Shown here: positions 1 to 37,055 of the stretch, piece after piece
How the letters are laid out: every line of letters begins with the position of its first letter
Position numbering within the stretch: position 1 is the first letter of the stretch
NCBI RefSeq assembly: GCF_015207265.1
Contig: NZ_JADEXE010000033.1
Span: 1-37,055 of the forward strand
Direction: 5' to 3'
Source of the DNA: Nodosilinea sp. LEGE 07298
GTDB taxonomy: Bacteria > Cyanobacteriota > Cyanobacteriia > Phormidesmidales > Phormidesmidaceae
Length of the DNA: 37,055 nt
Notes under the pieces: generated by a model
Database searches by the model: none
Seen by the model: only the letters and a program-made list of their open reading frames with translations
Told to the model about the DNA's origin: nothing
Position numbers and translations under genes: made by a program

Positions 1-531
1 GCCCTGGCCCGCAAAGCCAAATTTTTGGCCACCCAGGCCCGCGACCCCGCCCCCCACTACCAGCACTCGCACCTGGGCTACAACTACCGCCTCAGCAACG
101 TGCTGGCCGGGATTGGCCGAGGGCAGCTGGCGGTGCTGGGCGAACGCGTTGCCGCCCGCCGCCGCAACTTTGCCGCCTATCACCAGGCCCTCAGCCCCCT
201 GCCGGGCCTCACCTTTATGCCCGAGGCTTACGGTACCGCCACCCGCTGGCTCACCTGCCTAACAGTAGAGGATGAGAAATTTGGCTGCGATCGCGACGCC
301 ATTCGCCTTGCCCTAGAGGCCGCCCAGATTGAGTCACGCCCGGTCTGGAAGCCTCTACACCTGCAACCTCTGTTTGCGGGCTGCGAGGTCGTAGGCGGCA
401 CCGTCGCCACCGATCTGTTTCGGCGCGGGCTGTGTTTGCCCTCGGGCTCTAGCCTGCAACCCGACCAGCTAGCACGCATCACCCAGGTCGTTACCCAGCT
501 GCACCAACCCACTTACGCCACGGTCAGCTAA
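1..531 (+). CDS. DegT/DnrJ/EryC1/StrS-family PLP aminotransferase, C-terminal part (partial)
   Basis: The frame is open from the first base, so the 5' end lies outside the window; 176 codons remain. The family uses pyridoxal phosphate to aminate nucleotide-linked keto-sugars in the cytoplasm for polysaccharide or glycan synthesis. The segment with YNYRLSNVLAGIGRGQL is the conserved family stretch after the PLP lysine, and RPVWKPLHLQPLF matches the substrate-side motif of PglE/WecE-like enzymes. The end has the usual arrangement (GLCLPSGSSL, then a short helix). The catalytic lysine itself is upstream of the window. The family is clear from the motifs; the exact sugar substrate cannot be told. 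The next gene is on the opposite strand, so this is the last gene of its transcript. Confidence 0.85.
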   Translation, partial: ALARKAKFLATQARDPAPHYQHSHLGYNYRLSNVLAGIGRGQLAVLGERVAARRRNFAAYHQALSPLPGLTFMPEAYGTATRWLTCLTVEDEKFGCDRDAIRLALEAAQIESRPVWKPLHLQPLFAGCEVVGGTVATDLFRRGLCLPSGSSLQPDQLARITQVVTQLHQPTYATVS

Positions 532-555
532 GGTCAGCCTGAGCCTGCGGCCCAG

Positions 556-753
556 CTAAAGGGCGTGGGCTTCGAGCCAGTCAAACATAGCGTTCACCTG
601 ATCGAACGTGGCCAGCCCGTACTTCCACAGCACAATCGGCAGCAGGGCGCGATCGCCCGTGTGATGCCTGACCGCCATCGCGATTGAAGCCGCAGGCAGG
701 TGCAGATCGGCTTCTAAAAACTGCTTAAACTGAGCGTCGAGCATAGTCGCCAT
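556..753 (-). CDS. DUF2949-family small protein
   Basis: A 65-residue protein with the pattern of the cyanobacterial DUF2949 family: an N-terminal helix (FKQFLEADLHLP), then AVRHHTGDRALLPIVLWKYGLATFDQVNAMFDW, partly recalled from family members. Function is unknown. A TTG at 759 and an ATG at 744 are alternatives; the ATG at 753 is chosen because GGAG lies seven bases upstream on the minus strand. It begins two bases after the stop of the upstream small gene (756-938), so the two are probably co-transcribed and translationally coupled. No signal peptide or membrane segment is seen. Confidence 0.75.
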   Translation of the reverse strand: MATMLDAQFKQFLEADLHLPAASIAMAVRHHTGDRALLPIVLWKYGLATFDQVNAMFDWLEAHAL

Positions 754-755
754 CG

Positions 756-938
756 TCAATCTCCAAAGGATTCATTGGCTACGGGTTTCCAGCCCAGCCG
801 CTCTAAAGCATCAGGGGAACCAAAGAGCGTAATGCCCTCCCCCAGAGAAACGCAGATACTCTTGCCGTCGTAGGGCTCAATTTGGCCTTTTTCTCGGCTT
901 GATTCACACTCAATCCAGGCTCCGATCTGCCATTCCAT
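756..938 (-). CDS. Small hypothetical protein upstream of the DUF2949 gene
   Basis: A 60-residue protein that I do not recognise. It starts with ATG preceded by AAGG at seven bases. The sequence (MEWQIGAWIECESS, then a basic and glycine-rich middle, then ERLGWKP) suggests a small SH3-like beta fold, but that is a guess. It has no signal peptide or hydrophobic segment. The stop codon lies two bases before the ATG of the next gene, which supports it as a real gene in a two-gene operon. Confidence 0.6.
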   Translation of the reverse strand: MEWQIGAWIECESSREKGQIEPYDGKSICVSLGEGITLFGSPDALERLGWKPVANESFGD

Positions 939-1266
939 GGGCGGCCCTTGAGTTGGGGATACGAGAGATGGGATCTACTTAACCAAGTCAGAAAAACACC
1001 CTAGCGCTGGGGCCAAAACCCAAAGGCTAGGGCTAATGACGTTTGCAACTCTGTGACTAGAGTTAGCGATTTTCTGTGAGGGACTTGTGAGGGAGCGAAA
1101 AATAGCCCCTTTTATATTGCTATGTCGCAAGATTGCTCAATAATACTTCGTGAAAAAATTGGTTTTGTTGTGTTGGATGCCCGGTAAGGATGATCTCACC
1201 CTGATTTAGTGTCTGCGGGCCACCAGCCCAATCTACCCATCCTTACCATCAATAGAATTTGGCCTG

Positions 1267-1314
1267 AGATCAACAAAGCCTCCAGGTCGTATTGACAGGA
1301 GGCTTTGTTGATCT
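1267..1314. repeat. Inverted repeat, 17-bp arms
   Basis: Arms AGATCAACAAAGCCTCC (1267-1283) and its exact complement (1298-1314) enclose a 14-base loop. A short T-run follows on the plus strand, but no plus-strand gene lies upstream, so a repeat element is as likely as a terminator. Confidence 0.7.
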
Positions 1315-1378
1315 TTAGCACTTAAAAATTGGGCTTATTTTTAGAACAATCCTAGTTATCGACCCCCGATTAGTTAAA

Positions 1379-1401
1379 GGCAAACGACCGTTTGCCCCTA
1401 C
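1379..1401. repeat. Dispersed palindrome family A, copy 1
   Basis: GGCAAACG and CGTTTGCC around AC, followed by CCTAC. It is one of five copies in the window of a GGGCAAACG-n-CGTTTGCCC element, all between genes. Confidence 0.75.
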
Positions 1402-1449
1402 GGCATGCCTATTTTGATCCAGGGTTTTGAACTCGGACTTTCTCTAAAG

Positions 1450-1487
1450 ATAGCCGTTCCCTGAGCGAAGTCGATGGGAACGGCTAT
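1450..1487. repeat. Hairpin repeat, 12-bp arms
   Basis: ATAGCCGTTCCC (1450-1461) pairs with GGGAACGGCTAT (1476-1487) across the loop TGAGCGAAGTCGAT. GTTCCCTGAGCGAAGTCGA-type sequence recurs between genes in many cyanobacteria, from memory. A T-rich run follows on the plus side. It lies just downstream of the minus-strand membrane-protein gene and may end its transcript. Confidence 0.65.
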
Positions 1488-1537
1488 GGTTGTTTTTATT
1501 GTTGGGGTTGCTGCGCTAGCGGCATGGACGATTGGTA

Positions 1538-2071
1538 TTAGATGTCTTCAGCTTGGCTAAAGTCACGATAAAATAAGCTCAGCAGAGCGCCGCAGCCCAG
1601 CAGTTTCAGCACTTCCAAACCAAAGTACAGGCCGTGCATTTGATCCATGGCAGCCGGTACGGCGGGGACGGTCGCAAAGGGGTCTAAGGATACGCCTAGT
1701 GCGCCCATCGCCGGGGCGATCGCATAGGTGAGCACCAGGGTAATGGCCAGTAGCACCACCGCAATTTCGGTAGCCCAGCGACTGCGGAAGCCGCTGGCAA
1801 TGACATCTTGCTCACGACGAGCCTGGCGGGCCACCAGCAGCCCGGTGAGAATGACACCCACGCACAACAGCTCCAGTCGGTTATACACCCAAAACATGGC
1901 GTAGCCAGTAGGGCCAAAGTCGGGTTGGTTCATCATGCCGCCGACAAATAGCCCAGGCATAATCACAAAATCCATCAGCAGGCTACCGCTGAACCAGAAC
2001 ATGAGCGCAAACAACACCGCCCCGACCCAGCGGGTGGGCCTAGCGACGGTGGGGTGAGATAACGTATTCAT
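1538..2071 (-). CDS. Four-helix integral membrane protein, DUF4149-like
   Basis: A 177-residue protein with four hydrophobic segments: about residues 14-42 (AVLFALMFWFSGSLLMDFVIM), 58-78 (YNRLELLCVGVILTGLLV), 95-115 (EIAVVLLAITLVLTYAIA) and 147-168 (FGLEVLKLLGCGALLSLFY). Helix 1 ending in a FxxMP turn and a polar helix-4 entry resemble DUF4149/TMEM205-type proteins; this is a weak match from memory. The open frame extends to 2137, but the ATG at 2071 is preferred: AAGG lies nine bases before it, and the extra 22 residues do not look like family sequence. It stands alone, and function is unknown. Confidence 0.7.
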   Translation of the reverse strand: MNTLSHPTVARPTRWVGAVLFALMFWFSGSLLMDFVIMPGLFVGGMMNQPDFGPTGYAMFWVYNRLELLCVGVILTGLLVARQARREQDVIASGFRSRWATEIAVVLLAITLVLTYAIAPAMGALGVSLDPFATVPAVPAAMDQMHGLYFGLEVLKLLGCGALLSLFYRDFSQAEDI

Positions 2072-2634
2072 TGATGTATGCCTTGTGAACTGTAAAATAG
2101 CAAAGCGCCAGATTGGGAAACGGCTGTTTAGCTGCATTCCTTATTTATCAATGTTTTCAGCCTAGCGAACTTTACGAGCTGCCGATGTGAACTATTCTTT
2201 CGGCACCGGGTGTTTTGGCATCCTCGTTACATTGCAATACAGAGGCTAAAGCCATTGCAGAAGCGAGGCCCGAGGCGATCGCAGGGGGTAATCAATCCTT
2301 CTAAGCGCGAAAAAACGTAATTTCCTGTTACAGACGGTAATGCTCTGACAATCGAGCTAAGGAGTTCTCTATGAGGGCAAACAACATGAGGGCAAACAAC
2401 CGTTTGCCCCTACCGAAGAATTTCACATTAAATAAATCCACATTCCTAAACACAGGATTGAGGAAACATTAGATTGCCAGATCACCGCTTGGCCGCTCAG
2501 CGTTGATCTCCCCAAATTCAATGGGGCAGCATCGTAGTCTGTGGCACAAAGCTAACGCCAGTCCTAACCTAGGGTGAAGGCGCACCGGGAGCTAATGGTC
2601 CTAATGCAGCCGTTATGGGTGAGGATTGGGTTTG
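2072..2634. other. Intergenic region upstream of the amidase gene
   Basis: No coding frame is supported. It contains a family A palindrome with a duplicated left half (2371-2413). The promoters of the divergent membrane-protein and amidase genes must lie here; no clear -35/-10 pair stands out. Confidence 0.5.
2371..2413. repeat. Dispersed palindrome family A, copy 2, with duplicated left half
   Basis: ATGAGGGCAAACAAC occurs twice in tandem (2371-2385 and 2386-2400), followed by CGTTTGCCCCTAC. The second unit with its right half forms the usual GGGCAAAC/GTTTGCCC palindrome (2390-2409). Confidence 0.8.
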
Positions 2635-4251
2635 ATGGGAAATTTTAGAGGCGCAGCACTGCTGGCCATCATGGCAACCTTGGGCAGCGGCGTTGCTCCG
2701 GCACTGGCGGAAACGTTTCAGCTACAGGAAGCTACCATTGCTGACATTCAAGCTGCTATGGCGGCAGACGCCCTGACCTCCGTTGAGCTGGTGCAGCTTT
2801 ACCTCAACCGCATTGAGGCCTACGACGATCAAGGCCCCGCCCTCAATGCTCTAATTACGGTGAACCCTGAGGCCCTAGCGATCGCCGCCGAGATGGATGC
2901 CGATCGCCTGGCGGGGGAGATCCTCGGCCCGCTCCACGGCATTCCGATTATTCTTAAAGACAATTACAACACGGCAGATCTGCCCACTACCGCTGGTTCT
3001 GCGGTGCTGGCCGAGGCTCAACCGTCCGAAGATGCTTTTGTGGTACAGCAGCTGCGGGCCGCTGGAGCAATTATTTTGGCCAAGGCCAACATGAGCGAGT
3101 TTGCCGCCTCCTACGGACGGTTGGGCTATAGCTCTCAAGGCGGGCTAACCCTCAACCCCTACAACCTCGGTCGCAATGCCTCGGGCTCTAGCAGCGGCAC
3201 GGCAGCGGCGATTGCGGCCAACTTTGCGGTGCTGGGCACGGGCAGCGATACGGCTGGCTCCATTCGAGGGCCGTCGGCGGTGACGGGGTTGGTCGGCATT
3301 AAGCCCACCCTGGGGTTGACCAGTCGGTCGGGCATTGTGCCGCTGACGCTATCGTTTGATGTGGCTGGCCCGATGGCACGCACGGTTACCGATGCAGCGA
3401 TCGCGCTAGGGGCCATGGCTGCTCCCGACGAGGCCGACCCCGTCACCCTGGCTCCGATGGCCCCTGCCATTGACGACTACACTCAGTTTTTAGATGTAGA
3501 GGCGCTGAGCGGGGTTCGCATTGGCCTGGTGCAAAACTTTAGGGGAGGCAACGCCGAGGTCGATGCGCTGAGTGAGGCGGCGATCGCCCAGCTCGAAGCC
3601 CTAGGTGCCACCGTGGTACCAATCGATTTGCCCGAGGCCTTAGAGTCTCCCTGGAACTACATGTCTCCCGCCTGGGATAACGAATTTAAGCCCCAGATTG
3701 AGGCCTACCTGGCAACGCTGCCCGATCGCTTTCCCCAAAACCTGACGGCGCTGATTGAAGCTAGTCAGGCCCCTGCGATCGCAGAGTCGGCTACCCCGGT
3801 CAACCCCGGTCGCTTGGAAAGTCTAGAAGCTGCGATCGAAACCCCTGGCCTGGCCGACCCAGCTCTGTTGTACAACCTCTCCCATCAGCTACCCATGGTG
3901 CGGCAGGTGTTGCTAGAGACAATGGCTGCCAACAATGTAGAGGCTCTGGTCTACCCCACCATGGCCTGTCCGGCCAGCCCCATTTACACCATCGAGGACG
4001 ACTCTAGCTACGTGTGTAGTGCCGCCGACCCCTACGACGCCGGGTATCTAGCCAATCTCTCTGGCTTCCCCGATATCACCGTGCCCATGGGGTATACCGA
4101 GGCGGGGCTGCCCATTGGCCTTTCGTTTATGGCCGAGGCCTATAGCGAGCCAAAGCTGCTGGGGTTTGCCTACGCCTACGAGCAGGCCAGTACCGTGCGA
4201 TCTTCCCCCACCGCAACGCCAGCCCTGCCCGGTGAAACCATCCAATATTAG
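2635..4251 (+). CDS. Exported amidase (amidase signature family)
   Basis: A 538-residue amidase-signature enzyme that hydrolyses amide bonds, releasing ammonia or an amine. A signal peptide is seen at residues 1-25 (hydrophobic core, cleavage after APALA), so it acts in the periplasm or outside. The Ser-cisSer-Lys triad is present: Lys108 in IPIILKDN, the cis-Ser near 186 in NASGSSSGTAAA, and nucleophile Ser209 in GSDTAGSIRGPSA. Length is normal for GatA-like amidases (about 450-550), but the signal peptide and lack of gatB/gatC neighbours argue against the tRNA amidotransferase subunit. The frame allows TTG at 2626; ATG at 2635 is chosen because GAGGA lies nine bases upstream. Substrate is unknown; peptide amides or nitrogen-rich metabolites are possible. 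A monocistronic gene. Confidence 0.88.
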   Translation: MGNFRGAALLAIMATLGSGVAPALAETFQLQEATIADIQAAMAADALTSVELVQLYLNRIEAYDDQGPALNALITVNPEALAIAAEMDADRLAGEILGPLHGIPIILKDNYNTADLPTTAGSAVLAEAQPSEDAFVVQQLRAAGAIILAKANMSEFAASYGRLGYSSQGGLTLNPYNLGRNASGSSSGTAAAIAANFAVLGTGSDTAGSIRGPSAVTGLVGIKPTLGLTSRSGIVPLTLSFDVAGPMARTVTDAAIALGAMAAPDEADPVTLAPMAPAIDDYTQFLDVEALSGVRIGLVQNFRGGNAEVDALSEAAIAQLEALGATVVPIDLPEALESPWNYMSPAWDNEFKPQIEAYLATLPDRFPQNLTALIEASQAPAIAESATPVNPGRLESLEAAIETPGLADPALLYNLSHQLPMVRQVLLETMAANNVEALVYPTMACPASPIYTIEDDSSYVCSAADPYDAGYLANLSGFPDITVPMGYTEAGLPIGLSFMAEAYSEPKLLGFAYAYEQASTVRSSPTATPALPGETIQY

Positions 4252-4408
4252 GAAAAACCTGGATCAAAATCTCGGGGTCAATGGCCGTTTTTGCCGTCGT
4301 CAAGATTAGGTTAAGCTCAGATTTAATTAGATCTAAACAATGGCTCTGAATCTAAAACTGATCTTTTCTAATCCACAAGCTGGTGCCATACTTTGAGTAG
4401 CAACCGCC

Positions 4409-4438
4409 AGTCTAGTTAGAACATTTCCTAACTAGACT
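4409..4438. terminator. Hairpin between convergent amidase and YeiH-like genes
   Basis: AGTCTAGTTAG (4409-4419) pairs exactly with CTAACTAGACT (4428-4438) over an 8-base loop. It lies between two convergent genes, so a bidirectional terminator is likely. There is no strong T-run on either side. Confidence 0.5.
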
Positions 4439-4456
4439 ACGCTCAATCAGCTGCCC

Positions 4457-5509
4457 CTAAATTCCAAGCTGACCGAGGCCAATCATCAATAGGCTAGCGA
4501 TCGCTAGAAATAGCCAAGATAACCCAGCCAGATAAATTGGCTTAATGCCCAGCTGGGTTAGGTTCGATACATTTGTTTCCAGCCCCATGGCCACCAGAGA
4601 CATGCAGAGCAACCACTGATTACCGCTCAGGACCATCGCCTTCAGCGGCTCCGCGACCAGGTTAAAGCTGTTGACAATGACCAAAAGGCCAAAAAAGATC
4701 ACAAACCAGGGCATGGGAATCGTCGTCTGGTTTTGACGATTTGCGCGACTGGTTTGCCAGCCCAGGCTAACCATGATCGGTACCACCAGCAGCACCCGCG
4801 AGAGTTTGGTCACCGTGGCCAATTCACCGCTAATGTCTCCTTTTTGAAAAGCGGTGGCCAGCACCTGGGCCACCTCGTGTACCGAGGCCCCGCACCACAG
4901 GCCAAAGGCCTGGGGGCTGAGCTGTAGCAGGCTGCCCAACAGTGGATAAGTCAGCATAGCCAGGGTGCCAAAGCCGGTGATAGTGGCGATCGCATAGGTC
5001 ATGTCTTCCTCAGAGCCTTCCACAACGGTGTTGGTCGCCACCACCGCCGAAGCCCCGCAGATCGATGTACCCGCCGCAATCAGCTGAGTCAGGCGGGGGT
5101 TAACGCCCAGCCGCTGCCCCAGCCAGCAGGTCAGGTAAAAGGTGCTGAGGGTACCGATGGTCACCATCCCCAGCCCCCAGGGGCCTACGGCCATGACTCC
5201 TGCCCAGCTCAGCCGCAGCCCCAGCAAAATCACCGCCAGCCGCAGCACTCGCTTCATGGCAAATTTGATGCCGGGGCGATAGGTGACAGGCACTGTGCCC
5301 CACTGCCGCCAACCAATCCCGAGGAGCACAGCGATCAGCAGTGGGTTGAGGGTTTCTAAGCCAATTATCCGACCCAAACCAATGGCGATTCCAGCCATCA
5401 GGATCGTGAGCAGCAGCCCTGGCAAAATTGATAGGCTCTGAGTCTTCCAGTCACTCGAAGCCAGACCAAGGGTAGACGCCCCTTGATCAGATTTAGTTGA
5501 TAGTTTCAT
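4457..5509 (-). CDS. YeiH-like putative sulfate/sulfite exporter (UPF0324)
   Basis: A 350-residue polytopic membrane protein of the YeiH/UPF0324 family (often annotated putative sulfate exporter). The family core is seen: AAGTSICGASAVVATNTVV, followed by EEDMTYAIATITGFGTLAM and LWCGASVHEVAQVLATAF. About ten hydrophobic segments span residues 28-345. The start at 5509 has AAGG nine bases upstream. The gene lies 28 bases after a TauE/SafE-type exporter gene on the same strand, so the two are probably one transcript. Known members have been linked to sulfonate or sulfur-compound metabolism; the transported ion is an inference from family and neighbours. Confidence 0.85.
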   Translation of the reverse strand: MKLSTKSDQGASTLGLASSDWKTQSLSILPGLLLTILMAGIAIGLGRIIGLETLNPLLIAVLLGIGWRQWGTVPVTYRPGIKFAMKRVLRLAVILLGLRLSWAGVMAVGPWGLGMVTIGTLSTFYLTCWLGQRLGVNPRLTQLIAAGTSICGASAVVATNTVVEGSEEDMTYAIATITGFGTLAMLTYPLLGSLLQLSPQAFGLWCGASVHEVAQVLATAFQKGDISGELATVTKLSRVLLVVPIMVSLGWQTSRANRQNQTTIPMPWFVIFFGLLVIVNSFNLVAEPLKAMVLSGNQWLLCMSLVAMGLETNVSNLTQLGIKPIYLAGLSWLFLAIASLLMIGLGQLGI

Positions 5510-5537
5510 GGTTTAAAACCTTTTTATAAGGTGGATA

Positions 5538-6260
5538 TCAGGCCACCAGCGCCAGCAGGGCCACCGTCAACAACAGACCAATCACAAAGCGGCGAAAGAG
5601 AACTTCATCCACCCGCTTAAAGCACAGCTGCCCCAGCAGCTGCCCCAGTAAAAAAGCTGGCAACAAGCGGATGAATAGGCCTCCCACCGCTACCGATATC
5701 AAGCCGCTAGCCCAGTAAGAACCTAGGGCAATGACCTGGATGAGCGCAAAAAATACGATAAAGTTGGCCCGGTTGGCGGCTGCCAAGTTGCGGCTAGACA
5801 TTTGGTAGAGCACGATGGGAGGCCCACCAATGCCTGCCAGGCCGGTCAAAAAACCACTCAGGGCACCAACCCCCGAGGTCAAGACCAGGGGGGGATGGGT
5901 GTAGCGGCCTTTGCCGCTCAACAGCAGCAGCACGAACCCTAAAATTAGCCCGCCGATGATGCGCCGCAGCAGGGTTGGATCGAGCAGCGCCAGAAAGTGT
6001 GCTCCCACCGGCACCATCACCACGGCGCTGACCACCAAAGGCAACACCTGCTGCCACTTGGTCTTTTGCACAGCTCCGGGTACTATCCCAGCCCCAGCCG
6101 TCATATCGATCAGGAGAATGGTCGCTACCGCCAGCTGCGGATTGAACAGCAGACTCAGCGCAGGAGCAAGAATCAACCCTGAGCCAAAGCCAGAGAAACC
6201 TCGGGTAAAGCCTGCGATCGCCACTACCCCCAGGCTGATAAGCCACATGCTGATGTCCAT
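5538..6260 (-). CDS. TauE/SafE-family sulfite/anion exporter
   Basis: A 240-residue inner-membrane protein with two homologous halves and about eight helices. The TauE/SafE signature is seen near the N-terminus (GFTRGFSGFGSGLILAPALS) and again in the second half (LSGFLTGLAGIGGPPIVLY). Family members export sulfite, sulfoacetate or related anions, for example after sulfonate breakdown. The frame starts at 6287, but a strong GGAGG lies seven bases before the ATG at 6260, so translation most likely begins there. It is the upstream gene of a pair with the YeiH-like gene. The 317-base gap to the Mrp gene above holds repeats, so transcription may or may not continue from the AprA-like operon. Confidence 0.85.
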   Translation of the reverse strand: MDISMWLISLGVVAIAGFTRGFSGFGSGLILAPALSLLFNPQLAVATILLIDMTAGAGIVPGAVQKTKWQQVLPLVVSAVVMVPVGAHFLALLDPTLLRRIIGGLILGFVLLLLSGKGRYTHPPLVLTSGVGALSGFLTGLAGIGGPPIVLYQMSSRNLAAANRANFIVFFALIQVIALGSYWASGLISVAVGGLFIRLLPAFLLGQLLGQLCFKRVDEVLFRRFVIGLLLTVALLALVA

Positions 6261-6447
6261 AGGGGTGCCTCCTGCCAGTGCAAACATTAGAAAAGGATCC
6301 CCTGATTGACCGGGTTAAGTCAGGAGTGAGGTATCGGCGGGGATCCGGAAGAGTGGATGGGTGGGCGGGTGGATAGGTGGGCGAGTGGATGTGTGGATGT
6401 GTGGACCAAATTCATTCGGCTAACCTAATTCACAAAGAGATCGTTTT

Positions 6448-6470
6448 GTAGGGGCAAACGGCGTTTGCCC
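6448..6470. repeat. Dispersed palindrome family A, copy 3
   Basis: GTAGGGGCAAACG followed by GCGTTTGCCC. The GGGCAAACG/CGTTTGCCC arms are exact around one G. Confidence 0.8.
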
Positions 6471-6506
6471 TGATCAACTCTAGGTGAATGGCATTGATTT
6501 AACGCT

Positions 6507-6527
6507 GGTGGGCGGTGCCCACCCTAC
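6507..6527. repeat. Dispersed palindrome family B, copy 1
   Basis: GGTGGGC and GCCCACC around a short centre, followed by CTAC. It is one of five copies of this GGTGGGCanTGCCCACCCTAC element. Confidence 0.8.
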
Positions 6528-6541
6528 GGTAGATCTAGGTA

Positions 6542-6560
6542 GGTGCAAACGGCGTTTGCC
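6542..6560. repeat. Dispersed palindrome family A, copy 4
   Basis: GCAAACG/CGTTTGC arms around one G; the outer bases are less conserved than in the other copies. Confidence 0.75.
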
Positions 6561-6577
6561 TGAACACCCTCGGGTTA

Positions 6578-7672
6578 TCAACAAACGGCTGTCAACTCCA
6601 CCGTTGCCACGCCAAAGGTCGCATTCAGGCCCGAGGCAATTTGCCCAAAGATCTGACTCAGGGGGGCATCGGGCAGCTTCATGGGCAGGGGCACGCCCAC
6701 ATCCCCCTGTTCACAAATGCGGGGGTCGATGGGCACCTGACCCCACAGCGGCACCGAGAGTTCGGTGGCGATCTGGGCACCGCCGCCGCTGCCGAAGATC
6801 GGTGTGGGTTCGCCGCAGTGGCCGCAGAGCAGGTAGCTCATATTTTCCACTAGACCCAGCACCGGCACTCCCACCTGGCGGAACATGTACACGCTGCGGC
6901 GCACGTCGGAGACGGCCACCTGCTGCGGTGTGGTCACCATCACCACGCCGCAAATGGGGCTTTCTTGCACGATGGTGATCTGGGCATCGCCAGTGCCGGG
7001 GGGCAGGTCGATCAGCAGGTAGTCCAATTCGCCCCAGTCCACCTCGTGGAGAAACTGGGTGAGAATCTTGTGCATCACCGGGCCGCGCCAGGCCAGGGGG
7101 TGATCGCCTTTGGCCAGTAGACCGACCGACATCAGCTTGATGCCGTGGGCCTCTAGGGGCACAAACCGCTGGCCCTCGGGGGTGTCGATGATGCGCACAT
7201 CGCACTGGCCCAAACCCAGCATTTGGGGCACGTTGGGGCCGTAGATGTCGGCATCGAGCAGACCCACCTTGGCTCCGGTTTTGGCCAGGGCCGCCGCCAG
7301 ATTGACGGCGGTGGTCGATTTACCAACGCCACCCTTGCCGCTCGATACCGCCAGGGTGGTGCGCACCCCAGGAATGGTGCAGAGCTGGGCGTAGGCTTTT
7401 TTGCACCAGGGCAGCTGGCTTAGGGTTTCTTGCACCTGATCTTGCAGGGCGAGCTGATGGCGGCCCACGTAGAGCCGCAGATAGATGTGGTCGCCCACCA
7501 CTTGCAGGTTGCGCACCATGCCCAGGCTGACTAGATCATTGCCCAGGGTTGGCTCGCGCAGGGTTTTGAGCTGAGCGATAACTTCGGCTTTGCGGGCGAT
7601 CGCCTCAGCACTGGGAGCCACTTCAGGGGGGGCCTCAGCAGCGCGATGAAACGGGGAAGTATGGCTAGACAT
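6578..7672 (-). CDS. Mrp/NBP35-family Fe-S carrier ATPase
   Basis: A 364-residue P-loop ATPase of the Mrp/ApbC/NBP35 family, which binds and transfers [4Fe-4S] clusters to apoproteins in the cytoplasm. An N-terminal MIP18/DUF59-like domain (about 25-105, DLVSLGMVRNLQV) is followed by the deviant Walker A GKGGVGKST (112-120), LLDADIYGPNVPQMLG, IDLPPGTGD (221-229) and the dimer-bridging CGHC (Cys283, Cys286). The frame extends to 7828, but that part overlaps the HEAT gene; the ATG at 7672 overlaps the HEAT stop by eight bases, which implies translational coupling. Its place in an operon with an AprB-like ferredoxin suggests a dedicated cluster-loading role, an inference. It may also be the cell's general Mrp. 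Confidence 0.88.
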   Translation of the reverse strand: MSSHTSPFHRAAEAPPEVAPSAEAIARKAEVIAQLKTLREPTLGNDLVSLGMVRNLQVVGDHIYLRLYVGRHQLALQDQVQETLSQLPWCKKAYAQLCTIPGVRTTLAVSSGKGGVGKSTTAVNLAAALAKTGAKVGLLDADIYGPNVPQMLGLGQCDVRIIDTPEGQRFVPLEAHGIKLMSVGLLAKGDHPLAWRGPVMHKILTQFLHEVDWGELDYLLIDLPPGTGDAQITIVQESPICGVVMVTTPQQVAVSDVRRSVYMFRQVGVPVLGLVENMSYLLCGHCGEPTPIFGSGGGAQIATELSVPLWGQVPIDPRICEQGDVGVPLPMKLPDAPLSQIFGQIASGLNATFGVATVELTAVC

Positions 7673-8642
7673 TGGAGGTTTCTGGCTGAGACTTCTGGAT
7701 CGCGTCAATGGCCCGCTGGGAGAAAATCCGCACGTCCATATCGGGATCGTTGAGGGTTTGTTGCAGGGCGGGCAGGGCGTTGGTGTCGGCCAGTTTGCCC
7801 AGGGCGGTAGCCGCATCGCGCCGCACATCGGAGTATTCGTCGGCCAGGGACTTGATTAGCACTGGCAGAGCCTGCACGTCTGGGGTTTTCTGCAGGGCTC
7901 GGGCAGTGAACTTGCGCACCTGCCATTCGGGGTCATCCATCGCCTTGACCAGAGCTTCAACGGCAGCCGGATCCGCCAAAATATCCAGCGACTGCGCCGC
8001 ATTGCGCCGCACCTGCCAGTCAGGGTCACTCGTCAGTAGTTCACACAGCAGCGGCACTACCTCAGCATCGCTCAAATGGCCCAGGGTCAAGGTTGTCGCT
8101 CGCCGCACCGACTCGTCAGGGTCTTTCGCTAAGGCCAAAGCCGGTTCGCAGCGCACCACCTGATTCAGGTAGCGCAAGGTAATCACCGCCGCCTCCCGCA
8201 GCTCAGGGTTCTCCGACTCAAAGAACGGCATGATATACGGCAGCGCCTGGGCGTCGTGGATTTTGCGCAGCAGCACCAGCACGTTGAGCTGGGCATGAAC
8301 ATTGCCCACCTGCAACACATCCAGCAGCTTCATCAAGTCGTTGGTCGAAACCAATTCCTTGAGGGCCGACAGCGCTTCGCTGCGCACATTTTCATGGGGC
8401 GAACTGAGGCACTCGATCAACGGGTTAATGGCGACCGGGTTGGCAAATTCCCACAGGGTGGTGATGGCGATTTCTTGCACCGTGGGGTTTTCGTCGTAGA
8501 GCGCCCCGATCAAGGGCTCGATCGCATCTTCATCGCCCAGGTGTTGCAGGGTTTTGACCGCGACCAGGCGGTTGTCGAGGTCGGGCGATCGCAGCAGCTC
8601 AACCCACTGAGCAACTTCAGGGTCCATATCGGTGGTGTACAT
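7665..8642 (-). CDS. HEAT-repeat protein in the AprA-like operon
   Basis: A 325-residue soluble protein made almost wholly of HEAT/PBS-lyase-like repeats of about 31 residues, roughly nine copies, with recurring patterns such as VRRDAATALGKLAD, VRRNAAQSLDILAD, VRSEALSALKELV and VRKFTARALQKTPD. Such solenoids bind other proteins; in cyanobacteria related proteins include CpcE/NblB chromophore-lyase types. Here the position between a ferredoxin and an Mrp ATPase suggests a scaffold or assembly factor for the flavoprotein-ferredoxin pair (inference). No signal peptide is present. ATG at 8642 has AGGA about ten bases upstream. The stop overlaps the start of the Mrp gene. Confidence 0.85.
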   Translation of the reverse strand: MYTTDMDPEVAQWVELLRSPDLDNRLVAVKTLQHLGDEDAIEPLIGALYDENPTVQEIAITTLWEFANPVAINPLIECLSSPHENVRSEALSALKELVSTNDLMKLLDVLQVGNVHAQLNVLVLLRKIHDAQALPYIMPFFESENPELREAAVITLRYLNQVVRCEPALALAKDPDESVRRATTLTLGHLSDAEVVPLLCELLTSDPDWQVRRNAAQSLDILADPAAVEALVKAMDDPEWQVRKFTARALQKTPDVQALPVLIKSLADEYSDVRRDAATALGKLADTNALPALQQTLNDPDMDVRIFSQRAIDAIQKSQPETSNV

Positions 8643-8691
8643 AGAGGGAGTTTCCTAACGACGGCAGGGAGAATAGGAGAGAGGAGGGTGT

Positions 8692-8758
8692 AAGGTTCAG
8701 GGTTTCAGGTATAAGGCGATTGGCTCCCTTGCACCCTATACCTTGCACCTTGAACCCC
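8692..8758. repeat. Imperfect inverted repeat between ferredoxin and HEAT genes
   Basis: The left arm (8692-8716, containing GGTTCAGGGTTTCAG and GGTATAAGG) pairs imperfectly with the right arm (8735-8758, CCTATACC and CCTTGAACC). The same 15-mer GGTTCAGGGTTTCAG occurs in reverse orientation at 14325-14339, between two genes of the ABC transporter, so it is a dispersed element. Confidence 0.65.
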
Positions 8759-8986
8759 TTATCTGAGCAAGAACGGAATCTGCACCGTAATCGCCCCAGT
8801 CGGGCACTCCTTCTCGCAAGGTAGGCAGAACCAGCACTCGTCGTACTTCATGTAGGCTTTGCCGGTCTCGGGGTTTTTCACCAGCACATCTAGAGGGCAG
8901 ACCTCAATGCAGGCGTTACATTTTTCGAGGCATTTCGATTCATCGACGATTACAGGTACGTCAACACGTTGGGTAGTTAAGGCCAT
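8759..8986 (-). CDS. AprB-like ferredoxin with two [4Fe-4S] motifs
   Basis: A 75-residue iron-sulfur protein. The first motif is Cys19-x3-Cys23-x2-Cys26-x3-Cys30-Pro and the second Cys51-x2-Cys54-x2-Cys57-x3-Cys61-Pro, enough for two [4Fe-4S] clusters. The second motif region (ECWFCLPCEKECPTGAI) resembles the AprB subunit of adenylylsulfate reductase, including Trp52, at the place of the AprB Trp that I recall contacting the flavin of AprA. It lacks the longer C-terminal tail of true AprB (about 150 residues). AAAGGA lies five bases before the ATG. It is the second gene of the operon, after the AprA-like flavoprotein, and is its likely electron partner. Confidence 0.88.
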   Translation of the reverse strand: MALTTQRVDVPVIVDESKCLEKCNACIEVCPLDVLVKNPETGKAYMKYDECWFCLPCEKECPTGAITVQIPFLLR

Positions 8987-9014
8987 GGTTTTCCTTTAGG
9001 TCAAGGGTCACGAT

Positions 9015-9091
9015 GTAGGTTGGGTGCAGCGCTAGCGGAACCCAACAGCGGCAGGTTTGCGTTGGGTTACACTTCGTTTCACCCAACCTAC
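9015..9091. repeat. Long inverted repeat between flavoprotein and ferredoxin genes
   Basis: GTAGGTTGGGTG (9015-9026) pairs with CACCCAACCTAC (9080-9091), with further partial pairing inside (AACCCAAC/GTTGGGTT). This type of GTAGGTTGGGT element is common in cyanobacteria, from memory. It lies within an operon and could form a stable intercistronic hairpin. Confidence 0.75.
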
Positions 9092-9120
9092 GGGGTTTGC
9101 TGGGTGCAGCTCAGGGAGAT

Positions 9121-9141
9121 GGTGGGCAGTGCCCACCCTAC
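9121..9141. repeat. Dispersed palindrome family B, copy 2
   Basis: GGTGGGCAGTGCCCACCCTAC, 13 bases after the stop of the flavoprotein gene on the minus strand, inside the operon. Confidence 0.8.
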
Positions 9142-9153
9142 AGGGGGCGGGAG

Positions 9154-10857
9154 CTACCGGACGGCGACGTCGTAGACTTCTTCGACCAGATCGACATCGA
9201 CGATGTAGGGCTCGACGGCGCGCTTAAACAGCCCCATGTGGCCGGTTTCGCCCTTCTTCAAGTTGACGTGGCAGAACCATTCCTCGTTGTTCTTTTCGGG
9301 ATAGTCGAGACGGTAGTGGTAGAGGCCCCAGCGGGTCTCTTTGCGGAACAGGGAGGCGCGGGCAGCCATCTCGGCGCAGTCGCGGATGAAGTGCACCTCC
9401 ATGCAGCGCATCAGCTCGTGGGGGTCTCGGGCACCCATGAGGTCGAGTGTGTCTTCGTAGGCAACAAACTTTTGCAGGCCAATGTCCATGTTGTTGGGTG
9501 ACTTGGGCGGCTGCAGGTAGTCGTTGACTAGGCGGCGCAGCTTGTATTCGATCTGGGTGTGGGGTACGCCGTCGGGCTGTTGGAGCGGGGCGTAAATGCG
9601 GGCCTGTTCGGCGGCGAGGAATTCGGCGTCGGGTTCGACATGCTCCAGGTCGCGCACGTAGTCCATCGCGTTTTCGCCCGCAATCCGGCCATAGACGAAG
9701 GCACCAATCATGTAGTTGTGGGGCACGCTGGCCATGTCGCCCGCTGCGTAGAGGCCGGGGACTGTGGTTTCGGCCCGCTCGTTTACCCAGACGCCCGAGG
9801 CGCTGTGGCCGCTGCACAGGCCAATTTCGGAGATATTCATCTCGACGCCGTGGGTGCGGTAGCTTTCGCCCCGGCCCTCGTGGAAGCGGCCTCGGCTGGG
9901 CCGCTCGTTATCCCACAGAATGGTTTCAATTTCGTTGATGGTGTCGTCGTCGAGGTGGTACATCTTCAGGTGTACTGGGCCTTTGCCCGAGTGCAGCTCT
10001 TTGTAGACCTCCAGCATCATCTGGCCGCTCCAGTAGTCGCAGTTGATGAAGCGGTGGCCCTCGGCGTTGGCGGTATAGGCTCCAAAGGGGCTGGCCACGT
10101 AGGCGCAGGCGGGGCCGTTGTAGTCTTTGATCAGCGGGTTGATCTGGAAGCACTCGATGTTGGTCAGCTCGGCCCCGGCGTGGTAGGCCATGGAGTAGCC
10201 GTCGCCCGCGTTGGTGGGGTTTTCGTAGGTGCCGTAGAGGTAGCCGGAGGCGGGCAGACCCAGGCGACCGCAGGCCCCGGTGCAAAGCACGACAGCCTTG
10301 GCCTGAATCACCACCATGTTGCCGTTGCGCACGTCGAGGCCCACGGCCCCGGTGACGCGGCCGTTCTGCACCATGACGCGGGTAGCCATCACCCGGTTGG
10401 TGACGTTGACCTTGTGGCGCTTGACCTGGCGGGCGAGAATTTTCTTCAGGTCTTTGCCTTCGGGCATGGGCAGCACGTACTTGCCCACCCGGTGCACCTG
10501 CTTGAGATCGTAGTTGCCCTCGTGGTCTTTTTGAAACTTGACGCCCCAGCTCTCCAGTTCTTGGATCACCTCAAAGCCCAGTCGCCCAGTTTCGTAGACA
10601 GCCTTTTGGTTGACGATGCCGTCGTTGGCGATGGTGATTTCGCGCACGTACTGCTCGGGGGTGGAGTTGCCGGGGATGACGGCGGTGTTGACCCCGTCCA
10701 TGCCCATAGCGATCGCGCCACTGCGGCGAATATTGGCTTTCTCCAAAATCAGCACGTCGCTCTCGGGGCTGGCCTGCTTCGCCTTAATGCCTGCCATCGT
10801 GCCAGCGGTGCCACCGCCGACGACTAGAAAATCAGTTTTAAGATACTGAATGTTCAC
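9154..10857 (-). CDS. AprA-like flavoprotein (adenylylsulfate reductase / fumarate reductase superfamily)
   Basis: A 567-residue FAD protein. The dinucleotide motif GGGTAGTMAG is at 14-23, and the C-terminal FAD motifs are GLYAAGD (368-374) and GRIAGENA (390-397). Several stretches resemble AprA more than SdhA/FrdA: a KDYNGPACAY region (244-253), and SGHSASGVWV (349-358), where His351 sits at the place of the AprA active-site histidine in its GSHSG motif (alignment by eye). AprA reduces APS to sulfite and AMP or runs in reverse. This protein is shorter than typical AprA (about 610-660). GTG at 10857 is forced as start, since an in-frame TGA precedes it and the FAD motif begins ten residues later. 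It leads an operon with the AprB-like ferredoxin. The real substrate is unknown. Confidence 0.85.
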   Translation of the reverse strand: MNIQYLKTDFLVVGGGTAGTMAGIKAKQASPESDVLILEKANIRRSGAIAMGMDGVNTAVIPGNSTPEQYVREITIANDGIVNQKAVYETGRLGFEVIQELESWGVKFQKDHEGNYDLKQVHRVGKYVLPMPEGKDLKKILARQVKRHKVNVTNRVMATRVMVQNGRVTGAVGLDVRNGNMVVIQAKAVVLCTGACGRLGLPASGYLYGTYENPTNAGDGYSMAYHAGAELTNIECFQINPLIKDYNGPACAYVASPFGAYTANAEGHRFINCDYWSGQMMLEVYKELHSGKGPVHLKMYHLDDDTINEIETILWDNERPSRGRFHEGRGESYRTHGVEMNISEIGLCSGHSASGVWVNERAETTVPGLYAAGDMASVPHNYMIGAFVYGRIAGENAMDYVRDLEHVEPDAEFLAAEQARIYAPLQQPDGVPHTQIEYKLRRLVNDYLQPPKSPNNMDIGLQKFVAYEDTLDLMGARDPHELMRCMEVHFIRDCAEMAARASLFRKETRWGLYHYRLDYPEKNNEEWFCHVNLKKGETGHMGLFKRAVEPYIVDVDLVEEVYDVAVR

Positions 10858-11278
10858 TCAACCACATCCTTGGTTTAAACGGCAGTGAAATTGAAAAATC
10901 AAATTCAAGCCCAGAATTCGAACTTTGTCGGCAAGAAAACTACAGATTCTAAGCTGGACTTGATCCATCACGGTTAGCTAATGATTGAAAATGGCAACTA
11001 ACCCTTGGCTCTTGCGCCTTTGATGCTTAGTTTAAAGGAGGTTCCCAAAGTCAATCAATGTGGTTTGTAACATTGAATACGGTTTACCCATTACAGCCTT
11101 CTATACACTCATAAAAAAATTAGATTAAATTTAATGGTGGGGAAATTGGATACTCTCCAGAGATGACATCCAGTGAATTTATGTGGTTTTATTTCTCTAG
11201 CTAAGTCTCAAAAATCTTCTGGTCGATTCAATATTTCATCTTTTTAGTTCTTGAAATCGCTCAGGCAAACAAAGCACC
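10858..11278. promoter_or_regulatory. Divergent promoter region of the flavoprotein operon and the LysR-fusion gene
   Basis: A 421-base AT-rich region with no gene. It contains an NtcA-type promoter reading toward the LysR fusion (listed separately) and a 12-bp perfect palindrome ATTAAATTTAAT at 11124-11135, which could be part of an operator for the divergent LysR protein (a guess). No clear promoter reading toward the flavoprotein gene was found. Confidence 0.5.
11067..11109 (+). promoter_or_regulatory. NtcA-type promoter of the LysR-binding-protein fusion gene
   Basis: GTAACATTGAATAC (11067-11080) fits GTA-N8-TAC. It is followed after 23 bases by TACACT (11104-11109), which fits the TA-N3-T -10 box. 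This spacing is the textbook layout of an NtcA-activated cyanobacterial promoter. Transcription would begin near 11116, about 160 bases before the ATG. GTA-N8-TAC alone occurs by chance roughly once in 4 kb, so the -10 spacing is the stronger evidence. Confidence 0.55.
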
Positions 11279-13333
11279 ATGGAAATCTACCAGCTCAAAG
11301 TATTTTTAGAGGTAGCTCGCTGCCTCAGCTTTACCGAGGCAGCCGATGCCCTCAATTTGACTCAGCCAGCCGTCAGCGCCAAAATCAAATGTTTGGAGTG
11401 TGAGCTGGAAACGCCACTCTTCAGACGATTAGGTCGCCGCATAGAACTTACCCAGGCAGGAGAATACCTGCTCGAAGAAGGCCCCAGCCTGGTCGACTTA
11501 GAAACTCGTTTGGTAGCTGAGATTGAAGAAATTAAACAGGGAAAATTTAGCACTCTAAAGATTGGCTGTATGCCCGATGTGCTGAGTAACTGGCTACCGT
11601 CGGTACTGTACGAGTACCGACGGGTCTATCCCGATGTGCAAACTAAATGCATTCAGTTTGATGCGATCGAGCCGCTGTACCGCGCGATCAAGACGGGCGA
11701 GGTAGATTTGGGTGTTTCCGATCTTAGTTTTTCGGCTTTTGATGAAATTTCAGAACTCGCTATTGGGTCGGTTCACTATTCTTTAGTGGTGTCTAGCAGT
11801 CACCAGCTCGCTCAACGGCCCTGGCTGAGCCTAAAAGAACTTACCGATCAATCTTGGGTGCTGCCGCCCGAGGGCGTGCCGGGCCGCATTATGCTGCAAA
11901 AGCGCATGCAAGAGCTGGGGCTCAACTTAACCGATTTTGCCCATGCTGAAATCGTCGATGCCGCCAGTTTAATGCGTACCTATTTGCTCCAGGGGCACTA
12001 CCTGGGGTTTGTCTCTGACTTTGAATTTCAAATGGAGTGTGAGGCCGGGCTGCTGCGTCGCATTCCCCTAGAAGAATTTGCCCTGGGCACGCCGCTGTTT
12101 TTGCTGATGGCTAAGCGCTTGGGGCGAGCCTTGGGTTTAACTGGCCAATCCGCCAGTCGCAGCAGTCTGGGGTTAGAACCCATCCGTCAATTTGTGGCGA
12201 TGGTGCAAGGCCAACCTGGCCTTACCCAAGGTCTATTGCCCAAAGCCTCCCCCGGAGCATTAACACCCGCGACCACACCGACAGATTCCGCCCATCCCAA
12301 TCCCAAGGTGGCCCGGTTCCAAGCGCCTAACTTTTTGGTGCGCTCTGGTTCTGCCAGCGGTACCGAGACGATCGATCTCACCATCGGCACCCAAAACCGC
12401 ACTATTCAAACCGTAACCGCCGGGTTGATCATTCAGCGGCTGGGGCTGCTAGAGCATTTTTTGCCGCGCGAGGGCCGCTACAGTGGCGTTCAGTACCGCA
12501 TTCACTGGGCTGACTACAGCTCTGGGGCACCCATCGTCGCCGGGCTAGAGGCGCAGCAGATCGATATTGGCGTGCTGGGTGACTACCCGCTGCTGCTGAG
12601 TGCGGTACCCGGTGACAGTACGGCCCCGGCGGCGGGCACGCGGCTGATCAGCTTTGTCGCCAGCAACTTAGACGGCACCGGCAACGACATCATTGTGCCG
12701 CAGCACTCGACCCTCGACTGCATTGATGATTTGGCGGGGCGGGTGATTGCGGTACCCTTTGGCTCGGCGGCCCACGGTATGGTAATGCGATCGCTCCACC
12801 ACCGCCAGATTCTCAACGCCGTCACCCTCACCTCTATCGACAGCGCCAGTTCGCAGCGCTCTAGCCGCCAGACCGCCCCTGTCGATGGCTACGCCTACTT
12901 CGCCCCGTTTCACGAAATTGCCAAGCACAAGGGCCAGTTTCGCCGCCTGCTGCACGAAAACCTAGACGGTCTGCCCACCTTCCACGGCGTGGTGATTCGC
13001 GACGTGCTGGCCGAGCAGTATCCCGAGATTGCTGTAGCTTATCTGCGATCGCTGCTAGCGGCTCAATACTGGTATGCTACTCAGCCGATGGCTACCACCC
13101 TGGTCAGTCGCTGGGTGAATATGGATGCCGCCATTGTGACAAAAACCCTGCGCTCTAGCGCCAGCGACCAGGCCAATGTGGTCTACCTGCCCGAAACCCA
13201 GCTGCGTACTGACTGGCTCCAGGCCCACATCCAGCAGATCGGCCAGATTGCCGGGCAGGAGCACCTGGGCCAGATTAACCTCGATCGCTGGATGCAGCCG
13301 GAGTTTTTGGAGCGGGCGATCGCAGCGCTTTGA
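11279..13333 (+). CDS. LysR-type regulator fused to a substrate-binding-protein domain
   Basis: A 684-residue fusion. Residues 1-60 are a LysR winged helix-turn-helix (LSFTEAADALNLTQPAVSAK), and about 90-312 the usual LysR effector domain. A Pro/Ala/Thr-rich linker (313-364) leads to a full NMT1/SsuA-type binding-protein domain (365-684). That domain aligns along its length with the transporter binding protein encoded at 15489-17006: IGTQ start, QIDIG, PFGSAAHGMV (493-502), and the PTFHG/PEIAVAYLRSLL region. There is no signal peptide, so this copy stays in the cytoplasm. It probably senses the transported ligand or a product (inference). It is divergent from the AprA-like operon and convergent with the ABC genes, its likely targets. 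An NtcA-type promoter precedes it. Confidence 0.9.
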   Translation: MEIYQLKVFLEVARCLSFTEAADALNLTQPAVSAKIKCLECELETPLFRRLGRRIELTQAGEYLLEEGPSLVDLETRLVAEIEEIKQGKFSTLKIGCMPDVLSNWLPSVLYEYRRVYPDVQTKCIQFDAIEPLYRAIKTGEVDLGVSDLSFSAFDEISELAIGSVHYSLVVSSSHQLAQRPWLSLKELTDQSWVLPPEGVPGRIMLQKRMQELGLNLTDFAHAEIVDAASLMRTYLLQGHYLGFVSDFEFQMECEAGLLRRIPLEEFALGTPLFLLMAKRLGRALGLTGQSASRSSLGLEPIRQFVAMVQGQPGLTQGLLPKASPGALTPATTPTDSAHPNPKVARFQAPNFLVRSGSASGTETIDLTIGTQNRTIQTVTAGLIIQRLGLLEHFLPREGRYSGVQYRIHWADYSSGAPIVAGLEAQQIDIGVLGDYPLLLSAVPGDSTAPAAGTRLISFVASNLDGTGNDIIVPQHSTLDCIDDLAGRVIAVPFGSAAHGMVMRSLHHRQILNAVTLTSIDSASSQRSSRQTAPVDGYAYFAPFHEIAKHKGQFRRLLHENLDGLPTFHGVVIRDVLAEQYPEIAVAYLRSLLAAQYWYATQPMATTLVSRWVNMDAAIVTKTLRSSASDQANVVYLPETQLRTDWLQAHIQQIGQIAGQEHLGQINLDRWMQPEFLERAIAAL

Positions 13334-13356
13334 TATCAATTAACCACCAAAAGTCA

Positions 13357-13379
13357 GGGCAAACGCCGTTTGCCCCTAC
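13357..13379. repeat. Dispersed palindrome family A, copy 5
   Basis: GGGCAAACG/CGTTTGCCC arms around one C, followed by CTAC, in the 42-base gap between the convergent LysR-fusion and ABC ATPase genes. It may serve as their shared terminator. Confidence 0.75.
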
Positions 13380-14191
13380 AGGCACCCCTCCATGCTTTTC
13401 ATGGTCTCTTCGCGGATGCACTCAAATACCTGCCGGTGCAGATTGACAAACTCCGCCGAGAGCGTATCGTCAAAGTGGCGGGGGCGGCGCAGCCCGACCG
13501 GCAACTCGGCCTTGATGTGCCCTGGCTGCACCCCCATAATGCAGATGCGATCGCCTAAAAAGATCGCCTCCTCAATGTCGTGGGTGACAAAAATCACCGT
13601 AGTTTTCAGGTCATCCCAAATATTCAGCAGCAGCTCCTGCATCATGTGGCGAGTTTGGGCGTCGAGGGCCGCAAAGGGTTCATCCATCAGCAGCACCGAG
13701 GGAGAATTGACCAGCGCCCGCACAATGCTAGCCCGCTGCTGCATACCCCCCGACATCTGGTGGGGGTAGCTGTTGCGGTGCTTGTACAGCCCTACCCGAT
13801 TGAGGTAGTCATGGACGAGTTCAGTGCGATCGCCCTTCGCCATACCGCGAATTTTGAGCCCCAGCTCAATGTTTTGAAAGGCCGTTTTCCAGGGCAGCAG
13901 CGAATATTGCTGAAACACAAAACCGCGATCGGCCCCAGGGCGCATAATCGGTGCCTGGTCGACCATCACATAGCCCGCCGTAGGCTTAATAAACCCGGCC
14001 ACTACGTTCAGCAACGTTGATTTACCACATCCAGAAGGGCCTAACAAACACACAAATTCACCGGGTCTAATTCCTAGCTGAATCGAATCCAACACGTGGG
14101 TTTCGTGCCCCCGATTGCGAAAGGTGACCGATAGCCCCTCTACCTGAACAGCCCCTTTGGTGGTCTGTAGTTGCTCTAACTGCGTCATCAT
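13376..14191 (-). CDS. SsuB/TauB-type ABC transporter ATP-binding protein
   Basis: A 271-residue ABC ATPase of the nitrate/sulfonate/taurine group. Walker A GPSGCGKST (51-59), Q-loop FVFQQYSLLPW, signature MSGGMQQR, Walker B VLLMDEPF and H-loop FVTHDIEEA are all intact. GADRGFVFQQYSLLPW is typical of SsuB/TauB. It powers uptake with the permease and binding protein encoded upstream on the same strand. Three starts are close together (GTG 14194, ATG 14191, ATG 14188); 14191 is a choice, not proven. The last gene of the transport operon. Confidence 0.9.
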   Translation of the reverse strand: MMTQLEQLQTTKGAVQVEGLSVTFRNRGHETHVLDSIQLGIRPGEFVCLLGPSGCGKSTLLNVVAGFIKPTAGYVMVDQAPIMRPGADRGFVFQQYSLLPWKTAFQNIELGLKIRGMAKGDRTELVHDYLNRVGLYKHRNSYPHQMSGGMQQRASIVRALVNSPSVLLMDEPFAALDAQTRHMMQELLLNIWDDLKTTVIFVTHDIEEAIFLGDRICIMGVQPGHIKAELPVGLRRPRHFDDTLSAEFVNLHRQVFECIREETMKSMEGCL

Positions 14192-14285
14192 CACGTCTTC
14201 GTCGTCCTCTTGAGTAGCACAAACTTGAGTAGCATCAAAAAAGTCTTTGTTGATTGCGATTTAAAAGTTATGGCGGAGTAACGGT

Positions 14286-14306
14286 GGTGGGCATTGCTCA
14301 CCCTAC
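14286..14306. repeat. Dispersed palindrome family B, copy 3
   Basis: GGTGGGCATTGCTCACCCTAC, one base away from perfect pairing, between permease and ATPase genes. The dispersed 15-mer CTGAAACCCTGAACC follows at 14325-14339. Confidence 0.75.
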
Positions 14307-14350
14307 AAACTGTCAGCCCTAAACCTGAAACCCTGAACCCAAAACCCTCC

Positions 14351-15205
14351 TTAAACACTGCCCTGCTTCTTAATCACTCGCCAAGGCATTAGCGCTTCCA
14401 TAGCTCGGCTCACAGCCCAGGAGCTAAACGCTCCCATTAATCCAATCAAAAGCATGCCCATTACAATGGGAGGATAGTTAGAAACAACGTAGGATTCCCA
14501 GGTTATATAGCCAATTCCGTAGCGCCCTGCCAAAATTTCGGCTGTCACCAGGCAAAACCAGGCATTGCCCATGCCAATTACCAGCCCACTGGCGATGCTA
14601 GGCAGCGACCCCGGCACTACAATGTCTTTGAAAATGTGCCAGGGTTTAGCCCCCAAACACTGCCCTACCCGAATCAGTACGGTATCACTTAGAGTGCTCT
14701 CTACCCCGTTAATCGTGCTAATTAATACCGGAAAAAAGGCTCCTACAAAGGTAATAAAAATCATCCCGCTTTCGGCATTGGGAAACATTAGAATGGCCAG
14801 GGGAATCCAGGCCACGGCTGGAATTGGGCGCAGCAGTTCTAGGGGGGGCATCAGTAAGTCTTCTGCTACGACAAACCAGCCAATCATGATGCCCAGCAGC
14901 ACTCCTAACCCAGAGGCTGCGGCATAGCCCCACAGCACCCGGCTAATGCTAGAGCGAAAATGTACCCAGGGGCTTTCGGTAAAAAAAGTTAGTGTGGCCT
15001 TAAACACCTCTACGGGAGAAGGCACAAACTGAAAATTAATAAAAAAGTCGAAGTCAATTACGCACAGTATCTGCCAAATGCCAAAAAACAGTACCAGCGC
15101 TAGCAGTCGCCGCGCCGAGCGACTAGATAAAAGTAGGCTGTTTAAAGCATGGCTAACCTGGGCTAGCCAGTGCGGGTACCCTACCCGTGGAACCGAAACC
15201 GCCAT
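14351..15205 (-). CDS. SsuC/TauC-type ABC transporter permease
   Basis: A 284-residue inner-membrane permease of the BPD_transp_1 family. A first helix (LLALVLFFGIWQILCVI) is followed by about five more; the EAA-type cytoplasmic loop is seen around LGAKPWHIFKDIVVPGSLPSIASG. AWIPLAILMF and GFGN-like GIGYITWE segments match SsuC/TauC/NrtB. The frame runs to 15238, but GAGAGG lies six bases before the ATG at 15205, which is preferred. A gap of 283 bases separates it from the upstream binding-protein gene, long for a single operon. Confidence 0.9.
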   Translation of the reverse strand: MAVSVPRVGYPHWLAQVSHALNSLLLSSRSARRLLALVLFFGIWQILCVIDFDFFINFQFVPSPVEVFKATLTFFTESPWVHFRSSISRVLWGYAAASGLGVLLGIMIGWFVVAEDLLMPPLELLRPIPAVAWIPLAILMFPNAESGMIFITFVGAFFPVLISTINGVESTLSDTVLIRVGQCLGAKPWHIFKDIVVPGSLPSIASGLVIGMGNAWFCLVTAEILAGRYGIGYITWESYVVSNYPPIVMGMLLIGLMGAFSSWAVSRAMEALMPWRVIKKQGSV

Positions 15206-15488
15206 ATTGCGCCTCTCAATCACATCAATACATGTCAACTAAAAGCCACAGTAGGGCAAGCAGATCTCACCATTCTGTTCTCTATGACCCCCATAAAGAG
15301 CCTCAAAGTGCAGCGAGAAGCGCCGCAATAGGAAGCCTTGATTGGAGATAAGAGCATTCCACTTGAAAAATATCTTTTCCATGGCTGCGAACTCGGCCAG
15401 TTGGGTCGGTCGCCCTGCAATGCCGGATAGGTATTTAGCAGGAACACTCTAACGCTGCTTGCCCGTGGCTATCTTGAACCTAAAGCGG
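15206..15488. other. Long gap inside the ABC transporter operon
   Basis: The 283 bases between binding-protein stop and permease start contain a 70-codon minus-strand frame (15235-15447), but its composition and sequence do not look like a protein. No clear terminator or promoter is seen. It could hold an intercistronic control element, or the permease may have its own promoter. Confidence 0.4.
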
Positions 15489-17006
15489 CTAGCGCTGTGC
15501 ACCTACCAGTACAGGTTTGCGATCGGCGTAGAGATCTTGTAACCCCCTAAAGGCCGTCATTTGGCCGCCTGTAGACGAGGCGTAGGTCTGGGCGTCAGAT
15601 TCGACTAAGAAAGCTGCTACCTCATCTCCATTGCTGACAAAGTAGGCGTTTTCTGCAAACAGTTTCCAACCATTGTTGTAGTCGTGGACAAACATGACAT
15701 CTGCTGCCTGCCCTTCAGCCTGAAGCGCCGAAAGGGCTTTTATCATGTTTGCGATTGAAGCATAATTGGCTACTTTTTCTTCTCCCTGTACCCAAAGCTG
15801 AGCCGCCAGTTTAGGATTTTCAATGGCTTCTCTGGTCAGGGCGTCTTCACCAGTAATTTGATAGGCTTCTGCAGTGGCAATGACCTCGTCATAGTCTAGC
15901 CCTAGCTCTTCCATGGCGGTGAGCAAATAGCTTTCATCAATCCAGTTGACCACTTCTTCTGGATTCACCGGCTTTTCAATTTTACCCAGGCTGGTTAGGG
16001 TGGCAATACTGTTTTTTAGAGCGCTAATCTGTACCTCGCGAATGGTTGGATCGAGGGGCTGTAAGCCAGAAGGGCCTAAGAACATATAGACCACTTCTTT
16101 TTCAATGCCTGACCACTCTTCAATTTGGGCAGAAATTCCTTCAGGATCAGCCTGGAACATCTGATTAGCTTCAAGTACCGCCTTCAAGTAGGCCACCACA
16201 ATTTCGGGATGTTCTTCAGCAAAATCAGAACGCACCGTGATGCCGTGGAGGGTAGGAACTCCGGTTTGGGCACCGTCAAAGATTTTTTTGGCAAACCCTC
16301 GGAAGGGAAATAATTCGCCAAAGGGTACAAAATCAGCGTGGGCGTCGATCTGTCCGGTACGCAGGCTAGAACCACCTACTTCTGGGGCCTGACTGATTAA
16401 CTCGACATCGGTTTCTGGGTCTAACCCAGCATCGGTTAGCGCCTTGAGTACCATGCCGTGCGCCGCTGAGCCAAAGGGGACTGAAACAGTTCCGCCCTTT
16501 AAATCAGCTAGAGAGGTGGCATCGCTGTCTTTGGGCACTACCACGGCGTTCCCAGCTCCGTTAGGACTGTAGGCTAGGGTGCCAATAAAAATTGAGTCGG
16601 CATCTGCGGCTTCTTGCTGAAACTTAATTAAGTTAATTACAGCCGGAAAGTCACCCATCAAGCCAATGTCAATTTGATTGGCCAACATTTTATTGGTAAT
16701 AGGGGGGCCAGAGGTATAGCTAGACCATTGAATATCGTAGTCGACTCCCTCATATTTACCATCGGTTGGCAAATGCTTTTCTAGAAGCTCTAGCTCGCGT
16801 ACTGTGGCTCCACCAACGGCAGTGTTAATGACCTGATCTTGAGTGCCGATCGCAATGCGAATGACCTTACCAGAATTGCTGCCTGAGTCAGTAGATTCGC
16901 CGCTGGAGTTAACTTCACCTGTCGAGCAGGCTCCCATCAAAACAACCGAGGTTACTAATAGACTTGACGTAATTTTTTTCCGAGACCAACCTAGTAAGTA
17001 GCGCAT
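15489..17006 (-). CDS. ABC transporter substrate-binding lipoprotein (SsuA/NMT1 type) with NosL-like C-terminus
   Basis: A 505-residue exported binding protein. A signal sequence with a lipobox-like LMGAC places Cys27 as the lipidated residue, followed by a Ser/Gly-rich tether. Residues about 47-400 form an NMT1/SsuA-type binding domain (IGTQDQVINT, QIDIGLMGDFP, VPFGSAAHGMV at 176-186, VPTLHGITVR). Typical SsuA proteins end at about 320-350 residues. Here an extra C-terminal part (about 437-500) reads VMFVHDYNNGWKLFAENAYFV, then DAQTYASSTGGQMTAF. This resembles the NosL pattern (tDYntg...A.Y.V and DA..fa..hGG.v..F) but lacks cysteines. Paralogue of the binding domain in the LysR fusion. First gene of its operon, with an NtcA-type box upstream. 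Confidence 0.88.
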   Translation of the reverse strand: MRYLLGWSRKKITSSLLVTSVVLMGACSTGEVNSSGESTDSGSNSGKVIRIAIGTQDQVINTAVGGATVRELELLEKHLPTDGKYEGVDYDIQWSSYTSGPPITNKMLANQIDIGLMGDFPAVINLIKFQQEAADADSIFIGTLAYSPNGAGNAVVVPKDSDATSLADLKGGTVSVPFGSAAHGMVLKALTDAGLDPETDVELISQAPEVGGSSLRTGQIDAHADFVPFGELFPFRGFAKKIFDGAQTGVPTLHGITVRSDFAEEHPEIVVAYLKAVLEANQMFQADPEGISAQIEEWSGIEKEVVYMFLGPSGLQPLDPTIREVQISALKNSIATLTSLGKIEKPVNPEEVVNWIDESYLLTAMEELGLDYDEVIATAEAYQITGEDALTREAIENPKLAAQLWVQGEEKVANYASIANMIKALSALQAEGQAADVMFVHDYNNGWKLFAENAYFVSNGDEVAAFLVESDAQTYASSTGGQMTAFRGLQDLYADRKPVLVGAQR

Positions 17007-17065
17007 TTTTTACCTGTCTCAACTCATCTAAAGCCCATTTATTCCATCAAGTCTAGATGGAGACT

Positions 17066-17079
17066 GTAAACCGAGATAC
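17066..17079 (-). promoter_or_regulatory. NtcA-type box upstream of the binding-protein gene
   Basis: The plus strand reads GTAAACCGAGATAC, a GTA-N8-TAC match, 60 bases before the ATG at 17006. Reading toward the gene, the best -10 candidate is TAAATG at 17041-17036 (24-base spacing), which lacks the final T of TA-N3-T. The box is therefore plausible but not firm. Confidence 0.4.
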
Positions 17080-17425
17080 ATCTTGAATTAACCCGTTATC
17101 TTATCCATAAAATTATTTTTTGAGTCTATATAAATTGCTTATAAAATTTAAAAACAACGGTCTTATTGAAGCAATTGGTTACAGGAGTAAAAAGCCTGGG
17201 TAACGAAGCTTTCTCCCAATCTGCCTACAAGAACAAACTTTTCTCAAATCTCCAGCCGTTTAGTTTAGCCTAAGCCAGCCGGTTATCCCTTAAGCAAACC
17301 ATGCCGCTGGAGTATCACTGAAGCAGTCAATCTGCGCTGGTTTTACCCCGTAGCGTAGCGCACGTTGCTCAGCCCCTTTCCCACACCACCTGGTTAACCA
17401 GTTCACCCGATTGCTCCCCAGCGTC

Positions 17426-17461
17426 GGGCAAAACGCGATGGGCAAAACGCGATGGGCAAAA
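17426..17461. repeat. Short tandem repeat, 14-bp unit, about 2.6 copies
   Basis: GGGCAAAACGCGAT occurs at 17426-17439 and 17440-17453, followed by GGGCAAAA (17454-17461), which merges into the A-run of the terminator. Confidence 0.85.
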
Positions 17462-17493
17462 AAAACCGACAGACCCGGCTGGGCTTGTCGGTT
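17458..17493 (-). terminator. Strong intrinsic terminator (minus strand)
   Basis: On the minus strand, AACCGACA (17493-17486) pairs with TGTCGGTT (17471-17464), with further CCC/GGG pairing inside, and eight T residues end at 17458. No protein gene lies upstream of it on this strand, so it probably ends a non-coding RNA. Confidence 0.8.
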
Positions 17494-17534
17494 AGTTGTG
17501 TGTTCCCTGTAGATGACTCGGCTAAAGTTGAGTC
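17458..17534 (-). ncRNA. Candidate small RNA, about 77 nt
   Basis: On the minus strand a -10 like GATACT (17546-17541) would start a transcript near 17534, which ends at the intrinsic terminator at 17458. The -35 position has only TAGGTT, a poor match. A perfect CRP-type site (17589-17606) is centred about 63 bases upstream of the predicted start, near the class I activator position. The predicted RNA has a 5' hairpin (TGACTC/GAGTCA), a single-stranded stretch (ACAGGGAACACACAACTAA) and the terminator stem, the usual layout of a regulatory RNA. I do not recognise it as Yfr1, Yfr2, 6S RNA or PsrR1. Expression is not shown by sequence. Confidence 0.5.
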
Positions 17535-17588
17535 AACCTTAGTATCACTGGAAGGTTCCTGAAAACCTAGCCAATTTGTCACACCCAA

Positions 17589-17606
17589 TTGTGAGATTGA
17601 TCACAA
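17589..17606. promoter_or_regulatory. CRP (SyCRP1)-type operator
   Basis: TTGTGAGATTGATCACAA has the exact TGTGA-N6-TCACA core plus a matching T/A flank. Ten fixed bases are not expected by chance in 37 kb. It lies between the candidate small RNA (minus strand) and the TerB-like gene (plus strand, ATG about 208 bases away), and fits the RNA promoter better by distance. Confidence 0.65.
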
Positions 17607-17813
17607 GGTTACGCAATTCGACCGATGCCATGGTCCACTGGGTCGGCTAGCTGTAAAGACTCCTGACGAGTAGATTGCGCCCAGACGGCTTTAGAGCAAG
17701 AATATAGCGTTGCCGGATAACCTAGAGCTGAGGACGCTGACAAAGCCAACATGTGACGCTATCTGGCTTGCTGTAGAGAGACCAGGGCTATGCCACCGCT
17801 GCAGGGAAATAGT

Positions 17814-18224
17814 ATGACCACTTCATCAATGAGCCCGGCAGAAGCCCTGGCCAGCATTGCTCTGGTGGCGATCGCCGCCGATGGCTACCTGGCCGAGCAG
17901 GAAGGGCAAGACATGACGATGCTGCTGTCGCGGATGGCTCTATTTAGCAGCTACTCTAGCGAGGCGCTGCATCGCCTGTTTAACCATTTGCTGATGCGCC
18001 TTAAGCAGGAAGGGCCGGGGGCGTTGATCAACCAGGCTAAGGTGGTTTTGCCCCCAGACCTGCGGGAGACCGCCTTTGCGATCGCGACTGATCTGGTGCT
18101 TTCTGACCGCACGGTAACGCCCCAGGAGCAGTCTTTTCTAGAAGACCTCTACGTCATTTTGGACATTTCAAAAGCGATGGCTCAGCAGATTGTGCAGGTG
18201 ATGACGATTAAAAATCGCGGCTAG
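17814..18224 (+). CDS. TerB-like protein
   Basis: A 136-residue soluble, all-helical protein with the TerB/DUF533 pattern: ASIALVAIAADGYLAEQEG near residues 12-31 and a second half FAIATDLVLSDRTVTPQEQSFLEDLYVILDI. The two acidic turns (AADGYLAEQE and LSDRTVTPQE) are the usual metal-binding-type positions of TerB domains. Function in cyanobacteria is not established. The ATG at 17814 has AGGGA six bases upstream and is preferred over the ATG at 17790. Single gene. Confidence 0.75.
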   Translation: MTTSSMSPAEALASIALVAIAADGYLAEQEGQDMTMLLSRMALFSSYSSEALHRLFNHLLMRLKQEGPGALINQAKVVLPPDLRETAFAIATDLVLSDRTVTPQEQSFLEDLYVILDISKAMAQQIVQVMTIKNRG

Positions 18225-18261
18225 GCCCTGGATCAACAGTGTCCGACAAAAAGTGCCCGAC

Positions 18262-18292
18262 AAAAAAACAGGGCCGGGTTCCCCCAGCCCTG
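18262..18292 (-). terminator. Orphan intrinsic terminator (minus strand)
   Basis: A 10-bp stem (18269-18278 with 18283-18292, one G-T pair) with tetraloop GGAA on the minus strand, followed by seven T residues (18268-18262). No minus-strand gene is seen upstream; the neighbouring coding remnant reads the other way. Plus-strand transcripts from the TerB-like gene would lack a T-run here. Confidence 0.65.
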
Positions 18293-18359
18293 CCATGCAG
18301 GAACATCTTTAGTTATGGCAACGCTAGTATCCCCAAAGGGGCGCAGAGACCAACACTGA

Positions 18360-18581
18360 AGGCCCTCAAGTCGGACAAGACTTGGGCAGGGCATTCCCGC
18401 CGCCAGTCTGGCCATCTTTTGCCAAGCGTTTCAGGGGAGCAACAATGTCGGCGATCGCCCTGGTAGCGGGCTAGGGCTGGCGATCGCAACACCACCGTCA
18501 CCCCGGCCTCGGGGCACCTGGCAGATCGCCAGCCCCGAGGGCGAAGGCCCCACGATCGCGGTGCAGCTACCGCTAGAATAG
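18360..18581 (+). pseudogene. C-terminal remnant of a sensor histidine kinase
   Basis: A 73-codon open frame without a start codon at its head (a stop at 18357 precedes it). It reads GQGIPAASLAIFCQAFQGSN, then VGDRPGSGLGLAIA, then GTWQIASPEGEG and TIAVQLPLE with a stop at 18579-18581. These are the G1-like, F-box and G2 motifs and final beta strands of a HATPase_c kinase domain. The part between GLGLAIA and GTWQI is short and odd (TPPSPRPR), suggesting a small deletion. The H-box, N-box and sensor regions are missing. No function is expected. Confidence 0.8.
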
Positions 18582-18730
18582 GATCAACCATACCCCGTGT
18601 CTTTCGTCTTCCCGTATCCCCGGCGTTGGCGACTCAGGCGACCTATCAGCAGAAAGATGCAGCTGTTCCGGGTAGAGGTTATCCTGGTATAAATTTCGTT
18701 TCGCATTTGTAGAGTTCGGAGATTTGTCTT

Positions 18731-19225
18731 ATCGCTAAGAAGCAGAAAGCCGTTGTTAACCGCGACATTAGGGACCCCGAGGTTCTGCTGATTACTCAGA
18801 CTGGTGAAAATTTGGGCGTTATCGACACCAGAGACGCCCTCAAGATGGCCAAAGAGAGCAAGCTCGATCTGGTCGTCGTGTCTCCCAGTGACGATGGCCC
18901 TCCTGTGGCCAAAATCATGGACCACGGCAAGCTCCAGTATCAGCAGAACAAGCGCCAGAAGCAGACCTCACGTCCGTCTGTAAAAGAAGTTAAGTTTCGC
19001 CCCAATATTGGTGAATCTGACTACGCACTGCGCATTAAGCGGGCGGCTCAGTGGTTAGACAAAGGAGATTCTGTTAAGTTCTTGGTTAGGTTGCGGGGGC
19101 GAGAACACCAGCACCGCGATCGCGCCACCGACCTGCTGAACCGGGTTGTAGAAGACTTGAATGAGGCAGGCAAGGTTCAATCCCTTGACAGCCGTGCCCT
19201 AACCCTGTTTCTATCGCCTTCGTAA
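18731..19225 (+). CDS. infC: Translation initiation factor IF-3, divergent, with non-canonical start codon
   Basis: About 164 residues with IF-3 layout: N-domain (IAKKQKAVVNRDIR, ENLGVIDTRDALKMAKE, LDLVVVSPSDDGPPVAKIMD), linker QQNKRQKQ, and C-domain (VKEVKFRPNIGESDYALRIKRA, VKFLVRLRGREHQHRDRA). IF-3 binds the 30S subunit and prevents early 50S joining. Upstream in frame there is a TAG (18713-18715) and no ATG, GTG or TTG until codon 28, inside the N-domain. Translation must therefore use a rare start: ATC at 18731 (GGAG nine bases before) or ATT at 18722. Rare AUU/AUC starts are known for infC, where they allow autoregulation. The usual EGR end motif is replaced by DSR, so this may be a second, divergent IF-3. 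Confidence 0.85.
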   Translation: MAKKQKAVVNRDIRDPEVLLITQTGENLGVIDTRDALKMAKESKLDLVVVSPSDDGPPVAKIMDHGKLQYQQNKRQKQTSRPSVKEVKFRPNIGESDYALRIKRAAQWLDKGDSVKFLVRLRGREHQHRDRATDLLNRVVEDLNEAGKVQSLDSRALTLFLSPS

Positions 19226-19272
19226 CGGATTGTCACCGGCAAGCTAACAACCACAGCATCTGTAGCTGAAAG

Positions 19273-19324
19273 ACCCAGAACGAAGAAAGACCTCTGATAT
19301 CAGAGGTCTTTCTTCGTTCTGGGT
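19273..19324. terminator. 52-bp perfect palindrome, terminator-like, after infC
   Basis: Arms of 26 bases (19273-19298 and 19299-19324) pair without a mismatch or loop; the centre is TGATATCA. The inner stem AAAGACCTC/GAGGTCTTT followed by CTTCGTTCT could act as the infC terminator. It lies 48 bases after the infC stop. Confidence 0.85.
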
Positions 19325-19420
19325 TGGGCTAATCCATAGCGTATGGGGCCGTCTTGTCTATCTTCTTACGTCCTAAAGGTCAGCTATAGTAGGTCTTTAC
19401 CGCTGTCGGGAGAGCTGTCG

Positions 19421-19963
19421 ATGAGTGCCAGCAGCACGGTCGTTGAAATTTTGTCGGTCGAAGAGATGCGCCGCACCCTGAACCGGTTGGCGTCGGAAGT
19501 GGTAGAGCGGGGGGGCGACCTAAACCGCCTGGTGCTGTTGGGCATTCACACGCGGGGGGTGCCCCTGGCCCACCTGCTAGCCCAGCAAATTCAGCGGCTA
19601 GAGGGGGTAGATCTGCCAGTAGGGGCAATCGACATCACCCTGTACCGCGATGACTTAGATAAAATTAGCACCCGCACCCCGGCTCGCACCGAGATTCTCT
19701 TCGACATTACCGACCGGGTGGTGGTGCTGGTGGATGATGTCATCTTTAGCGGTCGCACCATTCGCGCCGCGCTGAATGCGGTGATTGACTACGGGCGGCC
19801 CAGCGCTATTCGCCTGGCCGTGTTAATCGATCGCGGGCACCGAGAGCTGCCGATTCACCCTGACTTTGTGGGCAAGTCGTTGCCCACGGCCAAAGATGAG
19901 GCGGTGAGGGTGTTTTTGCAGGATGTAGACGGGCGAGATGGCGTGGAGTTGGTTAAGGGTTAG
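19421..19963 (+). CDS. pyrR: PyrR: pyr regulator / uracil phosphoribosyltransferase
   Basis: A 180-residue PRTase-fold protein. The PRPP loop [14 protein letters not shown] (101-113) and the following [34 protein letters not shown] match PyrR closely. In Bacillus PyrR binds pyr mRNA and also makes UMP from uracil and PRPP; in cyanobacteria the regulatory role is less clear. The frame begins at 19343, but GGGAGA lies seven bases before the ATG at 19421, and family alignments start there. No pyr genes are next to it in this window. Confidence 0.92.
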
Positions 19964-20064
19964 AAGGGCTAGATCGGCAAGGGGTTATTACATTGGGTGT
20001 GCGATCGCAGCAAACCCCGCCATTCTTGCCTAGGATAAGGGGCGTTGATTTAGCCATACGTGCT

Positions 20065-21114
20065 GTGACTGTACTGCCTGTTGCCCACGAGACTCAGACC
20101 CGCAAGGCCGACCATTTGCGCATTTGTTTAGAGGGGCCGGTGCAGTGCGCCCAAATTACCACGGGACTAGAGCGCTATCGATTTACCCATTGCTGCTTAC
20201 CAGAGCTGGACTACCAGGATATTGACCTGGGTACGACATTTTTAGACCATCCACTGGGGGCACCGCTGCTGATTTCATCGATGACGGGGGGCACAGAGGA
20301 GGCCCACCAGATCAATCGGCGGCTGGCGACTGTAGCCCAGCGCTTCGGCTTGGCCATGGGGGTTGGCTCCCAGCGGGTGGGGGTAGAAAATCCGGCCCTA
20401 ATGGAAACCTTTTCCGTTCGGTCGCTAGCTCCCGATATTGTGCTACTGGCCAACCTGGGGGCCGTACAGCTCAACTACGGCTACGGGCTCGACCAGTGCC
20501 GCCGAGTGGTGGAGAAACTGGAGGCTAATGCGCTTATCCTGCACCTCAATCCGCTACAGGAGGCCGTGCAAACCGGGGGCGACACCAACTTCAAAGGGCT
20601 ACTGAGCAAAATTGAGCTGCTCTGCGCTGCGCTGCCAGTGCCGGTGATTGCCAAAGAGGTGGGCAACGGCATTTCCGCCCCCATGGTACGGCGGCTAATC
20701 GAAGCTGGCATCGCAGCGGTAGATGTGGCGGGGGCCGGGGGAACATCTTGGGCAAGGGTCGAGAGCGAACGGGCGCAAGATGCTCACCAGCGACGGCTGG
20801 GCCAGACCTTTGGCGAATGGGGTTTGCCAACAGCCGATTGCATTGTGCAGGCGCGGCAGGTGGCCCCGACCCTGCCACTGATTGCCTCAGGAGGACTGCG
20901 CCACGGGCTAGATGCGGCAAAGGCGATCGCCCTAGGGGCCGACCTGGCGGGGTTAGCCATGCCGTTTTTGCGGGCGGCGAACGAGTCGGAGGCAGCAGTG
21001 ACAGCCCTGGCGGAGGTGCTAATGGCAGAGATTAAAACGGTGCTGTTTTGTACGGGGCAGGGCACTGTGGCAGGGCTGAGAACCGTAGGCGTATTGGAAG
21101 CCTTAAAGCGTTGA
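20065..21114 (+). CDS. fni: Isopentenyl-diphosphate delta-isomerase, type 2 (FMN-dependent)
   Basis: About 349 residues. It interconverts IPP and DMAPP for carotenoid, chlorophyll and quinone synthesis, using reduced FMN. Motifs include [90 protein letters not shown] and [19 protein letters not shown], all characteristic of type 2 IDI. The frame is open from a TTG at 19993; the GTG at 20065 is chosen because it gives the usual short N-terminus before RKADH, but no clear Shine-Dalgarno sequence decides it. Cyanobacteria generally use this type. Confidence 0.92.
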
Positions 21115-21171
21115 GGCAGTACCCGCTGGCCTGCCCCACCAGACAGTTTGGCAAGCCCTGCCTGCTGATCT

Positions 21172-22305
21172 TTAGCGACAGTTTCCTCGCGACCAACCCC
21201 ACTCTTCTACCCCAATGGATATTTGGGAGCCCTGGCGAGGATTGCCGCCGCTGAGGTCAACCAATGCCAACTCTGTTGCAGCCCGGAAGGATCCGCGATA
21301 GACGGGCTGTCCCTGATCATTGTTGCGATAAAACCGCAGGGTTGACACCGTAGGCTCTGCGCCCGATCGCTCCCAGCGAATTTGGGTGAACCGTTGATTG
21401 GTGGCCTCGGCACTGTATCGCCAGCCATTCTGCATCTGCCCGGTGCAGAGGACGGTTCCTGCCGCTGGGGGAGCCACTGGAGGCTGGGCCGTGGCTTGCT
21501 GACCGCTGAATTGAATGAAGAAGGGCTGACCATCTAGGGTGCCATTCGCCGAGATACTAACGATCGAGTTGTTGGGGCCGTAGCGAATATTGGCGGGGCC
21601 TTGGGCATCGGCGTTGCCCGAGGAGGTGAGGTTGAGGACGATGTCTTCGGCGGTCTTGCGGGTCTGCTGCCCTGCAAAAGCGATAGTGTTGCCCTCGGCC
21701 AGGCGAATCGATAGCTCGGCGCTGTCATCGGGCTGAACGGTCACCGAAGAGAAGGAGATGGTTTGGTTCGGACGGCCTTGAAGACCGAACACTCCCTGAC
21801 CCTGCTGAGTCAGGATTACCACATCGGTAGCAGGGGGACGGCTGACGCTATCATCGCCAATGGTGAAAAGAATCGATAGGGGCTGGCCATCCAGGGTGCC
21901 ACTGCCGCGCAGGGAGATCAGAGTGTTGTCTTGGTAGCGGGCGGTGAGCGTTCCCGTGGCATCAGCCCCACCGGCATTAGTCAACTGGATCTGGGCCTCA
22001 CCCGCACTTCGACTGACAAGCTGCCCATCCCACCGCTGCAAGTTGCCATCCGCTAAGCGCAGAGAAATCTCGACCTGCTGATTGGGGCGGCTGGTTACGG
22101 TGACGAAGGTAACGGTTTGACTGGGGCGGTCGCCGATGGATAGGGTTCCTTCCCCTTCTCCCACCAAGTTTAAGTCGGCCTGTTGGGCGACAACCACAGA
22201 GGGTGGCATGGGCGCGGCGGCTCCGATGCGCGGGGGAGCACTCATCACCGTGACGGTAGCACCACAGGCCAACGCTAAATAGGCCAGGATCGAGCGAATT
22301 TTCAT
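21172..22305 (-). CDS. Exported protein with two similar beta-rich repeats
   Basis: A 377-residue protein of unknown function. Residues 1-40 form a signal peptide (LAYLALACGATVTVMSAP, cleavage near AVVAQQ-like VVVAQQA). Two related domains follow, about 43-150 and 160-275; each has a QTxxFxxVTxxP start, a (R)LADGN/RLAEGN turn and the stretch GTLDGQPLSILF/GTLDGQPFFIQF near its end. A Pro-rich linker (about 278-288) leads to a third part with Cys residues near each end. The duplication is visible by eye. It is secreted or periplasmic. No operon partners. Confidence 0.8.
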   Translation of the reverse strand: MKIRSILAYLALACGATVTVMSAPPRIGAAAPMPPSVVVAQQADLNLVGEGEGTLSIGDRPSQTVTFVTVTSRPNQQVEISLRLADGNLQRWDGQLVSRSAGEAQIQLTNAGGADATGTLTARYQDNTLISLRGSGTLDGQPLSILFTIGDDSVSRPPATDVVILTQQGQGVFGLQGRPNQTISFSSVTVQPDDSAELSIRLAEGNTIAFAGQQTRKTAEDIVLNLTSSGNADAQGPANIRYGPNNSIVSISANGTLDGQPFFIQFSGQQATAQPPVAPPAAGTVLCTGQMQNGWRYSAEATNQRFTQIRWERSGAEPTVSTLRFYRNNDQGQPVYRGSFRAATELALVDLSGGNPRQGSQISIGVEEWGWSRGNCR

Positions 22306-22793
22306 AGCAATGACCTCTTGTTAACTTTTGAACTCATTCAGAATGTTTTGCTTGGCACTGGCGGCTAATCTCTGATGCGCGATCGCCTTCATGTCTTGTT
22401 TTTTTGATACTCGTCAAAAATAGCCAAGAGGCCGAGCGTCAAGCCAACCACAAAGGCATCATACGTGAAGTTGACAACTGGTTTAAGCGCCATTTTCATC
22501 CTATTTTTATCCTATAAAATTGTCTTACAATACAAAGCCAGCAAATTTTTCGGAAAAAATTTTGGCGGAAAAACCGTTTGGCTCAATCGGGTGACTGGGC
22601 GTACGAAGTACCTAGAGCCAAGGATTTTGTCGGGTGGGCATTGCGGCTAAAGTTACGTAAATTAATGCTTGAGCTTGATTTAATAGAAGGCTGCTGCTAC
22701 TGTTTGCATGGTGTTCTGGTCGTTGATATTTCTTGCGCTGCAACACCCCTAACTAAATTTTTGGGATACGTGTACTGATTTCAGCAACAATTT
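22306..22793. other. Intergenic region with a possible small-protein gene
   Basis: Contains a minus-strand frame for a 34-residue membrane protein (listed separately). Plus-strand frames at 22465-22650 and 22578-22778 overlap each other or it and are not supported. The rest is AT-rich and probably holds the promoter of the amidohydrolase gene. Confidence 0.45.
22389..22493 (-). CDS. Possible 34-residue single-helix membrane protein
   Basis: Reads MALKPVVNFTYDAFVVG, then LTLGLLAIFDEYQKNKT with a stop. One hydrophobic segment (AFVVGLTLGLLAIF) is framed by a positive N-terminus and a charged tail, the look of small membrane proteins. AGGA lies five bases before the ATG at 22493 (another ATG is at 22499). 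I do not recognise a family. Some overlap with an opposite-strand frame makes it uncertain. Confidence 0.4.
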   Translation of the reverse strand: MALKPVVNFTYDAFVVGLTLGLLAIFDEYQKNKT

Positions 22794-24191
22794 ATGCGGA
22801 TGCGATCGCGCTATTTGTTCGCCATAGGAGCGTTGCTTCTAGGGCTATTTAGTTTGACAACACAGATAAGTTTTGCCCAGAGCCCAGCCTTTGAAAATGG
22901 TCAAAATTCTCAATCGGCGAGCGTCCTCTTCGAGAATGTAAGAATATTTGATGGCGTCTCTGACACTTTGACGGCACCTTCAAACGTACTGGTGGTTGGC
23001 AACAGAATTCAGGCGATCGATACTCGATCGCTGCCTATGCCAGCGGATATCAGCGTCGCTCGGATCAACGGAGAGGGGCGAGTGCTGATGCCGGGTCTGA
23101 TTGACGCCCACACTCACCTATTTATGGAGACCAGCACCCCAGAGGATCTGATCGCGGCTACCTCCGCGCCAGAGCGCTTGTTTCAAAAGGCTCAGGACAA
23201 TGCTACCGGCATGCTGATGCGGGGATTTACCAGTGCGAGAGATTTGGCGGGGCCGGTATTTGAACTCAAGCAGGCCATCGATCGAGGGGCTGTAGTGGGG
23301 CCGCGCATTTGGCCCTCGGGGGCGATGATCTCCCAAACCAGCGGCCACGGCGACTTTCGGGAGCTGAGTGAGTTGCCCCGCACACCGACCTCAGAGCTGA
23401 GTCTGGCGGAAGTGGCTGGGGTGGGGGCGATCGCCGATGGGGTAGATGAAGTGCTGCGCCGCACCCGTGAGCAGCTGATGCTGGGGGCTAGCCAGATTAA
23501 GTTAGCCGCAGGAGGTGGGGTCGCCTCTGACCACGATCCGCTTGATGTCAGCCAGTACACCGAAGCGGAACTAAAGGCCGCAGTGGAAGCCGCCGAGGAT
23601 TGGAACACCTATGTAGCGGTTCACGCTTACACCCCCCGCTCCATTCAAAAGTCGATTCGGGCTGGGGTGAAGAGCATCGAGCACGGCCAGCTCATGGATG
23701 AAGAGACCGCTCAGATGATCGCTGAAAACGATGTCTGGGTGAGCATGCAACCGTTCCTCGACGATGAGGATGCCAACCCCTACCCAGAGGGTTCTGAGAA
23801 CCGAGCCAACCAGCTAATCGTAGCCGCAGGCACCGATAACGCCTACAATCTGGCAAAAAAGTACAACATCAAAACCGCCTGGGGTACTGACACCCTCTTC
23901 AACCCTGAGGGTGCCACCCGACGCGGGGCTAAGCTGGCCAAAATGGTGCGTTGGTACAGCCCGGCGGAGGTGCTACGCATGGCGACGAGCACCAATGCGT
24001 CGCTGTTGGCATTGTCTGGGCCGCGCAACCCCTATCCCGGCAAACTGGGCGTCGTGGAAGCGGGTGCTTTGGCAGACTTGCTGTTGGTAAACGGCAACCC
24101 ACTAGAAAACATTCAGCTGATTGAGAATCCAGATGCCAACTTTTTGGTGATTATGAAAGACGGAGTAATTTATAAGAACCGTCTTGGCTAA
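22794..24191 (+). CDS. Exported metal-dependent amidohydrolase (imidazolonepropionase-like)
   Basis: A 465-residue enzyme with a signal peptide (residues 1-29, ending SFAQ). Metal ligands of the amidohydrolase superfamily are all present: His106 and His108 in DAHTHLF, the likely carboxylated Lys236 in SQIKLAAGG, His277 in AVHAY, His297 in IEHGQLMD and Asp366 in WGTDTLF. This is the COG1228 subgroup, which includes Xaa-Pro and other dipeptidase-type hydrolases and ochratoxinase-like enzymes. The C-terminal LGVVEAGALADLLLVNGNPL is the usual closing beta-sandwich. Substrate cannot be named; a peptide or N-acyl amino acid is plausible. It acts in the periplasm. Single gene with a hairpin after it. 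Confidence 0.88.
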   Translation: MRMRSRYLFAIGALLLGLFSLTTQISFAQSPAFENGQNSQSASVLFENVRIFDGVSDTLTAPSNVLVVGNRIQAIDTRSLPMPADISVARINGEGRVLMPGLIDAHTHLFMETSTPEDLIAATSAPERLFQKAQDNATGMLMRGFTSARDLAGPVFELKQAIDRGAVVGPRIWPSGAMISQTSGHGDFRELSELPRTPTSELSLAEVAGVGAIADGVDEVLRRTREQLMLGASQIKLAAGGGVASDHDPLDVSQYTEAELKAAVEAAEDWNTYVAVHAYTPRSIQKSIRAGVKSIEHGQLMDEETAQMIAENDVWVSMQPFLDDEDANPYPEGSENRANQLIVAAGTDNAYNLAKKYNIKTAWGTDTLFNPEGATRRGAKLAKMVRWYSPAEVLRMATSTNASLLALSGPRNPYPGKLGVVEAGALADLLLVNGNPLENIQLIENPDANFLVIMKDGVIYKNRLG

Positions 24192-24210
24192 TGGTCGAAT
24201 CTAAACACAA

Positions 24211-24241
24211 CCGGCTGAACCAACTTAGTTGGTTCAGCCGG
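24211..24241 (+). terminator. Hairpin after the amidohydrolase gene
   Basis: CCGGCTGAACCAAC (24211-24224) pairs exactly with GTTGGTTCAGCCGG (24228-24241) over the loop TTA, 20 bases after the stop. There is no T-run, so termination efficiency is uncertain. Confidence 0.6.
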
Positions 24242-24296
24242 GGTAAGCTGCAGCGCAGGTATAGCCATAGTCACGTTGGTTAGGACATCCAGAAAC

Positions 24297-24330
24297 CCTA
24301 TGAACGTTCAAACGTTTGAACGTTCATAGG
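24297..24330. repeat. 34-bp perfect palindrome between convergent genes
   Basis: Arm CCTATGAACGTTCAAAC (24297-24313) is followed at once by its exact complement (24314-24330). AACGTT is nested within each arm. It may act as a terminator for both converging genes or be a protein-binding site. Confidence 0.75.
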
Positions 24331-24373
24331 AGACCTGTCTCAACCAGACTGGCCACAGCTATAAAACAGCCGT

Positions 24374-24781
24374 TTAGTTTTCGCGGATGGTGAGGTTGTA
24401 GCTGGTGGGGGTTTGGCTACTGTTGCCCACAAAGAAGGAATAGGTACCCTGATTGAGCAGCCCCGGTGCGTTGATGCTACCGCCACCGCCAGTGTGGCAT
24501 TCGCTAAAGCCGTTGGTGCCCTCAATCAGCAGGGTGAGGCCGCTGGTACCATTCACTGCGATATCAACGGCGGCAAAGTCTTGGGTAACCTGCAAAACTT
24601 GAACTGCACTATTGCCCAGAACCCCACAGCTAGAGGGTCGGCTGGGGTTGACAGAACCGCTGGCTTGTACGGGCTGGCTGAGGGGAGTTTGGGCAACGGG
24701 TTGTGCGGAGGCTACGCCAGCGCCTAGGGCCAGGGTAAAAGCGGCAGCAGGCAAAACAAAGGACTTGAGCAGAGATGTCAT
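24374..24781 (-). CDS. Small exported protein, PPC-like beta fold
   Basis: A 135-residue protein with a clear signal peptide (1-26, cleavage after GVASA). The mature part has two cysteines (CGVLGN and SECHTGG) that may form a disulfide, and the end GTYSFFVGNSSQTPTSYNLTIREN resembles the closing strands of bacterial pre-peptidase C-terminal (PPC) domains, an inference. Function is unknown. GAGGAGG lies seven bases before the ATG, and TATAAA (24823-24818 on the minus strand) is a good -10. Confidence 0.75.
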   Translation of the reverse strand: MTSLLKSFVLPAAAFTLALGAGVASAQPVAQTPLSQPVQASGSVNPSRPSSCGVLGNSAVQVLQVTQDFAAVDIAVNGTSGLTLLIEGTNGFSECHTGGGGSINAPGLLNQGTYSFFVGNSSQTPTSYNLTIREN

Positions 24782-25056
24782 GGCGTGGCCTCCTCGTTAA
24801 GGAGTATTTTCTATGTATTTATAGTATCTAGAGATACATAGAGCGATAACGGTAAATGTGCCAGATTTCCAGGTGCCCGGGTTTTGTCGACCATAGCGAA
24901 GTAGTGGTGCAACGTTGAGGGCTAAAATCCGCCAGAATGGGCCGCCTTCGCTATCATGAAGGGCAATTATGCTGGAAAACCAGCGCCAGTTTTCCGGGCG
25001 GCGATCGCCCGGTATCGGCAGAGGTTTTTTAGAGTCTGGATTAGTTTGGGTTTTCC
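24782..25056. promoter_or_regulatory. Divergent promoter region with overlapping palindromes
   Basis: Contains TCTATGTAT (24810-24818) and its complement (24834-24842), and inside it the perfect palindrome GTATCTAGAGATAC (24824-24837). The latter sits between a putative -35 and the TATAAA -10 of the minus-strand gene, a repressor-like position. It also matches GTA-N8-TAC, but no -10 lies at NtcA spacing in either direction. Confidence 0.45.
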
Positions 25057-27231
25057 ATGGCGCAGACCTCTCATTCTCAGCCGATCGCAGCTCAGGCCTC
25101 TACTGACCGATTACCGGGTCAGTTGCCCACCGCTCGTAGTTTGGCCTGGCGACGGCTGGTGGCTGGCGGGCTAGAGCTGGGCCTTCTGGTGGGTAGCGTG
25201 ATCTTGCCTTGGGGTTTGGGAGCAGCGGTGCGTCAGCGCCCAGCGGTCGAAACAGTGCCGCTAAACCCTGGGGTAGTGGCGGTGCAGAATGCGATCGCTC
25301 GACCGTTGGGGTTGCCCCGTCAGCGTGAGATTGCAGAGGTGCCGCCACTAACCAATGTGCTGTGGTTTGGTGCCCTGGTGCTGCCGATCGCGGTGGCTGG
25401 CAGCCAGGTCTACGGCCTGGCTAGGCGGGGCAAAACCCTGCCTAAGGCCTGGCTGGGCCTGCAAGTGGTGGCAACCGAGCGCTCAGTGCCGGGTCTGCGA
25501 GCCGCCCTGGTGCGCGAAATGGGTCGTTGGGGCGTGCCTGCTGCGGGGGCCTACGGAATTTGGCTGGCCAGCGGGGCGTTTCCGAGTTTGCCGTGGCTGG
25601 CCGGGCTGGCCCTGGTTGGAGGGGTTGGGGCGGCCCTTTGGGGGCAACGCCCGTCTCATCGGGCCTGGTACGATCGCCTGGCCGGTACTCGGCTGGTGGT
25701 GGTGCAGGGGGGAAGGGTGCCTGTGCGCTATAGCCCTGACTCAGATAATGACAATAGCAACGGTCGCCGCGATTCTAGCGTTTTAGTTATGCCATCGGGG
25801 CCTCTGCTGGGGTTGACGACAGAAGAGTACGGGGGGCTCACGGCGATTGTGCTTTCCCCTGAAGACTCGGCTCAGGTGCTGGGGCCAAAGGGCTGGCGGC
25901 AGCACCTGCCGGTGATTGGTGGGGTCCTGACTGGGGTTGTTGTTTTGGCCGGGGTGGGGGCGCTGTGGCTCGATCGGCGGTTGCCGGCAGCCAATGGCAA
26001 CCAAGATGCGCTGTTTTTAGCCCTGGTGGAAAACCTCAGCCGGAACGCGACCTCGTTCAGCGATCGCCAGGCCGCTGCCCTAGCCCTAGCCAGCACCGAA
26101 GACCCCCGGGCCATACCGCTGCTTGTAGATATGCTGGCCCAAACCGACGACCCTCGCCTGCTCGATACCCTACAGCAGGCTTTGATCACCCTTGGCCCAC
26201 CGGCGATTCCCCCCCTACAGCGATTAAATCTAGCCTTGGCCAACGACCTGCTGGCTCTGCCCTTAGATCAGCAGCTCATCCCGCAGCTCAGGCAGCGTAC
26301 CGTGAAGCGCACCCTAGCCAAAATTTTGGTGCTGCACAACGGCAACCTCAACCAGGTCGACCTCAGCGGCACCAACTTAGGCTATATCATAGAGAGCCCC
26401 GATGCCTTTACCCTGGTGCTAGAGCAGCAGAATTTGGCCGGTGTGGTGTGGCGCAATGCCATCTTGTCGGGGGCACGGCTGCGCAAGGCGACGCTCTTTG
26501 ACCCTGGGGCGGATGGTCGCAGGGATACCTTTGACGATTGGATTACCGATTTTAGTGGCTCAGACCTGACTGAGGTGAGCCTGGTAGCGGCTCAGCTGCG
26601 GCACACTATTTTTCGCAACACCAGCCTACTGCGGGCTAACCTCAGCAATGCGATCGCCCCCTACGCCGATTTTACGGGCGCTAACGCTAGCAGCGCCTGG
26701 TTCATTGCCGCCGACATTCGCCATGGCGTCTTTGACGGGACTAGCTTAGTCGGGGCCGACTTTACCGATGCTGACCTCAGCCAGGCCAGCTTGGTAGCCG
26801 CTCGTCTGCGCCAGGCCACCTTAATTGCAGCGCAGCTGACCGAGGCTGATTTGACTGAGACCGACTTGAGCGAGGCGAACTTCAGCGCAGCCAATTTGAA
26901 CGGGGCTACCCTGAGGCAGGCCAACCTTAGCGATAGCTGGTTGCGAGGGACTGACTTGAGCGGGGCCAATCTGGAGGGGGCCAATCTGGAGGGGGCCAAT
27001 CTGGAGGGGATCGTGCTGAGCGGGGCCAACCTGGCGGGGGCAAATTTTGCTGGAGCGCAGTTTTCGCCGTCTGCACCCGTGCCCGAAGATGGTTTTGTCG
27101 CAACGATTGCTGAACCCGATACTGGCGGCGCTCTGACCGGGGTAGACTTTTCTAAAGCGATTAACCTGCAGGCCAATCAGCTTGAGTACGTGTGCGGACA
27201 GGGGGGCATTCATCCTGCCTGCCGGAACTGA
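25057..27231 (+). CDS. RDD-domain membrane protein with HEAT-like and pentapeptide repeats
   Basis: A 724-residue multi-domain protein. Residues about 25-215 form an RDD domain with several helices (RSLAWRRLVAGGLELGLLVG, GKTLPKAWLGLQVV, HRAWYDRLAGTRLVVV). One more helix follows (VIGGVLTGVVVLAGVGALWL, about 290-308). Then come a short HEAT-like part (about 325-400, ALALASTEDPRAIPLLVDML) and a long pentapeptide-repeat beta-helix (about 430-670; A(D/N)LSxA and similar). The C-terminus has two Cys (YVCGQGGIHPAC). The pentapeptide part probably faces the cytoplasm and binds a partner. Function is unknown. No strong Shine-Dalgarno sequence precedes the ATG at 25057. Confidence 0.85.
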   Translation: MAQTSHSQPIAAQASTDRLPGQLPTARSLAWRRLVAGGLELGLLVGSVILPWGLGAAVRQRPAVETVPLNPGVVAVQNAIARPLGLPRQREIAEVPPLTNVLWFGALVLPIAVAGSQVYGLARRGKTLPKAWLGLQVVATERSVPGLRAALVREMGRWGVPAAGAYGIWLASGAFPSLPWLAGLALVGGVGAALWGQRPSHRAWYDRLAGTRLVVVQGGRVPVRYSPDSDNDNSNGRRDSSVLVMPSGPLLGLTTEEYGGLTAIVLSPEDSAQVLGPKGWRQHLPVIGGVLTGVVVLAGVGALWLDRRLPAANGNQDALFLALVENLSRNATSFSDRQAAALALASTEDPRAIPLLVDMLAQTDDPRLLDTLQQALITLGPPAIPPLQRLNLALANDLLALPLDQQLIPQLRQRTVKRTLAKILVLHNGNLNQVDLSGTNLGYIIESPDAFTLVLEQQNLAGVVWRNAILSGARLRKATLFDPGADGRRDTFDDWITDFSGSDLTEVSLVAAQLRHTIFRNTSLLRANLSNAIAPYADFTGANASSAWFIAADIRHGVFDGTSLVGADFTDADLSQASLVAARLRQATLIAAQLTEADLTETDLSEANFSAANLNGATLRQANLSDSWLRGTDLSGANLEGANLEGANLEGIVLSGANLAGANFAGAQFSPSAPVPEDGFVATIAEPDTGGALTGVDFSKAINLQANQLEYVCGQGGIHPACRN
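26962..27006 (+). repeat. 15-bp tandem repeat inside the pentapeptide region
   Basis: GGGGCCAATCTGGAG occurs three times without change and encodes three successive GANLE pentapeptides. The identity at DNA level suggests recent expansion by slippage. Confidence 0.9.
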
Positions 27232-27325
27232 TGTTTAGGGCTGGCTAGACGCATCGCAAGCGATCGAACCGTAAAATTTGCGCCGATGTTTAGAATCTTA
27301 GGCTTTGTTTTGAGGGGTTGAACCC

Positions 27326-27679
27326 ATGCAGCGCACCCGATTAAGTACGTTGATCGACGATTTGGGTGACCAGCTTAGCCTGTGGCTGGTTAACCCCTGG
27401 CGACGGGTGTCTTTGGTGCTGATTAGCCTGCTGCTGGGCTACTTTTTTGCGGTGTCGCTATCGGCGATCGCGGGTCAGGCGGCGGTCCAAGATACGGCAA
27501 TATCGGCGTTTTTAGTCTTGGGGGCAGAGCTGGTGAGCTGGCTGGTGTACAGTCGCCGCTGGCGCGACCCAGAGTTGCTCAAAAAGGTACCCAAGCCGCT
27601 CTGGCTGGACTGCATTAACAGCTTTAAAGTGGGAGCGATCTATGCCCTATGTCTTGAGGCCTTTAAGTTGGGGAGTTAA
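27326..27679 (+). CDS. Ycf20-like (DUF565) membrane protein
   Basis: A 117-residue protein with the DUF565/Ycf20 pattern: MQRTRLSTLI start, LVNPWRRVSLVLISLLLGYFFA, then AGQAAVQDTAISAFLVLGAELVSWLVY and a charged end. Two or three hydrophobic segments are seen. The family is shared by cyanobacteria and plastids and has been linked to photoprotection in green algae; its molecular role is not settled. GAGGGG lies eight bases before the ATG. The stop overlaps by four bases the stop of the convergent KDPG aldolase gene. Confidence 0.85.
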   Translation: MQRTRLSTLIDDLGDQLSLWLVNPWRRVSLVLISLLLGYFFAVSLSAIAGQAAVQDTAISAFLVLGAELVSWLVYSRRWRDPELLKKVPKPLWLDCINSFKVGAIYALCLEAFKLGS

Positions 27680-28353
27680 TGGGGCACGGCGATCGCCTTC
27701 AGGGAGAGGGCTTTATCTGTAGTCGGTAGCCGCTCCACTAAACCGGTGGCCAGGGCTGTAATAGCGGCCCAGTTGCGATTAGCCACCATATTTTTGGGAA
27801 ATAGCCCGGTAGAGAGGCCAACGGCGATCGCCCCGGCCGCCACCATTTCGCCCGCATTCTCCACGGTGACTCCCCCCGTGGGCACCAGGGGAATGTGGGC
27901 CAGCGGTCCTTGCAGACTACGAATGTAGCTCGCCCCCCCCACGGCGCTAATGGGGAAGACTTTGACGGCGCTCGCCCCAGCCTGCCAGGCGGCCACAATT
28001 TCGTTAGGCGTGAGGGCACCGGGCACGATGGGAATGTGCAGCGCACAAGCCGTCTCGATTAGCCCGGCATCGGTATGGGGGCAAAAGCAAAACTGTGCCC
28101 CCGCCGCCGCCGCCTGCTCCAGGTCAGCGACAGACAGGGCGGTGCCGATGCCAATGGTGCAGTGGGGCAACTGCTGCCTGAGGGTGTTGACCAACTGCTG
28201 CGGCTGGACGCTGTTCCAGGTAATTTCGATTAGACGAATACCGCCAGCAGCGGCAGCATGGGCCAGCTGTAGGCCTAAGCTAATATCGTCAGCGCGAATG
28301 ACGGCGATCGCCCGGTGCTGCCGCAGCAGAGCCAAAAATGAGTCTTTTTCCAT
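27676..28353 (-). CDS. eda: KDPG/KHG aldolase (2-dehydro-3-deoxy-phosphogluconate aldolase)
   Basis: A 225-residue class I aldolase. It splits 2-keto-3-deoxy-6-phosphogluconate to pyruvate and glyceraldehyde 3-phosphate (Entner-Doudoroff pathway) and may also act on 4-hydroxy-2-oxoglutarate. The Schiff-base Lys131 is in SAVKVFPIS, and Glu43 in LIEITWNS is the probable acid-base residue; GIGTALS, PGALTPNEI and PTGGV complete the fold. AGGA lies seven bases before the ATG. It follows the polyamine-type ABC operon on the same strand with a 127-base gap, so co-transcription is possible. The typical second motif (SPGLD) is changed to CPHTD, a small oddity. Confidence 0.9.
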   Translation of the reverse strand: MEKDSFLALLRQHRAIAVIRADDISLGLQLAHAAAAGGIRLIEITWNSVQPQQLVNTLRQQLPHCTIGIGTALSVADLEQAAAAGAQFCFCPHTDAGLIETACALHIPIVPGALTPNEIVAAWQAGASAVKVFPISAVGGASYIRSLQGPLAHIPLVPTGGVTVENAGEMVAAGAIAVGLSTGLFPKNMVANRNWAAITALATGLVERLPTTDKALSLKAIAVPH

Positions 28354-28480
28354 AGGCCCATCCTAGTTGGAGCGGCCAGGGAATGAGGCGATCGGAGCAT
28401 GTTTTTTAACCGACCGGCTGGCGTTTGCAACCAAAGATTTGGCCAGAACCGAGGTGGCCAATCCAAACGCTAAACGTTTC

Positions 28481-29296
28481 CTAAGCCTGACCTCGCTGGC
28501 GCTTAACCACAGCGTTGTAGGCAAAGAAGGCAATCAGAATCAGCGAGGCCGAAAATACCGTCGTTAGCGTCCCCAGGGCATAGAGGGCCGGGGAGGTGAC
28601 GTTGGTGGTCATGCCAAAGATTTCCAGCGGCAGCGTATTGTTTTGGCCCGATACCAGCGACGTGCGGGTGAACTCGTCGTAGGAAAGGGTAAACGTCAGC
28701 AGGCCAACCCCCAGCAGGCTGGGCGCAATCAGAGGCAGCACGATCTCCCAAAAGGTCTTGGGGTCGGTAGCGCCCAGGTCACGAGCCGCCTCTTCGTAGG
28801 AGGGGTTAAAGCGGTTAAAAATACCGAGCATGATTAAGAATGCGATCGGCAGGGTCCAGGTCAAGTGTGCTCCTAGCCCTGACGTAAACCAGTTCGTCGG
28901 CCAGCCCATCACCTGAAACACCACCCCAATCCCCAGCGACACCAGAATACTGGGCACGATCAGACTGGCGATCGTCATGTAGAAAATCACCGTCGAACCT
29001 TTGAACCGCTGGCGAAAGCCCATACTGGCCAAGACTGAGGCGGTGATGGTGATCGCCATTACCGCTGCCCCCAGCAGCAGCGATCGCACAAACGGCTCAA
29101 TAAAATTGCCGACCCGCTGCTCTTGAAACACCTGCCCCAGCCAATAAAAGCTAAAGCCCCGCATGGGGAAGGTCAAGCCGCCATCTGGCCCTTGCATAGA
29201 CAGCATAAAAATCGTGATCATCGGGCCGTAGAGAAACAGCACGAAGAGGCAAAAGAAGGCCAGAAGCAGATAGAACGAGAGGGGTCGCTTTTTCAT
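28481..29296 (-). CDS. Polyamine-type ABC transporter permease (PotC-like)
   Basis: A 271-residue permease with six helices, starting MKKRPLSFYLLLAFFCLFVLFLYGP, the usual PotC/YdcV opening. The EAA loop is seen at EEAARDLGATDPKTFWEIVLPLIAPSLL. The sequence TLSYDEFTRTSLVSG matches PotC's conserved DEF. It is the second permease of the operon (ATPase, binding protein, PotB-like, PotC-like). A 186-base gap to the upstream permease holds a family B palindrome and a hairpin. Confidence 0.88.
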   Translation of the reverse strand: MKKRPLSFYLLLAFFCLFVLFLYGPMITIFMLSMQGPDGGLTFPMRGFSFYWLGQVFQEQRVGNFIEPFVRSLLLGAAVMAITITASVLASMGFRQRFKGSTVIFYMTIASLIVPSILVSLGIGVVFQVMGWPTNWFTSGLGAHLTWTLPIAFLIMLGIFNRFNPSYEEAARDLGATDPKTFWEIVLPLIAPSLLGVGLLTFTLSYDEFTRTSLVSGQNNTLPLEIFGMTTNVTSPALYALGTLTTVFSASLILIAFFAYNAVVKRQRGQA

Positions 29297-29315
29297 GGGT
29301 GGTTCTCGGTTGAAT

Positions 29316-29336
29316 GGTGGGCCGTGCCCACCCTAC
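29316..29336. repeat. Dispersed palindrome family B, copy 4
   Basis: GGTGGGCCGTGCCCACCCTAC, 19 bases upstream of the PotC-like start, between two permease genes. Confidence 0.8.
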
Positions 29337-29393
29337 AGTTCGATAGAATTTGGATGCTTTATATATTCAAATGCTTGCGAGAATCCACCCTGA

Positions 29394-29410
29394 CCCCCTT
29401 AATAAGGGGG
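29394..29410. repeat. Short hairpin between the permease genes
   Basis: CCCCCTTA (29394-29401) and TAAGGGGG (29403-29410) pair around one A. Intercistronic; it could stabilise or attenuate the transcript. Confidence 0.55.
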
Positions 29411-29482
29411 GTGCCGAGTGTATCTTTAACAGCAAGAACCTAGGGGAGATCTCTACTCAGTCATCAAAAAACCTACGTTGAC

Positions 29483-30337
29483 CTAAAGCTCTTTGCGAAT
29501 ATCTAAAACCCGCAGAATTGAGATGATGATCAGCATTGTCACCGCCAGCAGCACCATGGCATTGGCCGCCGCTAGCGGATACTGCAAGCTGCCAATCTGG
29601 GTCTGAATTAGCTTGCCAACGGAGGCTGATTGCCCCCCACCCATCAGCCGCACCGTCACAAATTCCCCCATGATCAGCGTGACGATAAAAATAGAACCGA
29701 TCGCAATACCCGGAGCAGATAGGGGCAAGATAACTTCCCTAAAGGTCTGAAAGCCAGACGCTCCTAAATCTTCGGCAGCGGTAACGAGCGATCGCTCGAT
29801 CCGCATCAGGCTGTTAAAAATTGGCGCAATCATAAAAATGATGTAGAGGTGCACCATCCCCAGTACTACCGCAAAGTCTGAGAAGAGCAAAAACTGGAGC
29901 GGCTCCTGGGTCAGACCAATACCCATCAGCCCTTGGTTAACCAAACCTTCGCGACCCAGCAGCGGCACCCAGGAGATCATCCGAATGATGTTCGATGTCC
30001 AAAAGGGGATGGTGCAGACTAGAAACAGCAGAATTTGCCACTCTAGCTTTGGCACGTGGAACGCCAGAAAATAGGCCACCGGGTAGCCAATCAGCAGCGT
30101 GGCCAGCCAGGTCAAGCCCAAGAATTTGAAGGTGTTCAGGTAGGTCTTAAGCGTTACATCGGTCAAAATCCCCTGATAGTTATCGAGGGTAAACGCCGGC
30201 GTCATGGAGTAGCCGTTGAACTCCCAAAAGCTCACTACCCCAATCATCAAAATAGGGAACACCAAAAACATTAGAAACACCAATGTTTGCGGCGTAATTA
30301 GCGCGTAGGGCTTTAGGGCTTTCCAGGTTTCAGACAT
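29483..30337 (-). CDS. Polyamine-type ABC transporter permease (PotB-like)
   Basis: A 284-residue permease with six helices. The first is LITPQTLVFLMFLVFPILMIGVVSFW; the EAA loop reads LVTAAEDLGASGFQTFREVILPLSAPGI. The segment IPFWTSNIIRMISWVPLLGREG is typical of PotB/YdcU. It pairs with the PotC-like permease. No clear Shine-Dalgarno sequence is seen before its ATG; the gene lies 74 bases after the binding-protein stop. Confidence 0.88.
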   Translation of the reverse strand: MSETWKALKPYALITPQTLVFLMFLVFPILMIGVVSFWEFNGYSMTPAFTLDNYQGILTDVTLKTYLNTFKFLGLTWLATLLIGYPVAYFLAFHVPKLEWQILLFLVCTIPFWTSNIIRMISWVPLLGREGLVNQGLMGIGLTQEPLQFLLFSDFAVVLGMVHLYIIFMIAPIFNSLMRIERSLVTAAEDLGASGFQTFREVILPLSAPGIAIGSIFIVTLIMGEFVTVRLMGGGQSASVGKLIQTQIGSLQYPLAAANAMVLLAVTMLIIISILRVLDIRKEL

Positions 30338-30411
30338 GGGGATAATAGATATTTTGATTAGAGTTTTAGGGATGAGATTACTGAAGCAATCTCATCCCCA
30401 AAACTATTTAT

Positions 30412-31719
30412 TTACGAGGCAATAAACTCGTTCCACTTCTGCACCAGGTAGGTGTTTTCTTCCATGGTCGAGTTCCAGCAGACGATGTTGCCAAAGCGCT
30501 CGTCAAAGGATCCGCCATCGCGGACAACACCGGACTTGGCCAAGGTCTTGCCGAAGGGGTCAACGATGTCTTCGGCGGCGGGCTGACCTTCGTACCAGAA
30601 GTCCCACTCGGCGGCAGACATAAACTTGCGGGCGGCTTCGGGAGCGGCGCTGTAGTAGCCCTGGCGACCGAGGAAGGCACCCACCCAGCCGTCGAGCATC
30701 CAGTTGATGTACTCGTAGGCGGCGTCAAGCTGAATGCCCTCCAGGTTTTTAGACAGGCCAATGCCACCGCCCCAGCCCCGGTAGCCTTCCTTGAGAGGGG
30801 CGTAGATGCACTCGGTGCCCTGAGACTGCACAGCGGTGACGGCGGGCGACCACATTGATTGCAGCACCACCTCACCGGAATTCATCAGGTTGACCGACTC
30901 ATCAAAGGTTTTCCAAAAAGCGCGGAACTGGCCGTTGGCCTTTTGCTCTTTGAGAATTTCGATAATTTGGTCGATTTCAGCCTTAGTCATGTTGCCTTTA
31001 TCGGCAAAGGTCATGAGTCCCAGGGCTTCGGCAACCATAGCCGCATCCATAATGCCGATCTGAGGAATGTCGAGGATAGAGGTTTTGCCCCTAAATTCTG
31101 GGTTGAACAGTTCGCCCCAGCTCTCGATTTCGCGACCTACCAGGTCGGGGCGGTAGCCCAGAGTGTCGGCATTGTACTGGAAGGGAATTAGGGTGGCGAA
31201 GTCGGTGGGGGTGGCCGAGAATTCGCTGGAGTCGGGGCCAGTGAGGTACTGCACGCGGAAGGGGGCGGTGCCTTGGGAGTCTTCGACCGGCATGCCCTTA
31301 AACTCGCCGGTTCTAAAAAAGGAGACAATTTGGTCGTAGTTGGTGATGCGCTTGATGTCGATGGGTTGCAGGTTACCAGAGGGCACCACCAGGGGCAGGC
31401 TGAAGTACTCGCCGTCGAAGATGTCGTACTGGCCGGGCTGAGTAATGGCGATTTGGTTGTTTTCTTCGGTGCTGAGAGCCCGCATATCAAACTTAAAGCC
31501 CAGGTCTTCTTGGGCCTTGTCACGAATGTCGTTGATTTGCGAGACGCCAGTACCAATTAGCCGTAGCGTGACATCTTTGCTTTGGTTGGTGTTGACTTCG
31601 GGGCCAGTGGCTGGGTTGTTAGGCGTGCCCTTGGGGGCTGAAGCGCAGCGGGTAGCGGTTAAAAAAGCTCCGGCAGCAAGACCAGTGCGCATAACCTGAC
31701 GACGAGAAAACTTAGCCAT
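30412..31719 (-). CDS. Polyamine-type extracellular binding protein (PotD-like) with Tat-type signal
   Basis: A 435-residue binding protein. The N-terminus KFSRRQVMRTGLAAGAFLTA contains a twin-arginine pattern (SRRQVM), so export as a folded protein through Tat is likely. The mature part has the PotD/SBP_bac family layout: YDIFDGEYFSLPLVV, a LIPFQYNADTLGYRPD stretch, SWGELFNPEFRGK, and VVLQSMWSPAV. Ligand residues cannot be assigned by eye; polyamine, opine or another cationic compound is possible. The ATG at 31719 is preferred to the upstream TTG because it places the twin arginines near the start. Confidence 0.87.
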   Translation of the reverse strand: MAKFSRRQVMRTGLAAGAFLTATRCASAPKGTPNNPATGPEVNTNQSKDVTLRLIGTGVSQINDIRDKAQEDLGFKFDMRALSTEENNQIAITQPGQYDIFDGEYFSLPLVVPSGNLQPIDIKRITNYDQIVSFFRTGEFKGMPVEDSQGTAPFRVQYLTGPDSSEFSATPTDFATLIPFQYNADTLGYRPDLVGREIESWGELFNPEFRGKTSILDIPQIGIMDAAMVAEALGLMTFADKGNMTKAEIDQIIEILKEQKANGQFRAFWKTFDESVNLMNSGEVVLQSMWSPAVTAVQSQGTECIYAPLKEGYRGWGGGIGLSKNLEGIQLDAAYEYINWMLDGWVGAFLGRQGYYSAAPEAARKFMSAAEWDFWYEGQPAAEDIVDPFGKTLAKSGVVRDGGSFDERFGNIVCWNSTMEENTYLVQKWNEFIAS

Positions 31720-31785
31720 AGTGAACAATTCAGTTAAGTAACAACGACGGGGAGTGGGAGCAGAACACTGGATTGGTTGGCTGAC

Positions 31786-32961
31786 CTAATGGGGCAGGAA
31801 CACGCAGTCGGTGGCTGCCCAGTCGAGCACGACCACCTGACCTTCAGTGAAGGGGGTGGTAATCCAGTCGGGGGTGCGGGCTTTGTAGAGCACTTCTATG
31901 CCGCCGCGCTCAAGCACCAGAGAGACGCGGGTAACGTAGCCGGTAAACTCGACGGCGGTGATGCGGGCAGTAACCCGGTTAGTCGCTGGGCCGCAGGCCG
32001 ATTTTTCCGCCTCATCGAGAGATTTGATCTGCATCAGGTCGGCGCGGATGCAGCAGGCGGCTTCGCTACCGACCTGGGCATAGTCGCCTAGGCACAACAG
32101 CGTGCCGAGATCAGGCACATCTAGCTGAATGAACTGGCCATGGGTATCTTGTACGGCGCTGGTAACAGTGCCTGCAAAGATGTTGTTGTCGCCGGTAAAG
32201 CGCGCCACAAACTTTGACAAGGGGCGCGAGAAAATTTCGGCGGGGGTGCCAACCTGATCGACTCGACCGTGATCCATGACCACAATCTGGTCAGAGAGGG
32301 AGTAGGCTTCGTCTTGGTTGTGGGTGACTTGGAGAAAGGTCATGCCGAACTGGCGCTGAAGCTTGCGCAGTTCGCCTCGGGTTTTGACGCGCAGCGACTC
32401 GTCGAGGGCACTGAGAGGCTCGTCGAGCATGAGCACCTGGGGGCGGGTAACGAGGGCACGGGCTAAGGCAACCCGCTGCTGCTGGCCGCCGCTGAGCTGG
32501 GCGGGCTTGCGATCGCTAAACTGAGTCAGCCCGACAATTTCCAACATTTCGCCGACCCGCTTGCGGCGCTGATCAATCGATAGACCCCGCATTTTGAGGC
32601 CAAAATCGACGTTATCCCACACGGTTTTGTGGGGAAATAGGGCATAGTTTTGGAACATCATGGCGGTGTTGCGCTGGGTAGCGGGCAACCCGTTAATGCG
32701 CGTATCGCCAATGTAGATGTCTCCTGCGGAAATATCTTCGTGGCCCGCAATCATGCGCATAGTCGTAGTTTTGCCACAGCCGCTGGGACCAAGTAGGCAG
32801 GTGTACGATCCGGCTGGGATGTCGAGGGTGATATTCTGCACAGCTACAAAGGAGCCATATTTCTTAGTGACATCTCGCAGAGAGACCCCCTTTGCCTCGG
32901 CCTGGAGATCGGCAGGGATCGCCTCAGCGATCAGCACCGGTTCTGTCTGTATGTCTTGCAT
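31786..32961 (-). CDS. Polyamine-type ABC transporter ATP-binding protein (PotA-like)
   Basis: A 391-residue ABC ATPase. Walker [10 protein letters not shown] is at about 58-66, Q-loop [11 protein letters not shown], signature LSGGQQQR (156-163), Walker B VLMLDEP (176-182) and H-loop VTHNQDEA. The C-terminal part (about 260-391) is a TOBE-type regulatory domain typical of PotA. First gene of the operon; an NtcA-type promoter lies about 90 bases upstream. Confidence 0.92.
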
Positions 32962-33551
32962 AGTGAGGCCCCAAGTTAGAGCTTGATTTCACAAGGTAAA
33001 AAATAGCTCTAATTAGCGTACTTTTACCTGATCCTTGGTCAGCTCCACTTATAAAATTCTCTACAAATGCATACTGTATGCAGAGATACAGTTCTGTCCA
33101 GCGTGACTAGCAGAGACATAACGTTCTGTAACGGCAGCTGGTTAGTTAAGGCAATAGCTAGGTGACAGATAAGCGACAATTTGCTGGCTATATTGCCTGA
33201 TTGAAGGGCAATAGGCCTTGCTAAGTAGCTGCTAGATTTCGTCGACTTGATAGGGTCGGGCAAGATACAAAACTTTAAGCAATGTCTAAGGAAATATAAC
33301 AAAGCTCTCCCAGGCTGCCTCTGGTCTTGAACAATTAAAGCAGCGGGAAAGCGCCCTACAGGGCTTGATCCCTAACCAGGAAACGGTAAATTCTGGGTGG
33401 ATTTTGTCTGTTTATGTTTGCTCATATTCCTAGCATCAATCGTCCAGGCTAAACCCAGCTGGCGATGCACAATCTTGCCATCGGTGATGGTCAATTTTGG
33501 ATTTAGATAGGTTTGGTTTCCTCCTTAATAACCTCATTGAGAGACTGTTGA
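32962..33551. other. Divergent intergenic region with an NtcA-type promoter for the ABC operon
   Basis: No gene is supported; an 87-codon minus-strand frame (33039-33302) starts upstream of, and reads through, the predicted promoter. Besides the NtcA-type promoter it holds a perfect palindrome TGCATACTGTATGCA (33068-33082) that overlaps the NtcA box. The region before the PTS gene shows no operator that I can recognise. Confidence 0.5.
33048..33089 (-). promoter_or_regulatory. NtcA-type promoter of the polyamine-type ABC operon
   Basis: On the minus strand GTATCTCTGCATAC (33089-33076) fits GTA-N8-TAC. After 22 bases follows TATAAG (33053-33048), one base from TATAAT. The layout fits an NtcA-activated promoter, with a start near 33041 and a leader of about 80 bases. 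A palindrome TGCATACTGTATGCA overlaps the box and could bind a second regulator. Confidence 0.55.
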
Positions 33552-36002
33552 ATGATTAACCTAACGCCGGAGGATGTGCGGCTTAAGGCGATCGCCCGTA
33601 GCAAAGAAGACGCGATTCGTCAGGTTGGAGACCTGCTGGTCGCCAGTGGCCATATTCAGCCGGGCTATGTCGACAGCATGCTGGCGCGGGAGACTCAGGC
33701 CAACACCTACCTGGGCAACAGCATCGCCATTCCCCACGGGCAGCCCGCCCAGCGCGACCTGATTGTAACCACAGGCATTGCGGTAGTGCAAATTCCGGCT
33801 GGGGTGGAGTGGAGCCCCGGTGAGGTGGTGCGGCTGGTGGTGGGTATTGCGGCTAAGTCGGACGAGCACCTGCAAATTCTGACCAATTTGACCCACGTGC
33901 TGGATGACCCCGCTGCTGTCCAGCAGCTCGTGGAGACCGATGCCCCTCAGGTGATTTGCGATCGCCTCACCGGCAAGTCTTCCCCCAGCGGCAAAGGGCT
34001 GGATATCGAGGGCTTTGACCAGTTTGTCGATGTCACGATCGATGCCCCAACCGGGCTGCACGCTCGGCCCGCGACGGTGTTTGCCGATCTGGCAAAATCC
34101 TTTAGTGCTGAGGTGCGGGTGCGCTACGGCGACCAGGTGGCCAACGGCAAAAGCCTGATGTCGCTGCTAAAGCTGGGGGTTGAAAGAGATGGCACGGTGC
34201 GGGTGCTGGCCAAGGGCAGCGATGCGGCCCAGGCGCTGAATGCGCTTCAGCAGGCGGTCGAGGACGGACTGGAAGATGAGGATGAATCGACGGTTGCCCC
34301 AGCGCTCCAGCTGCCAGCGCTGGTGTTGGAGAGCCGTGCGATCGCAGGTGTTTCTGCATCTCCAGGGTTAGCTATTGCCCCCCTGCACCGTTTCCACCGC
34401 ACTAAGCTAGAGTTTGCCGAGACCGCTACGGATTCTGCCGCAGAGCAGGATCGGTTGAGGGATGCGATCGCCTTCGCCGACATCGATCTAACCGACCTCT
34501 ACACCACCATCAAAGAGCGATCCGGTAAGGCTAAGGCCGCGATCTTTCAGGCCCACCGCGAGTTTTTGGCCGACCCTGAGCTACAGCAGGAGGCGTTGAA
34601 CCGCATTCCGCCCCACCACAGTGCGCCCTGGGCCTGGCAGCAGGTGATCGAGGCCAGGGCCAAGGAGCTGGAGGCACTGGCCGATCCCGTGCTTTCGGGG
34701 CGGGCGGCAGACGTGCGGGATGTGGGCCAGCGAGTGCTGGCGCGGCTGGTGGGAGGCGGTGAGGCGGGGGCAGCCCTGCCGGACCATCCGGTAATTTTGA
34801 TCGCCGACGACCTGACCCCTTCGGATACCGCCGGGCTTGACCCCGAAAAGATTCAGGGATTCTGCACGGCGGCGGGTGGGGCGACCTCGCACACGGCGAT
34901 CATTGCGCGATCGCTCAATATTCCCGCCGTCGCCGGGGCCGGGGTAGGACTGTTGGATTTGCCTGAAGGCGCGATCGCTATTCTCGACGGTGATGGTGGG
35001 CAGCTCTATCCCAACCCGACAGAAGCCGATCTGGAGACGGCACGGCAGGCTGAGCGCGATCGCGCCCAGCTCCGCGACATTGAGCAGCAGACCCGCTTTC
35101 AGCCCGCCATTACCACTGACGGCCACCGTATCGAGGTCGTCGCCAACATCGGCGGGCCAGAGGATGCCGCCCCCGCCGTCAATGCCGGGGCCGAAGGCGT
35201 GGGCCTGCTGCGGACAGAATTTCTCTTTCTCAACCGCACCGCGCCACCCACCGAGGATGAACAATTTGCCGCGCTCAGTCAGATGACCCAGGCCCTCAAC
35301 GGTCTGCCGCTAATCGTGCGCACCCTCGACATCGGTGGCGACAAGCATGTGCCCTACCTGAACCAGCCCGCCGAAGACAACCCCTTCCTCGGCATTCGCG
35401 GCGTGCGCCTGTGCCTGGAGCGCACCGACCTGTTTGAAACCCAGCTGCGGGCGATTCTGCGGGCGGCGAGTGGCGGCTACATTCGCATCATGTTCCCCAT
35501 GATCGCCACGCTGGAAGATATTCGCGCCGCCAAGACCGTGTTGGAGTCGGTGCGGGCGACGACCAACGGCCCCCCAGTCGAAATCGGCATGATGGTCGAG
35601 GTGCCCAGCGCCGTGCTGATGGCGGCGGAGTTTGCCCAGGAGGTCGACTTCTTCTCGGTGGGCACCAACGACCTGACCCAGTACCTACTGGCGATGGATC
35701 GGGGTCACCCCACCCTGGCCAAGCAGGCCGACGCTCTGCACCCCGCCGTGCTGCGGGCGATCGCCCAGACGGTGCAGGGGGCGAAGCTCTCTGGTAAGTG
35801 GGTCGGCGTCTGCGGCGGTTTGGCGGGCGATCCTCAGGGCGCTAAGATTCTCGCCGGGCTGGGGGTCAAAGAGCTGAGCATGGATATCCCCAGCATTCCG
35901 AAGGTCAAAGCGCGACTGCGGGGCGCATCGATGAAGCAGATGAAGCGACTGGCCCAGCGGGCGATCGCCTGCCGCACCGCTGAGGAGGTGAGGGCACTAT
36001 GA
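33552..36002 (+). CDS. Fructose PTS multiphosphoryl transfer protein (EIIA-HPr-EI fusion)
   Basis: An 816-residue fusion of three phosphotransferase domains. EIIA-Fru is at about 1-142, with phospho-His62 in IAIPHGQ; HPr at about 155-245, with His170 in GLHARPA and GKSLMSLL around Ser201; Enzyme I at about 262-816, with His447 in [13 protein letters not shown], then [18 protein letters not shown] and [10 protein letters not shown]. Phosphate passes from PEP through EI and HPr to EIIA and on to the membrane EIIBC, which should be encoded nearby but is not in the window. All active-site residues are intact. The stop overlaps the next gene by four bases (ATGA), as in fru operons. Confidence 0.92.
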
Positions 36003-36955
36003 CCCACCCCCCCAGAACGCAACGGATTGCTACGGTAACGCTGAATCCTGCGATCGATCAGACGGTCTCGATTCCCAACTTTCAGGCCAACGTCGTGAAC
36101 AGGGTCGACTGGAAGCAGGACGATGCAGGTGGTAAAGGTGTAAATGTGGCCTCTTTCCTAGCCGAAGCGGGTCATAAGGTCAGTGTCAGCGGCTTTCTAG
36201 GTCGAGAAAACAACACTCTATTTAAGACACTTTTTCACCAAAAGGGAATCGAAGACCACTTCGTCTATCTACCTGGTGAAACCCGCATCAACATCAAGAT
36301 CGTGGATGACGCTCAGGGCCAGGTAACTGACATCAACTACCCCGGCCAATCACCTACCCACCAGGATGTCGATGGGTTGAAAAATGTGGTGCGGGCTCTG
36401 GTGGGAAGCTGCGACTGGTTCATCTTCTCGGGCAGCGTGCCAGCGGGGCTATCTAACGACATTTACGACGAGCTGATCGGCCCCCTCAAGGCTCAGGGCA
36501 AAACCGTGATTCTCGACACCAGCGGCGACGCCCTGCGCTTCGGCCTGCCCGCCAAGCCCGACCTGATCAAACCCAACCAGGCCGAACTAGAAGAGGTTTT
36601 AAACACCCGTCTATCTAGCCACGCTGAGATTGTTGCCGCCGCCCGCGAGCTAATTGCTTCAGGTATTCCCTATGTGGTGGTATCGATGGGGGCCGATGGG
36701 GCGCTGTTTATCGATCGCACCCAAGCCTTCCACGCCCAGCCCCCCGCCGTCGAGATCAAGAGCACCGTTGGCGCAGGCGATGCCATGGTGGCAGGCACCG
36801 TAGCGGGGCTGGTCAACGGCCAGTCTCTGCGAGATTGCGCTGCCCTAGGCACGGCATTTTCGATGGGGGCGCTGGGCCAGATCGGGCCGAGGCTACCGCC
36901 CATGGCGCAGATCCAGGCCATGCAAGATTCAGTCACCGTGCGGGAGATCAGTTGA
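35999..36955 (+). CDS. fruK: 1-phosphofructokinase
   Basis: A 318-residue PfkB-family kinase. It makes fructose 1,6-bisphosphate from the fructose 1-phosphate delivered by the PTS. TLNPAIDQTVSI (14-25) and GGKGVNVASFLAEAG (44-58) form the substrate side; LIKPNQAELEEVL and STVGAGDAMVAGT (255-267) hold the anion hole and catalytic Asp261. GAGG lies five bases before the ATG, inside the end of the upstream gene, so the two are translationally coupled. The next expected gene, fruA (EIIBC), would lie beyond the window. Confidence 0.92.
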   Translation: MTHPPRTQRIATVTLNPAIDQTVSIPNFQANVVNRVDWKQDDAGGKGVNVASFLAEAGHKVSVSGFLGRENNTLFKTLFHQKGIEDHFVYLPGETRINIKIVDDAQGQVTDINYPGQSPTHQDVDGLKNVVRALVGSCDWFIFSGSVPAGLSNDIYDELIGPLKAQGKTVILDTSGDALRFGLPAKPDLIKPNQAELEEVLNTRLSSHAEIVAAARELIASGIPYVVVSMGADGALFIDRTQAFHAQPPAVEIKSTVGAGDAMVAGTVAGLVNGQSLRDCAALGTAFSMGALGQIGPRLPPMAQIQAMQDSVTVREIS

Positions 36956-36967
36956 TTCCCCGGCTCC

Positions 36968-36988
36968 GTAGGGTGGGCATTGCCCACC
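36968..36988. repeat. Dispersed palindrome family B, copy 5
   Basis: GTAGGGTGGGCATTGCCCACC, 12 bases after the fruK stop, in the opposite orientation to the other copies. The remaining bases to the window end show no gene. Confidence 0.8.
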
Positions 36989-37055
36989 ATCCATCTAGGA
37001 GCAGTACAGCCCCACCCACCTGAACCCGGTACTGTTGCCAAGTTAAAAGGTGGGC

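Follow-up and report, generated by a model that had tools for sequence, protein, structure and literature searches.

The window analysed here is a stretch of 37,055 nucleotides from Nodosilinea sp. LEGE 07298 (contig NZ_JADEXE010000033.1). It encodes on the minus strand a putative FAD subunit of the alpha type (9154-10857, 567 aa, GTG start; family NF006131/PRK08275) and a beta-like dicluster [4Fe-4S] ferredoxin (8759-8986, 75 aa, Fer4_7) with eight cysteines and a tryptophan at position 52; the gene limits given in the preliminary description were correct. These are followed on the same strand by genes for a HEAT-repeat protein (7665-8642, 325 aa, HEAT_2), an Mrp/ApbC-type [4Fe-4S] carrier ATPase (6578-7672; NUBPL/ParA, FeS_assembly_P), a TauE/SafE-family candidate sulfite exporter (5538-6287; PF01925, 105 bits) and a YeiH-family putative sulfate exporter (4457-5509; PF03601; TIGR00698 at 190 bits, below its cut-off of 232.6). 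The Mrp gene likely starts at 7672, where its ATG overlaps the stop codon of the HEAT gene (ATGTCTAG), while the mechanical open reading frame extends to 7828. This Mrp is a second paralog, a housekeeping Mrp also being present.

On the other side, a divergent plus-strand gene separated from the flavoprotein gene by 421 bp encodes a LysR regulator whose second half is an SsuA-like binding protein (11279-13333; HTH_1, LysR_substrate). Residues 356-620 of this protein share 36% identity (E 1.3e-55) with the product of 15489-17006 (minus strand, 505 aa), an ABC substrate-binding protein (NMT1) with an extra C-terminal NosL-like domain. Two further minus-strand genes encode an SsuB/SaoA-like ABC ATPase (13376-14194; best NCBIfam model NF040729, 257 bits, cut-off 360) and an SsuC/TauC/SaoP-like permease (14351-15238; PF00528; NF040733 at 116 bits, cut-off 295). 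The binding protein scored 128 bits against the SsuA family model TIGR01728 (cut-off 163.5), and none of the sulfonate or taurine transporter models exceeded its cut-off on the importer proteins of the window. It is 44-74% identical to the binding proteins of nine related cassettes and 32% identical to that of Tsukamurella, the similarity across phyla extending over the full length. The ligands of NMT1-type binding proteins also include nitrate and thiamine precursors, among others, and for both these reasons the term sulfonate rests here on family resemblance and on the neighbouring genes.

The flavoprotein scored 1004.8 bits against the whole-protein NCBIfam profile NF006131 (PRK08275; curated cut-off 587 bits) and was the only protein of the Nodosilinea genome to pass that cut-off in a genome-wide profile search. 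Against NF010374 (PRK13800), the model of a longer fusion, it scored 896.4 bits, below the cut-off of 1196; the HEAT protein matches the C-terminal part (positions 611-896) of this 898-position model. The pair is thus part of a large family that is already modelled but misnamed, both models bearing the name fumarate reductase/succinate dehydrogenase and neither assigning a fitting function. At least 546 relatives of the flavoprotein were found at E 1e-3, only part of which were compared with the NF006131 cut-off; three scans found none on viral contigs. In the open PMC literature neither a paper on the function of this family nor phenotype data were found. Among the papers listed there for the two models, none contains PRK08275, and PRK13800 occurs in one, on an arbuscular fungus. 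The words fumarate and succinate dehydrogenase were absent from the main text of sulfur papers on Gordonia and Rhodococcus.

The database name would make this protein the flavoprotein of a succinate dehydrogenase or a fumarate reductase. That is hardly credible, even though NCBIfam gives this product name and the fold superfamily is the same. The sdhA_frdA model TIGR01812 gave 153.5 bits against a cut-off of 567.3, and an SdhB-type partner is absent from the cassette. Moreover, His242 and Arg286 of E. coli SdhA, which we take to be catalytic residues, align with N240 and Q279 (alignment with 1nek). The best solved relative of the flavoprotein was instead chain A of the PAPS reductase 8a8o (E 5.5e-70, residues 1-550), and AprA 1jnr matched at E 7.6e-46. 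Judged from these profile and sequence matches, the protein is homologous to the alpha subunits of APS/PAPS reductases, the similarity being beyond chance.

Structure prediction agrees with this at the level of the superfamily. AlphaFold2 reached a mean pLDDT of 47.9 with 20 sequences and 56.7 with 76, residues 234-353 remaining below 50, and Foldseek placed 8a8o first, then 1jnr, then fumarate reductases. VIA-align gave Z 29.4 with 8a8o (rmsd 5.4 over 366), Z up to 28.4 with fumarate reductases (5vpn, rmsd 6.2 over 433) and Z 25.5 with 2fja (rmsd 5.6 over 375). The fumarate reductases thus score nearly as high as 8a8o in this low-confidence model, a point in favour of the database name. Given the low pLDDT and these near-equal scores, the model supports the superfamily rather than a choice within it, and placing individual residues is impossible.

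The residues known from AprA are partly retained. In AprA, Asn74, His398, Arg265 and Trp234 form the sulfonyl site and Arg317 and Leu278 the adenine clamp (PMC2211403). The GHS motif proposed in the preliminary description to occupy the place of the active-site histidine (G350-H351-S352) does so by alignment, H351 corresponding to the GGH of 8a8o and this to His398 of A. fulgidus AprA (residue count along 2fja and MAFFT). Asn57 aligns with Asn74. Neither H351 nor N57 varies across the 105 family rows, which comprise 102 distinct sequences; distinct counts are given beside row counts for the family and the ferredoxin because some rows represent one contig fetched twice. Arg265 and Trp234 are replaced by L242 and Y211 in all 105 rows, Leu278 by A255, and Tyr95 is also replaced. 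The Arg317 position falls in a gap of the MAFFT alignment, with no arginine in residues 270-292, and Glu141/Gln145 pair with V124/V128 (HMMER) or K119/R123 (MAFFT), their partners being uncertain but the residues retained in neither case. A basic loop (K119, H122, R123), about five residues longer, lies by alignment in the former AMP region. A joint absence of AMP pocket and sulfite site, which by the preliminary description would have told against an AprAB relative, is therefore not seen; the AMP clamp is gone and half of the AprA sulfonyl site remains. That site has two positive residues in AprA, and losing one of them, Arg265, makes it less likely that the AprA mechanism is simply repeated here.

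The ferredoxin matches the AprB chains 3gyx_B and 1jnr_B and the chain 8a8o_C, among other ferredoxins. Its W52 stands directly after C51, the place that Trp-B48 has with respect to Cys-B47 in AprB (PMC2211403), which bears out the earlier placing of this residue at the site of the AprB tryptophan; by sequence position it is kept in all 97 ferredoxin rows (59 distinct) and in all four PAPSR-like rows. The protein ends with the two-cluster core and so lacks the AprB tail, as had been noted, AprB being 150-166 aa long and the beta chain of 8a8o 104 aa. The flavoprotein is likewise shorter than AprA, again as first described, by 76-95 residues (567 against 643-662 aa). The AprA model TIGR02061 gave 195.9 bits on the flavoprotein (cut-off 641.75) and the AprB model TIGR02060 36.4 bits on the ferredoxin (cut-off 135.65).

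The suggestion that the pair is related to AprAB but differs from it in interface or substrate is therefore supported. The likeness to AprAB (1jnr, 2fja, 3gyx) lies in the fold, in the positions of Asn74, His398, His446 and Trp-B48 and in the two-cluster ferredoxin, while the AMP clamp, Arg265 and the AprB tail are lost, the alpha subunit is shorter and the scores are far below the cut-offs. This reading is qualified by the nearest solved relative, a PAPS reductase with a likewise short beta subunit. According to its description, that enzyme, MtPAPSR from Methanothermococcus thermolithotrophicus (8a8o; PMC10322725), shares with the window proteins an FAD alpha subunit, a short two-cluster beta subunit and an intervening tryptophan (its Trp42), and its active-site histidine and asparagine are kept in the window flavoprotein. 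It differs in keeping the Arg265 equivalent and the PAPS-binding loop, where L242 and the longer loop are found here. Arginine occupies the Arg265 position in 8a8o and in four of four PAPSR-like rows, and the window flavoprotein forms a separate lineage from MtPAPSR in the tree. At the 3'-phosphate loop (Lys120, Arg121 and Ser122 of MtPAPSR) the window protein is longer; basic residues are present, although the HMMER and MAFFT alignments differ. Genuine reduction of APS or PAPS, or the formation of APS by sulfite oxidation, would agree with the identity of the nearest solved relatives. Such a function is nevertheless very improbable in view of the invariant L242, the failure to retain Leu278, Tyr95, Glu141, Gln145 or an arginine in the Arg317 region, and the AprA and AprB model scores.

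Among 292 genomes of Cyanobacteriota, the phylum of the window, 12 encode the flavoprotein over the family cut-off. All 12 are included in the 13 encoding the ferredoxin (Fisher p 2e-20, kinship ignored); the cassette Mrp was found in 12 genomes, 11 of them in common (p 5e-18, kinship ignored). The cassette binding protein occurs in five, all flavoprotein-bearing (p 5e-8, kinship ignored), and was not found at E 1e-110 in the other seven of the 12. In 80 named cyanobacterial loci the ferredoxin was encoded in 73, the HEAT protein in 73 and Mrp in 68, with close SsuB and SsuC relatives in just 18. Matches were also found in 51 plasmid records, 13 of which were examined; the 12 annotated regions all carry the ferredoxin and the HEAT protein, one of the latter judged fused from its CDS length. 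Flavoprotein, ferredoxin and HEAT protein thus occur together in cyanobacteria, including Prochlorococcus, and on proteobacterial and actinobacterial plasmids; a dedicated SsuABC-like importer accompanies the cassette in part of these hosts, and the second Mrp is a cyanobacterial addition.

AsfA/AsfB of the asfRABC aromatic sulfonate cluster (PMC4267179, PMC2864759) resemble the pair in that the flavoprotein belongs to the same superfamily, that genes for a ferredoxin and an ABC importer of the sulfonate type lie beside it, and that the role is one in sulfur scavenging. PMC2864759 places asfRAB on a replicon of C. metallidurans. An identity with AsfAB, considered from gene layout, was dropped. 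On NC_007974.2, taken as the asfRAB replicon, the best scores were 83.8 and 51.1 bits and so stayed below the NF006131 cut-off, which speaks against orthology to AsfA. The megaplasmid of this species, though in the plasmid collection, was outside the 51 matched records. One of these two weak relatives adjoins a 111-aa ferredoxin with CQTC and the other a 212-aa protein, FrdB-like by eye; by tag-order estimate Rmet_4334 is compatible with either. The candidate AsfA scored 51-56 bits against the NF006131 cut-off of 587, with 26% identity over 245 residues, and the ferredoxin beside it is without the tryptophan. HEAT and Mrp genes were absent from two annotated Azospirillum regions of the Asf type.

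In an alternative that we regard as unlikely, flavoprotein and ferredoxin would be no more than an electron-transfer module for an oxygenase whose gene lies elsewhere. Such a role, with SsuD as the oxygenase in aromatic sulfonate use, is stated for asfAB in PMC4267179. Oxygenase-type genes do lie near some cassettes (NtaA/DmoA in Cupriavidus, LLM proteins in S. fredii, a Rieske protein in Paraburkholderia and a sterol-desaturase-family gene in Methylocystis), but each type was found in at most two of the 12 regions with annotation. An oxygenase partner is possible in some genomes taken as Nostocales, where SsuD, TauD and an Asf-type flavoprotein are encoded on the same contig as the flavoprotein. 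On the other hand, SsuD over its cut-off was absent from three of the 12 flavoprotein genomes. In one cassette-bearing, 99%-complete genome neither SsuD nor TauD was found at E 1e-3, nor any candidate for an Asf-type flavoprotein at E 1e-60, although an unlinked oxygenase of another kind would still be compatible with this. An invariant AprA-type histidine and asparagine would also be unexpected in a plain relay.

The reading that we prefer, tentatively and at a little short of an even chance, is a flavoenzyme of two subunits that has the fold of APS/PAPS reductases, is fed by ferredoxin and would release sulfite from an imported sulfonate-type compound rather than from APS. Homology, conserved residues, and the linkage and co-occurrence of the genes are observed; we infer the substrate class, the direction of electron flow, the flavin chemistry and the HEAT and Mrp roles as follows. 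The SsuABC-like importer would carry a sulfonate-type organosulfur compound into the cell, where the LysR-binding-protein fusion may detect it in the cytoplasm. Electrons would pass from a cellular ferredoxin to the 75-aa subunit, from cluster to cluster and through Trp52 to the FAD; Asn57 and His351 could hold the sulfonyl oxygens while the reduced flavin attacks or reduces the sulfonyl sulfur. The sulfite released would then be assimilated, or exported via TauE/YeiH. The HEAT protein may serve as a scaffold or in assembly, and [4Fe-4S] clusters may come from the second Mrp. Against this proposal stand the loss of Arg265, the low share of cyanobacterial loci with close SsuB and SsuC relatives and the seven flavoprotein genomes in which the cassette binding protein was not found. 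A further objection is the leaving group, which is AMP in AprAB, carbon being a far worse one in chemical terms.

The enzyme may instead act on another sulfur bond or a modified intermediate (an S-sulfonate, sulfamate, sulfinate or thiosulfonate), or reduce a double bond (C=C or C=O) of the imported molecule with the sulfur released elsewhere. The replacement of half of the AprA sulfonyl site and the longer basic loop in the former AMP region would fit such chemistry. Amidases and M20 peptidase-family proteins recur near related cassettes, so the imported compound may be processed first, which would also allow for this alternative. TauE and YeiH exporters, present near relatives' cassettes as well as in the window, point rather to sulfite or sulfate as the product, and we consider the alternative quite unlikely.

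Oxygenases are usually regarded as the enzymes that cleave sulfonate C-S bonds under sulfur limitation, their dissimilatory counterparts being glycyl-radical and thiamine enzymes. If the sulfite-releasing flavoenzyme proposed here were true, a reductive route would be added. Its furthest form, which we think rather doubtful, would be a new class of oxygen-independent desulfonase of the APS-reductase fold, powered by ferredoxin and working through a flavin-N5 sulfonyl (sulfite) adduct. It would have its own HEAT and iron-sulfur-carrier partners, extend beyond Prochlorococcus into Proteobacteria and Actinobacteria, and be hidden under the succinate dehydrogenase name, a misleading one for so widespread a flavoprotein family. 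The gene is also found on conjugative plasmids of rhizobia and, given this together with its occurrence in Prochlorococcus and in 12 of the 292 genomes of the phylum, the family may matter for sulfur supply in both sea and soil.

The flavoprotein (567 residues; 9154-10857, minus strand) and the ferredoxin (75 residues; 8759-8986, minus strand) lie where the preliminary description had placed them. The former is a member of NF006131, a family named fumarate reductase/succinate dehydrogenase, against which it scored 1004.8 bits (cut-off 587); the longer model NF010374 gave 896.4 bits (cut-off 1196). Scores against the AprA model TIGR02061 (195.9 bits) and the sdhA_frdA model TIGR01812 (153.5 bits) stayed under their cut-offs of 641.75 and 567.3. 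The top solved relative was the PAPS reductase of Methanothermococcus thermolithotrophicus, MtPAPSR (8a8o_A, E 5.5e-70, residues 1-550), followed by AprA (1jnr, 7.6e-46; 3gyx, 2.4e-32) and then by SDH and FRD. AprA and the PAPSR-like proteins grouped together in a FastTree tree (support 1.0), with the NF006131 family of the window separate; the window flavoprotein does not belong to AprAB, PAPSR or SDH/FRD. The best matches of the ferredoxin were polyferredoxins, and then, among others, AprB (3gyx_B, 1.1e-10; 1jnr_B, 3.2e-7) and 8a8o_C (1.1e-6). Records of Phormidium, Leptolyngbya and Nodosilinea were close relatives among the matches listed (97-99% identity), on which basis the window is assigned to the Cyanobacteria.

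In AprA, Asn74, Trp234, Arg265 and His398 surround the sulfonyl group, Arg317 and Leu278 clamp the adenine, Tyr95 and His446 lie near the ribose and phosphate, Leu70, Asn74 and Trp234 bend the FAD, and Trp-B48 carries electrons (excerpts of PMC2211403). Based on HMMER alignments and one MAFFT alignment, the histidine proposed earlier to occupy the AprA active-site position does so (His398, H351 in the window), and Asn74 (N57) and His446 (H380) are also kept. Trp234, Arg265, Leu278, Tyr95 and Leu70 are changed to Y211, L242, A255, E73 and M53, respectively; Arg317 falls in a gap of the MAFFT alignment, and residues 270-292 of the window flavoprotein contain no Arg. N57, Y211, L242, H351 and H380 were invariant across 105 aligned rows, 95 of them cyanobacterial and 10 from plasmids of other phyla (102 distinct sequences). 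Four PAPSR-like proteins of the window's own phylum retain the Arg, Trp and His. The eight cysteines and W52 of the ferredoxin were conserved in all 97 rows (59 distinct) and in 4/4 PAPSR-like rows; two Asf-like ferredoxins have CQTC and lack the Trp.

MtPAPSR-like alpha subunits are encoded in four small genomes (L015-L018; 1.8-2.5 Mb) of the same phylum but another class, with beta subunits of 140-151 residues. The L015 alpha scored 701 bits to 8a8o; its substrate specificity may differ from that of MtPAPSR, since RGS replaces Lys120-Arg121-Ser122.

Downstream of the flavoprotein lie genes for a HEAT protein, an Mrp/ApbC carrier, TauE and YeiH. The HEAT protein aligns with the C-terminal part of the flavoprotein model NF010374 (positions 611-896), and a Tsukamurella plasmid encodes, in the stretch examined, an 893-residue flavoprotein but no HEAT protein of its own, consistent with a natural flavoprotein-HEAT fusion. 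Divergently upstream is a LysR regulator (11279-13333, plus strand), followed by SsuB-, SsuC- and SsuA-like genes. Residues 356-620 of the regulator are 36% identical to the importer's substrate-binding protein (SBP), so that it looks like a regulator with its own cytoplasmic version of the transporter's sensor. The SBP itself (15489-17006, minus strand) has a C-terminal domain over the Pfam cut-off for NosL, a copper-chaperone family, as have 4 of 10 other SBPs of related cassettes. An amidase-like protein that, judged by eye, probably bears a signal peptide is encoded nearby (2626-4251, plus strand), and amidases recur close to related cassettes.

It is possible, at slightly under even confidence, that the window pair is a ferredoxin-driven AprAB-type flavoenzyme, probably freeing sulfite from an imported sulfonate-type compound. 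Confidence in this reading is slightly lowered because the importer occurs in only part of the cyanobacterial loci and no sulfonate model exceeded its cut-off in the window cassette.

Among 80 named cyanobacterial loci, ferredoxin and HEAT were each found in 73 and Mrp in 68, with close relatives of SsuB and SsuC in 18 and of the LysR fusion in 27. In the seven loci lacking both ferredoxin and HEAT, 43 to 5,291 bases of downstream sequence remain, less than the largest ferredoxin spacing seen (5,374 bases). Six of the 12 loci without Mrp have at least 8.7 kb available, so Mrp is really absent nearby in these. Fifty-one plasmid records matched, of which 13 were fetched and 12 were annotated (an unannotated Variovorax record was left out of the counts). 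Ferredoxin and HEAT are encoded in all 12 annotated regions, HEAT in one of them as part of the fusion. Mrp is present in three, the cyanobacterial ones, a DUF971 or butyrobetaine-hydroxylase-like gene in four (L113, L117, L119, L121), and an ABC importer with a long SBP in nine. The window SBP shares 60-74% identity with those of three further cyanobacterial cassettes, 44-48% with those of six proteobacterial cassettes and 32% with that of Tsukamurella, compared with 24% for an ordinary SBP of a Nostoc cassette. A Nostoc locus (L112) carries two HAD hydrolases, a methyltransferase, a GNAT and a glyoxalase-family gene between flavoprotein and ferredoxin. The cassette is also present in Prochlorococcus records L103, L104, L105 and L108 (GC 31-33%), presumably single-cell genomes from their AG names; L103 has a YeiH-like gene, and L104 TauA/TauC-like genes, an allophanate-hydrolase-like amidase and a B12-dependent ribonucleotide reductase.

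Across 292 genomes of the phylum, the flavoprotein (by cut-off) was found in 12, ferredoxin (E 1e-22) in 13, cassette Mrp (E 1e-100) in 12 and cassette SBP (E 1e-110) in five; the 12 flavoprotein genomes account for 12, 11 and five of the latter three, respectively. Fisher p values for this co-occurrence ignore shared ancestry. A housekeeping Mrp (44-49% identity) occurs in all 16 genomes examined, the cassette Mrp being a second copy in 11/12 with the flavoprotein and 0/4 without. In genome G125, the 16 kb inspected (L123, G125:C1:1220000-1236000) encode ferredoxin, HEAT and an incomplete Mrp but lack the flavoprotein, a decaying or rearranged cassette; G159 has only parts of HEAT and Mrp in 14 kb.

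SsuD (TIGR03565) exceeded its cut-off in 9/12 flavoprotein genomes, with no match at 1e-3 in G000 and G121 and just 30.8 bits in G197, while TauD (PF02668) was found in all except G121 (G000 having one at 82.8 bits). G121 has neither match, so that the cassette can stand without these known oxygenases, which makes a role of the pair as an electron relay less likely. A candidate Asf-type flavoprotein (E 1e-60) was found in six of the 12 and not in G000 or G121. SsuD, TauD and this flavoprotein share a contig, an organosulfur island, in G149:C8 and G153:C56.

In P. putida S-313, asfA mutants can no longer use aromatic sulfonates, and the AsfAB reductase/ferredoxin is said to serve oxygenation (excerpts of PMC4267179). 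By analogy, desulfonation can depend on a flavoprotein-ferredoxin pair encoded next to a sulfonate importer. In C. metallidurans, AsfA/B correspond to Rmet_4334/5, and asfRAB is assigned to CHR2 (excerpts of PMC2864759). NC_007974.2, taken as this replicon, encodes no protein above the NF006131 cut-off; its candidate Asf-type pair was rejected as the counterpart of the window pair and is a parallel system, and we lean against the window flavoprotein being AsfA. This second, parallel type of flavoprotein-ferredoxin pair (loci L127, L130 and L131) recurs in Azospirillum beside SsuABC genes and an amidohydrolase, and in C. metallidurans it lies near similar genes. Fifty-nine plasmid records, two of them of Nostoc, hold the Asf-type flavoprotein.
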